This document shows, in pieces, positions 1 to 64,000 of a stretch of 64,000 bases of DNA. Origin of the DNA: Parabacteroides distasonis ATCC 8503 (GTDB lineage Bacteria > Bacteroidota > Bacteroidia > Bacteroidales > Tannerellaceae); NCBI RefSeq assembly GCF_000012845.1, contig NC_009615.1:3908501-3972500 (forward strand), written 5' to 3'. The first letter of the stretch is position 1. Each line of letters opens with the position of its first letter. The notes beneath the pieces are model-generated. The model saw only the letters and a program-made list of their open reading frames with translations. It did no database searches and was not told the DNA's origin. A program made the position numbers and the translations under genes.

Positions 1-778
1 TACCAAGGTCTTTCCACTCTCCGGCAAAAGGTACGACGGCTACCGACTGTGCCTTTTCGGCGACCTCGTAGTCGAAGCTGATCTTGGGAAACTCCCCGTA
101 ACGGGAACGGATCTCCGCAAATGTGTCGGCTTCAATGTACCGGGCTACGATATCCGTCATATATCCCAACCTGAAAGCGAATACGCCCCCGTTCCAGAAA
201 GCACCCTCCGAAATAAGTTTCTCAGCAGTCATCATATCTGGTTTTTCCGTAAAGCGTGATACTTGAAATGTTCCTTTGTTTTGTACATCATTGGCTGGCA
301 CTACATATCCGTATTTTGCTGACGGATATGTGGGTTTAACTCCCATCAATACCAGTTCGGCTACATTGTTTTTCACTGCATCCGCTATCCTGCGAATCGT
401 ATCAAAATAACCAGCTTCAGTATAAGGGTCGCAAGGCATGATGATTACAATCTCATCGGTGGAACATTTTCGTTCGTAGGCCAAATACGAGCTTGCGAGA
501 GCGATAGCTGGGAATGTATCGCGACGCTCCGGTTCCGTAACTACAGGAATCTCTTCTCCAAGCTGGTTGATGATGACATCCCGCTGCAACTGGCTTGTTG
601 CCACGGTAATCGAATCACAGATGCCGGTTTCCCGTAATTGCCGTACCACCCGTTGCACCATCGACTCTTTCGAGCCATCGGGCGCAGTCAGCAGTTTAAT
701 GAATTGCTTTGACCGTGTATTATTGGAAAGCGGCCACAGGCGTTTGCCCGAGCCGCCGGATAACAGTATGATTTGCAT
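1..778 (-). CDS. manC: Mannose-1-phosphate guanylyltransferase, partial (3' end off the left edge)
   Basis: Makes GDP-mannose from mannose-1-phosphate and GTP, a sugar donor for the polysaccharide built by this operon. The start is the ATG at 778-776. The N-terminus reads MQIILLSGGSGKRLWPLS, the nucleotidyltransferase signature GGxGxRLWP. Further along are FTEKPD and FWNGGVF, both typical of the ManC/GMP family. About 259 residues lie inside the window with no stop, so the C-terminus is beyond position 1. It is the most distal gene seen in the capsule operon, 155 bp after the GT2 gene. Whether the missing part carries a phosphomannose isomerase domain cannot be seen. Confidence 0.92.
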   Translation of the reverse strand, partial: MQIILLSGGSGKRLWPLSNNTRSKQFIKLLTAPDGSKESMVQRVVRQLRETGICDSITVATSQLQRDVIINQLGEEIPVVTEPERRDTFPAIALASSYLAYERKCSTDEIVIIMPCDPYTEAGYFDTIRRIADAVKNNVAELVLMGVKPTYPSAKYGYVVPANDVQNKGTFQVSRFTEKPDMMTAEKLISEGAFWNGGVFAFRLGYMTDIVARYIEADTFAEIRSRYGEFPKISFDYEVAEKAQSVAVVPFAGEWKDLG

Positions 779-933
779 AGATTATGTTCTTTTGTGAGTT
801 TACATCACGAAGTTTGATTTTGCCTAATTTCGTTTTGTGTAAACGGGTAGGTAATAAATACAACTAACAGAAGGAGATGCGAATAAAAATTCCATTATAT
901 TCGATTTTTTCTTTGCAAATAATTAATCAATAA

Positions 934-1713
934 TTACCTATTGACTAATTTTGTCATGCATTTTTTCAGCAAATAATTTGGTAAAAAAACACATAAAAAT
1001 GTTGCCCATGCCCTAACAGTATTGTATTTAAGAATTTGCTTGTATACTGTTACATTGTAACGAATGAGTTTCATCTTATTATTAGACAGAGAACCTTCCC
1101 TAACTCTATAATATGCCAGTGTGTCTTTTATGCCATATGCTATAGGACATTTTTTCATTAGAAGAATTTTCCATGCCCAATCTTGTCTCTTTCTCAATGT
1201 TGGCATATAAATTTTTCCTATCTGATGTGTATCATAGATACAGGTCAGAAACCCAATATAGTCATTTCGTGTCATTTTTTTATACGAAATTTTGGAGGGA
1301 GCGATGACGATTCCAAAAACTTTGTCATTCTCATTGCATTTCAAGTAAGAAGAATAGCAGATTTCCACCCGATTTTCTACCATGAACCGTAATTGCACTT
1401 CCAATTTTTCCGGTTTCCAACGGTCATCACTATCGCAAAATGCAATGTATCGTCCTTTTGCTTCTTCAATGGATTTATTTCGAGCCACTCCTGCACCTTT
1501 GTTTTCCTCCATAACGAAAAGCTTTATTCGCTGGTCATATGCGGCATATTCCTTTATAATCTCACACGTATTATCTGTAGAACAATCATCAGTAATCAGC
1601 AATTCCCAGTTTGTATAGAACTGACTCACAATCGAATCAATTGTTTTCGCTATGTACTTAGACGAATTGTACGATGGCATTATTATTGATACTAATCCAA
1701 AATCTGTTTCCAT
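934..1713 (-). CDS. Family 2 glycosyltransferase
   Basis: A GT-A fold inverting glycosyltransferase expected to add one sugar to the lipid-linked repeat unit on the cytoplasmic face of the inner membrane. The N-terminus has VSIIMPSYNSSKYI followed by DDCSTDNT, and DSDDRW supplies the DxD metal and nucleotide-sugar site. I chose the ATG at 1713 (METDFGLVS), 11 nt after the stop of the upstream gene. A start at 1749 would overlap that gene by 25 nt and add 12 residues with no family match. At 259 residues it is a normal single-domain GT2. Donor and acceptor cannot be read from sequence. Confidence 0.88.
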   Translation of the reverse strand: METDFGLVSIIMPSYNSSKYIAKTIDSIVSQFYTNWELLITDDCSTDNTCEIIKEYAAYDQRIKLFVMEENKGAGVARNKSIEEAKGRYIAFCDSDDRWKPEKLEVQLRFMVENRVEICYSSYLKCNENDKVFGIVIAPSKISYKKMTRNDYIGFLTCIYDTHQIGKIYMPTLRKRQDWAWKILLMKKCPIAYGIKDTLAYYRVREGSLSNNKMKLIRYNVTVYKQILKYNTVRAWATFLCVFLPNYLLKKCMTKLVNR

Positions 1714-1724
1714 ATAAGTAATGT

Positions 1725-2675
1725 TTATAACAATACCGTTTCCCAGCATTTCTTGAAGTAGCGCAAATCGAATTTCATAAGAGAGTGAGAGTCCGGTATA
1801 GACCTGTTTTTCAATAATCTATTCACGTGATGGGGCAAATCTTCAAAAGAAGTGCAGATTGTTTGCCCTGACATCACTAACAATTCTTCCATTCCACCTT
1901 TTCCACTTCCGATAACAGGAGTTCCACATAGCACGGCCTCATGAACTACACGATTCCAGCCTTCTTTGAACAGAGACATTGTTATGACAATATCAGAAGC
2001 AGCCAGCAAAAGACGATATTCCTCAAATGGTAACATAAGATTAGGTATAGGAAGTTCCACATCTTTATTCCCGGATGTAACAAAATAGGCATCAATATCC
2101 TTCAAAGAATTATAGGTTTCTATGACGCCTTTTTTCTTTAAGCAATTCCCCAAATATATCAGTGGTTTATTTTTGAATCCGTATTGCCTTTTGAATCGTT
2201 CTTTTTCGTTTTCTGAAAAATGATATAAATTAGTATTGAATGAGTTATATATAACAGTTATATTTTTGAAACCATCTTTTTCTAACATCTTTCTCCAACA
2301 ATCTGCAACAGTGACAACTCTTGTAAACCTATTCTTGTTACGATATAATGCCTTTTCGCAAAAAATTTGGTAAAAAGAACTTGTGCCATAGGAAAAAGAA
2401 CTATCTAAATGGTGTACCACTACGATATTACGAGAATATCGTCCTGCAAACCATGTAGTTTGATTCGTTAAAAATAAAGAGCCTCTATAGAAAAATCTAT
2501 ATTTTATATACAAGAATAGTATTCTTGGAATATTTAATACCTTTGTTCGATATTTTATCAGAAAGACACGTTTGAACTCAAATGTATCTTTCAATAGATC
2601 AATTACCTGATTTTCATATACACGTCCTCCATAAACCTTGTTGTTAAGGTCTATCTTTACAATTTTTTTTCGCAT
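1725..2675 (-). CDS. Family 4-like glycosyltransferase
   Basis: Predicted retaining GT-B glycosyltransferase. The C-terminal half carries the GT4 donor-binding region, with KEGWNRVVHEAVLCGTPVIG followed by a Gly-rich GKGGMEELL. At 316 residues it is somewhat short for GT4 (usually 350-400), mainly in the N-terminal acceptor domain, but the frame is uninterrupted and starts at a clear ATG. Basic and AT-rich like its neighbours, as is common for capsule transferases. It sits between two GT2 genes in the same operon. The sugar specificity is unknown. Confidence 0.82.
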   Translation of the reverse strand: MRKKIVKIDLNNKVYGGRVYENQVIDLLKDTFEFKRVFLIKYRTKVLNIPRILFLYIKYRFFYRGSLFLTNQTTWFAGRYSRNIVVVHHLDSSFSYGTSSFYQIFCEKALYRNKNRFTRVVTVADCWRKMLEKDGFKNITVIYNSFNTNLYHFSENEKERFKRQYGFKNKPLIYLGNCLKKKGVIETYNSLKDIDAYFVTSGNKDVELPIPNLMLPFEEYRLLLAASDIVITMSLFKEGWNRVVHEAVLCGTPVIGSGKGGMEELLVMSGQTICTSFEDLPHHVNRLLKNRSIPDSHSLMKFDLRYFKKCWETVLL

Positions 2676-2712
2676 AAATTAGTTGGTAATTTGTTCGATA
2701 CTGTGCAATATC

Positions 2713-3507
2713 TTATTTGGAGTTTGCAGATTTATGTCTCAAATCTTGATGTTGAGACAATTCGTATTCATATAATTTCGCTCCAACCATGAAATAATAG
2801 ATGAACCATTGCATAGCTACAAACAGACCTCTGAAGCCATGTAAACACCCACCTCTACGGAAATAAATTAAGCAAAACACATAGATAGGTTTTACTATTT
2901 GTAACTTCATTCCCCATTTTTGCCGTTTTTTTATGCACTCATCCAGTTCGTAACGATAATATCTGTTATTTCTTAACCACCAAGATGAGATATCCGTAAA
3001 ATCATCATGCACCAATGCGTGCTTCAAATATACCTTTTGACCTGATACCTCCACCTGAGCGTGTACTTCCTTATCTTGATAGCGCCCTTTATCTCGGCGG
3101 AACAACCTTGATTGATAATCCGGATATGCAGAAGCTTTACCCATAAACTCACCCCAAAACAAATTCTTGCGAGGTATATACGCTAAATCTACTTCATTTT
3201 CCACTGTCGCAAGGAATTTTGTAACCTCTTCTTTCAATGCTTCTTCCGGTTTTTCATCCGCATCGATGATCATCACCCAATTGTTTGTAGCTTGCGGTAT
3301 GATCCAGTTTTTTTGTTTCGCTGAATTGATGTATTCATGCTGCACGATTTTTACATCATGCCGACGAGCTATTTCCAAAGTCTTGTCCGTGCTGAATGAA
3401 TCACAGATGATAATCTCATCTGCCCAGTTCTCAATGCAACAAAGCAGTTCCTCTAAATAAATTTCAACATTAAATGTCGGAATAATCACACTTAATTTGT
3501 TGTTCAT
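2713..3507 (-). CDS. Family 2 glycosyltransferase, WaaE/KdtX-like
   Basis: GT2 transferase resembling the WaaE/KdtX group of beta-1,4-glucosyltransferases. It starts with LSVIIPTFNVEIYLEE, then DEIIICDSFSTDKT, SAKQKNWIIPQA and the DxD-type IIDADEKPEEA. The C-terminal part has a hydrophobic segment (YVFCLIYF) and an FxGLFVAMQWFIYYF stretch that probably associates with the membrane. At 264 residues it is typical of this group. The start codon lies inside the 3' end of the preceding gene (38-nt overlap), suggesting translational coupling. WaaE-like proteins also occur in capsule loci, so a core-LPS role is not implied. Confidence 0.85.
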   Translation of the reverse strand: MNNKLSVIIPTFNVEIYLEELLCCIENWADEIIICDSFSTDKTLEIARRHDVKIVQHEYINSAKQKNWIIPQATNNWVMIIDADEKPEEALKEEVTKFLATVENEVDLAYIPRKNLFWGEFMGKASAYPDYQSRLFRRDKGRYQDKEVHAQVEVSGQKVYLKHALVHDDFTDISSWWLRNNRYYRYELDECIKKRQKWGMKLQIVKPIYVFCLIYFRRGGCLHGFRGLFVAMQWFIYYFMVGAKLYEYELSQHQDLRHKSANSK

Positions 3508-4687
3508 CCTGTTTAGTATAATCTATATGTAAATTTTCAGATACAGTATATCCCCCAATAAAGAAACCGAGAAAACACATTAACTCCGGTCGGGAAATTG
3601 CAGCCTCAAGCGAGAAGCCAGTAATAAGAAATATCAAGGTACACATGCTCCAAGGATTCCTTGAAAAAATACCCCTCAACGGCTTTAAATACTGTGCGAC
3701 AATAAATACAATTCCCAACAATCCGCAATTTGCCAAGATTTCCATAAGACCGTTGTGTATATATATGGCATATCCTGCTCCATTTCCCCATAACGGAGAA
3801 CGGATAAAGCTATCCATGGCAAAGTTGATTCGGTCTACTCTGGTTTGAGATGAATGGTCTGTAATCGTCATAGCGGTAGTGTTGGAGAATATATCAAACC
3901 TGTCGAGTATAAACATCAATAAATCACTACCAGATGCTAATATCGTCAATACCGCAATTATCAAGACACTTTTATATTGTCGTTCTTTGTATTCTACATA
4001 TACAAAGTACAATAAAGATAATATAATGGCGATAAACGACATTCTCTTCAGCGTCACGAAAGCTGCGTATGAGAAAATCACAATCAGTAAATAAACTACT
4101 TTCTTATTAATGTTTGCACGCGGTAATAGGCAAATAGTAATGACAGACAATGTCTGTGTCAAATTAGAATATGATATTCCATAAATACGGGATTGATTAA
4201 TGATATCAGAATCCGTTGTTGACAATAAAACAACACCGTCATAAAAACCCCAAAAAGCCAGTATTGTAGTGAATGAATAAATGAATGATACTGTGAGTAT
4301 GCATCGTGTAAATCTTTGAAGATCCTCGTATGTTTTTATATAAAGAGGAGTCAAGGTTGCTATGGCCATTACGTCCCACACTGGGCCAATCCATGGAAAA
4401 GCTCGCAATATATCAGTTGACAAAAGACCAATAAGAAACGAAACTATAACTGCCAACAAATACAGATACCACCCTTTTAATGCCGACAGAGACTTGTATG
4501 TTTCTGTTACAAGCATGATTCCGAACATGGGCATCGCAGGCATTATGTCTCCTAAAACAGGAACTTTAAGTACTCGAATAAATGACAACACGATTGCTGT
4601 CAAGAAATAGACTTTCCGTCCTTTATCCGTCTGGCCACACCACAAATAAATTGCAAGTAGCGAAATGATGAAGAGTAGTTTAATCAT
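3470..4687 (-). CDS. Wzy-like polysaccharide polymerase / O-antigen ligase family membrane protein
   Basis: A 405-residue, very hydrophobic protein with about ten predicted membrane segments and a long periplasmic loop in its C-terminal half (about residues 255-315, with VDRINFAMDSFIRSPLWGNG). Loops of this kind with an R...G-W/L-G-NG pattern are characteristic of the Wzy_C/O-antigen ligase superfamily. It is the only polymerase candidate in the operon, so it is the likely Wzy that joins repeat units in the periplasm after Wzx export. The 3' end overlaps the next gene. Sequence alone cannot separate polymerase from ligase; the surrounding Wzx/Wza/Wzc set supports polymerase. Confidence 0.8.
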   Translation of the reverse strand: MIKLLFIISLLAIYLWCGQTDKGRKVYFLTAIVLSFIRVLKVPVLGDIMPAMPMFGIMLVTETYKSLSALKGWYLYLLAVIVSFLIGLLSTDILRAFPWIGPVWDVMAIATLTPLYIKTYEDLQRFTRCILTVSFIYSFTTILAFWGFYDGVVLLSTTDSDIINQSRIYGISYSNLTQTLSVITICLLPRANINKKVVYLLIVIFSYAAFVTLKRMSFIAIILSLLYFVYVEYKERQYKSVLIIAVLTILASGSDLLMFILDRFDIFSNTTAMTITDHSSQTRVDRINFAMDSFIRSPLWGNGAGYAIYIHNGLMEILANCGLLGIVFIVAQYLKPLRGIFSRNPWSMCTLIFLITGFSLEAAISRPELMCFLGFFIGGYTVSENLHIDYTKQDEQQIKCDYSDI

Positions 4688-4706
4688 TCTGCAAATCTAT
4701 CTGTAT

Positions 4707-5834
4707 TCAGCACCCATTGAAGTTGCTTTGCAAAAGCAAATAATTCTCAACCATTCTTTTTATCGTGAAATGTTTGAGATATTCCTCGGTATCGGAATAA
4801 TCGAAAGAGATTTCCTTTGTCAGAATTTTGTCAATGGCTTTCCTAATTTCACCGGCATCAACGGGAACAGTCAATCCGTATTTGTCTGACATGATTTCGG
4901 GCAAACCACCACTATTTGTGGCAATTATTGGTTGTTTGGCTGCTATCGCCTCCAATGCCACAATACCAAAAGTCTCTCTCCTTGAAGGTATTATATTAAT
5001 CTCACTATTTTGTGCATATTGAACAATGTCATCGGGCACCAACCGGCCTATGAGTACTGCACTATCCTTCAATCCAAGTTCCTCAATCATTCGCTGTAGA
5101 TACTCCCGTTGTGTTCCTTCTCCCGCTATCAGGAGTTTCAGTCCATGAGACTTCTTGCAGTTGGCAAATGCTTGCAAAAGCAAATTAAATCCTTTGATTT
5201 CCTCCAATCTGCCCCATGCGAATAGGTAAGGGCTGCATCCCGGCATGGTTGGACATGGTTTGCGGTCTTTGAATCTCGTCAAGTCCACTCCATTATAAAC
5301 CGTATGCACATTCTTGCATCCGAATACCCTTTGAACACAATGAGCCAAATAGCCCGAACAAGCAGTTACTTGAGCCGACTGTGTCAATAATTTTTTCTGA
5401 GCCTTGTATTGCACTGATTCTTTCGAATAGCCTTCGTCGTAGCGCAGCACATCGTGCCCGTGGAAGCAAGTAATTATCTTGAACTTGAATATGCGGTGTA
5501 ACGCGGTTATGCAAGAAGATTGCGATAAGGGAAAATGGACATATACATAATCAGGTCTTCTGAACAGAAAGAAGAGGAAAAGCATAATGAAAGAAACTCC
5601 AAACATGAGCATATTTTTTATATGCTTGTCCGCATTGGCAAATGGCAATCTTATTACTGGAACTTGCGATATTCTCTCATAAATTCTAAGATACCTAGGA
5701 TACAAATTCGTTATGACTATAGTACGGTATCCCCGCCTTCTACACCCTTCGGCAAATTGCGAAGCCACAGTCTGTACGCCTCCAAGAACAGGTTTATAGG
5801 AGTTGGCAAAAATATAGATAGTTTTCGATTTCAT
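4707..5834 (-). CDS. Family 4 glycosyltransferase
   Basis: Retaining GT-B transferase of about 375 residues. The N-terminal domain has GGVQTVASQFAEGCRRRGY, and the C-terminal domain has the E-x7-E signature (ETFGIVALE) followed by TNSGGLPEIM. The start chosen is the ATG at 5834-5832, whose ATGA overlaps the TGA of the upstream gene (5833-5831), a classic coupled junction. A longer reading frame from 5879 would only add residues from within the upstream gene. A hydrophobic stretch near residues 75-90 may contact the membrane. Confidence 0.88.
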   Translation of the reverse strand: MKSKTIYIFANSYKPVLGGVQTVASQFAEGCRRRGYRTIVITNLYPRYLRIYERISQVPVIRLPFANADKHIKNMLMFGVSFIMLFLFFLFRRPDYVYVHFPLSQSSCITALHRIFKFKIITCFHGHDVLRYDEGYSKESVQYKAQKKLLTQSAQVTACSGYLAHCVQRVFGCKNVHTVYNGVDLTRFKDRKPCPTMPGCSPYLFAWGRLEEIKGFNLLLQAFANCKKSHGLKLLIAGEGTQREYLQRMIEELGLKDSAVLIGRLVPDDIVQYAQNSEINIIPSRRETFGIVALEAIAAKQPIIATNSGGLPEIMSDKYGLTVPVDAGEIRKAIDKILTKEISFDYSDTEEYLKHFTIKRMVENYLLLQSNFNGC

Positions 5835-6736
5835 TTTTTCAATTCTTTGAAATACTGCACGAACACTCCCCTGTGCCAATTATATCCGATAGTCACCATA
5901 ATGGGGTAGGCTATCAGTTTATTGAAGAAACCTTTCACATGCTTCAATTTGTGTGCTTGGTCAACGAATGGCACAATACAGAAATAACAGAACTTAGCAA
6001 GGTCACGCAAATTGTATATGCCATGTGGGTAGCAGCAATACATATCTTTCCATTTTCTTCGTACCAACAAGTAGGCACGTCCATACATATACTGCTGGTT
6101 GTAAAGTCCTTTCCATGTGGCACGATGGTGATGATAAACCTTAATGTCAGGAAATGAAAGAACCTTGTAGCCTGCTTTGATACAACGCCAATTATAATCC
6201 ACATCCTCTCCTCTGAACATATTGGTATCATACGCCCCAACTTTTTCTATCGTATCTCGTTTGTATGATGAGTTCACTCCTGGTACAGTCCTTGTCTCAC
6301 AATAGCCTTCTTCATTGAAATGTGTAAATGTAGTAGCATCTGCAATTTTGAAGATTAATCCTTCGCCAGAAGCATCCACCACATTTCCGCCAATTACGCC
6401 GGCTTCGGGATGTTTTTGATGTTCATCAACAAGGCGTTCAATCCAGTTGGGGAATGGTTCCGCATCATCGTCTGTCTGAAGGATGATGTCACCCTTACAT
6501 TGGGGCAGACCGATGTTACGACTGGTAGCAAGGTTCACATTCTTTGTCTTGATTTCTCTAAGTGTAGGAAACAACTTCTGCCACTTCACTATGGTGGCGT
6601 GACAGTCATTAATACCACCTCCATTTACTACTACAATCTCGTCAGGTTTTCTCGTCTGTCTTTCAATTATAGCGCATAGTGTACCGTCTATTAGATTCCC
6701 TCTATTATATGTACAGATAAATACGGATACAGTCAT
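5831..6736 (-). CDS. Family 2 glycosyltransferase
   Basis: GT2 enzyme of 301 residues. It begins VSVFICTYNRGNLIDGTL and carries QTDDDAEPFPNWIERL as the DxD site, then GGNVVDASGEG and a conserved FRGEDVDYNWR acceptor-side motif (ED before W/R), the usual layout of rhamnosyl- or mannosyl-type GT2 proteins. The C-terminus is amphipathic and basic. It is joined to the following GT4 gene by a 4-nt ATGA overlap and lies 7 nt after the previous gene, so it is firmly in the operon. Specificity is not assignable. Confidence 0.87.
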   Translation of the reverse strand: MTVSVFICTYNRGNLIDGTLCAIIERQTRKPDEIVVVNGGGINDCHATIVKWQKLFPTLREIKTKNVNLATSRNIGLPQCKGDIILQTDDDAEPFPNWIERLVDEHQKHPEAGVIGGNVVDASGEGLIFKIADATTFTHFNEEGYCETRTVPGVNSSYKRDTIEKVGAYDTNMFRGEDVDYNWRCIKAGYKVLSFPDIKVYHHHRATWKGLYNQQYMYGRAYLLVRRKWKDMYCCYPHGIYNLRDLAKFCYFCIVPFVDQAHKLKHVKGFFNKLIAYPIMVTIGYNWHRGVFVQYFKELKK

Positions 6737-6743
6737 ACAATAA

Positions 6744-7808
6744 TTATTTAACTAATTCTATATATTGATTGACAATACAGTTCCAAGAAAATTTTTCACT
6801 GGCTTTGCGGGCAGCATATGATTTTGACCGAAGAAGTTCCTTGTCTTGTAAAAGTTCATTAAGACAATTATGAATAGCTTTTTTATCTTCTCGATTTACG
6901 ATATATCCAAAGTCGGATTTTACAAATTCTGGATAAGGTGGATAGTCGGACACCAATATTGGTATGCCGCAAGCTAGTGCTTCTATGGGGGACAGTGCGA
7001 AAGCTTCGCCCTTACTAGGTAGGGTAAACAAGTTGTATTTCGGCAATAGTTCGGCTATGTTGTTTACGTTACCTTTTAGCGTTACAATATTGTCCAAGCC
7101 ATTACTTTTAATTAATTCTGATAGATAAGTGGCATATTTCTTATCACCGGATCCATAGATATCATATCTGATTTGGTTACGGTTTTTATAATCTGCCAGA
7201 GCCTTTATGATGTAATGCATTCCTTTTCGTTCCTCAAAAGCAGCAGCAGTAATAATATTGAGCTTGCCATTCTGTATTTTATGAGCTGATGGTCTGAACA
7301 GCTGGGTATCTGTTCCATTATAAATCAGAGTCATCGGAGTATTACCCACGTAGGGACGTGCTTCCTCTTCCACCATTTTAGAGATGGCCACGACATGAAT
7401 GTCCTCAAAAATATCGATGTGATTCTTTACAAAGTCATATCTGCTGGGAATCTGTGACGCAGGGCTGTGAAGGACATAAAGATATTTCCTTCTGTGAGGA
7501 AGAGAAGTTTCTCCATGATACAAGAAGTTCAGTATAGTAGCTTTGGGATTATCCTGACGAAGCCACCACCGGTAAAAGAAAACGGCGATTTTTTCCTGAT
7601 ACCATCTGCAATAAGGCACCTTCCTGATTTTAATTCTCTCATCTATCTCACCGCACAAGGTTTCCTTAGCTGTTCCCCACGCATAAATCACAACATCATA
7701 TCCCTTGTCTACAAAAGCCTTGGAAAGACTTATGCAAAAACGTTCTATACCTCGCGCAAGACGAAATAAGTACGGACATATAATTACTATTCTATTATTC
7801 TTTCCCAT
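6744..7808 (-). CDS. Family 4 glycosyltransferase
   Basis: GT-B transferase of 354 residues. It starts with NNRIVIICPYLFRLARGIERF, has HSPASQIPSRYDF in the acceptor domain, and carries the GT4 E-x7-E signature (EAFALSPIE) with the following ACGIPILVSDYPPYPEFV. An RGIERF/HSP arrangement resembles WaaG-like transferases, but that is only a resemblance. Separated by 30 bp from the upstream GT8 gene and 7 bp from the downstream GT2 gene. Expected to act on the lipid-linked intermediate in the cytoplasm. Confidence 0.87.
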   Translation of the reverse strand: MGKNNRIVIICPYLFRLARGIERFCISLSKAFVDKGYDVVIYAWGTAKETLCGEIDERIKIRKVPYCRWYQEKIAVFFYRWWLRQDNPKATILNFLYHGETSLPHRRKYLYVLHSPASQIPSRYDFVKNHIDIFEDIHVVAISKMVEEEARPYVGNTPMTLIYNGTDTQLFRPSAHKIQNGKLNIITAAAFEERKGMHYIIKALADYKNRNQIRYDIYGSGDKKYATYLSELIKSNGLDNIVTLKGNVNNIAELLPKYNLFTLPSKGEAFALSPIEALACGIPILVSDYPPYPEFVKSDFGYIVNREDKKAIHNCLNELLQDKELLRSKSYAARKASEKFSWNCIVNQYIELVK

Positions 7809-7838
7809 TTTTCATTTTTTTGATCGATAGGTTGATTT

Positions 7839-8816
7839 TCATTTTTTAATCGAATGTTTAAAGTAACTTAGATAGTAAACGGATTGCATATACCGTTTAA
7901 AAAGGCTAAATGGCAATAGCCGATAAAGAATACCTTCCAAGCGGTGCAATGCCGCCGATTGGTTATTAGGTTTCAATGGTATGTCCTTGTAGGCTGTTTT
8001 CGCTTTGAATTGCAAGAATTTATTAGCGTATGGATGTGTGCAACCCACTATCCACGGTCTTCCATGAATAGCTCCGGTAAAATGAATGATTGCCGGACTG
8101 GATATTCCTTTCTTATATTCCTCCTGGTCATAAAAGGGGGTGTTTATTTTATACAAATCTTTCCACGGATAGCAAAGGCTATTGGACATGACATTGAATT
8201 GTGGAGGTAGAATTTTTTTTCTTCCTGCACACACTGCATTGATAATGCCTTGGTCATGATGATGTACCTTACCTCTATTTGCAACTAAAAAATCAACAAA
8301 CTTCTGCTCCATTCCTTCACTGCGCCATCGGTTCAGAGGAATTATCAGGACACCGGCATTAATATATGGTTCGCTCATGGGTATTTTGATTTCCTTTTTA
8401 TAGGTACGGCTGATCAATGGGTCTAATATACCTCCGACCAAACAGTTTCCTAAATCGGTATTAAATAAATCTCTTATGGAACCGTTGAATATGATGTCGC
8501 AATCAATGTACAGAACCTTATCCAAATTTGCAGGCAGTATGGAACCTGCAAACAGACGGGCATATGACGTAAGAGAAATTGTTTCAGGTACATCTGTCAT
8601 AAGCCGTTCCCTTAAATTTTCTATGGGATAGACTGATAGTTTTCCTCTATACCCCTCTACAATGGTTTGCAAGTTTTTGATATCCGCAGAATCAATTCCA
8701 TTACTAAGTAAGTGAAAGTGCAAACTTTCACTGGAGTTTGTCTCAAAAAGTGAAACTGCACATATAGAAACTAAATGCAGGTAATTACAATCGGAAGCAA
8801 CAACAATGTCTGACAT
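7839..8816 (-). CDS. Family 8 glycosyltransferase
   Basis: GT8 retaining transferase (the family of LgtC and WaaI/J-type galactosyl- and glucosyltransferases). The family hallmark is VLYIDCDIIFNGSI (DxD, metal-bound nucleotide sugar), followed by YINAGVLIIPLNRWR and HHDQGIINAVCAG, all in the expected order. The C-terminal GRPW block after HFTG is also typical. At 325 residues with a basic C-terminal tail it should sit at the inner membrane. Its 5' end overlaps the preceding acyltransferase gene by 32 nt, suggesting coupled translation. Confidence 0.9.
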   Translation of the reverse strand: MSDIVVASDCNYLHLVSICAVSLFETNSSESLHFHLLSNGIDSADIKNLQTIVEGYRGKLSVYPIENLRERLMTDVPETISLTSYARLFAGSILPANLDKVLYIDCDIIFNGSIRDLFNTDLGNCLVGGILDPLISRTYKKEIKIPMSEPYINAGVLIIPLNRWRSEGMEQKFVDFLVANRGKVHHHDQGIINAVCAGRKKILPPQFNVMSNSLCYPWKDLYKINTPFYDQEEYKKGISSPAIIHFTGAIHGRPWIVGCTHPYANKFLQFKAKTAYKDIPLKPNNQSAALHRLEGILYRLLPFSLFKRYMQSVYYLSYFKHSIKK

Positions 8817-9783
8817 ACTTTTTAATATTAAAAAACAAGGGCTTCATGACATCTACATGAATGACGGAAAGTATCAATGCGGAAAAAAACGCGAACCAAA
8901 CCATATATGGGGTATCGTTTATTGTACTGGGTAATGATTTTGTGTTTGCCCAGATGAAATGATATATATATATATATGTCGCATATTTCTGCCCGGCAGT
9001 GGACAGCCAACCTAAACGCCATTTGTATTGCGGAAATGTCAGAGCTGCCATCATTATGCAGATAGTTTGTGGGATGGTGGAAAAATAAACCTGAATCCAT
9101 GAGTGCAGAATTTGACTGGCTGCACGTGCCTCAAATATTGCCGTAATGGTAAATACCATTGCAAAAAATGCCCATACTTTCCAGTTTATATTCCATTTTG
9201 TGAGCGGACGTATGTTCCAGCCCAATGCTATAAGCGGAATACCTTCAACCACGAAATTGTTAATAACGATGGAACTTTTCCATCCATTTTCATGAATCAG
9301 AGATATAGAATAAGGAACTAGACAAAAATATCCTATAATCAACAACGGCAGGAATTTTATCAGGCGAGGTAGTTTATTATAGATGAAATAAATAGTTATA
9401 CAGCTGTAAATCAATGTAAACAGATACCATACTATACCTCCCCAGACAGGTACGCCCAGCAGCTGAAGACAGACATCCTTAATCGATAAGGCATCAAGTG
9501 TCCCATATAAAAAGCCAAGGATAAGATACAATACATTTGTACCAACTGTGAGTATAGCAATCTTTTGCATGTATCCTTTAAACCGCCCCTTATCTATTAC
9601 TGTCTGCAAGAAAAAACCGGTTATCATAAAGAAAAGGGGAACAGCGAATCGTGCGGCGACTTCGGTGTATCTGCTTATCATCGAGCCGGGTACAATTTGA
9701 TAGTGGATGCATACCACTGAGAATGCAGCTAATATCCTCATGGCATCTAATGCACCATATCTGACACAGGCTTTATTGTTCAT
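8785..9783 (-). CDS. Membrane acyltransferase, family 3 (O-acetyltransferase-like)
   Basis: Integral membrane acyltransferase of 332 residues with about ten predicted membrane spans. The N-terminus has the acyltransferase-3 pattern R-x10-H: LDAMRILAAFSVVCIHY, then AARFAVPLFFMITGFFL. It probably transfers an acetyl group to a sugar of the repeat unit, changing capsule antigenicity. A short TA repeat of about 12 bp within the gene (near 8961) encodes part of YIYIYHF and is a potential slippage site. It lies between the Wzx gene (85 nt upstream) and the GT8 gene. Confidence 0.87.
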   Translation of the reverse strand: MNNKACVRYGALDAMRILAAFSVVCIHYQIVPGSMISRYTEVAARFAVPLFFMITGFFLQTVIDKGRFKGYMQKIAILTVGTNVLYLILGFLYGTLDALSIKDVCLQLLGVPVWGGIVWYLFTLIYSCITIYFIYNKLPRLIKFLPLLIIGYFCLVPYSISLIHENGWKSSIVINNFVVEGIPLIALGWNIRPLTKWNINWKVWAFFAMVFTITAIFEARAASQILHSWIQVYFSTIPQTICIMMAALTFPQYKWRLGWLSTAGQKYATYIYIYHFIWANTKSLPSTINDTPYMVWFAFFSALILSVIHVDVMKPLFFNIKKYVRHCCCFRL

Positions 9784-9868
9784 GCTATTTTATAGATTTT
9801 ATGTTTGGTGTGACAGTGAGGAACCCCGTTTTCTGCAAGACATGATAATATACAGATTTGAGTTCCTT

Positions 9869-11395
9869 TCATTTACGTATTTTTTGGAAAATATATTTTA
9901 TATCCTTTTTTGGCAGAATGAACAGACTTCCTATAATCAAAGCAGATAAGCATACAAGAATGGAAGAAAGTATAAATTCTACCCAAGTATTCGGAACAAT
10001 CATAAAACGATAGGTTTGGCATATTGACAATGCAATAAAAATTCCCAAAACAGGCTTTGCCATGGAATGATAGAAAAAATTCCATTTTAGGTTTAAGCAT
10101 CTTGCCCCGTAAAAGGGCAGAAATGTCAAGTTCTTTATAATGTTCCAGAATGTTCTAGCAGATGCCAGACAAATCAGTTGTGCCGTAGGATCCTTATAAA
10201 TATAGAGTAAAACCAACAAGGATAAAAATGTCAATCCGCCTGTAACAAACATTGCTATTGCAGGCATCTTGACTTTATTTGTGGCTCCAAATATGTTCCA
10301 GCAGACCTCCAACGGCATTCCAAATATCATATCTAAAGTTGTCAGTATAGTGATGACATATAAAAGAGAACTATTTTGATTAGGTAACCATAGTGTGAAA
10401 AAACTCTCGCCATAAACATATAGAACTGACAGCGGTAATATGACCATTATAGACATGATTTTGACGGACTTAAATACATTCCTTTTTATGCCTTCAATGT
10501 CACCTTTTGCTCCATATTCTGTTATTTTAGGAGCAAAAGAAGAATTTGCCATTTTAAGGACACGTGGTATAAGCACTGTAATAGTGGAAACCACCGAAAG
10601 CATCCCCATTATGGCATTACCGATAAACCAATTAGCGAACAGTAAATCAAAACCTTTTTCAAGCATTGTACTTACACTAATTAGTAAATTCCACACTCCG
10701 GAAGATAGGATTTCGCGCGTGCTTTTCCAGTCATAGTTTTTTCGTGACAGATGGAATTCTGGCGTCAGTTTTCGTTTAATGACAATATTAGCTATGACCA
10801 AATACACCGAAGCGAGTACAGATGCTATGCCGAGATAGCTGACACGTGGAGCAAACAGTAGGAAAAGGAATAAAAGAATTATCGTTCGCCATATTGTAGA
10901 AATGAGGTTGCGGATTGAGTTTAGATCTAATCTATTTTTTATAAATGGAGAAACGGTATATACATTGAATGTCAAATTGAGTACCGTGTTCACCGTCAAA
11001 AGCAGAAAGAGACATTTTACATCGGGAATCAGTGTATTGGGTATGTTTATTATATATTCCAAAAAGAATGCGAAACATAGACAAATGACGGAAATAACAA
11101 CGTTTAGAATACTGTTGGCATAGAATACAGATGAAAAATATTGATTTGCTTTTTGAAAATTTCCATTATGGTATTCTATTGAGATAAAACGAGCGGCCAT
11201 GGAATTTAATGCCACCGTTACTACTTGCATATATCCAATAATGTTATTTGACAAACCGACAAATCCATAAGCTTCAACTCCTAACGTCCTTACGATAAAT
11301 GGTGTCAAGAAAAAGCTAATACAGAATTGAATGCCAAAAACTGCTATTTGTGCAAACATGTTTATGGCTATTTGCTTATTCTCCCCTCGTGCCAT
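9869..11395 (-). CDS. Wzx-type polysaccharide flippase (MOP superfamily)
   Basis: A 508-residue MOP-family transporter with 12-14 predicted helices. The N-terminus reads KQIAINMFAQIAVFGIQF then FFLTPFIVRTLGVEAYGFVG, the typical opening of polysaccharide synthesis (Wzx/RfbX) proteins. It moves undecaprenyl-diphosphate-linked repeat units from the cytoplasmic to the periplasmic face, feeding the Wzy-like polymerase of the same operon. Start ATG at 11395, 6 nt after the upstream GT4 stop. Only one flippase is present, consistent with a single Wzx/Wzy-dependent pathway. Confidence 0.92.
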   Translation of the reverse strand: MARGENKQIAINMFAQIAVFGIQFCISFFLTPFIVRTLGVEAYGFVGLSNNIIGYMQVVTVALNSMAARFISIEYHNGNFQKANQYFSSVFYANSILNVVISVICLCFAFFLEYIINIPNTLIPDVKCLFLLLTVNTVLNLTFNVYTVSPFIKNRLDLNSIRNLISTIWRTIILLFLFLLFAPRVSYLGIASVLASVYLVIANIVIKRKLTPEFHLSRKNYDWKSTREILSSGVWNLLISVSTMLEKGFDLLFANWFIGNAIMGMLSVVSTITVLIPRVLKMANSSFAPKITEYGAKGDIEGIKRNVFKSVKIMSIMVILPLSVLYVYGESFFTLWLPNQNSSLLYVITILTTLDMIFGMPLEVCWNIFGATNKVKMPAIAMFVTGGLTFLSLLVLLYIYKDPTAQLICLASARTFWNIIKNLTFLPFYGARCLNLKWNFFYHSMAKPVLGIFIALSICQTYRFMIVPNTWVEFILSSILVCLSALIIGSLFILPKKDIKYIFQKIRK

Positions 11396-11401
11396 TGAAA
11401 A

Positions 11402-12529
11402 TCAATTACCTATTACGTCATGTATTTGTGTCATCACACCATTTACATCGAAGTATGATATGGATCTTTCGTATGCGAGGTGCTGATAGCTTGATAATAG
11501 TTTAGGGTCTTCTATAAGTGATATGGCAGAATTGGCTATTTCTTCCGGAGAGAAACCGGTCAGAATACCATAACGGCCATTACCAAGCATTTCCATTGGT
11601 CCTGTTATGCGAGTACTAATTACAGCTTTGCCAAGACACATTGCTTCGGCCACAACAAGGGGGAAACCTTCGCTGTCGGATGTCATAAGAAACACGTCTG
11701 CTGCCGCAACATAAGGATATGGATTGGATTGGAAACCTAAAAAATGTACGCTATCTGATACGTTGAGCGCTGTTGCCTGTGCTTTTAGTCGTTCTTCCCA
11801 AATGCCTTTCCCTATTAGCCAAAAGTCTGCGTCATAACCTCTCGCTTTTAAGAGTGCAGCTGTTTCTATTATTCTGTCCTGTCGCTTAATTTCTTTCAAG
11901 CTCCCTACATTGACGAAGGTAAAAGTTCGATGCCGAGGCATACTGGAAACTGCCTTACTTCGTTTACAAATAGCCCGTTGATCTATGATGTTATAGATTA
12001 CCCTTCCTTTATCTATTCCGAATAATTTACTAAAATTTTTCTTTGCATCTTCTGATACAAATATGACATCGTCCATTCGTGAATAGAACTTCTGTTCCTG
12101 CTTGAGGGTTAGGAAAAATCCCGTTGTATAGTGATTATTCAACAAGTCGCAATGTACCCATGTTATGTTTCTCTTTCCTTTATCAAGAATATAGCTATGA
12201 AATTTGGCCGGAGCACTTTCCATAAAAGATACGATAGTATCGTATTTTTCGTTGGCAAATACTCGTTTGGCACAACAACGCAACAGCATATTTCTTAATC
12301 CGCAGCGGATAGCTATCTTGCCTTTATAGCCGGGGAAGAATCGACCAAATTGCTCATGTTTGAAATGTACTTGAGGAGGTACCCTGTCAATAAAATCACC
12401 AGTGCGGTAAAGCAAAAAAAGCGTGACATCATATCGGTTATAATCCAAATGGTTCAGCACTTCTATCAATGCCCCTTCAGCTCCTCCTCCGCCTAAATTA
12501 TTATGTATGAATAATATACGCCTTTTCAT
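11402..12529 (-). CDS. Family 4 glycosyltransferase
   Basis: GT-B transferase of 375 residues. It starts with RRILFIHNNLGGGGAEGAL (the GGAE acceptor-side loop typical of GT4), has FVNVGSLKEIKRQDRII at the start of the donor domain, and a clean E-x7-E signature (EGFPLVVAE) followed by MCLGKAVISTRITGPMEML. This pattern resembles galactosyl- or GalNAc-transferases such as PglA/WbnE types, but specificity is not provable. It lies 18 nt after the UDP-sugar dehydrogenase gene. Confidence 0.9.
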   Translation of the reverse strand: MKRRILFIHNNLGGGGAEGALIEVLNHLDYNRYDVTLFLLYRTGDFIDRVPPQVHFKHEQFGRFFPGYKGKIAIRCGLRNMLLRCCAKRVFANEKYDTIVSFMESAPAKFHSYILDKGKRNITWVHCDLLNNHYTTGFFLTLKQEQKFYSRMDDVIFVSEDAKKNFSKLFGIDKGRVIYNIIDQRAICKRSKAVSSMPRHRTFTFVNVGSLKEIKRQDRIIETAALLKARGYDADFWLIGKGIWEERLKAQATALNVSDSVHFLGFQSNPYPYVAAADVFLMTSDSEGFPLVVAEAMCLGKAVISTRITGPMEMLGNGRYGILTGFSPEEIANSAISLIEDPKLLSSYQHLAYERSISYFDVNGVMTQIHDVIGN

Positions 12530-12547
12530 ATAGAAACAGTTAAAGTA

Positions 12548-13798
12548 TCAGTCTCTCCTAAATACATCACGTGAATAGACCTTGCCATTTACATCATCCA
12601 AGCAGGCATCATAACGGTTAGCGATAATGGCTTGACATTGCCTTTTAAAGGTATTCAGATCATTCACCACCTTACTACCAAAAAATGTACTTCCATCTTC
12701 CAATGTCGGTTCATAAATAATTACTTCTGCTCCCTTGGCTTTAATACGCTTCATTACTCCTTGAATAGATGACTGGCGGAAGTTGTCCGAGTTTGACTTC
12801 ATTGTCAGACGATAGACACCGATTACACATTTTCTTTCTTCATTGGGATTGAAGTCTCCACGATTGTAATAATCGTAATACCCGGCTTTATTCAATACCC
12901 TGTCGGCAATGAAATCCTTACGGGTACGGTTACTCTCTACAATAGCTTGTATCAGGTTTTCAGGTACATTCGCATAATTGGCAAGCAACTGTTTCGTGTC
13001 TTTGGGCAAACAGTAACCTCCGTAGCCGAATGAAGGATTGTTGTAATGTGTGCCGATACGAGGGTCTAGGCTCACACCGTTGATGATGGCCTGTGTATCT
13101 AAACCTTTCATCTCAGCGTAAGTATCCAGTTCATTGAAATAACTTACACGCAAGGCTAAATAAGTGTTAGCAAAAAGTTTCACAGCCTCGGCCTCGGTCA
13201 AACCCATAAAAAGTGTATCAATATTTTTTTTCATCGCCCCTTCTTGTAAAAGGGCAGCAAAGGTCCGTGCCGCTTCGCCCAAACGTTTATCTCCTTCTGG
13301 TCTGCCCACAATGATACGACTGGGATAGAGGTTATCATACAAAGCCTTGCTTTCTCGCAGGAACTCTGGTGAAAAGATAACATTTTCCGTATCAAGTTTC
13401 TTTCGTACACTTTCGGTATAACCAACCGGGATGGTGCTCTTAATGACCATGATGGCATTAGGATTAACGCTTTTTACCAACTCAATGACTTCTTCCACAT
13501 GTGAGGTGTCGAAATAGTTCTTTACCGGATCGTAGTTGGTAGGAGCGGCAATAACCACAAAGTCCGCATCCCGATAAGCTGTTGCGCCGTTAAGGGTGGC
13601 CGTCAAATTCAATGGTTTTTCCGCCAAATACTTCTCAATATATTCATCCTGTATGGGGGACACCTGATGGTTTATCTTTTCCACTTTTTCGGGAATGACA
13701 TCCACGGCTATCACCTGATGGTGTTGTGCCAACAGTGTGGCAATACTCATTCCAACATAGCCTGTTCCGGCTACGGCAATTTTTATATCTGTATTCAT
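12548..13798 (-). CDS. UDP-glucose/GDP-mannose dehydrogenase family, probable UDP-glucose 6-dehydrogenase
   Basis: NAD-dependent four-electron oxidation of a nucleotide sugar to its uronic acid. The N-terminal Rossmann motif is [14 protein letters not shown] (residues 7-20). Central [11 protein letters not shown] is the family motif, and the catalytic cysteine is C263 in [14 protein letters not shown]. At 416 residues it matches the short Ugd form that pairs with UDP-glucose (UDP-glucuronate product). It implies a uronic acid and hence a negatively charged polysaccharide, together with GDP-mannose from manC. A GDP-mannose dehydrogenase cannot be excluded by sequence reading alone. Confidence 0.88.
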
Positions 13799-13894
13799 GA
13801 TGAATGGATTTATTTATGTCAGATGGAATATGGGATAAGAATCTGCACTTACTTTGCCAAGACTGCATATTTCTATTGGCACTGACAATATATT

Positions 13895-14101
13895 CTATAT
13901 GTGTGAGTTTGTAAACGATTCATTATCATACATCTCAATAGATTCCTTATAAAGTTCTTTTCGCTTAGTTATAAGAACCTCGAAATACTTACATATTTCT
14001 TCATTTGAAAACTTCATGAGATTTTTTTTGAAACATTTTATGCTGTTGCCGAAAAATCCTTTAGTTGCAAAACGATCAAATTTTAGTTCTATTAGTGAAT
14101 C
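13895..14101 (-). other. Open frame continuing in phase after the phosphatase stop; possible small ORF or decayed C-terminus
   Basis: The 303-bp gap between the dehydrogenase and phosphatase genes is not empty. Directly after the TAG of the phosphatase gene (14104-14102) the same frame stays open for 68 codons to a TAG at 13897-13895. It contains an ATG at 14017 that would give a 40-residue peptide starting MKFSNEEICKYFEVL, charged and helical in character. It has no recognised family. It could be a remnant of a lost capsule gene, a real microprotein, or a former C-terminal extension. Coding status is doubtful. Confidence 0.3.
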
Positions 14102-14833
14102 CTAGATCTCATTCTCGCAAATACAGATTTTATCATTGATCGGCTTTGAACTGATCGGTTTGTGATAATTTCTGTTATATATGATTCTTTCCAGGACTGC
14201 CAAACCGTGTGTGTCACTGCCTGTCAAGTCGTATAAATTGTTCTTCATCAACCATTTGGCCTTTTTCTTAATCCGATCACCGTACATACCTACTATTGAC
14301 GGAAGGTTGAGCTGGAACTTTACCCCCATGTCTTTTAGCCGTTGATAATCTGATTCACCCATATAAACATACCGTTCGGGGTGAGCGAGAATCGGATAGT
14401 AGCCTTTGGCCTTGATGCGAAGCAAGATATTGCTCAATCCCATCGGAGGACTAAAATAAGAGGTTTCCACCAACAGGTGGTCTCCATTCTCGCCCAAAGG
14501 CAACAAGTCATTCTTTTCCAAACGCTCCTCAAAGAGATTGTCGAGCATATTTTCAGCCGCAAGATGCAGATTTATTAGACCGGTGTAAGCAGCTTGAAGT
14601 TCAGCGTAACGCTCCCGGAGATGCGTTGTGGTGTTGGGCATATCTTCCATGATATGCGGCGTAAGCCATATGGATTTCACACCCAATGACTCATACAAAC
14701 GCAATATTTCCAACGCTTCTTCCATCGTCTGCACCCCGTCGTCCACCCCCGGCAGGATGTGCGAGTGCCAGTCGGTAAAACCCTCGAATATGCCGCTATC
14801 TTTCAGCGGGATGCGTTTTCTGAAAGGCCACAC
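14102..14833 (-). CDS. CpsB/YwqE-type tyrosine-protein phosphatase (PHP domain)
   Basis: Metal-dependent phosphatase of the PHP superfamily that removes phosphate from the tyrosine-rich tail of the Wzc kinase. Visible metal-ligand motifs are DWHSHILPGVDDG near the N-terminus (residues 21-33), LTPHIMEDMP, LLVETSYFSPP, ILAHPERY and TGSDTHG near the C-terminus, in family order. Length 243 residues fits CpsB. It lies 61 nt after the kinase gene, so kinase and phosphatase are co-transcribed, the standard arrangement for control of chain length and export. The frame stays open after the stop (see the 13895-14101 entry). Confidence 0.92.
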   Translation of the reverse strand: MWPFRKRIPLKDSGIFEGFTDWHSHILPGVDDGVQTMEEALEILRLYESLGVKSIWLTPHIMEDMPNTTTHLRERYAELQAAYTGLINLHLAAENMLDNLFEERLEKNDLLPLGENGDHLLVETSYFSPPMGLSNILLRIKAKGYYPILAHPERYVYMGESDYQRLKDMGVKFQLNLPSIVGMYGDRIKKKAKWLMKNNLYDLTGSDTHGLAVLERIIYNRNYHKPISSKPINDKICICENEI

Positions 14834-14894
14834 AATGATATGAAGATTTTATTTGAAATACTTGTTTGCTAATTATTTGATAACCAGCTATTTA

Positions 14895-17318
14895 TCACCC
14901 AATACCAATACGTTTCTCATCGGAGCCGTAGTGGTATCCCGAGCCGTAGCCGTAGTGGTAACCATACCGATAGCCGTAACGGTATCCGTAGCGGCCACCG
15001 CTTCCCTCGGTTCCATTCAGGATCAGGGACATGTTCTTGTATTTCTTCTCCTCGTAGATTTTCTCCAGTTCAGCAAGCATACTCCGTTCAAGTAATCCTG
15101 CACGAACTACGAAAATGGTACGGTCTGCCAGCTTCTCGATAATCTGCGTGTCGGCCACCAGTTCGATGGGCGGACAGTCGATCAGCACATAGTCGTATTG
15201 CCCCCTTACGGTATCTATCACCTGCTTCAGGCGTTCGTCGAACAATAGTTCCGTTGGGTTGGGAGGAATCGTCCCCACGGGTAGTATATCCATAGATTTT
15301 TGCTTCGGATCGGATACGATGATTTCGTTCAGGTTATCGATACGACCTCCCAAATAGTCGCTCAATCCCTTGGCAGGAGAGTCGATATAGGATGACGCAG
15401 ATCCGTGACGCAGGTCACCGTCGATTACCAGCACTTTCTTACCTTTGATGGCAAAGCTCACGGCGATGTTCATGGTCAGGAACGATTTGCCGCTGCCTGG
15501 ATTGAACGAGGTCACGATGATGACATTCGATGTCTTGTCCTTGCCGGTCATAAACTCCAGATTGGTACGCAATACGCGGAACGCCTCGTTGATGATGTCA
15601 CGGCTACCCTCCTTGACGACAACGGCCTTGACTTCCTGCGGCTTTTTCCCGAATATCCCTTTCTTCTTTCTTGTAAACAGCGGAATCTCACCGATGAACG
15701 GTACGGTCACACTCTCCAGGTCTTTCCTTCCCCGTACACGGGTATTCATGTTCTCGCGCATGAAGATGATGACTACCGGAATGAGCAGCCCCAGAGCAAA
15801 CGCGACCATAAAGATGTTTTTGCGTACAGGAGATGTCGGCAACATACTGCCGTGCGGTGGAGTGACAATGCGTGTATTATAGGCCGTAAATGCTTGCGAG
15901 AGTTCGTTCTCCTCGCGTTTTTGCAGCAGGAACAGGTAAAGAGCCTCCTTTACCTTCTGCTGGCGTTCCACCGAAAGCAGGTATTTGGCCTGTGTAGGGT
16001 TGGCCGCTATACGTGATGTTGTCTGTTGCTCCGTCTGCCGCAAACTTTTTATCTGCGAATTCAAGGTTACTATCTGATTGTCGATAGACCTGATTATCGC
16101 CCCACGCATGGATGCCAGAGCCTGATCCATATCCATGACCAGCGGATTTTCTGCGCTGCTGTTCGCAACCAGGCTGTTACGCTGCAACAGTTGTTTGTTG
16201 TATTCGGCAATCTGCGATTCGATGTTGGCACTCTCTATACCGGAATTGGCCGGAAGCAGTTGGGTACGGTTGGCATCGTTGGCTAAATAGTTCCGGATGT
16301 AACGGGTCATGTAAAGCTGGTTGTTCAAGGCCAGGATCTGTGCGTTGGTCGCACTGCTTTGGGCCATGTACATGCTCGATGCCGCCTGCACGTCGGGTAA
16401 CAGGTGTTCTGACTTGTAGGAGGAAATATCCTCGTCCACGTTCCCCAACTCCTGTTCGATTACTCCCAGACGCTCATTGATGAACATTGAGGTACTGACA
16501 GCGATCTGGTTCTTGTCCTTCACCCAGTTCTCGTTATAAACGGAAATCAACATGCTCAATACATCTTCAGCCCGCTGTGTGGAGTTATCCTTGAATGACA
16601 AGTCTATAACCGACGCTTTCTCGTTATTCAATGAAACGGACAGATTGGATGAGCAGGAGTTTACAGCGTTATACAAATTGGATTTGCCTACATATAATGT
16701 ATATGCCTTGCCTTTCACGTAATTGGGTGTTGTATGGATAATGATTTTTCCCAATGGTGTAGGAATGGAGTCGAACAAGCTTCCCTTTATATCCTTTTCG
16801 TCAAGATCCGTCCCGTTACGTATAAAGTCAGACAGGAATAATGTGCCATCCGGCTGCACTTCCAACGTAAAACCGGCTGATTCATTTTCAGGCAAGTCAT
16901 TTATCGTTACATCCACTGGTAATGTCAGCCCATAGGCCACCTGACGGTGGAATTTTCCCGGAACGAAGTAATTCATATCCAAACGCAACCGTTTAACCAC
17001 CTCGGTCATTAAAGCCGGTGACTGAAAGGTGATGAGCTCATTATTCACGTTGGTACTGGACTGGAACAACCCGAACTCCGAGAAGGATTCCAAATCCGAG
17101 GAAACCGACTTGCCTTTGGAATCCTCCTTGATCAATACCGAAGCGGTGCGTGTATATACAGCAGGAGTACGCAACAGATAGACGGTAGCGACACCGATCG
17201 TTACCACTAAAGACAAGACGAACCACTTCCACCTTGCGAGACACAGATACAACAGATCCTGTATCCGCAGGAAATCATCCTGCTGTCCCGGTTTTATATT
17301 CTTTTGATTTATGGCCAT
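14895..17318 (-). CDS. Wzc-type polysaccharide co-polymerase and tyrosine autokinase
   Basis: An 807-residue inner-membrane protein that controls capsule chain length and export. It has an N-terminal Wzz domain with a first membrane span (FVLSLVVTIGVATVYLL), a large periplasmic coiled-coil region, and a second span near residue 510 (FMVAFALGLLIPVVIIF). The C-terminal BY-kinase domain has Walker A at about residues 604-612 (SFNPGSGKS), Walker A' VLVIDGDLRHG and Walker B YVLIDCPP. The tail has ten tyrosines within 25 residues in GYRYGY-type repeats, the autophosphorylation cluster. It partners with Wza upstream and the CpsB-type phosphatase downstream. Confidence 0.95.
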   Translation of the reverse strand: MAINQKNIKPGQQDDFLRIQDLLYLCLARWKWFVLSLVVTIGVATVYLLRTPAVYTRTASVLIKEDSKGKSVSSDLESFSEFGLFQSSTNVNNELITFQSPALMTEVVKRLRLDMNYFVPGKFHRQVAYGLTLPVDVTINDLPENESAGFTLEVQPDGTLFLSDFIRNGTDLDEKDIKGSLFDSIPTPLGKIIIHTTPNYVKGKAYTLYVGKSNLYNAVNSCSSNLSVSLNNEKASVIDLSFKDNSTQRAEDVLSMLISVYNENWVKDKNQIAVSTSMFINERLGVIEQELGNVDEDISSYKSEHLLPDVQAASSMYMAQSSATNAQILALNNQLYMTRYIRNYLANDANRTQLLPANSGIESANIESQIAEYNKQLLQRNSLVANSSAENPLVMDMDQALASMRGAIIRSIDNQIVTLNSQIKSLRQTEQQTTSRIAANPTQAKYLLSVERQQKVKEALYLFLLQKREENELSQAFTAYNTRIVTPPHGSMLPTSPVRKNIFMVAFALGLLIPVVIIFMRENMNTRVRGRKDLESVTVPFIGEIPLFTRKKKGIFGKKPQEVKAVVVKEGSRDIINEAFRVLRTNLEFMTGKDKTSNVIIVTSFNPGSGKSFLTMNIAVSFAIKGKKVLVIDGDLRHGSASSYIDSPAKGLSDYLGGRIDNLNEIIVSDPKQKSMDILPVGTIPPNPTELLFDERLKQVIDTVRGQYDYVLIDCPPIELVADTQIIEKLADRTIFVVRAGLLERSMLAELEKIYEEKKYKNMSLILNGTEGSGGRYGYRYGYRYGYHYGYGSGYHYGSDEKRIGIG

Positions 17319-17332
17319 ATCTGATTTTATAT

Positions 17333-18124
17333 TTATTTCACAATTAACACGGTAATGGTAGTCAGCAGCGAGGCCAACGACATCCAGAAAGAAGCAGAAC
17401 GGACGTTATTGCCGTTGACAGTCGCCTGCCGTGCTTTCATTGAGTTAGGTTCCACATAAACTATATCGTTCTGCTGTAAATAATACACGGGAGAGGCATA
17501 AAGGTCGTATCCTGAATTCAGGTTAACCTGATACAAGGTCTGTTTACCGTTTTCCTCCCGTTGTACCAGCACATTCTCCCGTTTCCCGTAGACGGTAAGG
17601 TCTCCGGCCATGCTTAAAGCATCCAAAAGCGTCAGCTTGTCCTTATCGATATTGAAGCGTCCGGGGGTGGCAACCTCACCCAACACGGAAACGGTCAGGT
17701 TCATGAACTCAACTGTAACGACAGGGTCTTTCACGAGATTCTTCGAAACCAGTTCCTCTTTTATATACGAGGCGATTTCCTCGCGTGTCATTCCCGCCAC
17801 ATGGATATGCCCCAACACTGGAAAATCGATATCTCCATCCTTGTTGATCGTATATCCTGATATCCCCTGGCTATTGGATGTTCCCGATGTCGTACCGATC
17901 TGTCTGGATATGATCGGAAGGTTGAAAAGGTTCATCAACAAGGGGTCCTTGCTGTTGACCAGTATTGAGATCTTGTCTTCGGGACGCACCCGGATTTCCA
18001 GCGGGTTCAAGACTTGTTCTGCGGTACCCCGTTTCAGGTCCGTGAAATAAGCGACTTTCGGCGTGGCACATGATCCCAGCAGGAAAGCCACGGTCAATAA
18101 GAATAAAATGTATCTGATTTTCAT
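17333..18124 (-). CDS. Wza-type polysaccharide export lipoprotein
   Basis: Outer-membrane lipoprotein that forms the export channel with Wzc. The signal peptide ends at a lipobox LLGSCATPK (Cys 19). The poly_export domain follows (RVRPEDKISILVNSKDPLLMNLFN), then SLBB-type segments (GTVSVLGEVATPGRF-like: VSVLGEVATPGRF and NDIVYVEPNSMKARQ). A C-terminal hydrophobic helix (MSLASLLTTITVLIVK) suits the amphipathic or transmembrane end of Wza. At 263 residues it is the shorter Bacteroidetes form. It lies 14 nt before the wzc gene and 13 nt after the initiating transferase gene. Confidence 0.93.
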   Translation of the reverse strand: MKIRYILFLLTVAFLLGSCATPKVAYFTDLKRGTAEQVLNPLEIRVRPEDKISILVNSKDPLLMNLFNLPIISRQIGTTSGTSNSQGISGYTINKDGDIDFPVLGHIHVAGMTREEIASYIKEELVSKNLVKDPVVTVEFMNLTVSVLGEVATPGRFNIDKDKLTLLDALSMAGDLTVYGKRENVLVQREENGKQTLYQVNLNSGYDLYASPVYYLQQNDIVYVEPNSMKARQATVNGNNVRSASFWMSLASLLTTITVLIVK

Positions 18125-18137
18125 ATTTCATTGATTT

Positions 18138-19259
18138 TTATTTGTTGGTTTTCTGTTCCGATTGAAGTTGTCCGATAGATTTCGTCAGCCTGATGTTGGC
18201 AAGAGTCCATATCAGGATATCGCCCAGCACGATCCAGTTCACATTGAGATAAAGGGACAGAAGAATATTGAGCAGTATGAATATTGTTGATACGGAAACA
18301 ATGATAATCATGGCATTGCGCTGCTTTATTCCGAGAGCAAGCAGCTTATGGTGGATGTGGTTCTTGTCCGGCAGGAACGGGTTCTTCCCGTTGCGTACCC
18401 GATGCAGGTAGACCCGGACCACATCGCAGCATGGAACCAGCAAGGGTGAGAAGGCCAGCACCATCGGATGTACATTTCCTGTATTATCGTCTAGACCGCA
18501 CATGGTCAGTTTGAGACTGAGGAAACAGAGCATCATGCCAACGGTCAAACTACCTGTGTCACCCATGAAGATCTTCCTTCCGTGCTCGGCGTTCCCGAAA
18601 ACATTGTAATAGAAGAACGGTACCAACACTCCCAATGTGGCGAACGCCAGTATGGCATAGACATGCTGGTGGAGCATGAAAAAAGTCAGACCGTAAAACA
18701 GGCAGGCGACACTGCATAGCCCGGAAGCCAACCCGTCAATGCCGTCGATCAGGTTGATGGCATTGATGATGAAGACCACGATTAAAATGGTCAAAGGATA
18801 CCCCAGCCATAACGGAACCGCATGAATACCTAGGATGCCGTGCAGGTTATTGATATATATTCCACCGGCGATAAGCATCACGCCACACAGGATCTGGATG
18901 ACAAACTTGGCACGATAACGGATACCAATTAGGTCATCGGCCATGCCGACCAGATACAGTACCATGATGGAGCAGAAAGCAAAAGCCAAAGGCCGTACAT
19001 TGTTTCCGATTTCAGACAACATTTCCGAATGCCCCAGTGCCATATTGATTCCCAGTAACAAAGCTATGGTGAAAAACACGACCGGTTTGAACGCGATACC
19101 ACCCAATCGGGGCACCGCACAATGATGTATCTTCCGTTCATCGGGAAGGTCGAACAGCTGTTTGCGAAAAGCGATTAGCAGAATCTGGGGAATGACGATA
19201 CCCGCACAGAGAACACAAAGCAAAAATGCCAGTGAACAATTTACAATCCAAAAATACAT
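18138..19259 (-). CDS. WecA/MraY-family undecaprenyl-phosphate sugar-1-phosphate transferase
   Basis: Multi-span membrane enzyme that starts repeat-unit synthesis by moving a HexNAc-1-phosphate from a UDP-sugar to undecaprenyl phosphate. Family motifs are visible in order: DERKIHHCAVPRLGGIA, the Asp-rich LVGMADDLIG, NAINLIDGIDGLASG, and FMGDTGSLTVG, then the basic DKNHIHHKLLALG loop that determines substrate class (HIHH is a WecA-type feature). Length 373 residues, about eleven spans. As the first biosynthetic gene after upxY it is the only initiating transferase candidate in the operon. Confidence 0.93.
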   Translation of the reverse strand: MYFWIVNCSLAFLLCVLCAGIVIPQILLIAFRKQLFDLPDERKIHHCAVPRLGGIAFKPVVFFTIALLLGINMALGHSEMLSEIGNNVRPLAFAFCSIMVLYLVGMADDLIGIRYRAKFVIQILCGVMLIAGGIYINNLHGILGIHAVPLWLGYPLTILIVVFIINAINLIDGIDGLASGLCSVACLFYGLTFFMLHQHVYAILAFATLGVLVPFFYYNVFGNAEHGRKIFMGDTGSLTVGMMLCFLSLKLTMCGLDDNTGNVHPMVLAFSPLLVPCCDVVRVYLHRVRNGKNPFLPDKNHIHHKLLALGIKQRNAMIIIVSVSTIFILLNILLSLYLNVNWIVLGDILIWTLANIRLTKSIGQLQSEQKTNK

Positions 19260-19321
19260 ATATTCAGATATTGTTTTTTATTTGCGTAAAACCGTGAATG
19301 AGGATTCCAGACTTTTCCATA

Positions 19322-19882
19322 TCAGGAAATGACTTCAATCAAATCGGGATGAACCTCAGCCGATATCCCCATAATCCCCTCAAGCATCACGACCACCCGG
19401 CGGTTGCGTTTCCCTTTTACCCGCATAAACACACCCTTAACTCCATCAAGCTTGCCGCCGTGGATACATACACGGGTACCTTTCCGTACGTCGATTTCAT
19501 CCGGCTTATAATAGGCCGTATCCTTCTCATACAGGGAAGCTATTTGGATGAAACTGTCCATCTGGTCGTCTGGCACGGTGATATATTCCATACCCGTGCT
19601 TTTTTTCCACATGGCGAATTGCAGGAAGTTGTACCGTTTCTTGAATTCGGTGATCTGCGAATGGCTGGCGTGGACGAAAACCAGACTCGGTATGACCGGC
19701 ACCAGCCTTGTCGACTTCACCCCGTGATAGGTCTTTACGGCGTAATGTTTCGGAATGAAATATTCCAGACCGTATTCCTTGTCCTTCAGCCTGTCCTCCG
19801 CCATTTTCTCATTCTTGTAGGCGCGCATGACGAACCAGCGGACCTGCTTTTTTTCTTCCACCGTAGAAAAACTCATACCCAT
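19322..19882 (-). CDS. upxY: UpxY-family NusG-like transcription antiterminator
   Basis: NusG paralogue that lets RNA polymerase read through the long capsule operon of Bacteroidales. The NGN domain begins VRWFVMRAYKNEKMAEDRL and contains YFIPKHYAVKTYHGVKST. The C-terminal KOW-like part is RKGTRVCIHGGKLDGVKGVF. At 186 residues it fits UpxY. First gene of the operon, about 170 nt downstream of the nearer invertible promoter cassette. In characterised Bacteroides loci upxY is followed by upxZ, an inhibitor of other UpxY proteins; here the next gene is the initiating transferase and no upxZ is seen. Confidence 0.9.
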   Translation of the reverse strand: MGMSFSTVEEKKQVRWFVMRAYKNEKMAEDRLKDKEYGLEYFIPKHYAVKTYHGVKSTRLVPVIPSLVFVHASHSQITEFKKRYNFLQFAMWKKSTGMEYITVPDDQMDSFIQIASLYEKDTAYYKPDEIDVRKGTRVCIHGGKLDGVKGVFMRVKGKRNRRVVVMLEGIMGISAEVHPDLIEVIS

Positions 19883-20050
19883 ATTGCCGGGATTATTTTA
19901 TAGGTGAGGATATACCCCTAGTTCATGCCAATTCGTATATTGGTATGTATTACAACGGATTACATTTCCTTTATTCATAATATCCACTATCAGTCCCATA
20001 CTTTTGACAAAGTGTACAGACCTCATTTCCGAGGCTTCTGCCGCTACTTC

Positions 20051-20258
20051 TCTTGGAAAGAGAAATATCCGGGGATCATATTTTACGTAACTGGTTGACG
20101 GACAGATAGAAATACGGAACAGCATTATGGTACTTATCCGACATATGTTAAGCAAATACACTCTGTATGAATGTTTTGGTTAATTTTATCACCCGTTTTC
20201 TATTGTTTTTTCAATATTTTACGTAACTTTGCACATTGTAATATTTCTCTTTCCAAGA
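20051..20258. repeat. Invertible promoter cassette 1 (18-bp inverted repeats flanking 172 bp)
   Basis: The left repeat TCTTGGAAAGAGAAATAT (20051-20068) is matched exactly in reverse complement by 20241-20258. With one mismatch the match extends three bases outward. Each repeat is built around a near-palindrome (TTCTCTT, three bases, AAGAGAA on the left copy), as expected for two recombinase-binding arms around a crossover core. The enclosed 172 bp holds a consensus promoter pointing right, away from the capsule operon. Inversion would place it about 170 bp before upxY, pointing into the operon. Confidence 0.85.
20203..20231 (+). promoter_or_regulatory. Promoter P1 inside cassette 1, currently pointing away from the capsule operon
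   Basis: TTG at 20203-20205, an 18-nt spacer and TAACTTTG at 20224-20231 match the Bacteroidetes -33/-7 promoter pattern. Transcription would start about ten bases before the right inverted repeat and run rightward, where no plus-strand gene follows. This is the OFF orientation for the capsule operon. Confidence 0.75.
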
Positions 20259-20410
20259 AAACGAGCCGTATGCTCAACAATTTTTATTGTATTACAAAAC
20301 GCCTTCAAAAATCCATTTTTAAAAACATCCGATTTTAAATTGTCAATAAGAATATCTTCAACGGTATCCTGCCGCTATATTGATAGTTCATGGATCTTTT
20401 CCGGTACTTT

Positions 20411-20606
20411 TCTTTTTAAGAGAAATATCGGGAAGGGATAGCATCTGACAATCAGAATCATATATGAATCCTGAAAGTGATCTGTTCAACAATCATACCG
20501 GTATTTGAAACATTTTCCTTTGGAGAAAACAATTTTTTATCATACGGACGGGTGCTTTCCCATATTTTGATTATCTTTGCAATGTGTAATATTTCTCTTA
20601 AAAAGA
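20411..20606. repeat. Invertible promoter cassette 2 (18-bp inverted repeats flanking 160 bp)
   Basis: TCTTTTTAAGAGAAATAT at 20411-20428 is matched exactly in reverse complement at 20589-20606. The outer ten bases AGAGAAATAT are shared with cassette 1, but the central core differs (TTTTTA versus TTGGAA), so recombination should stay within each pair. The left flanks of the two cassettes are also alike (CCG, any base, TACTT, then TTCTT or CTCTT), pointing to duplication of an ancestral cassette. It lies 152 bp from cassette 1 and 56 bp from the end of the invertase gene. Confidence 0.83.
20572..20579 (+). promoter_or_regulatory. Promoter P2 (-7 element) inside cassette 2, pointing away from the capsule operon
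   Basis: TATCTTTG fits TAnnTTTG and is followed by GCAATGTGTAATATTTCTC, closely similar to the sequence after P1 (GCACATTGTAATATTTCTC). The -33 region is weak. In the present orientation it would transcribe rightward, antisense to the 3' end of the invertase gene. Inversion would turn it toward upxY. Confidence 0.6.
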
Positions 20607-20661
20607 GAAGCAGGAACGGCACAGCCTTTGTCCGTTATTCTGCGTGCCGCATCCGTCCCCG

Positions 20662-21876
20662 TTATAAGGATTTGAGTATGATGTCGTTTGCCTTGTCCAC
20701 TTGTGAGGTGTCCAGCGAGGCGAGGTAGATTCTGGTCGTGTTTTCCGAATCATGTCCCATCGCCTCGCTGATGGTTGCCAGCGGCACATTCTTGCTTCTG
20801 GCAATACTCGCCCATGCATGTCGGGCTACATACATGGTGAGCGGCATACCGAGCCCGAGCCGTTTCCCGAGTTCCTTGAGTTTTCCGTTGATGAAATGCG
20901 CTGCGCTCCTGTACTGCCGCACGGCATCCTTGGCCGTATCCCTGATGACCGGAAAAAGGTAGGGGCTGTCATTGTGGCCATACCTGTCCAGGATCTCCTG
21001 CATGGGCTTCTCCCATTTAATGGACAGACGCCGGCCGGTCTTCCGCCTGCGGTAGGTCAGCACGCCGCTCTTCAGATCAGCCTTTTTCAGGTAGGCGATG
21101 TCGACGAACGACATGCCCCGGGTATAAAAGCTCAGCATGAACATGTCCCTGGCGTATTCCATGCCCGGGGAAAGACGCAGGTCCAGGTCACGTATCATGC
21201 GGACCGCTTTCAATGGAACAGCACGTTTTACGGTCTTGTCTATTCCGGTGTAGACATGCTTGAAAGGGCTGCGCTGTACCGTCAGTTCCCTGTCCACCGC
21301 ACGGTTGTAGACGGCACGCAGGTTCCGCATGTAATAGGAGGTGCTGTTCGGACATATCCCCTTGTCCTTCAGCCATGCCTCGTATTCCAGCATGAGGGTG
21401 GAGCCGATATCCTCCAGCGGGATGTCGCCGTCCCTGCCCCGGAAGTGCGTGAAGCTGTTCAGTACGGTGGTGTACCTCTCGGCGGTGCGCTTCTTGCCGA
21501 CACGCTCCAGTTCCTCCACGAGCCTCTTTCCGAAGGCCATGAAATTATGGCTGTCCTCAGGGGGCGGGTTGTGAAAAAGTTCGACAACCCTGCCGGCGGG
21601 ATAGGTACCGCCGGAACGTTCCAGTCCGGCAATGATACTTTCCAGACGGCGGATGTCTTTTTCCATCCGCTCCTTTAACGCAAGCAGGAGGCTTCTTCTG
21701 GCATCACCGGATACCGGCAGTATGATTTCCGACATGCGTCCGTCCCATTCCGAAGGGAACAGCCTGTAGCCGGTGTTTATCTGGCGCGCCACCCTTCCGT
21801 GGATGATCTGGAAATAGAGCGTCCCCTCCCTGCCTTCCACGGACGAGGACCTGAATTTGGTTTTGATTGTTGCCAT
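20662..21876 (-). CDS. Tyrosine-type site-specific DNA invertase
   Basis: Tyrosine recombinase of 404 residues, very like the Bacteroidales DNA invertase group found beside invertible promoters. An N-terminal arm-binding domain (TIKTKFRSSSVEGREGTLYF) is followed by a SAM-like core-binding domain (about 110-210) and the catalytic domain. Catalytic residues are R253 (FYTRGMSFVDIAYLKK), K279, R352 (YVARHAWAS), H375 (MGHDSENTTR) and Y384 nucleophile. The box II histidine is a tyrosine (Y349). Start is the ATG at 21876; longer frames run into the upstream gene. It ends 56 bp from cassette 2, so it is the best candidate for switching both cassettes. It is also the last gene of a mobilisation operon (8-bp gap). 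Confidence 0.9.
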   Translation of the reverse strand: MATIKTKFRSSSVEGREGTLYFQIIHGRVARQINTGYRLFPSEWDGRMSEIILPVSGDARRSLLLALKERMEKDIRRLESIIAGLERSGGTYPAGRVVELFHNPPPEDSHNFMAFGKRLVEELERVGKKRTAERYTTVLNSFTHFRGRDGDIPLEDIGSTLMLEYEAWLKDKGICPNSTSYYMRNLRAVYNRAVDRELTVQRSPFKHVYTGIDKTVKRAVPLKAVRMIRDLDLRLSPGMEYARDMFMLSFYTRGMSFVDIAYLKKADLKSGVLTYRRRKTGRRLSIKWEKPMQEILDRYGHNDSPYLFPVIRDTAKDAVRQYRSAAHFINGKLKELGKRLGLGMPLTMYVARHAWASIARSKNVPLATISEAMGHDSENTTRIYLASLDTSQVDKANDIILKSL

Positions 21877-21883
21877 AGTGCAG

Positions 21884-22645
21884 TCATTTTGAATTAGGAT
21901 TGTCCACTTGCTTCCTGATTTCCTGTGCCTCCCTGAACAGCCGATGCGCCAGACTGTCCTTGTAGGCCGCCATTTCATGATTACGGATGCGGTTCCTGAC
22001 CGAGTCCTCAAAAGCGGTCACCAGCCTTTCCACACGCCGGATCTTTTCCTCGTCCCGCTCGATGGTGAAATGCTTCTCCAGGAAGGCGATGTCGGGATCA
22101 TCCCCCGGCAGGCAGATCCTGATGGCACGGTATTTCAAATCGGCATCCTTCAAAAGCCGGTTCGTGCGGTACTGGTTACAGTTGGTCCAGACGGAAACGA
22201 CCAGTGCCAGGATCAGTGCTGAAGCTGTCGTTACCACCGCCTTGGATGCGCTTTCCAGACGGTAGGTCACCAGTTTGTGTACCGGTTCCTTTTTCAACAG
22301 GACCATTCTCTCATCCAGCCGTCTTACCGTTTCCTTTACCGCCTGGCTGTCCTGCCGCAGGCTGTCCCTTGTCTTTTCCATTTCTCCGGCAAACGTTTCG
22401 GCAAACAACGGCCTGCCTTCCGACAACCGGGCGGTATGGCTACGTACCGCTGCTATTTCCGAACTGTTTTTCTCCACTGCGGATTGCAGGCGTTCCAGAC
22501 GGATTTTCAGTTCCGCAATCCCTTCAGGGGAATTGGTCCGGTTTTCAACTGCGGGGCTTGTGCCTTCCACGGGCAGCGTCTCCACTTTCTTCTCGATCCT
22601 TTCAAGGCATCCGTAGATGCCTTCCAGATAGTTTTCCTGTTTCAT
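21884..22645 (-). CDS. Coiled-coil membrane protein of the mobilisation operon, function unknown
   Basis: A 253-residue protein I cannot assign to a named family. The first 130 residues are charged and heptad-rich (IYGCLERIEKKVETL, LKIRLERLQSAVEKN, VKETVRRLDERMVLLKK), suggesting a coiled coil. One membrane span follows (AVVTTASALILALVVSVW), then a charged C-terminal domain of about 90 residues. Genes of this shape commonly sit next to relaxases in Bacteroidales mobilisable elements. Here it lies 30 bp after the relaxase gene and 7 bp before the invertase gene, so an accessory role in transfer is an inference from position only. Confidence 0.75.
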   Translation of the reverse strand: MKQENYLEGIYGCLERIEKKVETLPVEGTSPAVENRTNSPEGIAELKIRLERLQSAVEKNSSEIAAVRSHTARLSEGRPLFAETFAGEMEKTRDSLRQDSQAVKETVRRLDERMVLLKKEPVHKLVTYRLESASKAVVTTASALILALVVSVWTNCNQYRTNRLLKDADLKYRAIRICLPGDDPDIAFLEKHFTIERDEEKIRRVERLVTAFEDSVRNRIRNHEMAAYKDSLAHRLFREAQEIRKQVDNPNSK

Positions 22646-22675
22646 CTTTCAAAGTTTTTTCGTTATACATATGGT

Positions 22676-23596
22676 TCACAAACTCCTTCCTTTCCTGCGC
22701 TTCTTCTTTCTCCGCAGGCGTTCCGCCTCTTTCTCGTCCTCCGTCGGTGCCACCGACGGCATGAACACGCCACCCGTACCGGTGATTTCGACCAGGTTAT
22801 CAATAATAGAACCATGACTTTGTTCATGGTACGGTTGCTTTTGGGAAACGTCATTTTCCTGGGACGTGACATGGTTATGCTCCAATGCCGCATCCAGCCT
22901 TGACCAGCTGAAACTGCGGTCAATCCCACTTCCCTTGAATGACAGACCGTCCTTTATAAAGCGGATGCCCTGCACTTCATTAGTGTTTCCCTTGTACTTG
23001 AATTCCATTTCCACGCCCATTTTTAAGAGCCTATTTTGAAATTCTTTCCATGTATCTGCACTCCTCAAAGCTTCCTTAACCGCACGATATATCTCGTATT
23101 TCACCCTCTCGGAAGCGTGCAGCTTTTCCGTTTTAACGGACTGTTTGCCTTCGGAATAGGTGAGTGAATACTTGTCCTTGAGCATTTTTGTCACCCTCTC
23201 GTTACGCCTGAAATCGTTGCTGTCGGAAATCACCTTCCCATCGAAGTCCACCCGGTTGAAGACGATGTGGCAGTGCGGGTTGTCCGTCCCGTGATGCCTC
23301 ACCACGATGAACTGCGTGTTCCGTATCCCCATCAGCTCCAGGTATTCCTCCGCCAGACTTGCCATGAACGCGTCGGTCAGCCTCGGCGTGTCCTCCGGCT
23401 TGAAGCTGAGCGCGATGTGCCCCACCGGTTTCGTCACGTCCGGATTCAGCAGGCATTGCCACCGGAAACTTCGCGCCATCTCTTCTGCCGTTCCCAGCAG
23501 CACGCCTTCCGAGGCGATGATTTTCGCATCGTCCTTCTGCGTCACGTAACGTATACAGCCGCCGAACGAGCGGCCTTTCCTGATCTTTCCTATCAT
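22676..23596 (-). CDS. Relaxase / mobilisation nuclease (MobP-type)
   Basis: DNA-nicking relaxase of 306 residues expected to cut oriT and pilot the strand during transfer driven by a helper conjugative element. The N-terminus has MIGKIRKGRSFGGCIRYVTQKD with tyrosine Y17 as a candidate nucleophile. The metal-binding triad is in VRHHGTDNPHCHIVFNRV (H-x7-HxH). The C-terminus is basic (RRKKKRRKGRSL). It overlaps closely with mobC (4-bp gap) in the same transcription unit. No type IV coupling protein or secretion genes are present, so the element would be mobilisable and not self-transmissible. Confidence 0.93.
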   Translation of the reverse strand: MIGKIRKGRSFGGCIRYVTQKDDAKIIASEGVLLGTAEEMARSFRWQCLLNPDVTKPVGHIALSFKPEDTPRLTDAFMASLAEEYLELMGIRNTQFIVVRHHGTDNPHCHIVFNRVDFDGKVISDSNDFRRNERVTKMLKDKYSLTYSEGKQSVKTEKLHASERVKYEIYRAVKEALRSADTWKEFQNRLLKMGVEMEFKYKGNTNEVQGIRFIKDGLSFKGSGIDRSFSWSRLDAALEHNHVTSQENDVSQKQPYHEQSHGSIIDNLVEITGTGGVFMPSVAPTEDEKEAERLRRKKKRRKGRSL

Positions 23597-23600
23597 GAGG

Positions 23601-24005
23601 CTATCCTCCTTTAGGCCTGTAATCGTCCATGATCCGCTTCAGCTTTCCCAGCAGCCCGTCTATCAGCAGCCTTGTCCTGTAAAAGCCTGCCTGGTGCGAG
23701 AGCTTTGTCAGCTGGTTCAGGTTGTTCGCCATTCCCGCCAGGCTGCGCAGCAGCGCATTCTCTTCAGGCGTATGCCTTGCCGTCACGGTGGCCGCCAGTG
23801 CCGCCTCCCTGATATAGACCGCCAGACTCCGGCCGGACTTCCCTGCCCTGAACCTGAGAGCCTCGTAGCTGACGGGGGAGAACTTCACTGTCACTCCCCT
23901 GGTCAGCTTCCGTGTCCTGCCCAGTGCCGGACGGCCGCGTTTTTTCTTCATCCCATTCATATCCTTTGTCATATGTTTTTTCTTTTTCGTCCGTACTTCT
24001 TTCAT
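23601..24005 (-). CDS. mobC: MobC-like relaxosome protein
   Basis: Small basic DNA-binding accessory protein of the relaxosome. The N-terminal part is lysine-rich (KKKRGRPALGRTRKLTRG), then a ribbon-helix-helix-like segment (VTVKFSPVSYEALRFRAGKSG then RSLAVYIREAAL), then LRSLAGMANNLNQLTKLSHQ, the MobC family motif. Start uncertain: ATG at 24005 chosen; ATGs at 23972, 23960 and 23951 are also possible. Upstream of 24005 the frame runs through the hairpin at 24061-24108 and looks non-coding (proline- and glycine-rich, no family match). It precedes the relaxase gene by 4 bp. Confidence 0.88.
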   Translation of the reverse strand: MKEVRTKKKKHMTKDMNGMKKKRGRPALGRTRKLTRGVTVKFSPVSYEALRFRAGKSGRSLAVYIREAALAATVTARHTPEENALLRSLAGMANNLNQLTKLSHQAGFYRTRLLIDGLLGKLKRIMDDYRPKGG

Positions 24006-24060
24006 TCCAGAATCTGCGACCGGCGGGAGCGGATTTGCCCTCCCTGCAACCGCCGGGCGC

Positions 24061-24108
24061 GGGGGAGCAAGGGTTTTCGGGAATCCGGAAACATACCCTT
24101 GCTCCCCC
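24061..24108. repeat. Large hairpin between the DUF3408 and mobC genes, candidate oriT
   Basis: GGGGGAGCAAGGGT (24061-24074) pairs exactly with 24095-24108. The 20-nt loop contains a second near-palindrome (TTTCGGGAATCCGGAAA, one mismatch), so almost the whole 48 nt can fold. It lies immediately upstream of mobC and the relaxase, where oriT is usual. A transcription attenuator is the main alternative; there is no T-run directly after either arm. Confidence 0.5.
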
Positions 24109-24201
24109 CACAGAAAAAATCCCCCCGCATTTTCCACATTGAAGCGGGTACACAGGGGACGGTGCGTATATCGGGTATACTCCACACCCGGTAACAGGTT
24201 G

Positions 24202-24705
24202 TCAGATTTTTCTCCACTGCTCGATGTCCCCACGGTAGGCGGCAAGATGTTCCCTGGCAAGGTTCTCCAGCAGTCCGGAAACGCTCATGCCACGCCCGCC
24301 GAGCCTGCGGACGATGGCGTCCAGTTCGTCCCTCACATCCTCACTGACGAATACCGTCTTACGGTTCCTGATCCTCGGGACGGTGAGGTACGTTTCCCGA
24401 TACTCCTCCAGCGAGGCCCTGCGCTGCCTGCCGCTCGTACTTCTTCTCACGGGGCCTTCCGGTTCCGGCGGGGTGTCCTTTCTTCCCGCCTCCCCGGACA
24501 CCCCCTCCACAACAGTCCCAGATGGAATCATCGGTTCCGTCGCGGAAGCGTCCGTACCGGCGGATTCCCCCGGACCGGGTTCCATCATGAGTCTTTCCCA
24601 CCACTCGTCGTGGCCAAGTCCAGGACTACGGCCGTTCTTTCTGTCTGCGGTTTCGGATGCCGCCGTTTTCTTCCCTTTCGGTTTTTCAGTCGGTTCACTT
24701 TTCAT
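24202..24705 (-). CDS. DUF3408 family mobilisation-associated protein
   Basis: A 167-residue protein with a disordered, charged and Pro/Gly/Ser-rich N-terminal two thirds and a compact C-terminal domain (from about residue 115): TVFVSEDVRDELDAIVRRLG, then GRGMSVSGLLENLAREHL and DIEQWRKI. This C-terminus is the DUF3408 signature, a ribbon-helix-helix-like domain common in Bacteroidales conjugative and mobilisable elements. First gene of the mob operon (DUF3408, mobC, relaxase, coiled-coil protein, invertase). High GC content contrasts with the AT-rich restriction cassette next door. Confidence 0.85.
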   Translation of the reverse strand: MKSEPTEKPKGKKTAASETADRKNGRSPGLGHDEWWERLMMEPGPGESAGTDASATEPMIPSGTVVEGVSGEAGRKDTPPEPEGPVRRSTSGRQRRASLEEYRETYLTVPRIRNRKTVFVSEDVRDELDAIVRRLGGRGMSVSGLLENLAREHLAAYRGDIEQWRKI

Positions 24706-25040
24706 TGTACATGGATTTTAGATGGTTGATACTGTGGGCACGGTCTACCCGTTTGCCCGGTTGTCGGAAGCAAATAAAACGATAATAACAAGTGCTGTGA
24801 AACGGACGGGTCCGATTGGCGGGATTTGCCGTGTTATTCATATTGTTGGATCGGTCTGACGGTGATGACTTCACAAATATACGTGCCGGAAATTTCCCAC
24901 TCTTCGGGAACGGATCTGAACGTCTGTCCGCTAAAAGCAAATGAATGTTAAAATCAGATTTGTAAGAGTTTCCGTAATGACATATAGCACATCTTCCCAA
25001 TGGTTCTTATTTTTGTATAAATCAATAAAAAGTACATCTT

Positions 25041-25364
25041 ATGAAAAGAGAAAGACTCACTTTGATTCCGATTGAATATTTATTTATTGTTTTTGGAAGC
25101 ACTCAAAAAGGAACTAGCCAAAAATCCAGGAACAACAACATTGACGCATTCTGTAAGAGGCGTGCAATAATTATGATTTTTTCTACCTATGGCTCAGAAC
25201 CATCGAGGAGAGTTTCTACAAGTTACGCAGTGAAGCGTGCCCCCTATACTCCAAATTGTCGAAACATCTTGTATTTAAACAAACTTTTACTTTTGAAAGC
25301 CGGACTGAATGAGAATGTCCATTTACGTTTTTCAGACTTTTGCAAAAGACACCATGTGGAATAG
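25041..25364 (+). CDS. Hypothetical protein, coding status doubtful
   Basis: A 107-codon frame starting MKRERLTLIPIEYLFIVFGS. It is rich in Lys/Arg and Asn. The only organised segment is a hydrophobic patch in the first 20 residues. No domain is recognised. It stands alone on the plus strand between the mob operon and the restriction operon. Its AT-rich codon use fits the restriction cassette better than the mob genes. It may be a decayed gene. Confidence 0.3.
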   Translation: MKRERLTLIPIEYLFIVFGSTQKGTSQKSRNNNIDAFCKRRAIIMIFSTYGSEPSRRVSTSYAVKRAPYTPNCRNILYLNKLLLLKAGLNENVHLRFSDFCKRHHVE

Positions 25365-25796
25365 ATATGGGAGAGTATTTGTAGTTAATTATCTTCGGTA
25401 TAGTAAAATATGGATACAAAACAATCACTGTAATAAACAGGGTGAAAAAGCCGTTTTTGGGACAAGCAAAGAGGGAAAGAAAAAGGTTGGTTTAAGATGG
25501 ATGTTTAATGAAAAATTAACAAAAAACAGGAGCTTTTATACTTTGGCGATGGTCGCTCGGAATGAGGTCAAAACCACAAAAGAGTTGTCGGGAATTATTT
25601 GTAATTATTGACAATCAATAAATTAAATATAGACAGGATCCAAACAAGGTACAAACGGACTAAAATTTATCCACTATGAGTTTATATTCTCCTTATCAGA
25701 ACAACCGTAAAACTTTCAGTTTATCTTATACAAATTTCTATGATGAATTATTATCTTTTTTTTCTATTCTAATAGAAAAATTTTCAGCATTTAGTT

Positions 25797-25826
25797 TTTC
25801 CATGTCACAATACTTATATATATTTG
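25797..25826 (+). promoter_or_regulatory. Promoter of the restriction-modification operon
   Basis: TTTC at 25797-25800 (TTTG in the consensus), an 18-nt spacer and a perfect -7 element TATATTTG at 25819-25826. The predicted start, about seven bases later, falls at the left end of the palindrome 25835-25848, just before the XRE gene start at 25854. The very short leader suits a tightly autoregulated operon. Confidence 0.65.
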
Positions 25827-25834
25827 CACGAAAT

Positions 25835-25848
25835 CTAAAATGTTTTAG
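25835..25848. promoter_or_regulatory. Perfect palindrome between promoter and XRE gene, candidate operator
   Basis: CTAAAA, TG, TTTTAG: six-base arms with a two-base centre, covering the predicted transcription start and ending 5 bp before the XRE start codon. Its position suggests that a dimer of the XRE protein represses its own operon here. It does not resemble the classical C-box of PvuII-type control proteins. Confidence 0.5.
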
Positions 25849-25853
25849 TTGAT

Positions 25854-26066
25854 ATGGCAAATCTAAACAGATTAAAAGTTGTACTCGTAGAACAACAAAA
25901 AACAGGGAAATGGTTAGCTGAGCAATTAGGTAAATCTAATTGCACAGTAAGCAAATGGTGCAGTAATTCTATACAACCAGATTTGCAGACCTTAGAAAAA
26001 ATATCAAAGCTTTTAGGTGTGGACATACGAGAACTGATAACGCCCACAAATCAGGAGAATAGGTAA
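25854..26066 (+). CDS. XRE-family regulator (possible control protein of the R-M operon)
   Basis: A 70-residue single-domain helix-turn-helix protein. TGKWLAEQLGKSNCTVSKWC is the helix-turn-helix, followed by QPDLQTLEKISKLLGVDIRELI, the usual end of the Cro/C1 fold. The size and position (first gene, 11 bp before the methyltransferase gene) are those of restriction-modification control (C) proteins. A delayed restriction onset through autoregulation at the palindrome upstream is an inference. The operon continues without terminators through the following four genes. Confidence 0.85.
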   Translation: MANLNRLKVVLVEQQKTGKWLAEQLGKSNCTVSKWCSNSIQPDLQTLEKISKLLGVDIRELITPTNQENR

Positions 26067-26077
26067 TAAATACCATT

Positions 26078-27025
26078 ATGCCGAATAAATCTCATTTTAA
26101 TAATGGATTAAGGACATTAGTTCAACAGGCCAGAGATGGCATAGAGCATAGCTCTGCTGTTCATGTCCGTAATTTCGATAAAACATTTCATGCAGTGTAC
26201 ATTCAAGACGCTGTTAAATTTTTAAAGACCGTACCTGATTCCTCGGTTCAGTTGGTTCTGATAGATCCTCCGTACAATTTGGAGCTAGATTATTGGGATT
26301 CCTTCCCTAACTATCTTGATTGGGCAAAACAGTGGATTGATGAAATATACCGCATAATGTCAGATAACGGTAATTGCGTAATTTTTGGTGGCTTTCAATT
26401 TCAAGATTTAAAACAAGGCGACCTGTTAGAAATTCTATATTATATCAGACATAATACCAATTTGAGACTAATAAATCTCATAATATGGTATTATAAAAAT
26501 GGGATGAGTGCACATAGATATTTTGCCAACAGGCATGAAGAAGCGATTTGGCTATCTAAGACTAAAAAATATTATTTTGACTTAGATTCAGTTCGAGTTC
26601 CGTATAGTGAGGAAGCCAAAAAAGCCGCATTAAAGGATAAAAGACTTAGACCTGAAAATATTGAAAAGGGTAAAAATCCAACAAATGTTTGGGAAATAGG
26701 ACGATTAAATGGCAATTCTACGGAACGAGTGGGGCATCCTACTCAGAAACCTACAGAAATAATTAGACGACTGGTTAAGGCTTTATCTTATGAGGGTTCT
26801 CTTGTTTTGGATTTTTTTGCTGGCTCAGGGACCACAGGGAGGGTATGTATTGAAGAAAATCGCCATTCAATTATGGTGGATTCTGATAATTCATTGAAAA
26901 GATATTTTGAAATGCACCGAAAGAAAATGTCTGGAACCTCTTTTAAACCATACGAAATTTGCGAAAATATAGAAATAGAGAAATTTCTTGAAAAAGTAAA
27001 CAAAGAGGAAACCTACACTAAATAG
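26078..27025 (+). CDS. M.RsrI-like adenine-N6 DNA methyltransferase (beta class)
   Basis: AdoMet-dependent methyltransferase of 315 residues. The catalytic motif comes first (LVLIDPPYNLELDYW, DPPY at 63-66) and the AdoMet motif is late (LDFFAGSGTTGRV, 246-251), so it is a beta-class enzyme. It closely resembles my recollection of M.RsrI, including the N-terminal N-K/R-S-H-x-N-x-G pattern, NGMSAHRYFANRHEE, KNPTNVWEIGRLNGNS and ERVGHPTQKP. RsrI is an isoschizomer of EcoRI, so the expected target is the adenine of GAATTC. It lies directly before the EcoRI-like nuclease gene (22-bp gap), the gene order of rsrI. Confidence 0.9.
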   Translation: MPNKSHFNNGLRTLVQQARDGIEHSSAVHVRNFDKTFHAVYIQDAVKFLKTVPDSSVQLVLIDPPYNLELDYWDSFPNYLDWAKQWIDEIYRIMSDNGNCVIFGGFQFQDLKQGDLLEILYYIRHNTNLRLINLIIWYYKNGMSAHRYFANRHEEAIWLSKTKKYYFDLDSVRVPYSEEAKKAALKDKRLRPENIEKGKNPTNVWEIGRLNGNSTERVGHPTQKPTEIIRRLVKALSYEGSLVLDFFAGSGTTGRVCIEENRHSIMVDSDNSLKRYFEMHRKKMSGTSFKPYEICENIEIEKFLEKVNKEETYTK

Positions 27026-27047
27026 AATAATATTTAACAATAATAAT

Positions 27048-27881
27048 ATGGCAAAGAAAAATCAATCAACAAGATTAACTCTTCAGCACAAAGAAAGTCA
27101 TGGCGTTGAAGGTATCTTCGGCGAAGAAGCCAAATTGCATGATTTGACAGTTGGGGAAATTTCTCATCATGTCATTGCTAAACTAACAGAAGATTATCCT
27201 CAGTTGACATTTCGATATAGACAAAGTATAGAAAAAAAAGAAATCAATGAGGCATTACAAAAGGTTGACCCAAATCTTGGACAAACCTTATTTGTAGAAA
27301 ATGCAAGCATCATTCCTGATGGTGGAATAATAGAGGTAAAAGACGATAACGAAAATTGGAGAGTTGTATTAGTGTCAGAAGCTAAACATCAGGGAAAGGA
27401 TATAGAAAATATTAGAAAAGGTGAGCTGGTCGGAAAGAATAAAGACCAAGATTTAATGGCAGCTGGAAATGCGATAGAACGTTCTCACAAGAATATTTCC
27501 GAAATTGCCAACTTTATGTTAGCGGAATCTCATTTCCCATATGTTTTGTTTCTTGAAGGTTCTAATTTTTTGACTGAGACTATAAAAGTAACAAGACCTG
27601 ACGGACGAGTAGTTACTCTTGAATATAATTCAGGGATGCTTAACAGATTAGACAGATTAACGGCTGCAAATTATGGAATGCCTATCAATACCAATCTTTG
27701 TAAGAATATGTTTGTCAAGCATAAGGATAAAACAATAATGCTCCAAGCGACATCTATTTATACTCAAGGAGATGGAGGTAGTTGGAATAAAAGTAAGATG
27801 TTTGATATAATGCTTGAAATATCAAAAACATCCTTACAAATATTGGGTAGTGATTTATTCAAGCAATTAACAAAGAAATAG
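27048..27881 (+). CDS. EcoRI-like type II restriction endonuclease
   Basis: 277 residues, the same length as R.EcoRI as I recall it, and clearly a close homologue over its whole length. The PD-(D/E)xK site is at exactly the EcoRI positions: D91 in IIPDGGIIEV, E111 and K113 in SEAKHQGKD. The recognition segment DQDLMAAGNAIERSHKN puts M137, N141 and R145 where EcoRI has its base-contacting residues. Predicted cut: G^AATTC as a homodimer. Its gene is flanked by two methyltransferase genes (22 and 20 bp away). GAATTC sites exist in this window (for example 17514 and 61896), so host protection is required. Confidence 0.95.
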   Translation: MAKKNQSTRLTLQHKESHGVEGIFGEEAKLHDLTVGEISHHVIAKLTEDYPQLTFRYRQSIEKKEINEALQKVDPNLGQTLFVENASIIPDGGIIEVKDDNENWRVVLVSEAKHQGKDIENIRKGELVGKNKDQDLMAAGNAIERSHKNISEIANFMLAESHFPYVLFLEGSNFLTETIKVTRPDGRVVTLEYNSGMLNRLDRLTAANYGMPINTNLCKNMFVKHKDKTIMLQATSIYTQGDGGSWNKSKMFDIMLEISKTSLQILGSDLFKQLTKK

Positions 27882-27901
27882 ACATTTCAGAGGAGTTTGT
27901 T

Positions 27902-28867
27902 ATGGCGAGAAATGCGACAAATGGTTTATTACAAAAGGCTAAGAAATCTAAAAGTGATGAGTTCTATACGCAACTTTGTGATATAGAACGGGAACTCCAG
28001 TATTACCAAGGTCAATTTGAAGATAAAATTGTATATTGTAATTGCGACGACCCTAGGGTTAGTAATTTTTTTAAATATTTTGCAGCAAATTTCCATAACC
28101 TAGGATTAAAGAAACTAATTGCATCCTGTTACATAGAATCCGACAATAGTATATTTAATGAACAGAATTTTAAAACAGGATTCTATTGTGAGTATTTTGG
28201 CAAGAGTAATCAAAATATTGAGATTATAAATTTTAAAGGTAATGGTGACTTTAGAAGTGCTGAAAGTATTGAATTACTAAAACAATCTGATATTGTTGTC
28301 ACTAATCCACCATTTTCATTATTCAGAGAATTTGTCTCTCAAATAATTAAATACAATAAAAAGTTTTTAGTAATTGGAAATGTTAATGCCATTACATATA
28401 AAGATATATTTGAGTTAATCCAAAGGAATAAAGCTTGGTTAGGTGTAAATCTAGGCAGAGGGATTTCCGGTTTTATTGTTCCTGACCATTATGAGCGTTA
28501 TGGCACAGAAGTAAGTGTTAATAGTGATGGACAAACAATAATTGCAACTAACGGTTGTCTGTGGTTGACAAATTTAGAATTGTCACAACGCCATAAAGAT
28601 ATTGTATTGACAAAAGAATATAAAGGAAATGAGGACAAGTATCCACATTTTGATAATTGCGATGGTATAAATGTTAATAGAACGCAAGATATACCTAAGG
28701 ATTATCATGGCTTAATGGGGGTGCCTATAACTTTTCTACACAAATATAATCCTGAACAGTTCAAAATTGTAAGATTTCGAAAAGGGGATGATGGCAAAGA
28801 TTTGCGGATAAATGGCAAATGTCCTTATTTCAGAATACTCGTTAAAAACAAAAAGATTGATGCATAA
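27902..28867 (+). CDS. M.EcoRI-like adenine-N6 DNA methyltransferase
   Basis: 321 residues, collinear with M.EcoRI from its first residues (MARNATN, then KAKKSKSDEFYTQ) to its end (NGKCPYFRILVKN). The catalytic motif is VVTNPPFSLF (NPPF 135-138), preceded by CNCDDPRVSNFFKYFA and GDFRSAESIELL. Expected product: N6-methyladenine within GAATTC. It follows the nuclease gene by 20 bp, the native ecoRI order. The operon therefore has a second, unrelated GAATTC-type methyltransferase besides the M.RsrI-like one. A central insertion present in M.EcoRI (around residues 90-110) is shorter here. Confidence 0.94.
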   Translation: MARNATNGLLQKAKKSKSDEFYTQLCDIERELQYYQGQFEDKIVYCNCDDPRVSNFFKYFAANFHNLGLKKLIASCYIESDNSIFNEQNFKTGFYCEYFGKSNQNIEIINFKGNGDFRSAESIELLKQSDIVVTNPPFSLFREFVSQIIKYNKKFLVIGNVNAITYKDIFELIQRNKAWLGVNLGRGISGFIVPDHYERYGTEVSVNSDGQTIIATNGCLWLTNLELSQRHKDIVLTKEYKGNEDKYPHFDNCDGINVNRTQDIPKDYHGLMGVPITFLHKYNPEQFKIVRFRKGDDGKDLRINGKCPYFRILVKNKKIDA

Positions 28868-28888
28868 GGTTAAGACATTATTAGATTT

Positions 28889-29902
28889 ATGAAGATTAAA
28901 GATATAGAGGATATAAATTTTCTTATTGATAATTCTGTAGAAGAATCTACTGAATTAGAATATAAACGCTCATTCGCAAAGTCAAATAAAGATTGGAAAA
29001 AAGAACTGGCGAAGGATGTTAGTGCGATGGCAAATTCAAATGGCGGAATAATTGTGTATGGGTTAAAAGAAAAAGAAATATCAAAAGGACATTCCGTTCC
29101 TGAAGATATTTCACCAATACCAACATCAGAGATGACAAAAGACCAATTGTCGCAACTTTTATCTTCAAATATTCAGCCAATTATTGATGGCATAGAGATT
29201 TCCTATATTCCATACAACGAAGAAAATGGTTTTTACATTGTATCTGTTCCTCAAAGTAACACAGCTCACCAAAACAAATTATCTCATATGTATCATAAAC
29301 GGAGAAATGCTACCGTTGATGCAATGGAGGACTATGAAATTAGGGATGTAATGAACAGAAGTAAAACTCCTATTATAGACTTGGACTTTGAGATAATAAA
29401 GACAACAGTAAAAGTTATTACAAAGGATTATTCTTCTCTGTTAAAGTTAGGAAAATTAGAAAATATAAGTACAAGAATTGACTATAGTCTAAAAATTAGG
29501 CCAGTAAACAACGGTCAAATATTAGCTAAATATGTCAACTATTTTGTGTATCTGCCATCATTTATATTATCGGATGAAGAAGAAAGCGATAGTGAGAGTG
29601 ATTACAGTGAAATTTTTGATGATAATACAGTACGGGATGTTGTTGGAATTGATGGGTTTAGGAAACAATATGGTCCAGCTCGTTATGACCCTATATTACC
29701 AGGAATATGTGGATGTTCTAGAACTGTCAGTTTAAGCATTGAAGAAGATATGGACTTTGAAAAATTACCATCAATAAGATATGAAACACATGCAGATAAT
29801 GCCCCTATACGAAAGGGGGCTATTAAGTGGAAAGAGATTAGGGTTATAAATAAGTATGATAAAGAAGTTCATGACCCAATGGCACCGCCATCACTATACT
29901 AG
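28889..29902 (+). CDS. AlbA/Schlafen-type (AlbA_2) domain protein linked to the R-M operon
   Basis: 337 residues. The first 155 residues form an AlbA_2 (Schlafen-type) domain: ESTELEYKRSFAKSN, KELAKDVSAMANSNGGIIVYG, and the closing MYHKRRNATVDAMEDYEIRD. The remaining half has no recognised domain and includes an acidic stretch (DEEESDSESDYSE, about residues 232-244) and a paired-cysteine CGCS. It lies 21 bp after the M.EcoRI-like gene with the same AT-rich composition, so it is probably co-transcribed. AlbA_2 proteins occur as regulators and in defence loci. Whether this one regulates, backs up or merely accompanies the R-M system is unknown. Confidence 0.75.
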   Translation: MKIKDIEDINFLIDNSVEESTELEYKRSFAKSNKDWKKELAKDVSAMANSNGGIIVYGLKEKEISKGHSVPEDISPIPTSEMTKDQLSQLLSSNIQPIIDGIEISYIPYNEENGFYIVSVPQSNTAHQNKLSHMYHKRRNATVDAMEDYEIRDVMNRSKTPIIDLDFEIIKTTVKVITKDYSSLLKLGKLENISTRIDYSLKIRPVNNGQILAKYVNYFVYLPSFILSDEEESDSESDYSEIFDDNTVRDVVGIDGFRKQYGPARYDPILPGICGCSRTVSLSIEEDMDFEKLPSIRYETHADNAPIRKGAIKWKEIRVINKYDKEVHDPMAPPSLY

Positions 29903-30241
29903 AACTAGAAAGAGTGAACTGTATTTAACTTAACGGCTGATATTTTGCTGTTTTTGCCCAATCTTCCAATCATATTTTTCCTTTGCGATATCGCCCACCT
30001 CATAGACTGTGTGGCGATGTCTTATTCTATCAAAAGACTGTCTGCTGTAAGCATCCGATAAAGTACACTATAAAAAATGACTGTATCTCTTTTCAAGTAT
30101 GCAGTCATCTATAGTTCGTTGTATATCTATTCCTTTCTTCCATTTGTGTGGCAACATTTGTAGTAGTTCCTCATAATTTGCTTTCTGCATATATGGCATT
30201 ATTGCTATAACGTCATTCAGTTAAGTGCGTGTATTTACTTT

Positions 30242-31275
30242 AACGTGAGTTCGAAATAAGAATAAATATATTTCACTTATAATTAGAAACATAGCGATAA
30301 AAGTATTAAATTTATAGTGCTGAATTATAACATTTAAACGATTACCACTATGTTTCCAGAGTCTAAAGTTACAGAGATTTATTGTATGGCTGATGATTTT
30401 TGCAAGGAATTTACATTGCAACAGGAAAAATATATGATTAAGGATATGAAGACCATGCATCGTAACAACCCCAACCGTATGAGTGATGCAGAGATTATGG
30501 TTATTCTAATCCTGTTTCACTCCGGTGGTTTCCGTTGTTTCAAGCATTACTACAAGGAGTATGTCTGTAAACATCTGAAACACCTTTTTCCTCGTCAGGT
30601 TTCTTATAACCGTTTTGTGGAACTGGAGAAGGAGGTATTGCTTCCCATGACCATATTCATCAAAAGAGTACTGCTGGGAACTTGTACCGGCATCAGTTTC
30701 GTTGCTTCCACTCCCTTATGTGTATGTCGTAATCAAAGAATCTTGATTCATAAGACATTTGAAGGGCTTGCCGAGCGTGGAAGATGTTCTATGGGATGGT
30801 TCTTCGGATTCAAGCTGCATCTGATAATCAATGACAAAGGAGAGCTCCTCAATTTCATGTTCACGCCTGGAAACGTGGATGACCGGGAACCGTTGAAACA
30901 GGGTAAGTTTCTGGAAAACATCAAAGGAAAACTATGTGCAGACAAGGGATATATAGGTCAGGCTCTGTTTGAAAACCTTTTCCTTAATGGCATACAGCTT
31001 GTTACTAAAGTTAAAAATAATATGAGGAACTCACTGATGAGTATTGCCGACAAGATTTTGCTAAGAAAAAGAGCCTTGATTGAAACGGTCAATGACGAAC
31101 TGAAGAACATCGCACAGATTGAACACTCAAGACATCGTTCATTCAGTAACTTTATAGCCAACTCCTTGTCGGCTATCGCAGCATACTGCTTTTTTGAAAA
31201 GAAGCCCGCCATTGACGTAAAGTTTGTCAATGACGGACAACTTGCTATTTTTTGATTTTATTTCGAACTCACGTT
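30242..31275 (+). mobile_element. IS982-family insertion sequence, 1034 bp
   Basis: Terminal inverted repeats are AACGTGAGTTCGAAATAA (30242-30259) and its exact reverse complement at 31258-31275. Both ends are flanked by the 5-bp direct repeat ACTTT (30237-30241 and 31276-31280), a target duplication. The single transposase gene fills the interior. Removing the IS and one ACTTT restores a continuous IS66 remnant, confirming the boundaries. Confidence 0.9.
30350..31255 (+). CDS. IS982-family transposase, probable catalytic mutant
   Basis: 301 residues. FVASTPLCVCRNQRILIHKT, GWFFGFKLHLIINDKGELLN, FTPGNVDDREPL, CADKGYIGQALF and the C-terminal RALIETVNDELKNI belong to the DDE transposases of the IS982 family. 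The family's first catalytic aspartate sits in FVDSTPLRVC-type motifs; here that residue is alanine (A119, codon GCT, one base from GAT). The later Asp (CADKGY) and Glu (IETVND) are present. The frame is full length, so the copy is intact in structure but is predicted to be inactive by itself. Confidence 0.88.
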   Translation: MFPESKVTEIYCMADDFCKEFTLQQEKYMIKDMKTMHRNNPNRMSDAEIMVILILFHSGGFRCFKHYYKEYVCKHLKHLFPRQVSYNRFVELEKEVLLPMTIFIKRVLLGTCTGISFVASTPLCVCRNQRILIHKTFEGLAERGRCSMGWFFGFKLHLIINDKGELLNFMFTPGNVDDREPLKQGKFLENIKGKLCADKGYIGQALFENLFLNGIQLVTKVKNNMRNSLMSIADKILLRKRALIETVNDELKNIAQIEHSRHRSFSNFIANSLSAIAAYCFFEKKPAIDVKFVNDGQLAIF

Positions 31276-31394
31276 ACTTTATGCGCTTTGCACGTAGATG
31301 GTAATGAACAGACGACACCCATGCTGACGACCGCTTGATGGTCTCCATAGAACAGGTAGTTCTTTCCAATATGATTGGTCGGATGGCATTTTCT

Positions 31395-31649
31395 ATGGCA
31401 TTATCAAAACTTTTGGATAATGCCATGGAGCGGATCAACCGTTGCATATCACTCATGCGGCACAATTCGCTGTTCTTCGGAAGCCATGCCGGGGCAAGCA
31501 GGGCTGTTATTTATTATTCACTGGCATGTTCATGTAGCCAAAGGGGAATAAACTTTTTCGAGTATATCTCTGATATTATGAATCGTGCAGCCATATTACC
31601 TCCTACTGCATCAGTAGAATCTCATCGGAAACTTTTACCTGACAAGTGA
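31395..31649 (+). pseudogene. IS66-family transposase C-terminal remnant, plus strand
   Basis: From the palindrome at 31395-31426 rightward the plus strand encodes LDNAMERINRCISLMRHNSL, then FFGSHAGASRAVIYYSLACS, NFFEYISDIMNRAAILPP and HRKLLPDK before a TGA. This is an IS66 TnpC C-terminus of a different subtype from the minus-strand remnant. The stop falls where LLPDKW would be expected, consistent with a Trp codon mutated to TGA. No start or N-terminal domains remain. The two remnants meet head to head at the palindrome. Confidence 0.65.
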
Positions 31650-32015
31650 CATAAATCATAATCATACTTCCAACATTCATTCTTGCCCAACCTGATTGTA
31701 TCTGATAATATCAATGTTATCAAGTGCTTTTGTGCGTTTCTACAGAGATTTTCAACATTGTTTTACGTTATCGCGGAGACGCTTACTCAAATATCTATGA
31801 CATCTGGTGACATATAATGACATCTGATGACGGACTGGAAGCATATCCGGGAACAATCATTTACTTTGCGGATGAAACAAGTACGCATATAGTGTCAAAG
31901 GTAGTCATCCTGTCTTGAAATTCAGGATGTTCCGCCGGGATTCACTAAATTGCGGCACGGAATCCGGATCCGAAAAGAGAATGAAACAGATGTCAAACCT
32001 GAAATTACATTGATT
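31650..32015. promoter_or_regulatory. Upstream region of the HTH module with two 15-bp direct repeats
   Basis: No gene is seen in this 366 bp. It contains ATGACATCTGGTGAC (31797-31811) and ATGACATCTGATGAC (31817-31831), identical but for one base and 20 bp apart, two helical turns. About 30 bp further is TTACTTTG (31861-31868), one mismatch from a -7 element. Repeats in phase just upstream of a promoter suggest an activator or recombination-factor site controlling the next genes. Confidence 0.5.
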
Positions 32016-32327
32016 ATGGAAATAGTAAACATTGAAGCAAGGACCTTCGAGGCGATGCTCTCGGCCTTCCGGACGTTCGCGGACCGGCTGGACACCCTCT
32101 GCCGGCTGTACGGTGACATGGAAGAGAAGAAATGGCTGGACAACCAGGAGGTGTGCCTGCTGCTGAAGGTCAGCCCGAGAACCCTGCAGACCCTGCGTGA
32201 CAACGGCACGCTGGCATATACACAGATCTGCCACAAGACTTATTACAAGCCCGAGGACGTGGAAAGCATCATCCGGATAGTGGAGGAGCGCCGCAAGCGG
32301 GCTGAAAGCATGGGAAAATCAATTTGA
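32016..32327 (+). CDS. Helix-turn-helix (excisionase/MerR-like) protein
   Basis: 103 residues from the ATG at 32016; a longer frame from 31950 adds residues with no match. The N-terminal half is helical (ARTFEAMLSAFRTFADRLDT). The C-terminal half is a winged HTH_17-type domain (KKWLDNQEVCLLLKVSPRTL, then QTLRDNGTLAYTQICHKTYY and KPEDVESII), the family that includes excisionases and element-encoded regulators. It is the first of two related HTH genes here. Proteins of this pair are typical of Bacteroidales conjugative and mobilisable elements, where they act in excision or its control; the exact role is inferred. Confidence 0.83.
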   Translation: MEIVNIEARTFEAMLSAFRTFADRLDTLCRLYGDMEEKKWLDNQEVCLLLKVSPRTLQTLRDNGTLAYTQICHKTYYKPEDVESIIRIVEERRKRAESMGKSI

Positions 32328-32333
32328 AAAGCC

Positions 32334-32573
32334 ATGGGAAACGAAAGGATGATACTTTCTCCCGGCAGTCTGGCAGGCGGCTGGGAAAGTCTGGACGGCA
32401 GTCCCGATTTCTACATCTTCAGGGATTCCAGCGGGGACTACCGCCTGCTGGCCTACAGCCTTGACGCGGAGTACGGGCGGGGAAGCTTCTCGCTCTACAG
32501 GATAGACGGGGACGGGGAGGGATGCCCCCATACCCTCCATATCATGGGGTGGGGCCGATATATGAGAAACTGA
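32334..32573 (+). CDS. Small DUF3876-like protein
   Basis: 79 residues. It contains LAGGWESLDGSPDFYIFRDS then GDYRLLAYS, the pattern of short beta-rich proteins annotated DUF3876 in Bacteroidales mobile elements. That assignment is from memory of the motif and is moderate. It lies 6 bp after the first HTH gene and 39 bp before the second one, so it is part of the same transcription unit. Function unknown. Confidence 0.6.
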   Translation: MGNERMILSPGSLAGGWESLDGSPDFYIFRDSSGDYRLLAYSLDAEYGRGSFSLYRIDGDGEGCPHTLHIMGWGRYMRN

Positions 32574-32612
32574 AAAAGTAAATGTCAAACCAACAAACAG
32601 ATGAGATTTGTG

Positions 32613-32933
32613 ATGAATACCGATAACCGTCTGCTCACCCGTGAGAGCAGCGAGCATATAAGAGAATTCTTCTCCACCGTCGAACGTCTCTCCGTTTCCA
32701 TGGAGCGTCTCTTTGCCGGCAGGTCACCGGCGATGGCGGGCGAGAACTTCTATACGGACCGCGAACTGGCTGAAAAGCTGAAAGTGAGCCGCCGCAGCCT
32801 GCAACAGTACCGTGACAGCGGCCTGCTTGCCTTCACCCGGCTGGGCGGCAAGATACTGTACCGTTCTTCCGATATCGAGAAGCTGCTTGACAGTTGCTAC
32901 AGGGAGGCGAGAACCAGGCCGGAGGAACTTTAG
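32613..32933 (+). CDS. Helix-turn-helix (excisionase/MerR-like) protein
   Basis: 106 residues from the ATG at 32613 (an ATG at 32601 would add four). The N-terminal helix region (ESSEHIREFFSTVERLSVSM) is followed by a winged HTH_17 domain: NFYTDRELAEKLKVSRRSLQ, QYRDSGLLAFTRLGGKILYR, SSDIEKLL. It has the same architecture as the protein encoded at 32016-32327, so the two are paralogous. Followed after 26 bp by a strong terminator. Probable excision or regulatory factor of the integrated element. Confidence 0.85.
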   Translation: MNTDNRLLTRESSEHIREFFSTVERLSVSMERLFAGRSPAMAGENFYTDRELAEKLKVSRRSLQQYRDSGLLAFTRLGGKILYRSSDIEKLLDSCYREARTRPEEL

Positions 32934-32959
32934 AAATGTTCCGTACGGGATCGTGAATG

Positions 32960-32993
32960 AAGGGGCGGTCGGTTGTCATACCGATCGCCCCTT
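32960..32993 (+). terminator. Rho-independent terminator after the HTH operon
   Basis: AAGGGGCGGTCGGT pairs with ACCGATCGCCCCTT (one mismatch) around a six-base loop, followed by CGTTTTCTTT. It closes the plus-strand HTH/DUF3876-like/HTH unit. Confidence 0.8.
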
Positions 32994-33369
32994 CGTTTTC
33001 TTTCCATCGGATGAACGACTTTAATTTGCTCATAAAGTATTTATACACAGAGTATTTCTCTTTATGAATTATGATCCGATGACAACATTGGCATAACATG
33101 GCGGGACATGGAAACATTTTTCCGGTATGGCAATAAGATACGGGGATTCCATTATAAAAAAAGACCCTTATTTTATTATGTCATTATGTTATTCTGAAAT
33201 TGGGGCGGGTCGTTCGTGTACCGGTGGGACGATCCATTCCCGTAATGGCGGCACATTCCGTACCGGTATCATTATCCTCCGGCAATGCCGTTTCCCGGTC
33301 TTTTCGGAGTGACCTTATGCCGGCCGGTGACAACCGCATGTCCGTGTGTAAACATGACGGCACATAAAA
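32994..33369. other. Gap between convergent operons, no gene seen
   Basis: This stretch lies between the plus-strand HTH unit and the minus-strand conserved protein at 33456. Short open frames here show no domain, good start context or composition bias. Its right end is the outer arm of the terminator structure 33353-33422. Confidence 0.5.
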
Positions 33370-33412
33370 ACAGGCACATCCTCCGGGCTTTTGTCCCGTC
33401 GGATGCGCCTGT
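33370..33412 (-). terminator. Terminator-like hairpin downstream of the 33456 gene
   Basis: ACAGGCACATCC (33370-33381) pairs with GGATGCGCCTGT (33401-33412) with one mismatch. An outer stem CATGACGG/CCGTCATG (33353-33360 with 33415-33422) extends it. On the minus strand the inner stem is followed by a T-rich run, as expected for termination of the leftward operon. Confidence 0.7.
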
Positions 33413-33455
33413 CTCCGTCATGTCATATACAGCCGGACTCCTCCGGCCCATGTCT

Positions 33456-33848
33456 CTATCTGAGTATCGGATTCGAGAGCAGTATCTTGTAATAGGCCAC
33501 TCCGCCAATCTCTACCGGCATCCTCGCCATCATGAACTGCACGCTCTTCCTCTCCACCTTCGCCTGCCGCATGAGCCTCTGCACGATAAACCCCGCCGAG
33601 AACCTTGCGCATCTTTTGTCCTTCCAGACGATGAACCCCTCGCTGTCGTCGGCCCGGCAGATATACCAATCACCCGTCTCGTCGTCGTGGGCGAAGTTCA
33701 CCCGTCCGCCGCCGAGGATTCCCAATTCGATTGACATCGTCTTTGACAGATAGACAGTCCCCCTGCTGTCAAGGTTGATGGTCCGCTTACCCTTGTATGT
33801 GACTTCCTGCGGACGGGAATTTTCCCTGTTGTATACTATCAGTGCCAT
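33456..33848 (-). CDS. Conserved mobile-element protein of unknown function
   Basis: 130 residues from the ATG at 33848 (MALIVYNRENSRPQEV). The composition suggests a compact beta-rich protein: KGKRTINLDSRGTVYLSKTM, WYICRADDSEGFIVWKD, MARMPVEIGGVAYYKILL. I do not recognise a named domain. The longer frame to 34010 overlaps the sigma-like gene and is not credible. It is 38 bp after the sigma-like gene on the same strand, so probably cotranscribed. Similar genes accompany sigma-like proteins in Bacteroidales integrative elements, as far as I recall. Confidence 0.7.
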   Translation of the reverse strand: MALIVYNRENSRPQEVTYKGKRTINLDSRGTVYLSKTMSIELGILGGGRVNFAHDDETGDWYICRADDSEGFIVWKDKRCARFSAGFIVQRLMRQAKVERKSVQFMMARMPVEIGGVAYYKILLSNPILR

Positions 33849-33886
33849 AATTATCCTTCTTTTATCGGTTAAACTATTTTCGTTTT

Positions 33887-34474
33887 TCAATACATGAAGC
33901 TTTCCACCGCCAGCATCTGACTTCTCCATGCGAAACCGCTGTGGGTACGTACTGCGTCCACTATTCTGCATACTTTCTGCGATATGGCCGATGCCGAGAT
34001 ACCCATGCATTCCGCCAGCGCCTTGAACGAGAACTGCGCTTCATAGAACCTGAGCATGAACATCCGGTATTCCTCGTAGGAGAACTTCTGCCTTACGAAA
34101 CGCAGTATGTCTCTCACCAGCCGCTCGCACCCGTTCAGGTCGTCCTCGGAAAGGAATTTTGCCTCCTCGCCACATCGGAGGAAGAAATCATCTTCAGGGT
34201 GTGCATACCGGTTCTCCCTTTTAATCTTTACCAGGGCCGCCTTTTTGTAGCATCCGATGAAATACGCGTCATAGTCCGTTATGTCCTTTCCGGGAACCAG
34301 CACCTGCCTTCTTACGAAAAGGTAGGTGTCATGGAAATTGTCCTCGTCCAGCATTCCGTACCGGCGTAACGTTCCTCTCAACCTGTCATAGGATTTTGTG
34401 AACCACTCGTTGAACAGTCTTTCCTTTTCTGCGCTCTTGTCTGCCATAGCCTTATATTTTTTGGAGTTATACAT
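33887..34474 (-). CDS. Sigma-70-like / ECF sigma-related regulator
   Basis: 195 residues, or 186 if the ATG at 34447 is used. The layout recalls small sigma factors: an N-terminal helical part (FNEWFTKSYDRLRGTLRRYG, NFHDTYLFVRRQVL) that could be region 2, and a C-terminal region-4-like helix-turn-helix (SYEEYRMFMLRFYEAQFSFK then ALAECMGISASAISQKVCRI). Sequence match to canonical sigma region 2 is weak, so it may be a related DNA-binding regulator and not a true sigma factor. Upstream lies a strong hairpin (34550-34595). Confidence 0.65.
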   Translation of the reverse strand: MYNSKKYKAMADKSAEKERLFNEWFTKSYDRLRGTLRRYGMLDEDNFHDTYLFVRRQVLVPGKDITDYDAYFIGCYKKAALVKIKRENRYAHPEDDFFLRCGEEAKFLSEDDLNGCERLVRDILRFVRQKFSYEEYRMFMLRFYEAQFSFKALAECMGISASAISQKVCRIVDAVRTHSGFAWRSQMLAVESFMY

Positions 34475-35153
34475 GGCCTACACGGGTAGGCATTCTTATT
34501 TCTTGTGCTTCCTCCAGTTTGTTTTTCGGCGGTCTCCGGCAAGGCTTGCCGTGAAAAAATACGCTCACGCGAAGCGTGAGGAAGATTTTTTCACGAGCAA
34601 CCAGCCCGCAGGGCCGCCTTGCGGGACCGGCCTGAAAAACAACTATTTTTGCCGCAAGAAATGAGGATGACGGATTCCTTCTGTCTATTGCCTGTCCGGT
34701 GAGAATCTAAAATACCATGCAGCTTTTCTGTCTTCGGCATGCTTGGAGAAATATTCAAGGATATGGAATGAGAACGGCAATACGTGATATTGCAGAAGGA
34801 GCGGAAATGGGATTGGAAACAGGAAGCGTGTCCGAGCTTTCATGCAGTTTATACGGCAGTGTTGATTTTGGGGAGGATTACAGGGAAGTGACAGGAAGGT
34901 TGGCCGTTCCGGAGAAATTGTATGTGTACGTTGTTCCTTTCGAAATACGGAGTCCTTTAAAATCATAGAAGACCTCATTCGGGAATGTGTTCCGGACAAT
35001 ACCCCGCCACGGAACGGTTATGACACTTGATATCAGGCCGTAAGCCGTTCCGTAGCTTCAGTATCCCATATCCCATGCATGAATGTGGATCAGGCGGCAT
35101 TTCACCTCCTTGCCCCGTTTACGGACATGCCGATGCGTTGCCTGCCGGAATTC
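34475..35153. other. Gap with strong hairpin, no convincing gene
   Basis: In these 680 bp the notable feature is the hairpin 34550-34595 (listed separately). An 83-codon plus-strand frame at 34717-34968 and its minus-strand counterpart lack any recognisable domain and are not called. The region separates the sigma-like gene from the end of the KilA-N gene. Confidence 0.5.
34550..34595. repeat. Nested hairpin of 46 nt
   Basis: The outer arms CGTGAAAAAAT (34550-34560) and ATTTTTTCACG (34585-34595) are exactly complementary. Inside them CTCACGC (34564-34570) and GCGTGAG (34574-34580) form a second perfect stem around GAA. It is followed by further GC-rich short repeats (GCCCGCAGGGCC). It could be a terminator, a recombination or transfer site, or an RNA structure upstream of the sigma-like gene. 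Confidence 0.6.
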
Positions 35154-35957
35154 TCATTCAAGCAGTTTTCGTCCGCCATCATCTTCCAGCACACGCATTT
35201 GCTGGATAGCTATCCGGTTCAGTCTCACGAGCCGTTCGCCCTGCGGTATGCCCTGGTCTATGAATACGGCGTTCAGGTTTTCCATATTGGAGAGGCAGAT
35301 CAGTTCATTGATGGAGGCATAGTCACGGATATTGCCCTTCAGACCGGGATTTTGCTCACGCCACATCCTGGCGGTCATCCCGAACATGGCTACGTTGAGC
35401 ACGTCCGCCTCTTCCGCATAGATGATGCCGGCCTGTGCGGGGGTGACTTCCACCGGTATCAGGTTCTGCCTGATGGCATCGGTATGTATGCGGTAGTTGA
35501 TCTTTGACAGTTCCCGTTTCGCACTCCAGCCGAGCTGGGCCTGCTCCTCCTCTTTCAACCGCTGGAACTCTTTCAGCAGGTACAGCTTGAATTGAGGGGA
35601 TACCCACGTGGCGAACTCGAATGCGATATCCTTGTGTGCGTAAGTCCCTCCATAGCGTCCGGCCTTGGCGATGATACCCTTGGAGTTGGTCTTTTCCACC
35701 CATTGTTTGACGGAAAGGATGAAACGGTTCAATCCGGCCTCGTTTTTAATTCCCTCGAATTCGGGGGAATTAAAATCCGGATTGTACATCTCCTCCCATA
35801 TGCCCAGAAACTCGACGGTATTCTTGTTACGCAACCACTTTTCAATAAGGGCGGGACCGTTTTCCATATTGCGGACCATGTCGGTCAGGGAGATATAATC
35901 CTTGTCATTGTACGTGATGACTGTCACTTCTGTATTCTGGACTTTAATTTTAGCCAT
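35154..35957 (-). CDS. KilA-N domain protein
   Basis: 267 residues. The N-terminal KilA-N domain is recognised by VITYNDKDYISLTDMVRNME, EKWLRNKNTVEFLGIWEEMYN, and the hallmark GRYGGTYAHKDIAFEFATWV followed by SPQFKLYLLKEFQRLKEEE. The C-terminal part (about 150-267) is a conserved extension seen in Bacteroidetes members (YRIHTDAIRQNLIP, ADVLNVAMFGMTARMWREQN). KilA-N proteins are phage- and element-borne DNA-binding proteins, often antirepressor-like. Here it stands alone between two hairpin-bearing gaps inside the island, close to the integrase gene. Its target is unknown. Confidence 0.88.
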   Translation of the reverse strand: MAKIKVQNTEVTVITYNDKDYISLTDMVRNMENGPALIEKWLRNKNTVEFLGIWEEMYNPDFNSPEFEGIKNEAGLNRFILSVKQWVEKTNSKGIIAKAGRYGGTYAHKDIAFEFATWVSPQFKLYLLKEFQRLKEEEQAQLGWSAKRELSKINYRIHTDAIRQNLIPVEVTPAQAGIIYAEEADVLNVAMFGMTARMWREQNPGLKGNIRDYASINELICLSNMENLNAVFIDQGIPQGERLVRLNRIAIQQMRVLEDDGGRKLLE

Positions 35958-36293
35958 GTTCTTTTAACGGTTATTCGGTTATTATTGGTTCGATGTACAA
36001 ATGTACGGTGTATTTTTCGGAATGTTCCTCCATATCCGGAAAAGTTTGTGTCACGCCGCCTGTTGCGACAAGCCGTTTCTACCAAGGAAAGGGCAGGCAA
36101 TACCGGCTGACGTGGATACAGGCGGAACAACCCGCATATGCAATGCAGAGGGAGCAGGAGAGCCTTCACCACAGCCGGAGAGGAAAGCGGTCTCATGCCG
36201 GGGTACGGCATGAAAAGGGGCTCCCGGACAGTTCTTTTCCTTGTCGCACATGCACTACGTCGGTCGCAGTTTTCGCCTTCTGAATCCCTTTTA

Positions 36294-36400
36294 CGTCCGT
36301 CCCTGCGCTTTCGGAGCGTTTTTCCGGTAGAAAATTTCACCATGCGGAAATTTTCTGCCGGAAACCGGAGGGAAAACGCGGAGTCCCGCAGGGACGGACG
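36294..36400. repeat. Giant imperfect hairpin (107 nt) between integrase and KilA-N genes
   Basis: The outer arms CGTCCGTCCCTGCG (36294-36307) and 36387-36400 are exact reverse complements. Inner arms 36321-36338 and 36347-36364 pair over 18 bases with one mismatch, and GCGTTTTTCC/GGGAAAACGC add a middle stem. The gap 35958-36450 holds no gene otherwise. It lies just downstream of the integrase gene, so termination is one explanation; a recombination or single-strand-folded site is another. Confidence 0.65.
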
Positions 36401-36450
36401 AACTTTGATGAGGAAGGGGAAAAATCGTTCCTTTCGTAAATACCATTTCC

Positions 36451-37698
36451 TCAGATGGCATCGCATATTTCCTTCTCCATCTTTTCCAGCTTATGGGACA
36501 GGATTTCCATGTCGCTGCTGATCTTCTGGTTGGTTATCCGGGCATATATCTGGGTGGTTTTCAAATCCGTATGCCCCAAAAGACGGCTTACGGTCTCGAT
36601 GGGCACACCGTGCGAGAGCAGCACGGTGGTGGCGTTCGTATGCCGGGCCACATGATAGGTCAGCCGTATCTTGAAACCGCACTGCCTGCCAAGTTCCTTC
36701 AATATGGTGTTGCATCTGCCGTTGCTCGGTACCGGAAATACATGGTCGTCCTTGGACAGCCCCTTATACTTCTCTATGATGCGCTTGGGCACGTCCAGCA
36801 GGCGGATGTTGGACTCGGTGTTTGTCTTGCGACGGCGGGTGATGATCCAGAGGTTACCGTCGAAGAAGGTCTGGAGCCGGTCGGTCGTCAGTGCCTTCAC
36901 GTCCGCGTATGCCAGTCCGGTGAACACAGAGAAGATGAAGAGGTCGCGTACCAGTTCGCAGGTCCCGCTTTTCACCGGGGCCTCCATCAGCGTCTGTATC
37001 TCACGCTCCGTCAGGTAGCCCCGGTCAACGCTCTCGGGGGAGTTGATGTACCCGGCGAAGGGGTTGAAGGGAAGCGCGCCGCTGTTGCGGGCGATGGAGA
37101 TGACGTGCTTGAGCCCGATCATGTAACCCCATACGGTATTGGTGCGGCATTTCTTCTCCGTACGCAGGAAATACTCGAAGTTGTTGATGAACGTCAGGTT
37201 GAGTTCCTTCAGGGGGATGTCGTCACGGCGGTACACTTTCGGGACGAACTCGCACAGATGCCTGTATATGGTACGGTAGCGGTTGTATGTTCCCTGCACG
37301 CGGCTGTGTCCCACTTTCTTGATGAACTCCTCATTGTGCTGCTCGAAGAGCTTCAGCAGCGTCTCGCGTTTCACGCCCAGTCCGAGGCAGGCGTCCCTCA
37401 GCCTGGCGGCGGTGACATAGCCGTCGGACTGCATCAGTTCCTGGTAACGGCGGTTCACGTCCACACGTATCCGGTCAACCGCCGCATTGATTTTCTGCGC
37501 CTCGGCGCTCTTGCCCGTGGCACGTGCCGTTTTCACGTCCCAAAGTTTCGGGGGCACGTCCAGCTTGCAGCTGAACTGCTTGATTTCGCCGTCCACCGTA
37601 AGACGGCACATCAGGGGGAGATAGCCGTTGGCTCTCTCGCTGCCCTTCTTCACGTAGAAGAGGATTTTGAAGGTCGATCTGCTCATACTCGTTTTCAT
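36451..37698 (-). CDS. Tyrosine recombinase / integrase (IntDOT-like)
   Basis: 415 residues with an N-terminal arm-binding domain (KILFYVKKGSERANGYLPLM), a SAM-like core-binding domain (about 115-205) and a catalytic domain. Active-site residues are K291, H349 and R352 (YHVARHTNATTV), H376 (LLGHTDLKTTQ) and the nucleophile Y385. At the first catalytic arginine position the motif is FTGLAYADV, so R is replaced by A263. IntDOT of CTnDOT also lacks this arginine (as I recall), so this is compatible with activity. It begins 330 bp from the chromosomal trpB2-like gene, the usual place for an integrase at one end of an integrated element. Confidence 0.9.
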   Translation of the reverse strand: MKTSMSRSTFKILFYVKKGSERANGYLPLMCRLTVDGEIKQFSCKLDVPPKLWDVKTARATGKSAEAQKINAAVDRIRVDVNRRYQELMQSDGYVTAARLRDACLGLGVKRETLLKLFEQHNEEFIKKVGHSRVQGTYNRYRTIYRHLCEFVPKVYRRDDIPLKELNLTFINNFEYFLRTEKKCRTNTVWGYMIGLKHVISIARNSGALPFNPFAGYINSPESVDRGYLTEREIQTLMEAPVKSGTCELVRDLFIFSVFTGLAYADVKALTTDRLQTFFDGNLWIITRRRKTNTESNIRLLDVPKRIIEKYKGLSKDDHVFPVPSNGRCNTILKELGRQCGFKIRLTYHVARHTNATTVLLSHGVPIETVSRLLGHTDLKTTQIYARITNQKISSDMEILSHKLEKMEKEICDAI

Positions 37699-37990
37699 AC
37701 TTTTTTGATCGTTACAAAGTTAATATCAAGCGAGTTGTCCTCAGGTATGAAAAACTGTGCAAATTACTGAAATAGAATCTGTTGTGCCGTTTCTTGTTCC
37801 TGTTATATCAGTAACGATATGGGAACTGAAGTCTTTCGCAGCTTTTAGCGGACCTCCTTTTTCAGCTTATGCAGTATTATGAGTTAAACACCTAACCACT
37901 TAATAGACTGCATTTTTGCTGTATTATCATCAACCTTGCTTTTTCTTGCTGCGTTTACTTTAAATTAAGACTTTCATAGACAAATAGGGG
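37699..37990. other. Right boundary of the accessory island, no gene seen
   Basis: The 330 bp between the integrase start and the trpB2-like gene end holds no open frame of note. An attachment site is expected here because the integrase gene is adjacent, but I found no direct repeat shared with the left part of the island by eye. No tRNA gene is present. Confidence 0.45.
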
Positions 37991-38018
37991 AAAGGGGCGA
38001 TTTGGTATCGCCCCTTTT
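37991..38018 (-). terminator. Terminator of the trpB2-like gene
   Basis: AAAGGGGCGAT pairs with ATCGCCCCTTT around TTGGT, with A/T runs on both sides. It starts 11 bp beyond the stop codon and can act in both directions, insulating the island from the chromosome. Confidence 0.85.
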
Positions 38019-38028
38019 CTTGTTTTTA

Positions 38029-39390
38029 TCAGATGATTTTCTCCAAATCTTTCAAATTGTTAGCTACTTCCTCATCCGTTACCTCATAGTTTGTTAGATC
38101 ACCGGATAGATATTGGTCGTAGGCGGCCATATCGATCAAGCCGTGCCCCGATAAGTTGAACAAGATCGTACGAGGTTTACCTTCGATTTTGGCTTGCTCT
38201 GCCTCATGGATAGCTGCGGCGATAGCGTGGGATGATTCCGGGGCCGGTATGATTCCTTCCGCTTGCGCGAATAGAGTAGCGGCCTTAAAGGTATCCAATT
38301 GCTTGATATCCACGGCGCTCATCAATTCGTCTTTCATCAACTGGCTGACGATGGAGCCGGCGCCATGATAACGCAAACCTCCCGCATGGATATTCGCTGG
38401 AGAGAAATTATGTCCCAACGTAAACATCGGGATTAGCGGGGTATAGCCAGCCTCATCTCCGAAGTCATATTGGAATTGCCCTCTTGTAAGTTTTGGGCAA
38501 GATGCCGGTTCCGCCGCTATAACCCGGATATCCTTACCTTCCGTTAGTTTATGGCGCAGGAATGGGAATGTGATACCGGAGAAGTTGGAACCACCACCGA
38601 AACAACCGATAACGACATCGGGGTACTCGCCAGCCATTTCCATTTGTTTCTCAGCTTCCAGTCCGATAACGGTCTGATGCAGCATAACGTGGTTTAATAC
38701 GCTACCTAATGTATATTTACAGTTCGGTGTCTGCATGGCCAGCTCTACCGCCTCGGAGATGGCGGTACCTAGACTACCTTGATAATTAGGATGGTCTGTC
38801 AAGATCTTACGTCCGGCTTTCGTACTCATACTCGGGGAGGCAACAACTTGTGCTCCGAAAGTCTGCATGATCGAACGACGGTAGGGCTTCTGGTGGTAAC
38901 TAACCTTTACCATATAAACGGCAAGTTCCAAGCCGAAAGCTTTTGCCGCATAAGAAAGAGCGGCACCCCATTGTCCGGCGCCTGTCTCGGTCGTGATATT
39001 TGTCGTACCCTCTTGTTTACAATAATAAGCCTGAGCCAAGGCCGAATTCAACTTATGTGAACCGATCGGGCTTACACTCTCGTTCTTGAAATAGATATGG
39101 GCGGGCGTATCCAGTGCTTTTTCCAATCCGGTGGCACGAACCAACGGAGTCGGTCGCCATACCTTATAAAGCTCGCGTACTTCATCGGGGATCTCGATCC
39201 ATGTGTCTGTCGTGTTCATTTCTTGATGCGAGACGCCTTTCGAGAATAGAGGATATAAATCTTCCTCCTTTAAGGGCTGTTTAGTTTGTGGATTTAAGAT
39301 CGGCAGCGGTTTGTTCTTCATATCCGCTACGATATTATACCATGCCGTAGGTATATCTTTTTCTTCTAGCAAAAACTTTTTAGTACTCAT
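38029..39390 (-). CDS. Tryptophan synthase beta-like PLP enzyme (TrpB2 type)
   Basis: 453 residues, the long TrpB2 form (ordinary TrpB is about 400). PLP lysine is K113 in SPIGSHKLNSALAQ. The phosphate-binding loop is GCFGGGSNFSG and the C-terminal end is LFNLSGHGLID. TrpB2 makes tryptophan from indole and serine without a tight alpha-subunit partner, and may act in indole salvage. It is monocistronic here with its own terminator and no other trp gene nearby, which supports a salvage role. The 159-bp gap to the next gene, divergent, holds both promoters. Confidence 0.93.
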   Translation of the reverse strand: MSTKKFLLEEKDIPTAWYNIVADMKNKPLPILNPQTKQPLKEEDLYPLFSKGVSHQEMNTTDTWIEIPDEVRELYKVWRPTPLVRATGLEKALDTPAHIYFKNESVSPIGSHKLNSALAQAYYCKQEGTTNITTETGAGQWGAALSYAAKAFGLELAVYMVKVSYHQKPYRRSIMQTFGAQVVASPSMSTKAGRKILTDHPNYQGSLGTAISEAVELAMQTPNCKYTLGSVLNHVMLHQTVIGLEAEKQMEMAGEYPDVVIGCFGGGSNFSGITFPFLRHKLTEGKDIRVIAAEPASCPKLTRGQFQYDFGDEAGYTPLIPMFTLGHNFSPANIHAGGLRYHGAGSIVSQLMKDELMSAVDIKQLDTFKAATLFAQAEGIIPAPESSHAIAAAIHEAEQAKIEGKPRTILFNLSGHGLIDMAAYDQYLSGDLTNYEVTDEEVANNLKDLEKII

Positions 39391-39549
39391 TTTCTTTATC
39401 TGGTGTTTACAATATTAATCTAATTTGACCTTTAAGGCTTACAACTTGGAAGCAAAGGAACAAATAATATTTCGTTTCTTCAAATTGAATCCATAAAAAT
39501 ATATACATTCGCGGCTTATAAGGTAAGAAAAATAACAAACTGAATTATA

Positions 39550-40779
39550 ATGAGACGGATTACCCTGTTGCTCGTGGGGATGCTAGCCTTATTTTCTACG
39601 ACAGCGCAAAGAAAAAACTTCACTTACAAATTCTACGGCTTCGTCCGTGGAGATCTTTTCTACAATTCCCGGGCTAATATGGCTCCGATCGATGGGAACT
39701 TTTATCTCTATCCTTTGGATAAGAGTTTTGATGCGGATGGCAAGGATTTGAACGCCACGCCGAATGGCAGTTTCTATACGTTCACTTCCCGCTTGGGCTT
39801 GGACGTGACGGGTCCCGATATCGGCAAGGCTCGTTCCTCCGCTAAGATAGAGACGGACTTTGGCGGTTTTTCCGGTAGTAATACGATGTTACGTATCCGG
39901 CAGGCATACGTAAACTTGGATTGGGGAAAATCGGCGGTATTAGTAGGGATCACGTGGCATCCCTTGTTTGGCGCCGTGATGCCGGATGTCTTGAATCTTT
40001 CCACCGGAGCGCCGTTCCAGCCTTTCAACCGTAGCCCGCAGATCCGTTACCAGTATAAGGCGAATAGCCGGGTACAACTGACGGCTTCCGTGTTGTGGCA
40101 ATTACAATACCTTTCCAGCGGACCGAAAGGAATGAGCGAGGATTATATCAAGAATAGTTGCATTCCGGAGATGTTCGTGGGGGCGGACTTTACCCCCGCG
40201 GATGGCTGGTTGATGGGTCTCGGCGCTCATATGATCTCCTTGAAGCCCCGTACTTCCACGGAATGGAAGGAGCAAACTTTTAAGGTGAACGAGCGAATGA
40301 CGGCCTTCTCTTACGAGGCACATTTGAAGTATAGCGGAAGAAACTATACCTTTGCGGCGAAAACCTTGATGGCCTCTGCCTTGGATCATACCGCTTTATT
40401 GGGCGGTTACGGGGTGAGCTCGGTGGACTCCCGTACGGGCGAACAGGGATATACGCCTTTTCGCCATTCTACGACATGGGTGAATTTCGCCTACGGAACG
40501 AAATGGAGACCGGGAGTTTTCGTCGGATATACGAAGAATTTGGGAACCGGGAAGTCCTTGGTCTCAGCGGATAAGGTGTATGGTATGGGATTGGATATCG
40601 ATCAATTAATAACCGTCAGCTTAAACGTATCGTATAATTTACCGCATTGGAAGTTCGGTTTCGAGTATTGTCCGGCGACAGCTTATTATGGCACGACCGA
40701 CTTAGAGAGCGGACGTATCGAGCAAACACATGCGATAACGAATCATCGTATATTAGGTTTGATGATGTATTATTTTTAA
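39550..40779 (+). CDS. Outer-membrane beta-barrel protein (porin-like), first of a tandem pair
   Basis: 409 residues with a signal peptide (RRITLLLVGMLALFSTTAQ) and alternating aromatic/polar strands throughout, ending in an aromatic residue (ILGLMMYYF), as barrels do. Recognisable segments are FYGFVRGDLFYNSRAN, RIRQAYVNLDWGKSAVLVG and TWHPLFGAVMPDVLNLSTG. The QAYV(N)LDWG..LVGQTWHP pattern recalls porins of the DcaP/phosphate-porin type, but no firm family is assigned. It is followed 22 bp later by a close paralogue. Ligand unknown. Confidence 0.75.
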   Translation: MRRITLLLVGMLALFSTTAQRKNFTYKFYGFVRGDLFYNSRANMAPIDGNFYLYPLDKSFDADGKDLNATPNGSFYTFTSRLGLDVTGPDIGKARSSAKIETDFGGFSGSNTMLRIRQAYVNLDWGKSAVLVGITWHPLFGAVMPDVLNLSTGAPFQPFNRSPQIRYQYKANSRVQLTASVLWQLQYLSSGPKGMSEDYIKNSCIPEMFVGADFTPADGWLMGLGAHMISLKPRTSTEWKEQTFKVNERMTAFSYEAHLKYSGRNYTFAAKTLMASALDHTALLGGYGVSSVDSRTGEQGYTPFRHSTTWVNFAYGTKWRPGVFVGYTKNLGTGKSLVSADKVYGMGLDIDQLITVSLNVSYNLPHWKFGFEYCPATAYYGTTDLESGRIEQTHAITNHRILGLMMYYF

Positions 40780-40801
40780 AGATAGATTGACCGGAATGGA
40801 A

Positions 40802-42022
40802 ATGAAACGCAACTTGCTTCTTTTGATCGGCCTATGTATGGCGGTATGCGTACAGGCGCAAAAGAAAAACTTCTCTTACAAATTTTACGGACAGGTACGT
40901 GGAGACTTGTTCTATAATTCCCGTGCGAACGCCGAGATCGTGGATGGTTTGTTCCACCTATATCCGAAGGACGTGGCGTTGGATGCGGATGGCAAGGACT
41001 TGAACGCTAGTCCGAACGGTAGTTTTTACCTGCTTTACTCCCGTTTGGGAATCGATGTACAAGGACCGAAGGTTGGTTCGGCCAAGACTTCCTTGAAACT
41101 GGAGGCCGATTTCCGGGGTTCGGGTAGCAATTGGGCGGTACTCCGTATCCGTCACGCCTATGTGAATCTGGATTGGGGCAAGTCCGCTGTCTTGATCGGA
41201 CAGACGTGGCATCCTCTATTTGGCGAGGTCTTTCCACAGATGTTGAATCTTTCTACCGGCGCCCCGTTCCAGCCCTTTAACCGCAGCCCGCAAATTCGTT
41301 ATCGTTATACGGACAATGGATGGCAATTGACCGGCTCGGTTCTATGGCAGTTGCAATATCTATCGGCCGGACCGAATGGAAAGAGTGAGGAATATATCAA
41401 GAATAGTTGCGTACCGGAAGTCTATCTCGGGGTGGATTATAAGAAACCCGGTTGGCAGGTAGGAGCCGGTATGGAAATCTTGTCGTTAGTGCCGAGAACG
41501 CAGAACGAGGTGGATGGCAAGATTTATAAAGTCAGCGAGCGGGTTACTTCCGTATCCGGCGAGGCGCACGTGAAATATCAGGACGCGAATTGGTTGGTGA
41601 TGGCGAAAACATTGCTGGCTTCTAACTTGACGCAAACTTGTATGTTGGGTGGTTACGGCGTCACCTCTATCGACCCACGTACCGGCGAACAGGAATATTC
41701 GCCGTATCTCTTCTCCACTTCTTGGTTGAATATCGTGTATGGTAAGAAATGGAAACCGGGTTTGTTCTTAGGCTATTTGAAGAACTTGGGAGCGAATGAG
41801 GCACTGGTAGGCAAAACCTATGGCGTAGGTCTGGACGTAGATCAGGTATTTACGACCAACCTGCAACTTTCGTATAATCTTCCGCACTGGAAATTAGGTG
41901 TTGAATATAGCCCTTCCATCGCATGGTATGGCAATGTGGATTTGCAAGATGGCGGACGGATTCATGACACACATTCGATAACCAACCATCGGGTATTGGG
42001 CGTATTGATTTATACGTTTTGA
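40802..42022 (+). CDS. Outer-membrane beta-barrel protein (porin-like), second of a tandem pair
   Basis: 406 residues from the ATG at 40802 (MKRNLLLLIGLCMAVCVQAQ signal peptide); an ATG six bases earlier is possible. It shares most motifs with the preceding gene: FYGQVRGDLFYNSRAN, RIRHAYVNLDWGKSAVLIG, TWHPLFGEVFPQMLNLSTG, GAPFQPFNRSPQIRYRY, and a C-terminal HRVLGVLIYTF. The two are clearly tandem duplicates that have diverged in loops (for example the segment after PRT). Co-transcribed, ending at a bidirectional terminator. Confidence 0.76.
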   Translation: MKRNLLLLIGLCMAVCVQAQKKNFSYKFYGQVRGDLFYNSRANAEIVDGLFHLYPKDVALDADGKDLNASPNGSFYLLYSRLGIDVQGPKVGSAKTSLKLEADFRGSGSNWAVLRIRHAYVNLDWGKSAVLIGQTWHPLFGEVFPQMLNLSTGAPFQPFNRSPQIRYRYTDNGWQLTGSVLWQLQYLSAGPNGKSEEYIKNSCVPEVYLGVDYKKPGWQVGAGMEILSLVPRTQNEVDGKIYKVSERVTSVSGEAHVKYQDANWLVMAKTLLASNLTQTCMLGGYGVTSIDPRTGEQEYSPYLFSTSWLNIVYGKKWKPGLFLGYLKNLGANEALVGKTYGVGLDVDQVFTTNLQLSYNLPHWKLGVEYSPSIAWYGNVDLQDGGRIHDTHSITNHRVLGVLIYTF

Positions 42023-42053
42023 GAAGGCATGGAGGAATTACGCTAAGAATAAA

Positions 42054-42086
42054 AAGCGGGATAAGAGTATTCTCTTGATCCCGCTT
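42054..42086. terminator. Bidirectional terminator between the barrel pair and asd
   Basis: AAGCGGGATAAGAG pairs with CTCTTGATCCCGCTT (one bulge/mismatch) around TATT. The A-run on the left and the position between two convergent genes indicate use from both sides. Confidence 0.85.
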
Positions 42087-42116
42087 CCACGTATATAGAA
42101 TTTACAAAGTTGTCTG

Positions 42117-43127
42117 TTACTTGATATTACCCACCTTTAGCAAGTACTCGGCGATTTGTACGGCGTTCAAAGCGGCGCCTTTCTTGATCTGGTCGCTCAC
42201 GGTCCAGAATGTCAAACCATTCGGGTTGCTGATATCCTTACGGATACGGCCTACGTAAACCGGATCGTGATCCGCTACGAACAACGGCATCGGATAATCC
42301 TTGTTTGCCGGTTCATCCTGCAATACCACACCCTCAGCCTCGGCGAAAGCCTTGCGAGCCTCTTCCACGCTGATCGGACGCTCTGTCTCTACCCAAGTAG
42401 ATTCGCTATGCGCGCGCATAACCGGTACGCGAACACAAGTAGCGCTCACCTCGATATCCGAGTGCATGATCTTACGGGTCTCGTTATACATCTTCATCTC
42501 CTCTTTCGTATAGCCATTTTCCGTGAATACGTCTACGTGAGGGATTACGTTATATGCCAATTGATAAGCGAATTTCTCCACTGTAGGCTCCTCGCCCTTT
42601 AATAATTGCTCATATTGTTTTACCAACTCAGCCATAGCGGTAGCGCCTGCTCCACTGGCAGCTTGATAAGTAGATACGTGAACACGCTTGATATGAGATA
42701 AGTTCTCGATCGCCTTCAACGCTACAACCATCTGGATCGTGGTACAATTCGGGTTAGCGATCACTCCACGAGGACGATTCAAGGCATCCTCCGGGTTTAC
42801 TTCCGGTACGACCAATGGAACATCCTCGTCCATACGGAACGCGCTGGAGTTATCGATCATCACCGTACCATGTTTCGTGATCGTCTTCTCAAATTCCTTG
42901 GAAGTACCACCTCCGGCTGAAACAAAAGCAACATCGATTCCCTTAAAGTCGTCGTTATGCTTCAGTTCCTTAACGGTATACTGTTTACCTCGAAAGGTAT
43001 AAACACGTCCGGCACTACGAGATGAGCCAAAAAGTACCAGCTCATCCATCGGGAAGTTTCTCTGGTCGAGTACACGCAGGAACTCCTGTCCTACGGCTCC
43101 ACTTACACCAACAATTGCTACTTTCAT
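42117..43127 (-). CDS. asd: Aspartate-semialdehyde dehydrogenase
   Basis: NADP-dependent conversion of aspartyl phosphate to aspartate semialdehyde, the branch point to lysine/diaminopimelate, threonine and methionine. The N-terminal Rossmann motif is [18 protein letters not shown]. The active-site cysteine is in [14 protein letters not shown]. Near the C-terminus, [17 protein letters not shown] carries the substrate-binding Arg and the catalytic His. 336 residues from the ATG at 43127 (an upstream start at 43136 would add three residues). A single gene between convergent and divergent neighbours. Confidence 0.95.
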
Positions 43128-43144
43128 TTTGAGCACTGATTTAA

Positions 43145-43174
43145 TTTGAATAATGTAAAATAGTTATAACTTTG
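43145..43174 (+). promoter_or_regulatory. Promoter for the lamin-tail protein gene
   Basis: TTTG at 43145-43148, an 18-nt spacer and TAACTTTG at 43167-43174: a full Bacteroidetes consensus. The start would be near 43181, giving a leader of about 100 nt before the ATG at 43282. Confidence 0.75.
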
Positions 43175-43244
43175 CTGTCTGTAAAGGGCTTTCATATTTT
43201 TGCCTTTTGCGCCCTATTATTTACAGTTGTAACTTATTAGGGTG

Positions 43245-43252
43245 CAAAGATA
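43245..43252 (-). promoter_or_regulatory. Promoter -7 element for asd
   Basis: On the minus strand this reads TATCTTTG, followed by GCACC. It lies about 118 bp before the asd start and overlaps the leader of the divergent lamin-tail gene, so the two transcripts overlap at their 5' ends. Confidence 0.6.
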
Positions 43253-43281
43253 GAGAAATTTATAACTAAAACGATATAGCT

Positions 43282-45654
43282 ATGAAACAATTATTATTAA
43301 TTCTTGCGTTTTTACTTCCGCTTTGCGCTTATCCCCAGTTAAAAGAACCGTTTAATGGACCGGAGATTACATCGGATAACCCTTGGACGGGTGATTTAGA
43401 TTGCTTTGTGATTGAGAACGGATGGCTGGTCTCACGTGCGGATCCTACCCGGAAAAGTGTTTCCATAGAAACTCCTCTCGTTTATTCCGCTACAATGGAA
43501 TGGGAATTTGAGATTCGGATGGATTTCAAACCAAGCGATCAAAACCATATCCGGCTACATGTTTATTTAGATGATCAGAGGATGCTTGGATTAAAAAACG
43601 ATTATTATGTCCAAATCGGCAGTAATAAGAAAACGATAACTTTTCGGAAACATACCGCAACGGAGAAGAATCCAAAGATCTTAATAGAGAAAGCGCTCGA
43701 TGTCTTGTTGGGAGCCGTGGATTTGAAAGTGAAACTTACTTTAGAAAATCATAAGATATGGAACTTATATGTGCTAGAGAAGGGTAGGTTTGTCTTGATA
43801 GGTAGTTGTGAGTCTGAAGTTTCTTCTTCATGTAAAGGGGGACAACTACGTTTTGAATGCCGCTATTCTAAAACTCGAGTAAATGATTTTGCGTGTAACT
43901 ACATCATTATATCCGATAATATCTCGATCGAACCAGAGAAGCCGGATACTCCCGAAAAGCCAGAAGAACCCAATGAGCCCGATGAGCCGTTGGTTCTTCC
44001 GCGGCTTCTTGCTATCCAACCGATATCCGAGTCTGTTTTCCAATTACAATATAATCTTCCGGTGGATATCCGTGAGGCGATATTCTCTATATCGGGTATC
44101 GGTAATGCCTCTCGTATGACCTATGCGGATGATATGCGGATCCATGTGAATATCAGCTTTGATAAGGAGTTGGAGGTTGGTATGGGTTATGATTTGTTGT
44201 GCTCGGGGTTAATGGATCTTGAGGGAAATAAGATTCCGGAGAGTTCTACCGAGATTCGGTTAGAATATGAAGAAGAGCCCGACGCTCCGGAGGAACCAGA
44301 AGTGCCGGATACTCCTTCTTTCCCCGCCGGTAGTATCCGTATTAATGAGGTGATGGCTGATCCGAAAGGACAAAAGGCTTTTCCGGAAACGGAGTATGTG
44401 GAACTTTATAATACGACGGATAAGGCTATAGAGTTAAATGGTTGGTCATTCTTATATGGTAGTAAGCCAACGGTATTGACAGCTTTGCTCTTGGATGCGG
44501 ATGGGTATGTCGTGCTTTATCGGTCCGGTAGGGATATACATATTGATGATGCGGGGCTGGATCTGCCCTTGGATAAATTCCCGGCGTCGTTGGTAAACAC
44601 GGGGAAGGAGCTTGCTTTATTCGATCCTTCCGGTAAGGAGATCGACCGGATTGCCTATGAGAAAGCGAAAGTCGGTATCGCTTGGGAACGTTCTGAAACC
44701 GGCTTTCATTTATCAACGGATGAGCGAGGAGGCACGCCGGGTTCCGCGAACTCTTCTCCTGACGATGAACCAGAAGATCCAGATCGTCCGGACACTCCCC
44801 ATAAACCGGGTATCCCCACGGACATTATAGTCTTACCCAATGAGATCGTTTTTAATGAGTTGTTGCCGAATCCTTACCCGGAAGGGAGTGAGTATATCGA
44901 GCTTTATAATCGTTCGGACCGGACATTGCCTTTGGCCGGACTGTCTGTTGCTACTCGTAAATCCGATGGTACATTGAGTTCGCATTATCCTTTATCTTCT
45001 ATAGTCTCTCCGGTAGAACCACAAGATTATGTGTTGCTGACTAAAAGTATGGGAGGAGTGAGCGATTTTTATCTGATATCTTCGCCGGATGCTTTGCATG
45101 AATTAAAACTTCCGGTCTTGGCAAATACCTCCGCTACGTTAGTCCTGTTTCGTACAGAAGATGAGGTTATGATCGATGAGATTCGTTATTCCTCTAAATG
45201 GCATGCCCCATCCGTGAAAAACGAGAAGGGGATTGCCTTGGAGCGGATTAATCCTGATAGCGATACGCAGGATGAGATGAATTGGACCTCGGCTTCGGCC
45301 ACGGCGGGATACGGTACGCCCGGCTATCGGAATTCCCAATATGGAAAGCAAGATGAAGGCGAGGTCACGGGCATAGAGTCTCCCGTTTATTCTGAGGCAA
45401 CGAAGGAATATACGATCTCCTACCATCTTGATGAATCCGGCTATACCTGTCGAGCCTGGATATTTGATATCTCCGGAAGGCATATCAGTGAGGTGGTAAA
45501 TCATGACTTATTAGGGATAGAAGGTGAATTGGCTTGGAACGGCCTTGCGGTGAATGGTTCCAAGGTGAGAACCGGCGTTTATATTTTCTATGCGGAACTT
45601 GTTCATCCTCAAGGACAGGTAAAACGATATAAGGAAGTGTTTTTAGTGAAATAA
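43282..45654 (+). CDS. Secreted lamin-tail-domain protein with Pro/Glu-rich linkers
   Basis: 790 residues. Signal peptide MKQLLLILAFLLPLCAYPQ, then a concanavalin/laminin-like N-terminal module (about 25-215: PFNGPEITSDNPWTGDLDCF, WEFEIRMDFKPSDQNHIRLH). Three Pro/Glu/Asp-rich linkers (PEKPDTPEKPEEPNEPDEP and similar) separate it from two lamin-tail domains: GSIRINEVMADPKG with EYVELYNTTDKAIEL, and EIVFNELLPNPYPEGSEYIE. The C-terminus (SGRHISEVVNHDL, then TGVYIFYAELVHPQGQ and KRYKEVFLVK) looks like a FlgD-Ig or type IX-secretion-type sorting domain. Probably cell-surface; substrate or partner unknown. Confidence 0.8.
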   Translation: MKQLLLILAFLLPLCAYPQLKEPFNGPEITSDNPWTGDLDCFVIENGWLVSRADPTRKSVSIETPLVYSATMEWEFEIRMDFKPSDQNHIRLHVYLDDQRMLGLKNDYYVQIGSNKKTITFRKHTATEKNPKILIEKALDVLLGAVDLKVKLTLENHKIWNLYVLEKGRFVLIGSCESEVSSSCKGGQLRFECRYSKTRVNDFACNYIIISDNISIEPEKPDTPEKPEEPNEPDEPLVLPRLLAIQPISESVFQLQYNLPVDIREAIFSISGIGNASRMTYADDMRIHVNISFDKELEVGMGYDLLCSGLMDLEGNKIPESSTEIRLEYEEEPDAPEEPEVPDTPSFPAGSIRINEVMADPKGQKAFPETEYVELYNTTDKAIELNGWSFLYGSKPTVLTALLLDADGYVVLYRSGRDIHIDDAGLDLPLDKFPASLVNTGKELALFDPSGKEIDRIAYEKAKVGIAWERSETGFHLSTDERGGTPGSANSSPDDEPEDPDRPDTPHKPGIPTDIIVLPNEIVFNELLPNPYPEGSEYIELYNRSDRTLPLAGLSVATRKSDGTLSSHYPLSSIVSPVEPQDYVLLTKSMGGVSDFYLISSPDALHELKLPVLANTSATLVLFRTEDEVMIDEIRYSSKWHAPSVKNEKGIALERINPDSDTQDEMNWTSASATAGYGTPGYRNSQYGKQDEGEVTGIESPVYSEATKEYTISYHLDESGYTCRAWIFDISGRHISEVVNHDLLGIEGELAWNGLAVNGSKVRTGVYIFYAELVHPQGQVKRYKEVFLVK

Positions 45655-45687
45655 GTTCATTTGTGAAATAATATTAGTATTTTTGCT

Positions 45688-45954
45688 ATGAGTAACTATA
45701 ACGGTAACATTGAAAAAAGAAAAGCGGCTCAGGATTTAATGAAGAACAGAAGAGAAAATACTTTAAAGTATTTCTTCGATTTGTCAAAATTAACTTTTGC
45801 CGCTCTTGTATTGGGAGTAGGAAGCGCATTATTAAACCGCTGGAAGGATACGAGAGATATCATGCTGTGACCTCCTATATTCTGGTATTCTTTATTTACT
45901 GGAACGTTTATCGCTACAGTATTTGCTTTGATTGGGTATAAATTATTAAAATAG
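45688..45954 (+). pseudogene. Small two-helix membrane protein gene with an in-frame TGA (DUF6722-like)
   Basis: The frame from the ATG at 45688 gives 60 residues, with helix 1 at FFDLSKLTFAALVLGVGSAL, and stops at TGA 45868-45870. Without that stop the same frame runs on for 27 residues (IFWYSLFTGTFIATVFALIG then YKLLK) to TAG at 45954, supplying a second membrane helix. D-L-x-K-L-x-F...F-A-x-I-G is the pattern of small Bacteroidales membrane proteins I associate with DUF6722. The TGA therefore probably truncates a gene of about 88 codons. A sequencing error or translational readthrough are alternatives. Confidence 0.65.
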
Positions 45955-45960
45955 AGAAAT

Positions 45961-46065
45961 ATGTTATTAGCAGTATTCTTTACGGTTATTTCTATAATGG
46001 CGGCAGGTTTCTTGATATTCCTGTATACCCCTCGTGGTAAACGCTGGCTAAGAGATGAGTTTTAA
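45961..46065 (+). CDS. 34-residue membrane microprotein
   Basis: ATG at 45961 to TAA at 46063-46065 encodes one hydrophobic helix (LLAVFFTVISIMAAGFLIFL) followed by a basic tail YTPRGKRWLRDEF. It starts 6 bp after the end of the preceding small gene and ends directly against the stop of the convergent clostripain gene. Preserved start, frame and helix-plus-basic-tail layout suggest a real small membrane protein cotranscribed with its neighbour. No function is known to me. Confidence 0.55.
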   Translation: MLLAVFFTVISIMAAGFLIFLYTPRGKRWLRDEF

Positions 46066-47199
46066 TCATTGATATACATCTTTATACCACTCAAGATCCT
46101 TGTACCACTCATTTAGTTTGGGCAAGGCTTCTTGGGGGACGTAGATAGATAGGCCGCTATATTTATTGACCGGCAGATAGCTTCCATACGGATACGGATA
46201 AGCGTAAACTGCCTTGGGTGTAGTAGCCTTGTAAATAACCGCCTTTTCCATGCTCCGCTTGAATGCGTTATATTGCTCTTCCGTGGCCAGACGGCTCACG
46301 TAATCATCAAAATCATATAAGGCATGATAATTCGGCGTCAAATACTCCATGATCTGCAATTCGCTAACGGGTACGGCGAAAAGATCACTTTCCGTCTTAT
46401 CATGGAATAGGGTACGGCAAGTAGCGGCCAATTCATCCAACTCATCGCTTTTCATGACCGAGATCGTTCCTGCCTCACTTTGATAATACGTATAAAACTT
46501 TGTCGCTATCCCCACCACATCAGCTTCTTTTTTGAACATATCCCCCATGATCGTTTGATAGGGGAAACCATTGGCCAGTATCTCCGTGGGCGAGCCGATA
46601 ATATAATCCGCGCATCCCCGGAAAGCGTAAGCTACCTCGGCGCACGACATATAACAAGCGTCGAACAAAATAAAATCAAAATGATACTTCGATAAAGCGG
46701 AGGCCAAATCATTGATCTCCATGAAATTATTCTTCCCGTCTTGCCCGAAAGAACGCAGATAGCTATAGATATCCGAAGGTAGCCATCCCGTTCCGTGACT
46801 CCACAGCACCAACCCGTAACTATCCGCCGGATATTCCTTTTGTACCTTGTCGATTATTTGCGTCAGCGTCTCGGTAGAGGCCGAGTTCTGGTTCGAGGCG
46901 TAGGTCTCGAGCACGATCTGCCGGATGGTATCCGCTTCCAGTTTTAATTGGAAAAGCTGGGGAGCCTCGTTCTGCTTATCCGTATAGATCAACAAATTAC
47001 CGTTGTTCAATCCATCTCGCTCAATCCCTTCCTTTATCGCCCTCAGGTTTTGGCTCACGTATCCACTCAAGCTATTATCTCCTGCGAAATAGATAAGAAC
47101 CGTACGAGGGGCGGTAGTAGGGATAACGACCTCCTCTTTATCGCAAGCGACAAACGAAAGGAGTGACAGGAGAAAAATCACGATATATTTAGCCTTCAT
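46066..47199 (-). CDS. Clostripain-family (C11) cysteine peptidase, lipoprotein
   Basis: 377 residues. The signal peptide ends with a lipobox (LLSFVACDKEE, Cys 19), so it is anchored in a membrane and probably surface or periplasmic. The peptidase C11 catalytic dyad is H135 (LVLWSHGTGW) and C182 (FDFILFDACYMSCAEVAY). C11 proteases cleave after Arg or Lys and often self-activate; gut Bacteroidales secrete several. The C-terminal region has a PYPYGSYLPVNKYSGLSIYV motif seen in the family. The stop codon abuts that of the convergent microprotein gene. Confidence 0.93.
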   Translation of the reverse strand: MKAKYIVIFLLSLLSFVACDKEEVVIPTTAPRTVLIYFAGDNSLSGYVSQNLRAIKEGIERDGLNNGNLLIYTDKQNEAPQLFQLKLEADTIRQIVLETYASNQNSASTETLTQIIDKVQKEYPADSYGLVLWSHGTGWLPSDIYSYLRSFGQDGKNNFMEINDLASALSKYHFDFILFDACYMSCAEVAYAFRGCADYIIGSPTEILANGFPYQTIMGDMFKKEADVVGIATKFYTYYQSEAGTISVMKSDELDELAATCRTLFHDKTESDLFAVPVSELQIMEYLTPNYHALYDFDDYVSRLATEEQYNAFKRSMEKAVIYKATTPKAVYAYPYPYGSYLPVNKYSGLSIYVPQEALPKLNEWYKDLEWYKDVYQ

Positions 47200-47351
47200 G
47201 AGTCATATTCTGGATTTATCTTGCAAAGATAACGTTTTCCGTTTGTAAATCGTGGATATTATATAAGTTAACGTACGAATGAACTGATAAATATTATCTA
47301 TATTTGTACGGTTTTGTCTCTTAAATAAACAAACCTAATGAACCGGGAGAT

Positions 47352-47912
47352 ATGAATAAACTATATTTACTGTTAGTATTTCTTTTGCCAACTTTTATAG
47401 ATATTCAAGGACAGGTCGTGGCCGTGAAGACCAATGTGCTTTATGACGCGATCACTACGCCGAACATAGGGGCGGAGGTCGCTTTCAACAAGCATTGGTC
47501 CGTTGAGGCATCGGGGTATTATAACGGTTGGACATTCTCGAGCGATAAGTCATTTAAGCATTGGATGATACAGCCCGAGGCGCGTTACTGGATACACGAG
47601 CGTTTCAACGGACATTTCTTCGGGGTTCATGCCCAGTATATAGATTACGATTTCGCCGGTTTGAAGCTCCTGTATGGGATGGAGAAAAAGAATAGTTATA
47701 ACGGTAACGCTTATGGCGGCGGTATCTCTTATGGTTATCAGTTATACGTGTCGCCCCGTTGGAACGTGGAGTTCACGGCGGGTTTCGGATACTTGCATTT
47801 CGAATATGATAAGTACGCTTTTCCTAGAGGAGATGCGCCTATCGGCAAGTTCCGCAACGAGTATTGGGGATTAACAAAGGCGGGTATCAGTATCGTTTAC
47901 ATCATCAAATAA
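47352..47912 (+). CDS. DUF3575 family outer-membrane protein
   Basis: 186 residues with a signal peptide (LYLLLVFLLPTFIDIQGQ). KTNVLYDAITTPNIGAEVAF then WSVEASGYYNGWTF is the DUF3575 opening, and IQPEARYWIHERFNGHFFG follows. Beta-barrel-like. In Bacteroidales DUF3575 and DUF3868 genes precede fimbrial subunit genes, so it belongs to a fimbrial-type operon whose later genes are missing here. A -7 element TATATTTG at 47299-47306 lies about 45 bp upstream of the start. Confidence 0.88.
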   Translation: MNKLYLLLVFLLPTFIDIQGQVVAVKTNVLYDAITTPNIGAEVAFNKHWSVEASGYYNGWTFSSDKSFKHWMIQPEARYWIHERFNGHFFGVHAQYIDYDFAGLKLLYGMEKKNSYNGNAYGGGISYGYQLYVSPRWNVEFTAGFGYLHFEYDKYAFPRGDAPIGKFRNEYWGLTKAGISIVYIIK

Positions 47913-47924
47913 AGAGATAAATCT

Positions 47925-48443
47925 ATGAAGACATTCATTTATATATGCTTGTATATATGCTTGCTTGTGATCGGCCTTGTTCTTCCGGCAGGAGCGCAGG
48001 TACCTATACAATCTTACCGGGGGCAAGTCTCCGTGAAGCAAAACCGCATCGAGCGGGAGGGCAACTCCTTGCGTCTAGACCTAACGATCAGTGTCTGCGG
48101 ACTCTCCGTGGGACGATATCAAACCCTGTCCTTGATGCCGATGTTGCGTAGCGACAGAGATTCCGTAGTCATGGCCCCGGTAGTACTAAACGGGGTAAAC
48201 AAGCAAAAAATGTTCGACCGTACCTTAGTTTTCGAAGGCAAGAAAGCCGCCGATGGCGACGCTTATACGGTAATCAAGAACACCCCGGAACTGATCCGTG
48301 AAATCCCCTATGAACTATCTATCCCATACCAGCCATGGATGAAGAACGCCGCGTTGATATTGGTTGGGGAGTTGGATAATTATGAAGGTGCGCCATTACG
48401 AACATTCGTAAACGTATTGACAGAACATTTGGACATTCCGTAA
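47925..48443 (+). CDS. DUF3868 family protein, apparently truncated
   Basis: 172 residues with a signal peptide (ICLLVIGLVLPAGAQ) and the DUF3868 domain: GQVSVKQNRIEREGNSLRLD, GLSVGRYQTLSLMPML, VVLNGVNKQKMFDRTL. Family members in fimbrial operons are usually several hundred residues with an OmpA-like C-terminus; this one ends shortly after the first domain (LTEHLDIP). Just beyond lies a fragment of another gene (48453-48530) and an ATPase remnant, so a deletion or rearrangement probably removed the rest. It starts 12 bp after the DUF3575 gene. Confidence 0.8.
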   Translation: MKTFIYICLYICLLVIGLVLPAGAQVPIQSYRGQVSVKQNRIEREGNSLRLDLTISVCGLSVGRYQTLSLMPMLRSDRDSVVMAPVVLNGVNKQKMFDRTLVFEGKKAADGDAYTVIKNTPELIREIPYELSIPYQPWMKNAALILVGELDNYEGAPLRTFVNVLTEHLDIP

Positions 48444-48452
48444 AATGGTTTT

Positions 48453-48530
48453 TAACGCATTCCGTTATCCTGTAAGTACTGTCGAATAAGCGTAGGCGGT
48501 AGACTTGGGTATGGGCTTGTGCCTGCAATG
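48453..48530 (-). pseudogene. Fragment duplicated from the small secreted-protein gene at 50805-51215
   Basis: The minus strand encodes AQAHTQVYRLRLFDSTYRIT then ECV, which parallels AHAQVYHLHLSDNTCRITEC of the gene at 50805-51215. Nucleotides are roughly three-quarters identical over about 75 bp. No start codon or downstream part remains. It marks a rearrangement at the broken end of the fimbrial operon. Confidence 0.6.
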
Positions 48531-48546
48531 TGTTCTGTATCTTTCG

Positions 48547-49137
48547 CTATGTTTCGGTGTTGAAAAATAGCTCGATGCCATATTCGTACATTTCTTGTAC
48601 TTCTGTGTCACTGGCTCTTTTCACGAAAGTTTCCCCATTCCTGAAGTCAACTAGGTAAATGGCAAGTTCGTCACTCGGTAATTCCAGAAAGTCGTTAACC
48701 ACATAAGGACTGTGTGTCGTTATAAAAAACTGGTTTCTGTCCGATTGGATAATATCCTGCGTTACCTTTGATATGAAAGGAGGGTATGAGTGGGCTTCCG
48801 GTTCTTCAAAAACTAATGCGGACTCACTGTTACTTTCAATAGCCGCTTTGTAGAAAATCATACGCTGCAGGGTATCGGCTATGGAATGAAATGGAATTAA
48901 AAATATCTCTCCCGGTTTCTTTTCTTTCATTACTTTAATCTCCTGGCTATTGGTATCGAAGACATATTTCAAGCCATAGTCGTTGAAAATAGTTCTTAAT
49001 TCTTCTTTCAACTTGGGCATCATGGAAACAATATTCATCAAATTGCTTCCTCCCGGAGGTAATAGGAAAGGGATCGGTAATTTCTCCTTATCGAATGCTG
49101 GTGGATAGAGATAGCATTTGAAAGGATTTGCAGGTTT
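48547..49137 (-). pseudogene. AAA ATPase remnant (C-terminal part only)
   Basis: About 196 codons remain open from just after a TGA at 49138-49140. They hold the C-terminal half of a RecF/OLD-like ATPase: FLLPPGGSNLMNIVSMMPKL, Walker B ALVFEEPEAHSYPPFISKV, and the H-loop FFITTHSPYVVNDFL. The P-loop half is absent, and the only starts are an internal TTG (49041) or later ATGs, so it is called broken. Such ATPases often guide DNA-acting nucleases, but nothing beside it supports a system. Confidence 0.75.
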
Positions 49138-49236
49138 TCATATTTTCGGATTATGTTAAAGATTCCATATTCTGAAAAACAATCTATCCATGTGTATGTT
49201 TTCTTTTAAAGAATATGAATCAATAATTTGATTATC

Positions 49237-49926
49237 ATGAAGATTTTAATAATAGTTACTAGCACAGGGACTTTTGCCAATGGGAAACTCGCGACCGGAT
49301 TATGGCTTAGTGAGTTTACTCATATCTATCATAGTGCAAAAGAAAGCGGCTATGACATAACGGTAGCCAATCCGAAAGGAGGTTATACTCCCATTGATCC
49401 CGAAAGTTTAAAACCAATTTTTTTAGATGAAATGTCCGAAAAGTATTGGGAAAAGCCAGAATTCAAAAAGCTGTTGGATCATGCAAACAGTTTGGATAAC
49501 CTGTTGGAACAACAGTTTGATTGTGTCTATTTAGCCGGCGGACACGGTGCGATGTATGACTTTCCTGACAATGAAGCTTTAAAGACTATCGTAAGGAAAC
49601 AGGATGAAAGTGGGAGGATAGTGTCGGCCATCTGCCACGGGGTCAGTGGGTTGTTGAATGTCAAACTATCCAATGGCGAATATATGATTAAAGGCAAAAA
49701 GCTGACGGGATTCAGTTGGTTTGAGGAAAGTCTTGCCAGAAGAAAAGAAGACGTGCCTTTTGATCTTGAAGCGTTGTTGAAAGAGAGAGGAGCGGATTAT
49801 GAAAAAGCATTGATACCTATGACTTCAAAAGTAGTTGTAGATAATAATCTGATTACTGGGCAGGACCCGTTCAGTTCTAAAGAAATGGCGAAGGTCGTTA
49901 TGCGGCAATTAAATAAAGCACAATAA
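49237..49926 (+). CDS. DJ-1/PfpI (Hsp31-like) family protein
   Basis: 229 residues from the ATG at 49237; a TTG nine bases earlier is less likely. The class I glutamine amidotransferase-like fold has a nucleophile elbow with Cys in VSAICHGVSGLLN and the Glu of SEFTHIYHSA near the N-terminus, with LAGGHGAMYDFPDN between. This matches Hsp31/YhbO-type proteins implicated in glyoxalase or protein deglycation activity. Downstream after 55 bp is a nitroreductase gene, suggesting a small stress-response pair. Confidence 0.88.
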   Translation: MKILIIVTSTGTFANGKLATGLWLSEFTHIYHSAKESGYDITVANPKGGYTPIDPESLKPIFLDEMSEKYWEKPEFKKLLDHANSLDNLLEQQFDCVYLAGGHGAMYDFPDNEALKTIVRKQDESGRIVSAICHGVSGLLNVKLSNGEYMIKGKKLTGFSWFEESLARRKEDVPFDLEALLKERGADYEKALIPMTSKVVVDNNLITGQDPFSSKEMAKVVMRQLNKAQ

Positions 49927-49981
49927 TAAATGGCTGAAGTAATCAGCTGGGAATAAATGTTTAATTCAAATCAGTATCATT

Positions 49982-50710
49982 ATGAATTTAGATGAAGTCC
50001 TTCATCATCGTCGTTCTGTACGGGTGTATGATAAAGAAAAACCAATAGATACGGAAAAGGTAAAACATTGTTTGGAACTGGCTACATTGGCTCCTAACAG
50101 TTCTGATATGCAATTATGGGAATTTTACCATATTACAGAACCTGAATTATTGGCAAAAATTTCAAGGGACTGCCTTGGTCAGAAAGCGGCTTCTACCGCT
50201 TCACAAATTGTCATTTTTGTGGTTCGGCGTGACTGGTACAAGAAACATGCGCGATTCGTACTCAATTTTGAACGGGAGAACATTCGTCGTTACAGTCCTA
50301 AAGAACGTCAGGCCAAACGTATTAAGGATCGGGAAATATATTACGGTATATTGATGCCTTTTGTTTATGCCCGGTTCTTCGGTATTCTCGGATTGCTCAG
50401 GAAATTGTTGGCTAATATAATCAGTATTTTCCGTCCTATGATGCTTGAAGTTTCCGAGAATGACATACGTGTGACAGCCCATAAATCCTGTGCGCTTGCC
50501 GCACAAACGTTTATGATTGCGATGGCAAACGAAGGCTATGACACGTGCCCTTTAGAAGGGCTGGACAGCCGTCGGCTAAAAAGGACATTGAAACTACCTC
50601 ATGGTGCTGAAATAAACATGGCTATTCCTTGTGGGATACGGGATGGAAATAAAGGCATTTGGGGAGAACGTTGCAGAGTACCTTTTGAAGATGTTTATCG
50701 TAAACTTTAA
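49982..50710 (+). CDS. Nitroreductase-family flavoprotein
   Basis: 242 residues. The FMN-binding N-terminus is LDEVLHHRRSVRVYDKEKPI and ELATLAPNSSDMQLWEFYHI. The C-terminal end has CALAAQTFMIAMANEGYDTC and the closing IPCGIRDGNKGIWGERCRVPF. A hydrophobic insert around residues 120-150 (PFVYARFFGILGLLRKLLAN) is longer than in the smallest nitroreductases. Reduces nitro compounds or quinones with NAD(P)H; the natural substrate is unknown. It lies downstream of the DJ-1 gene on the same strand. Confidence 0.88.
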   Translation: MNLDEVLHHRRSVRVYDKEKPIDTEKVKHCLELATLAPNSSDMQLWEFYHITEPELLAKISRDCLGQKAASTASQIVIFVVRRDWYKKHARFVLNFERENIRRYSPKERQAKRIKDREIYYGILMPFVYARFFGILGLLRKLLANIISIFRPMMLEVSENDIRVTAHKSCALAAQTFMIAMANEGYDTCPLEGLDSRRLKRTLKLPHGAEINMAIPCGIRDGNKGIWGERCRVPFEDVYRKL

Positions 50711-50804
50711 GGCCTCCTTTTTTAAGGCTGGAATTTTCACTCACAAATAAAAAGTACAAATATCAAGTATAAGTGGTAGATGTTGTAGATGTTCGCATGA
50801 GCCG

Positions 50805-51215
50805 TTAATTCCCTATCTCGCAAAAATAAGTGACTTGTATCCATTGGCCATTCTGAAAGTGGATAAGTTGAAGGACGGCCCGATGGCTGTTGATGGTGAG
50901 GTTGGCGGTAATCTGCTCCGTGGAGAATGAGTGGTGAGCGTATTTGGCAGTGTGGTTGATGATCTTGTTGGCATACGTCTCTTTTCCTTCCTTTTCCCAC
51001 GTGAAGATAGCGCGATCGAAATCTAGCGTGAAACGATCATGGAAGGTGTTTCCTTTCCATGTCTGACCCAAGGGCTTGACGCCTTGTGGAGTATCAACGC
51101 ATTCTGTTATCCGGCAAGTGTTGTCGGATAAATGTAGGTGATAGACTTGGGCATGGGCTTGCGTGGCAAGCAGGAGCCATAGCGACAAGACGGGTAACAG
51201 GAGGATCGTCTTCAT
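50805..51215 (-). CDS. Small secreted protein of unknown function
   Basis: 136 residues with a clear signal peptide (ILLLPVLSLWLLLATQAHAQ). The mature part has VYHLHLSDNTCRITECVDTP (two cysteines that could pair), FHDRFTLDFDRAIFTWEKEG and ends QWIQVTYFCEIGN. No domain is recognised. A fragment of a related gene lies at 48453-48530, so the gene is duplicated locally. Signal peptide and beta-rich character suggest a periplasmic or surface protein. Confidence 0.7.
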   Translation of the reverse strand: MKTILLLPVLSLWLLLATQAHAQVYHLHLSDNTCRITECVDTPQGVKPLGQTWKGNTFHDRFTLDFDRAIFTWEKEGKETYANKIINHTAKYAHHSFSTEQITANLTINSHRAVLQLIHFQNGQWIQVTYFCEIGN

Positions 51216-52104
51216 TTAATGGATAAGGGCAACCTGTCTCCATCGGTTGCCGGGCTAAAAATACAGAAGCGTGGAAACTATTGATATTACCGCATTGAGG
51301 CTCTCGACTGCCCTATCCATGTAATAAACAATAGCCCACGCCATGCTGTTATATCGTCCAGAGCGATTACTGGTAAATATAGCACCGACGTGAGCGTTCA
51401 TTGTCTATTATCCATGGATATGAAATTGTCGAGATTTCAATGCGGGATAATATCTTTAAACGCTCTTCGTTAACTTATGTCCTCCTTCAGTGACCTACGC
51501 TTAGATATGAGGGATTATCGCAAATATAGGAAGAATAATTGATATCCGTATGCTATGTGGGGAGAAGTTTCCTCGCGGATTGACATTTTGACAAAATGTA
51601 AACGGAAGTCCGTGAGAGTCGATTATTTCGGGCGGATGTACGTCTCGCTTCCAAATACGCAAGAAAAAAACAGCAATTGTTTAGTAGACAGACAGATGTT
51701 GGAAAATGGCCTTTTATTCTAGCGAAATTAATTCATCGTAACTCATGGTTTGCCGGGTGTTTGGGCTATTCCATAAGGTTACGATAGGGTTATAATAAGG
51801 TTATAACGCCTTTCTCATTAGGTTATAACCCTATTCTTAGCTGCTTACGATGCCCAACGTGACCATATGTGTCGCCTAACGCGGCCTTTCGCGTTGGCTT
51901 TCGCGACCTATTGTGTGTGAAAAGGGGGGCTTTCGAGGGGTAAAAGGCGGTTTATGGGGATGCCTTTGGTGTTGTTTCGTGATTCTTGTTGATAGAGAAT
52001 GTCACGGAATATAGCCTATATGAGTCAAAAAGATAGGGTAGTGTGTGTTTAGTTAACAAATAGAGTTTGTGATATATTTGACAGTGGAGGTTTAGCTTTT
52101 TATG
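51216..52104. other. Gene-poor gap with short inverted and direct repeats
   Basis: No credible open frame in this 0.9 kb. Near 51783-51836 the motif AGGTTATAA recurs and GATAGGGTTATAA/TTATAACCCTATTC form inverted arms 27 bp apart. GGCAACC/GGTTGCC form a hairpin near 51228-51251. Nothing indicates an RNA gene with certainty. It separates the secreted-protein gene from the fimbrillin operon. Confidence 0.45.
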
Positions 52105-52168
52105 TTAAATAAAATCTTATCCTCAAATGAACCAATGTGATTCATTCAAGGATAAGATTTTTATTTAA
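52105..52168 (-). terminator. Terminator of the fimbrillin operon
   Basis: TTAAATAAAATCTTATCCT pairs with AGGATAAGATTTTTATTTAA (one mismatch) around about 25 bases, with a T-rich tail on the minus strand. It lies 34 bp after the fimbrillin stop codon. Confidence 0.75.
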
Positions 52169-52201
52169 ACCAGTTTTGATACCGGCATACGGTTGATGAT
52201 T

Positions 52202-53188
52202 TTATAAATCTATATTCGCTCCAAATTGACCAACGCTAGCTGTTAATTGAACAGTCTCTAATGAGATTGTTAGGGTATATGTGTATTGTTGGTTCATCAC
52301 CCAATTGCTTTTGTCATCTAAAACAATTGCTTTTGTGTTAGAAATCGTTTGGGCTGGATTAGTGTAAACGAGATCATAGGCTATTTCTATAGTCTTGCCT
52401 TTCATGTCTTGTGGGATCATAAGTAATGATTCTCCTATGCTGTCTGCGGTAGTACTTGCTATCTCTTTGCCATTAGTCTCTGAAACTGTATAATCATTTG
52501 TTGCTGCATCTTCGGTTGCCCATGTACCGGCAGTCAAATCTGCAGGAATTGTAAATGTACCTTTATTCTTGACTCCATTGATTTTTATACTTTTGACTTT
52601 AATAGTTACGCCAGAATAGGATGCTTCACCCAATTTTGCTTTAAACGAAATTTTGGAAAGTCCGTGCTGGAATACAAAAGGAACGCTTGTGGCATCTGTT
52701 GTGGTGTTTGTAATTCCATTGATTGCTGTTCCATTTTTATCATCTTTAGTGGCAGCCTTAACTGTTGACCACATGAAATCAACCTGTTCTGTAGCATCGT
52801 TCTTCACAGTAAAAGGAATTGCTGTTGCACCATCAGTTATTGTAGGGGCAGTTGTCAAATTCGGATAATAAGCTACAAATGAAACAGGGTTACCTTCTGG
52901 CCAATATTTCGTGTTGGTATAGGTCCAAGTGGAGCCATCTGTTGTACTAATAGTCTCATTACTCATGAAGTTTGCTTCGAAAGTTCCATCGCCATAATAT
53001 GCTGACACTCCGAATTTATCATCCTTAGCAAAGGCTGATTTATCTAAAGCCTTCGTCTGTTTCCCCACATAAGTCCCGAAAGTAATCGCATTATCACTCT
53101 TAGACACTAATGTATCAATTTCATCTTCGCTTGAGCAGCCAGCCAATACTACTAGGCTTAATGCTGCAATGAATAAATTTGTCTTCAT
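52202..53188 (-). CDS. Fimbrillin-family lipoprotein
   Basis: 328 residues. Lipobox LVVLAGCSSEDE (Cys 18) and the typical fimbrillin/Mfa-type organisation: AITFGTYVGKQTKALDK near the N-terminus, TKYWPEGNPVSFVAYYP, VPFVFQHGLSKISFKAKLG, and a C-terminal beta strand region (YTYTLTISLETVQLTASV). These lipoproteins are matured by proteolysis and polymerise as surface fimbriae in Bacteroidales. It is the last gene of the AraC/DUF5119/DUF5119/fimbrillin unit and has its own terminator. Confidence 0.87.
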   Translation of the reverse strand: MKTNLFIAALSLVVLAGCSSEDEIDTLVSKSDNAITFGTYVGKQTKALDKSAFAKDDKFGVSAYYGDGTFEANFMSNETISTTDGSTWTYTNTKYWPEGNPVSFVAYYPNLTTAPTITDGATAIPFTVKNDATEQVDFMWSTVKAATKDDKNGTAINGITNTTTDATSVPFVFQHGLSKISFKAKLGEASYSGVTIKVKSIKINGVKNKGTFTIPADLTAGTWATEDAATNDYTVSETNGKEIASTTADSIGESLLMIPQDMKGKTIEIAYDLVYTNPAQTISNTKAIVLDDKSNWVMNQQYTYTLTISLETVQLTASVGQFGANIDL

Positions 53189-53241
53189 AACGCTTAGTCT
53201 TTTAATGTTGTTTTATGTTGTTACTATTTATTATTCTATAT

Positions 53242-54273
53242 CTATGCGGGGAGCACGATATCTACTTCATCTCCCCAATTGTCTATACTTGCGTCGAATC
53301 CTCCTTCGCCGCCATTAGTTGCCGGCTTTACGTTTGGCAATTCCAGCGGAATATCCTCGGGAGTTTCCTCCTCGTCCGGATCGGCTCCGGTACCCAGCAC
53401 CACTTTCACCTCTTTCGTCTCATTATTGATCGCAGCACGTGGAGCTATATCATATTGCTTCGTAATGACCGTCTTGTTATCGACCAATAAGATGGAGAGC
53501 GTAAGCAAATTACCGATCTCGTCCGTGGCCTTCGATGTGACGTTTGGTCTGCCGAGTGTCAAGTAAGAGCCGGATAAGATACCATCGGTCGTTGAGTTCT
53601 TGTGAAAAGTCTTTTCCGAGAAGTCAACGAGTTGCGTCGCTATGCTACTCCCAGTCTTACTGTTGGCTATCCAATATGTATCCGCCATCCCTTTAATCGA
53701 TCCCCTCGCAGTCCGCACGTTGTGCAATCCTTTTATCTCTAAGGACAGATGGGTCGTGAAGATTACCTTCTCGGGCCGGCAAGCCAAGGAAAACTCCTTT
53801 CCCTCCTTAAGGTTCGCCCGTACCATCTCTTGCGTCACCTCAAAACCCTCCAATGTAGCTACCGCTAAAGGTTCCGGATCGTAGATCAGCCGCTCTCCCT
53901 CGGTGGGCGTGTACCAATCGCTTTCCGTCGTCTTCATCACGATCCGCAGGGTGCTGTATTGATCTTGACCCTCGATCGTGAGATAACTGTATTCTTCGGC
54001 CGCTTGGTTAAATACCACTACGTTATAGATCCCTTTCCTCAATCGCACCTCGTCACCCGTGACCATGTTGGTAAGGAAACGGCTTGGCTCCCCTCCATCG
54101 ACCGGGTAAAAGAGCACGGTCATACCATCCGGGTCGATACCGCAAGGACCCCAATCTATGTCGAGGCGCACCGCGCAACGGTCTACATACTCGCCGATCA
54201 TAGTCTCTTTCGAGCATCCCACCAATCCCATGACAAGCGAGATCAAGATGATAAATAACCGGCTCTCTCTCAT
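53242..54273 (-). CDS. DUF5119 family lipoprotein (fimbrial accessory)
   Basis: 343 residues. Lipobox VMGLVGCSKET, then the DUF5119 signature VRLDIDWGPCGIDPDGMTVL with FYPVDGGEP and GIYNVVVFNQAAEEYSYLTI. A fimbrillin-like C-terminal half ends in an acidic, Pro-rich region (DPDEEETPEDIPLELP) and the closing FDASIDNWGDEVDIVLP, a motif often at the end of surface lipoproteins of this group. Its start overlaps the upstream gene by 4 nt (ATGA-type), so the two are translationally coupled. Probably an anchor or tip-adjacent component. Confidence 0.83.
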   Translation of the reverse strand: MRESRLFIILISLVMGLVGCSKETMIGEYVDRCAVRLDIDWGPCGIDPDGMTVLFYPVDGGEPSRFLTNMVTGDEVRLRKGIYNVVVFNQAAEEYSYLTIEGQDQYSTLRIVMKTTESDWYTPTEGERLIYDPEPLAVATLEGFEVTQEMVRANLKEGKEFSLACRPEKVIFTTHLSLEIKGLHNVRTARGSIKGMADTYWIANSKTGSSIATQLVDFSEKTFHKNSTTDGILSGSYLTLGRPNVTSKATDEIGNLLTLSILLVDNKTVITKQYDIAPRAAINNETKEVKVVLGTGADPDEEETPEDIPLELPNVKPATNGGEGGFDASIDNWGDEVDIVLPA

Positions 54274-54845
54274 CGGATACTCGTTTTCTTTAGCCCGTTG
54301 ATATTGTTCGCGCTCCCTTTCCTTTCATTGCTTAGATTCAAGGAACTATCCTTCGATAGGAAAAACGGCGACAAGGTCAATTCCTTATGCTTCTCCGTAT
54401 CCCCCTCAACCTCTACCGAACGGATCGTGGCGACATATAACGGGATCACCTCGTCTTGACATGCCTCCAGATCCTCTAGAGAGGAGATATATGCTTCCGC
54501 TTCCTCGAACTTCGACATATTACGAAAACCTATGTTTTTCGCGTCGTAATTGAAAACCAATACATTATATTTATCCGGTGGTAAGAACAGGGTGATGCCA
54601 TTGGCGTTCCCATCCGTCTGTATCATCGGCCCGCCCTCCGACGGGTAGATACAATAGCGAAGTTTCTCCGGTACCGGGGAACCTGCTACCACGCTATCCC
54701 AACGAAGGGTGCAAGTGATGTAGCCCGTGCCTCTTTTCTCCGGTTCCTCAGATCTCTCGCAACTACATTCCAGCACCATGCCGATAATGAATAAAACCGC
54801 GATAGAGATCTTTAAGATAATACTTGTCTTATTGTACCTATACAT
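54270..54845 (-). CDS. DUF5119-like lipoprotein, short
   Basis: 191 residues with a hydrophobic leader (ISIAVLFIIGMVLECSCE). The body has GYITCTLRWDSVVAGSPVPE and LRYCIYPSEGGPMIQ, GITLFLPPDKYNVLVFNYDA, parallel to the first half of the DUF5119 protein encoded next. It lacks that protein's second half, so it is either a natural short form or truncated. The lipobox is imperfect (LECSC). 4-nt overlap with the following gene. Confidence 0.72.
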   Translation of the reverse strand: MYRYNKTSIILKISIAVLFIIGMVLECSCERSEEPEKRGTGYITCTLRWDSVVAGSPVPEKLRYCIYPSEGGPMIQTDGNANGITLFLPPDKYNVLVFNYDAKNIGFRNMSKFEEAEAYISSLEDLEACQDEVIPLYVATIRSVEVEGDTEKHKELTLSPFFLSKDSSLNLSNERKGSANNINGLKKTSIR

Positions 54846-54977
54846 TTTATTTATCTTTGAAAATCAATTATGATTGATCTTCTGGACGCAAATGTATAGG
54901 GAATGCTAAAGGGGAGAATTGTTATTTTTGTCCAAAGAGTTGCAAAAGTTGAGAGATTTTAAAAAAATCATTGAATA

Positions 54978-55832
54978 TTATGTATTTTCATCCTTTAGAG
55001 AACGGACAGAGCGGGGAGATTGGCCGAAATTAGCCCTGCAGAAGTGCGAGAAGTTGGAAAGCGACTCAAAGCCATACTTGTAGCAAATCTCGGATATGGA
55101 AAGCTCTGTCATGATAAGGTCGTTATGAATGTCTTGGCATTTGCGTTTCAGCATCCATTGATAAGCGGGCTCTCCAAACGTATCCTTGAAGATACGGCGG
55201 AAGGTGGGTACGCTGTAGCCTCCCAATTGGGCGAAGGTCTCCACGTCTTTCGCCTTCTGGTAGTTCTGCATCACGAAATACTGGAAACTGTGGCTATACC
55301 GGTAAATCGGGGCGTAAAAGGCGGCTAGCTCCTTGATGGGGTAGTAGCAGTTCAGCAAGTAGACCATCTCCGAGCGTTTGGCTTGCATCAGTCCGGAGCA
55401 TCTTAAATCATCGTTGAGGTAAAGCTTCATGCCCTCGATGAAGAGTTGTATCGGCGGGACCATCGTCATTACGATGGGCTGCTGGCGTTCGTTCTCCACG
55501 ATGGAGATGCCTTTGTTGAAACGATTGTCGCATATGTTTTGCGGACGCTCGAAGAGATAGATGATACATTCGGTGTAGTCGAGTACCTTGCACTCCACTT
55601 TCGAGCCGATCGGTTGCAACACGAACTGTCCGCCCCTGAACGTGGTGTCCGGGTGCTCCTCGCTGTTCAGCCAGATCTCTCCCTTGACTAGGAAAAAGAC
55701 CATGTTCTGCATGCATCTTGTCTGAGGGATCACGTACCCTTTCGGATAAAGACGATACTTGAATATGTCCCTCTGGTAGAAACTACAAGAGGAACAGTCG
55801 GTATATTTGGTGCAGCGATGGTCGGTTAACAT
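54978..55832 (-). CDS. AraC-family transcription regulator
   Basis: 284 residues. The C-terminal AraC DNA-binding domain is visible: FAQLGGYSVPTFRRIFKDTF then GEPAYQWMLKRK for the first helix-turn-helix, and LSISEICYKYGFESLSNFSH with FCRANFGQSPRSVRSL for the second. The N-terminal part has a cupin-like character (FFLVKGEIWLN, GGQFVLQPIGSKVECKVLDY). It lies directly upstream of the fimbrial lipoprotein genes on the same strand, so it is the likely local regulator. It starts 12 bp after the GHL10 gene. Confidence 0.88.
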   Translation of the reverse strand: MLTDHRCTKYTDCSSCSFYQRDIFKYRLYPKGYVIPQTRCMQNMVFFLVKGEIWLNSEEHPDTTFRGGQFVLQPIGSKVECKVLDYTECIIYLFERPQNICDNRFNKGISIVENERQQPIVMTMVPPIQLFIEGMKLYLNDDLRCSGLMQAKRSEMVYLLNCYYPIKELAAFYAPIYRYSHSFQYFVMQNYQKAKDVETFAQLGGYSVPTFRRIFKDTFGEPAYQWMLKRKCQDIHNDLIMTELSISEICYKYGFESLSNFSHFCRANFGQSPRSVRSLKDENT

Positions 55833-55844
55833 ATATTGTTGTCT

Positions 55845-57374
55845 TTATAATTTTACTTTCTTTGTCTTGCCCTCGCTCTCGTTGTGAAAGCGATCTACGG
55901 CGGTCACTACATAGCGATATTTTACCTTTCCTTTCTCGTAAGGCATCAAGTAGCCGGTTTCCCGGGTGATAGCCACGATCTTCGAGGGATCGCTCGTGTC
56001 TATCGGCTCCTTGTCGTTAAAGCGATAGATCACGAAATAGGAGGCTAGCTCCGGATTCGTGGGGCTTTGCTCCGCTTGCCAATGTAACAAGAAGCCTTTA
56101 GGTGTCCATTCGGTCTTTAGCTTGCTTACGTCTTTTGGCGGACGGTTATGCATATGGGTATAGGCCGGGATAAGGGCCGGGTAACGGTGGTAGTTCCGTT
56201 TCAGGCTGTCGGCTACGCCCTTGTTGTTCCATAGAATCTCATTGGCGGGCCAGAAACAATTGCCGCTCACGTGAGGCAAGGCACGCTCGTAACGCATCTT
56301 GCGGGTTAATTGGTCCGCTTTCATGGTGCGGGCCACGTCTTGCCCGATATATAAATGACCTCCGTTGGCGTTTTTGTCCCACCATTTGATAAGCGTGATG
56401 TAATCGGCCGCCGGGTGTCCGATCTCCCAATAGATCTGGGGGATGTTATAATCGATCCAACCTTGCTGTACCCAATAGGTGATATCGGCGTAGAGGTCGT
56501 CGTAGTTTTGCAGACCGTTGGTATTGCTACCCGATCCGTCTGCGGTGCTTTTCTTGTTGCGGTAGATGCCGAAGGGACTGATACCGAAGCGTACCCAAGG
56601 CTTGGTGAGCAGGATGGTACGTTTCAATTCCCGGATCAGGGTATTCACGTTCTCCCGGCGCCAATCGTTCCTTTGCGCCTCGCTGTATCCTTTTCGCAAG
56701 CCGTATTTCCGGAAGCTGTTATCATCCGGGAAAGGCATACCCGCCGCGGGATAGGGATAGAAATAATCGTCCATATGGATAGCGTCCACGTCGTAACGGC
56801 CGACGATATCACGCACTACCCGGCAGATAAACTGACGGCTTTCCGGCAATCCCGGGTCGAAAAGGATTTGTTTATTATAGGTGACAAACCATTCGGGATG
56901 CTTATGATAGATGTGGGAATCGGCGAAACGGGTGTTTCCCGCCGTGCTCGCCCGGTAAGGATTCAACCAAGCGTGAAACTCCATGTTCCGTTTATGGCAT
57001 TCTTGGATCAGGAAGGCCATCGGGTCGAACTCACCTGCCGGGGCTACGCCTTGCTCTCCGGTGAAGAAGCGGCTCCACGGCTCGATATCGGATTTATAGA
57101 AAGCGTCCGCCTCGGGGCGCACCTGAAAGATGATGGCGTTGATGCCGCATGCTTGCAGGTAATTAAGCTTGCGGATGAAGTCTTTTTTCATCCGGGCGGG
57201 AGTCATATCCTTGTATTCGCCTTGAAAAGCGGTCTGTATCCATGCTCCCCTAAACTCTCGCTTGGCCTCCTTGCCCGTACTCGTAGCCGGACGAGGCTTC
57301 TCGCGAACCGTAGAACATGAGGTTATCGCACAAAAGAGAATCGCTACTAAGAAGCGAAAATATTTAATGTACAT
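55845..57374 (-). CDS. GHL10/DUF187-family glycoside hydrolase-like lipoprotein
   Basis: 509 residues. Lipobox-like ILFCAITSCSTVRE, then the GHL10 TIM-barrel: EFRGAWIQTAFQGEYKDM, GINAIIFQVRPEADAFYKSD, EFHAWLNPYRAS, DVDAIHMDDYFYPYP (acidic pair at the barrel) and QQGWIDYNIPQIYWEIGHP. A fibronectin-III-like C-terminal region follows (FLLHWQAEQSPTNPELASYF, KVKYRYVVTAVDRFHN). Proteins of this type act on cell-wall or glycan substrates; the exact substrate is unknown. Confidence 0.88.
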   Translation of the reverse strand: MYIKYFRFLVAILFCAITSCSTVREKPRPATSTGKEAKREFRGAWIQTAFQGEYKDMTPARMKKDFIRKLNYLQACGINAIIFQVRPEADAFYKSDIEPWSRFFTGEQGVAPAGEFDPMAFLIQECHKRNMEFHAWLNPYRASTAGNTRFADSHIYHKHPEWFVTYNKQILFDPGLPESRQFICRVVRDIVGRYDVDAIHMDDYFYPYPAAGMPFPDDNSFRKYGLRKGYSEAQRNDWRRENVNTLIRELKRTILLTKPWVRFGISPFGIYRNKKSTADGSGSNTNGLQNYDDLYADITYWVQQGWIDYNIPQIYWEIGHPAADYITLIKWWDKNANGGHLYIGQDVARTMKADQLTRKMRYERALPHVSGNCFWPANEILWNNKGVADSLKRNYHRYPALIPAYTHMHNRPPKDVSKLKTEWTPKGFLLHWQAEQSPTNPELASYFVIYRFNDKEPIDTSDPSKIVAITRETGYLMPYEKGKVKYRYVVTAVDRFHNESEGKTKKVKL

Positions 57375-57547
57375 GGGTGCCTTGCTGTGTTTGTCTATGA
57401 AATTTTCAACAAATGTAGAAGATTCCCTGTAAATATGAAATATTTCACCCTTGTTATTTTATTTACTTGGCAGTAGAGACGAGGCACACCCTGTCTAACT
57501 GTGTGAATTAGTTCGATGAAGATAGGGCAGAATCGGTTAGTTTTGGC

Positions 57548-57555
57548 TATCTTTG
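57548..57555 (+). promoter_or_regulatory. Promoter -7 element for uvrA
   Basis: TATCTTTG followed by CGTTAAAG, 26 bp before the uvrA start codon. The -33 region is weak. No LexA-type palindrome was noticed. Confidence 0.6.
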
Positions 57556-57580
57556 CGTTAAAGAAAAAGATAAAGGTAAT

Positions 57581-60364
57581 ATGTCTGAGAGCAATTCGAT
57601 TTTCATCAAGGGGGCACGTGTCAACAACTTGAAAAATATAGATGTAGAGATTCCGAGGGACAAGCTGGTGGTGATAACCGGGCTGTCGGGGAGTGGAAAA
57701 TCATCGTTGGCGTTCGATACCCTTTATGCGGAGGGACAGCGTCGGTATGTAGAGAGTTTATCCGCTTACGCCCGCCAGTTCTTGGGGAGGATGAGTAAGC
57801 CGGAATGCGACTATATTAAGGGAATACCGCCGGCTATCGCTATCGAGCAGAAGGTGAATACCCGTAATCCGCGTTCCACGGTCGGTACATCTACCGAGAT
57901 TTATGAGTATTTACGCTTGTTATATGCTCGCGTCGGGAAGACGATATCGCCGGTTTCCGGCACCGAGGTGAAAAAACATCAGGTGAGCGATATTGTCAAG
58001 GAGGTCATGCGATACCCCGAGGGGACTCGTTTTGCCGTATTCGCCCCGGTTGTCTTGCCGGAAGGCCGGGATATGAAGGAACAGCTGGAGATCTTGCGGA
58101 AAGAAGGATATGCCCGTCTGTCGGTGAATGATACGGTATATCGTATCTCGGAGGTACTGGCCAGCGAGGAGTTGCTGTCTTACCCGATCGAGTTGTTGGT
58201 GGACCGCCTGACGGTATCGGACGATAAGACCTTGAAAAGCCGTTTGGCGGATTCGGCCGAGACCGCTTTCTTTGAGGGCCATGGTACCTGTTTGATTCGT
58301 ATTTATACGGAGGAAGGGGTAGTCGTGAAGGAATTCTCGAAGAAGTTTGAGGCGGATGGCATGATATTCGAGGAGCCTACCGATATGATGTTTAGCTTTA
58401 ATAATCCGTTGGGCGCTTGTCCGACTTGTGAGGGGTTCGGTAAGGTGCTGGGCATCGATGAGAATCTGGTGGTGCCCGATAAAAGTTTGTCTGTCTACCA
58501 AGGAGCCGTGGTTTGCTGGAAAGGTGAGGTGATGGGGGAATGGCTGAAAGACTTTATTGTGAAGAGCGAGAAATATAACTTCCCGATCCACCGCCCGTAT
58601 TACGACCTGACACAGAAAGAGAAGGATTTGTTGTGGCATGGGGCGAGAGGTTTACACGGCATCGACGATTTCTTTAAGTTCGTGGAAGAGAATCTTTATA
58701 AGATACAATACCGGGTGATGCAAGCCCGCTATCGGGGAAAGACGACTTGCCCGGTTTGTAAGGGGAGCCGCTTGAGGCCGGAAGCGCTGTATGTGCAAGT
58801 GGGCGGTAAGAATATCGCCGAGCTGGTGACGATGCCGGTTTCGGAGGCAAAGGCTTTCTTTGATCAACTGGAACTGGACGAGACGGATGCGGCGATCGCT
58901 AAACGTTTGCTCACGGAAATCAATAATCGCTTGCAATTCCTGTTGGATGTGGGGTTGGGTTATCTGGCTTTAGATCGCCTCTCGGCCTCTTTATCCGGAG
59001 GAGAGAGCCAACGTATCAATCTGGCTACCTCGTTGGGTAGTAGCTTGGTGGGTTCGTTGTATATTTTGGATGAGCCGAGTATCGGTCTGCATTCCCGGGA
59101 TACGGATTTGTTGATCAAGGTATTGCGACAGTTGCAAGCCTTGGGGAATACCGTGGTCGTGGTGGAACATGATGAGGAGATTATCCGTGCGGCGGATTAT
59201 ATCATCGATATCGGTCCGAAAGCGGGGCGTTTGGGGGGTGAGGTCGTTTATCAAGGCGATGTGAATAACCTCCGGAAATGTAGCGATAGCCATACGGTAC
59301 GTTATTTGACGGGAGAGGATCAGATCGAGATCCCGCCTTATCGGCGTCCGTGGAATAATTATATAGAAGTGACAGGGGCTCGGAAGAATAACTTAAAGGG
59401 TGTGGACGTGAAGTTTCCTTTGAACGTGATGACGGTGGTTACCGGCGTGAGCGGTTCGGGTAAAAGTTCCTTGGTTCGTGATATTTTCTACGAGGGCGTG
59501 AAACGCCATTTGGATGATGCCGCTCGCCTGACCGTAGATTGCTCCGGTATCAGTGGAGATTTGAATATGATTCAGGCGATTGAGTTTGTAGACCAGAACT
59601 CGATCGGAAAGAGTTCTCGCTCGAACCCTGTGACGTATATCGGCGCTTACGATGAGATCCGTAAACTATTCGGTGAGCAGCCTCTTGCGAAGCAGATGGG
59701 ATATAACGCCGCTTATTTTTCCTTTAATAAAGAAGGAGGTCGCTGCGAGGAATGTAAGGGCGAGGGCAAAATCACGGTAGAGATGCAGTTTATGGCGGAT
59801 ATCACCTTGGAATGCGAGGCTTGCCACGGCAAACGCTTCAAGCAGGATGTATTGGATGTAGAGTATCAAGGCGCTAACATATACGATGTGTTGGAAATGA
59901 CCGTGAATCAAGCGATCGAGTTCTTCGAGAAAGGTTCCGGCTCCCAAGAGAAGAAGATCGTGAAACGCTTGAAACCGCTGCAAGACGTAGGTTTGGGCTA
60001 TATCAAGCTGGGACAGACTTCCTCCACTTTATCCGGTGGTGAGAACCAACGTGTGAAACTGGCTTATTACTTAGGCCAAGAGAAGCAGCAACCTACCTTG
60101 TTCGTTTTCGACGAGCCTACGACCGGTTTACATTTTCATGATATCAAGACTTTGTTGAAAGCTTTCAATGCCTTGATCGAGAAAGGTCACTCCGTGGTAA
60201 TTATCGAGCATAATATGGATGTGATCAAATGTGCGGATTATGTGATCGATTTAGGACCGGAAGGCGGAAAGGCCGGCGGGCAGTTGGTTTGTGCCGGCAC
60301 ACCGGAGGAGATAGCGGCTTGCGAGGCATCCTATACCGGAAGGTTTTTAAGGGATAAGTTATAA
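57581..60364 (+). CDS. uvrA: UvrABC excinuclease subunit A
   Basis: 927 residues, full length. Damage-recognition ATPase of nucleotide excision repair. Two ABC modules are visible: Walker [15 protein letters not shown] near residue 34 and [15 protein letters not shown] near 630, with signature motifs [12 protein letters not shown] and [12 protein letters not shown] and Walker [10 protein letters not shown] and VFDEPTTGL. Zinc-binding cysteines are in [19 protein letters not shown] and CEECKGEGK...CEACHGKRF. Monocistronic, with a strong terminator 25 bp downstream. No anomaly seen; it is ordinary chromosomal DNA. Confidence 0.97.
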
Positions 60365-60389
60365 GGAGACGATATAAAAAGACAAATGT

Positions 60390-60427
60390 AAATAGCTCCT
60401 GCCCGAATATTCGGATAGGAGCTATTT
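60390..60427. terminator. Bidirectional terminator between uvrA and susD-like gene
   Basis: AAATAGCTCCT (60390-60400) pairs exactly with AGGAGCTATTT (60417-60427); inside, CCGAAT/ATTCGG extends the stem. T-run after the right arm, A-run before the left arm; the two genes converge here. Confidence 0.9.
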
Positions 60428-60454
60428 CTTTTAAGAGGAATGGGAGCATTTCCA

Positions 60455-62086
60455 TTAATATCCTGGGTTTTGCTCGATGATTCCATTTTTCGCAAGGTCT
60501 ATAACCGCTTGCGGTATCGGGCCGTATTCGTGGGTCCCTTTGATGAAACGGGCATTTTGGAGATGAGAGCGGAATGTCTTCTCATGCTCGAAATAAGTGT
60601 TCATCACGTCTGAGGCGATTCCCCAACGGACTAGATCAAAGAAACGTTCACCTTCTAAGGCGAATTCCAGACGTCGTTCGGTACGTAAGGCTCGGATCGC
60701 CTCCTCTTTGTCGGAAAATGACGGATATAATCCGATCCGGTATTTGGCGGCATCCGCTGTCCCGTCAGCGGTTTTTACGGTCTGGCTGTTCATGGCACGC
60801 TCGCGAACTTGGTTGATGTATTTCAATCCGGTAGTCAAATCGCCTAGTTCGATAGCAGCTTCGGCACGCCACAATAACACGTCCGCATATCGAATAATAT
60901 AAACATTCAATGCGTTTACGTATGGCCAGATAGCCAAATAGTAACTTGAGTTCTTGGAGACAATACGTTTTTTAGGGCTATACGGACCGTAAACCGTAGC
61001 CTCACGAGGAGTCCAGTCATAGAGTTGGACATCTAGGAACATGATTCCGGGGCGGGCTACCGTGTGGTCTAGGCGGGTGTCTACATAATCATTTTCCGAA
61101 ACGTCTATGCCGTCTTCCAAAGGCAAGCCGTTGGAGTCGGTCTTATAAGCGTTTACTAGGTTTTGGGAAGGACGAAGGAAACCATAGTTGGGATAAGGGC
61201 CTCCCGGAGGTAACAAACGGTCGCCCGGATTTCCGTTGTAGTTGTTCGGGGAGCCATCGTTGATAGAGGCTTGGACTGAAAATAAAATTTCAGGGCAGTT
61301 GTCATTTTCCGGCAAGAAGATATTCCGGAAGTCGGGGAGTAGCTGGTATTTGCCGGAATTGATCACCTCATCCGTCGCTGTAGCGCATTCCTGCCATTTG
61401 CCTTGGAACAAGTAAACTTTAGCCATATAAGCCCGGGCCGTCATCTTACATGGACGTGCCACATCCGGCTGGGAATCCGGGAGACCTTCGTAGGCGGCCT
61501 TAAAATCATTCAGTATCTTCTCCCATAATTGATCGGATGTATACTCCTTATTCGAGATAGAGGCGAATGCGGAAGGATCGCTGACACTCTCGTCGAAATA
61601 TGGGATCTGGTTATAGATGATCTTTAAGTTGAAATAGAAATGGGCACGCAGGAAACGCATCTCGGCGATACGGGTCTCCTTTTTATCATAATCGCTGCCT
61701 TTGAGGATACGGATCGCTTGGTTACAGCGGTTCACGCCCTCGTATAAGGCTAGCCATTTCCGATTGTAATCTTGGATAGTCGGGTCGATATGGAAGATTT
61801 CCATCAAGTGAACCGGGTTCTGGTCTCCCGTACCACCTCCGCCTTTGTAGGTATCGTCTGAGATCACATCGCCAAATTGCCAGTTGGAGCATCCTGAATT
61901 CAAGCCGGAGCTGGCATCGTCCATCTGGCCGTCTAGGATGGAATAGGCGGAGATAATCAATCCCTCGATGTTATTGGGATCTTGTGCTTGTTCGGGAGTC
62001 AGTTCGCCTACAGGTGTCTCTTCCAGAAAATCGCTGCATGATGTCAATGCGAATACGGCACAGGCCGCTATAATCATTTTCTTCAT
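60455..62086 (-). CDS. SusD/RagB-family nutrient-binding outer-membrane lipoprotein
   Basis: 543 residues. Lipobox FALTSCSDFLEETPVGELTP is the usual SusD opening. GCSNWQFGDVISDDTYKGG, NRCNQAIRILKG, FLRAHFYFNLKIIYNQIPYF (TPR region), ARAYMAKVYLFQGKW and the C-terminal LRTERRLEFALEGERFFDLV with RWG follow in order. It covers the extracellular mouth of the SusC channel encoded just upstream (25-bp gap) and captures glycans or peptides. The ligand is not evident, since no glycosidase or regulator of this locus is in the window. Confidence 0.95.
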   Translation of the reverse strand: MKKMIIAACAVFALTSCSDFLEETPVGELTPEQAQDPNNIEGLIISAYSILDGQMDDASSGLNSGCSNWQFGDVISDDTYKGGGGTGDQNPVHLMEIFHIDPTIQDYNRKWLALYEGVNRCNQAIRILKGSDYDKKETRIAEMRFLRAHFYFNLKIIYNQIPYFDESVSDPSAFASISNKEYTSDQLWEKILNDFKAAYEGLPDSQPDVARPCKMTARAYMAKVYLFQGKWQECATATDEVINSGKYQLLPDFRNIFLPENDNCPEILFSVQASINDGSPNNYNGNPGDRLLPPGGPYPNYGFLRPSQNLVNAYKTDSNGLPLEDGIDVSENDYVDTRLDHTVARPGIMFLDVQLYDWTPREATVYGPYSPKKRIVSKNSSYYLAIWPYVNALNVYIIRYADVLLWRAEAAIELGDLTTGLKYINQVRERAMNSQTVKTADGTADAAKYRIGLYPSFSDKEEAIRALRTERRLEFALEGERFFDLVRWGIASDVMNTYFEHEKTFRSHLQNARFIKGTHEYGPIPQAVIDLAKNGIIEQNPGY

Positions 62087-62111
62087 ATTCTAGTTTGTTG
62101 TTGTTTGATGA

Positions 62112-64000
62112 TTAAAAACTTACGTTTACTCCAAAGGTGAAGGTGCGGGATAACGGATAGATGCCGCGGTCCACACCCATATCTAGGTTACGGTAGTCAC
62201 TGGAGTAACTTTGCAATCCCACTTCCGGATCGATACCGTCGTATCCTGTGATCGTGAATAAGTTGGTTGCTTGCGCATAGATATACAAGCTATTGAACTT
62301 AATCTTGGATAGGATGGACTGAGGTACGGAATAACCGATTTTCATGTTCTTTAAGCGAACGAAAGAAGCGTCTTGCACATAGTAAGACGAGGGCCGGATG
62401 TTATTGTTCGGATCGTCCATGGTGACACGGGGTATGTCCGTATTCGTGTTGGTTGGTGTCCATGCATTAACGACACGGCTGTTTTTGTTGTATTGCGATT
62501 GATTGTAGAAATCACCCACATAACGGGTCAAGTCGTATACATCGTTTCCGAACATTCCCTGAAAGAATAGACTGAGGTCAAAATTATGGAAGTTGACTCC
62601 TAATGTAAGGCCTGCTGTGACATCGGGGAGCGGGTTACCGATATAGTCACGGTCGTTACCGTCTATTACGCCATCTCCGTTTACGTCTACGAACTTGATA
62701 TCACCCGGTTTTGCGTTAGGTTGGAGTAGTTCGCCTTTATTATTGGTATATGATTTGATCTCCGCCTCGCTCTGGAATAAACCGTCTTCTTTATAAGCGT
62801 AGAAAGAGCCGATTGGTTGACCGATGGCGGAACGAGAAACCTCTTGATCGAAGTTGAGGGAGTGAATCACACTGGTAGGCAGTCCGATATAGGAGACATC
62901 ACCGTCTAATTCCGTCATCTTGTTCTTGATAGCGGACATATTGAAGGCGACATTGAACCCGAAATCTTTATTGATGCTCTTATTGTAGCTGACCTCAGCT
63001 TCGAAACCCCGGTTACGCATTTTCCCGACATTGTCCCATACCGTTTGGTTTGTACCCCCCACGGTACCGATCAAGGGACGCTCCCATAATAAGTCCTTGG
63101 TATCTTTGTTAAACCAATCCAGCACAACGGTTAGGCTGTTATCTAGGAAGCCTAGATCCAGCCCGACATTAGTTTGCGTGGTGGTCTCCCATTTCAAGTT
63201 TGCGTTACCGTAACGGGTTTGGGTGTATCCGGTTGTCACGGAACTTTGGCTACCGTCGATCGGATAGTTGGAGTGGTTCGGATTACTCATGTAAGAATCG
63301 ATCGTGGAATAAGCCGGGATATCAGAGTTGCCGTTTTGTCCCCAACCTATGCGGACTTTCATGTTGCTGATAGCCGGAATATCATAAAACGGTTCGCTAC
63401 TGATACGCCAGCCTGCGGAGACAGCCGGGAAATTACCCCATTTATTGTTACCAAGTTTAGAAGATCCGTCACGTCGGAACGTGGCTGCGAATAAGTAGCG
63501 GTTGTCGAAATTATAATCAATTTTACCGAAATAAGACATCATCTTGGAAGTAAAGGCAGAACCTGCGTTCTTCTGGGAGCCACTATCGCCCGCATCGAGG
63601 AAATGGAAGTTATCGTCATCCGAGGCAAAGCCTTCACGGGAGGCGGAGAAGTATTCCTCTTGATAACGGTTTGTCTCGATACCTAATAAGGCTCCGATCG
63701 TATGTTTATCGAATGTCCGTAAATAGTTTAACGTGTTCGTGAATACCCAATTGAAGTTCCAACGGTTTTGCGTGCTCAACGTACTCAAGGGTTGCTGGGT
63801 GTTCAATTCGTTGTATTTGGCCTTGAAGCTTCGTTTATACAGGTTTTTATAATCCGCTCCGAAGTTGGTCTTGAAATAAAGTCCCTCTAGGATATTCAGT
63901 TCGGCGAATAGATTACCGAATAGACGGGTGGTACGATCTTTATTATCCTTATTACGGTATAATTCGCCTAACGGGTTGGAGATGTCGGCGATCGGGTTGC
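62112..64000 (-). CDS. SusC/RagA-family TonB-linked outer-membrane protein, partial (5' end off the right edge)
   Basis: The frame is open from the right edge down to the stop at 62112, about 629 residues of the C-terminal barrel. Characteristic segments are NPLGELYRN, YLRTFDKHTIGALLGIE, YLFAATFRRDGSSKLG then NNKWGNFPAVSAGW, NVGLDLGFLDNSLTVVLDWF, PGDIKFVDVNGDGVIDGNDR, and DPEVGLQSYSSDYRNLD before the final barrel strand RTFTFGVNVSF. It imports the ligand captured by the SusD-like partner using TonB energy. The signal peptide, carboxypeptidase-like and plug domains lie beyond the window. Confidence 0.95.
   Translation of the reverse strand, partial: NPIADISNPLGELYRNKDNKDRTTRLFGNLFAELNILEGLYFKTNFGADYKNLYKRSFKAKYNELNTQQPLSTLSTQNRWNFNWVFTNTLNYLRTFDKHTIGALLGIETNRYQEEYFSASREGFASDDDNFHFLDAGDSGSQKNAGSAFTSKMMSYFGKIDYNFDNRYLFAATFRRDGSSKLGNNKWGNFPAVSAGWRISSEPFYDIPAISNMKVRIGWGQNGNSDIPAYSTIDSYMSNPNHSNYPIDGSQSSVTTGYTQTRYGNANLKWETTTQTNVGLDLGFLDNSLTVVLDWFNKDTKDLLWERPLIGTVGGTNQTVWDNVGKMRNRGFEAEVSYNKSINKDFGFNVAFNMSAIKNKMTELDGDVSYIGLPTSVIHSLNFDQEVSRSAIGQPIGSFYAYKEDGLFQSEAEIKSYTNNKGELLQPNAKPGDIKFVDVNGDGVIDGNDRDYIGNPLPDVTAGLTLGVNFHNFDLSLFFQGMFGNDVYDLTRYVGDFYNQSQYNKNSRVVNAWTPTNTNTDIPRVTMDDPNNNIRPSSYYVQDASFVRLKNMKIGYSVPQSILSKIKFNSLYIYAQATNLFTITGYDGIDPEVGLQSYSSDYRNLDMGVDRGIYPLSRTFTFGVNVSF

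Follow-up and report, generated by a model that had tools for sequence, protein, structure and literature searches.

EcoRI and RsrI are the textbook example of homologous nucleases with unrelated methyltransferases, the partner of RsrI being an M.RsrI-type enzyme only. MboI, with its mboA-mboB-mboC genes, is a system that has two methyltransferases for the same site. EcoRI is described as a two-gene system of one nuclease and one methyltransferase, and its nuclease shares 50% identity with that of RsrI (PMC4081073). The EcoRI methyltransferase gene is reported to have a promoter of its own within the nuclease gene (PMC3874152). For LraI of Lactococcus raffinolactis, an EcoRI isoschizomer, the methyltransferase of the R–M pair is reported to give protection from EcoRI (PMC5896346). 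An EcoRI-like M–R pair has been described in Prevotella intermedia (M.Pin25611FORF1345P and its nuclease), and GAATTC methylation is given there as undetected (PMC5608340). DpnII and BcnI are reported to combine a nuclease with two methyltransferases of the same specificity, and DpnA and M.BcnIA are able to act on single strands (PMC5974420, PMC3573125). Among the titles and abstract openings listed in our search of the open-licence literature, there was no EcoRI-family system with two methyltransferases.

Gene content of the locus

The window analyzed here is the whole stretch of 64,000 nt from Parabacteroides distasonis ATCC 8503 (NC_009615.1, 3,908,501–3,972,500). It contains a run of genes on the + strand, starting with an XRE/Cro-type HTH protein (70 aa, 25854..26066; HTH_3, E = 5e-9). 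This is followed by M1, an M.RsrI-type beta-class N6-adenine methyltransferase (315 aa, 26078..27025; N6_N4_Mtase, E = 3e-55), by R, an EcoRI-family restriction endonuclease with predicted G^AATTC specificity (277 aa, 27048..27881; PF02963, E = 6e-156), and by M2, an M.EcoRI-family N6-adenine methyltransferase (321 aa, 27902..28867; EcoRI_methylase, PF13651, E = 4e-134). The intergenic gaps are 11 bp (HTH–M1), 22 bp (M1–R), and 20 bp (R–M2). An earlier, sequence-only reading had named these four genes in this interval, and the motifs it had listed in the three enzymes were recovered residue by residue; the matches cannot be put down to chance. Together the genes appear to make up a type IIP restriction-modification operon of the EcoRI type (GAATTC) that looks intact. 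Integrase, MobA/VirD2-type relaxase, NikA/MobC-like, and DUF3408 protein genes, assigned through Pfam matches, lie beside it on the − strand (20662..24705), and they are probably part of a mobilizable element carrying the operon.

The last gene of the run encodes a Schlafen/AlbA_2 domain protein (337 aa, 28889..29902, + strand; SLFN_AlbA_2, PF04326, E = 1e-17), 21 bp after M2. It falls inside the interval covered by the sequence-only reading and was unnamed there. At a threshold of E 1e-5 it had no homologue in the further loci examined, and of 392 additional Bacteroidales genomes, 6 have weaker relatives.

The HTH protein is a possible C-like regulator. A relative, 53% identical over 59 aligned aa, is encoded immediately upstream of M1 in locus L020, and a 43-aa fragment precedes M1 in L038. 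The repeats upstream are short and weak, and none was assigned as a C-protein operator. A Bacteroides-type promoter pattern had no match in the operon and three elsewhere in the window (1.7 expected). Scans of sigma-70 promoters (27 vs. 27.8 expected) and terminators (0 vs. 3.2 expected) stayed at or below chance. GAATTC occurs 14 times in the window vs. 28.4 expected, and not at all within the operon; the count for the whole genome is 1089.

The nuclease and its two methyltransferases

R is 75% identical to plasmid EcoRI (locus L085) over 277 aa and matches the EcoRI crystal chains with E = 3e-134. It carries PF02963 together with the catalytic and recognition residues expected of the EcoRI family, among them D91, E111, and K113, as well as N141, R145, and R200; M137 is likewise kept. 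From the 75% identity, R is predicted to cleave G^AATTC.

The best solved relative of M1 is M.RsrI (E = 3e-98), with 53% identity over 281 aa, spanning M.RsrI residues 1–283. M1 contains DPPY (63–66), FFAGSG (246–251), NGMSA, and NPTNVW, and the catalytic DPPY precedes the AdoMet motif (FxGxG), which is the order of the beta class. In an alignment of 30 rows including M.RsrI, 84 positions are identical when gaps are ignored, among them D63–N67, R147, F149–E155, N200–W205, and E216–H220, and M1 of the window has them. A by-eye comparison with the beta-class dimer-interface motif described in PMC5173035 (AHRYFANRHEEAIW, YYFDLDSVR, and NPTNVW in M1) showed that A replaces S. GAATTC specificity is predicted for M1 from its identity, over nearly its full length, to M.RsrI, an enzyme whose GAATTC specificity is known.

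M2 is 68% identical over 324 aa to the methyltransferase adjoining plasmid EcoRI. It combines PF13651 with NPPF at 135–138, as expected for the M.EcoRI type, and a sequence search for its solved relatives gave none. Its specificity is also predicted to be GAATTC. Compared with one another, the two methyltransferases of the window give only a non-significant match (29 aa, E = 0.2).

The catalytic motifs are preserved in M1 and M2 across the loci having both enzymes, with minor departures in some M1 sequences. In L020, motif I of M1 is altered to CFAGSG, and in M1 of L075 (Blautia) none of the start codons ATG, GTG, and TTG occurs upstream of about codon 15. Given these features and the higher dN/dS of M1 in L020 (0.22), M1 may be decaying in certain triples.

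Distribution and probable assembly of the M1–R–M2 arrangement

Scanning 84,980 species genomes, we kept 80 loci with EcoRI homologues. They are arranged as R–M2 (54), R–M1 (8), M1–R (5), M1–R–M2 (8), and R alone (5). The triple is thus a minority arrangement, yet not unique; the idea that it is standard for EcoRI homologues, named in the sequence-only reading as a potential refutation, is not borne out by 8 of 80 loci. The eight make up 8 of the 65 loci having at least 1.2 kb on each side, and the triple of the window is additional to them. M1 is the sole methyltransferase type beside R in 13 of the 80 loci (8 R–M1 and 5 M1–R) and M2 in 54, so each type apparently suffices in those loci. We infer that M1 and M2 both methylate GAATTC in the cell.

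In the larger set of 103 loci, the two-gene M1 orders are M1–R (7) and R–M1 (9), so both are common. The sequence-only reading gave M–R as the order of RsrI; among the loci placed in the M1 tree, the one closest to M.RsrI (L093) is R–M1. Bacteroidales hold six triples, the window counted. In a Flavobacteriaceae triple M1 stands ahead of an R–M2 unit, and in two Lachnospiraceae triples M2 follows an M1–R unit. Elsewhere in the order, M1 occurs in two genomes (G138 and G189), in each case without M2. M1 was not found in 8 of 8 related R–M2 assemblies, in a search that included no positive genome, so that the empty result shows nothing. No triple was present among the nine phage and IMG/VR loci (L087–L093, L168, and L169); this sample takes in 6 of 80 M1 loci, the other 74 having full-length identity below ~30% or short matches. 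The plasmid sample covers 5 of 19 plasmid records containing R.

A single clade of triples was rejected both in the R tree (p-AU = 2e-9) and in the M2 tree (p-AU = 2e-5), and with it a single origin of the triples. The six Bacteroidales triples as a clade of their own were also rejected (R, p-AU = 3e-7; M2, p-AU = 9e-42). These AU values refer to groups chosen after inspection of quick trees and to thinned sets of 54 of 97 R rows and 41 of 77 M2 rows, which retained all nine triples and omitted R-alone, distant, broken, and many further R–M2 rows. In the M2 tree, L025 groups with L017, an R–M2 locus (95/91), and in the R tree it sits among mainly R–M2 loci. L072 and L075 are placed with M1–R loci whether the tree is built from R or from M1. 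The group of Bacteroidales triples in the M1 tree also contains the M1–R loci L005 and L063, which have no adjacent M2. The distribution is patchy on all trees. The topologies suggest that two-methyltransferase operons were assembled more than once.

In three sister pairs sharing R–M2 only (L038/L049, 95.7%; L025/L017, 84%; L019/L024, 82%), the similarity begins 11–41 bp upstream of R and ends near the end of M2. Methyltransferase genes thus seem to be gained and lost as complete units. The L038/L049 cassettes are near-identical, one with M1 and one without, and such close sisters show M1 to be dispensable over short time scales. L072/L075 share the entire M1–R–M2 (82%), and L020/L032 share the entire M1–M1x–R–M2 (95%). 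The dS values of the latter pair are unequal (M1x 0.03, R 0.06, M1 0.15, M2 0.45), which indicates that the unit is a patchwork.

The sequence-only reading had explained the locus as an RsrI-type M–R unit fused to an EcoRI-type R–M unit through one nuclease. Its premise stands at the level of sequence, as two unrelated, intact-looking GAATTC-type methyltransferases flank one EcoRI-type nuclease; the join itself is not supported, since sliding-window identity along R of the window, L025, and L072 gave no clear breakpoint. R of L025 is near its R–M2 relatives along the whole length, and R of L072 is nearest to M1–R relatives in most sliding windows. The R–M2 relative L067 is marginally best for L072 at sliding windows 406 and 451. 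For R of the window, the test has low power, because R–M2 relatives (76–77% of bases) and M1–R relatives (73–76%) are about equally similar to it. Its first ~180 nt are slightly closer to L005/L006, which we took as noise. Gain and loss of whole methyltransferase genes would fit the data better than a join through the nuclease gene.

The dN/dS values in the two measurable triple pairs were 0.22 and 0.077 for M1 (dS being saturated in four other M1 pairs), 0.074 and 0.059 for R, and 0.106 and 0.050 for M2, showing purifying selection on all three genes in these pairs. In L072/L075, all three genes had dN/dS of 0.05–0.08 at a synonymous divergence above 1.

Proposed explanation and relation to known systems

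We consider it likely that the locus is an intact-looking two-methyltransferase GAATTC operon of a kind arising repeatedly by whole-gene gain, with possible later loss. Two adenine methyltransferases that are not homologous but have one predicted specificity would protect the nuclease's site, M1 being a beta-class enzyme and predicted dimer and M2 a predicted monomer. A second whole methyltransferase gene would have been gained, repeatedly, beside a complete one-methyltransferase unit, either as M1 upstream of R–M2 or as M2 downstream of M1–R, and the resulting triples could afterwards lose either enzyme. As a preferred but weaker step, M1 may secure early protection after the element enters as a relaxase-transferred strand, and M2 would attend to the routine upkeep of methylation. 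Relaxase-mediated entry is single-stranded; M1 is the first enzyme gene, and some members of its class act on ssDNA or prefer hemimethylated DNA.

The same observations can be read as a replacement under way, in which the second methyltransferase is redundant and the triples are intermediates between R–M2 and M1–R or R–M1 with no function of their own. Their short life would follow from the fact that either same-site enzyme can be lost once the second has arrived. The near-identical L038/L049 cassette with and without M1, the M1–R loci L005 and L063 inside the Bacteroidales triple group, the start-less M1 of L075, and the patchy distribution all agree with this, and we take it seriously while leaning against it: L072/L075 retained the whole triple beyond a synonymous divergence of 1 with dN/dS of 0.05–0.08 throughout, and both enzymes have intact motifs in the window and in most other triples. 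At the other extreme, the triple could be a selected, recurring design in at least three lineages, with the one-methyltransferase systems EcoRI and RsrI as reduced or alternative states of a set of exchangeable modules. Dimeric M1 and monomeric M2 would then split the work, one acting on entry, early, single-stranded, or hemimethylated DNA and the other in routine maintenance. We regard this as doubtful.

An additional methyltransferase might instead have been acquired as an immunity gene, shielding the host or element from being killed by a rival GAATTC system or when its own system is lost, and not belong to the restriction system itself. A solitary modification enzyme is reported to attenuate killing after loss of a same-site system (PMC3874152), and four viral contigs carry M1 without R in the surrounding stretch. 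This account is improbable: in the window M1 is co-directional with its neighbours at 11–22 bp, and in two locus pairs a single block of conservation takes in M1, R, and M2. We give still less weight to a difference in targets, in which one of the two enzymes is inactive or now modifies a different motif and the other alone protects against R. One related system is reported inactive (PMC5608340), but M1 of the window has all 84 positions common to the 30 rows including M.RsrI, and M1 and M2 each serve as the sole type beside R in 13 and 54 of 80 loci.

If whole-gene gain followed by loss is the correct account, EcoRI and RsrI may have come by their unrelated partners in this way. Operons with both enzymes and their close one-enzyme sisters are a candidate intermediate in methyltransferase exchange, which makes replacement without cell killing a testable question. 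The triples are, in addition, naturally occurring cases in which to study why one protecting enzyme might not be enough for a palindromic site.

Compared with the EcoRI system, annotated on an E. coli plasmid (L085), the window has the same R–M2 order and adds an unrelated M.RsrI-type enzyme and an upstream HTH gene. Relative to RsrI, it has an M.EcoRI-type enzyme besides the M.RsrI-type M1. LraI has a single methyltransferase as opposed to two in the window, and so does the EcoRI-like pair of Prevotella intermedia, which is also from Bacteroidales. With DpnII and BcnI, the window has in common the two methyltransferases beside one nuclease, their shared specificity being predicted in the window from homology. 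Those systems belong to another nuclease family and another site, whereas the pairing found in the window seems to have been built repeatedly by addition. Same-site methyltransferase pairs are already known from DpnII and BcnI, and the EcoRI-family case would be an added variant.

The five-gene operon and its surroundings

The operon (25854–29902) consists of five same-strand genes separated by gaps of 11, 22, 20, and 21 bp. In order, they encode a 70-aa HTH protein, an M.RsrI-type methyltransferase (M1), an EcoRI-family nuclease (R), an M.EcoRI-family methyltransferase (M2), and an AlbA_2 protein. M1 was typed by its match to M.RsrI (53% identity, 281 aa; E 3e-98). R was 75% identical to a plasmid EcoRI and matched the EcoRI crystal chains at E 3e-134. 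M2 was M.EcoRI-like (68% identity), and no significant similarity was detected between M1 and M2. The motif positions named in the sequence-only reading proved right when the proteins were checked. In M1, the catalytic motif (63–66) lies ahead of the AdoMet motif (246–251), which is the beta-class order. NPPF occupies residues 135–138 of the 321 in M2; M.EcoRI is usually assigned to the gamma class.

The window covers positions 3,908,501–3,972,500 in a genome of 4.81 Mb assembled as a single contig. Left of the operon lie genes for an integrase, a MobA-type relaxase, a NikA/MobC-like protein, and a DUF3408 protein; on its right are those for an IS982 transposase (30350–31255) and two HTH_17 proteins. 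The operon is AT-rich, with 32–35% GC over 25001–30000 versus 54–55% over 21001–25000 (2-kb windows). Counting the window genome, an EcoRI-family nuclease occurred in 3/123 genomes of the family and 8/393 of the order, and M1 (E 1e-60) in 3/393 of the order. Because R and M1 are this sparse, the operon is accessory cargo. The other two M1-bearing genomes of the order (G138 and G189) had no M2-family protein. The M1 relatives of G189 (L177, L195; 72% identity) and G138 (L194; 64%) stand at contig ends, and the R match of G189 carries an internal stop and lies on a different contig. The trees show no difference in R or M2 between another genome of the order (L173) and the Paludibacter-labelled L010.

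GAATTC occurs 14 times in the window (1–64000) versus 28.4 in dinucleotide shuffles (sd 5.0), about half as frequently. Other N6/N4 methyltransferase matches in the genome lie at G000:C1:3570285-3571094, 2516603-2517505, and 3220765-3222006; the third of these is split into two pieces and contains an internal TAA.

The AlbA_2/Schlafen-type gene (28889–29902) lies directly 3' of M2. No homologue was found in the other R loci examined, and weaker relatives occurred in 6/392 other genomes of the order. The HTH gene is not a constant part of M1-R-M2 loci (triples). A relative stands ahead of M1 in L020, and L038 has a fragment there. In L025, a different HTH protein of 115 aa overlaps the M1 start; the genes before M1 in L006 and L019 encode SIS and T5orf172 domains unrelated to the window HTH, and that in L072 had no Pfam match.

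Occurrence and origins of the triple

R was scanned in one genome per species (84,980 species), and the best 80 of 100 relatives were kept. The scan was seeded by exact stretches of the window R, which favours near relatives and may have omitted the window's own and very near genomes. With arrangements called by protein matches above 230 bits, the 80 loci comprised 54 R-M2, 8 M1-R-M2, 8 R-M1, 5 M1-R, and 5 R alone. Four R-alone loci (L022, L028, L047, L056) are cut by a contig end within 254 bp of R, with the start of M2 visible in three; in the fifth, L057, M2 is broken. The 65 loci with at least 1.2 kb on each side of R gave 45, 8, 6, 5, and 1, respectively. We then widened the census by adding the window itself and the order genomes, together with 5 of 19 plasmid records, the single phage record, and 8 IMG/VR loci. 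These 103 loci, which exclude two short R pieces below the score limit (L177, L179), comprised 66 R-M2, 9 M1-R-M2, 9 R-M1, 7 M1-R, 6 R alone, 4 M1 alone, and 2 M2 alone. The possibility, raised in the sequence-only reading, that the triple is standard for EcoRI homologues did not hold: the counts show it to be uncommon yet recurrent.

Trees were built for M1 (30 rows), R (97 quick, 54 careful), and M2 (77 quick, 41 careful). We read all three as sorting the triples into Bacteroidales (the window, L006, L019, L020, L032, L038), Flavobacteriaceae (L025), and Lachnospiraceae (L072, L075) settings, for which counts of gains and losses would vary with the root. L025 adjoined the R-M2 locus L017 in the careful M2 tree (95/91) and fell among mostly R-M2 loci in the 97-row R tree. 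L072 and L075 grouped with M1-R loci in the R (98) and M1 (95/96) trees. A single clade of all nine triples was rejected (p-AU 2.2e-9 for R, 1.8e-5 for M2), as was one of the six Bacteroidales triples (2.8e-7 and 9e-42); the constrained groups were picked after viewing the quick trees, so these p-values overstate, while the likelihood gaps are still large (205 to 490 units).

DNA-level comparison (E 1e-5) located the borders of similarity. L038 (M1-M1x-R-M2, M1x being a further methyltransferase gene) and L049 (R-M2) shared 95.7% identity from 14 bp upstream of R to about the M2 end, and nothing else. The same pattern was seen for L025/L017 (84%, beginning 11 bp upstream of R) and L019/L024 (82%, 41 bp), and a similar one for L019/L044, L044 having just 329 bp upstream of R. 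Only M1-R was common to L072 and L070, and likewise to L072 and L091. The whole M1-R-M2 was common to L072/L075, and the whole M1-M1x-R-M2 to L020/L032. These borders, and an R with no clear breakpoint found, suggest to us that a complete unit gained or lost whole methyltransferase genes at its edges. M1 (E 1e-40) was not found in 8/8 related R-M2 draft assemblies, an empty answer that alone carries no weight. M2 was absent from four of five M1-R assemblies; the fifth, of L005, held M2 relatives of 44–56% identity only, on other contigs. M1 and R do not always travel together, since in L086 (Acinetobacter schindleri plasmid NZ_CP044480.1, 2655–4545) M1 is 74% and R only 48% identical to the window's. 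This suggests separate histories for methyltransferase and nuclease.

M1x, a CcrM-like beta-class enzyme of 392–397 aa, separates M1 from R in six relatives (L005:4729-5919, L006:1525-2715, L019:6808-7986, L020:3250-4443, L032:6792-7985, L038:6789-7979). CcrM is the best solved relative of the L032 copy (E 3e-56). M2 is also present in 5/6 of these loci, so that a single EcoRI-type nuclease is accompanied there by three methyltransferases. M1x is missing from the window. In the Helicobacter phage Pt11509_1 (L087, 3986–5443), EcoRI-type R and M2 genes appear to be in pieces. Four IMG/VR viral contigs (L088, L089, L090, L092) encode M.RsrI-type methyltransferases 54–69% identical to M1. No EcoRI-type nuclease was found in the stretches examined around them, the L092 gene lying near a contig end, and these are possibly solitary enzymes.

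Retention and possible roles of two methyltransferases

DPPY and NPTNVW were kept in 30/30 M1 rows, and NPPF in the M2 of 9/9 triples. In L020, C replaces the first F of FFAGSG; FFSGSG or FFCGSG occurs in five R-M1 rows, outside the triples. NGMSA reads NGMSS in L019 and NGISA in L075, whose M1 has its first start codon not before about codon 15. Nei–Gojobori dN/dS values, for genes taken to begin at the earliest possible start codon and thus with some ends uncertain, were 0.22 (M1), 0.074 (R), and 0.106 (M2) for L020/L032, and 0.077, 0.059, and 0.050 for L072/L075. Synonymous sites were saturated in the other four M1-bearing pairs. Pairs readable for R and M2 only gave 0.012–0.10 and 0.057–0.097. 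From motif conservation and dN/dS, selection has thus kept both enzymes in the Lachnospiraceae pair L072/L075, though one of the two loci calls for caution.

Published work on related enzymes points to a possible division of labour. In solution, M.RsrI is described as a dimer and M.EcoRI as a monomer (PMC5173035). A preference for hemimethylated sites is described for three beta-class enzymes that share a specificity, one of which can also act on single strands (PMC5974420). Incoming DNA is protected in the DpnII system by DpnA, a methyltransferase of single strands (PMC3573125). The EcoRI nuclease gene lies upstream of its methyltransferase gene, and the system has at least six promoters, reverse ones included (PMC3874152). 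On these grounds, the promoter-proximal M1 would give early protection upon entry, and M2 would carry out maintenance methylation. Almost as likely, the second methyltransferase is redundant, present during a replacement.

What seems new is the occurrence of two methyltransferases of the same predicted site in the EcoRI family, assembled repeatedly; we found neither such a system nor its repeated assembly described among the open-licence titles and abstract openings examined. The general kind is already known: in DpnII and BcnI, and likewise in MboI, two methyltransferases of the same specificity stand beside one nuclease.
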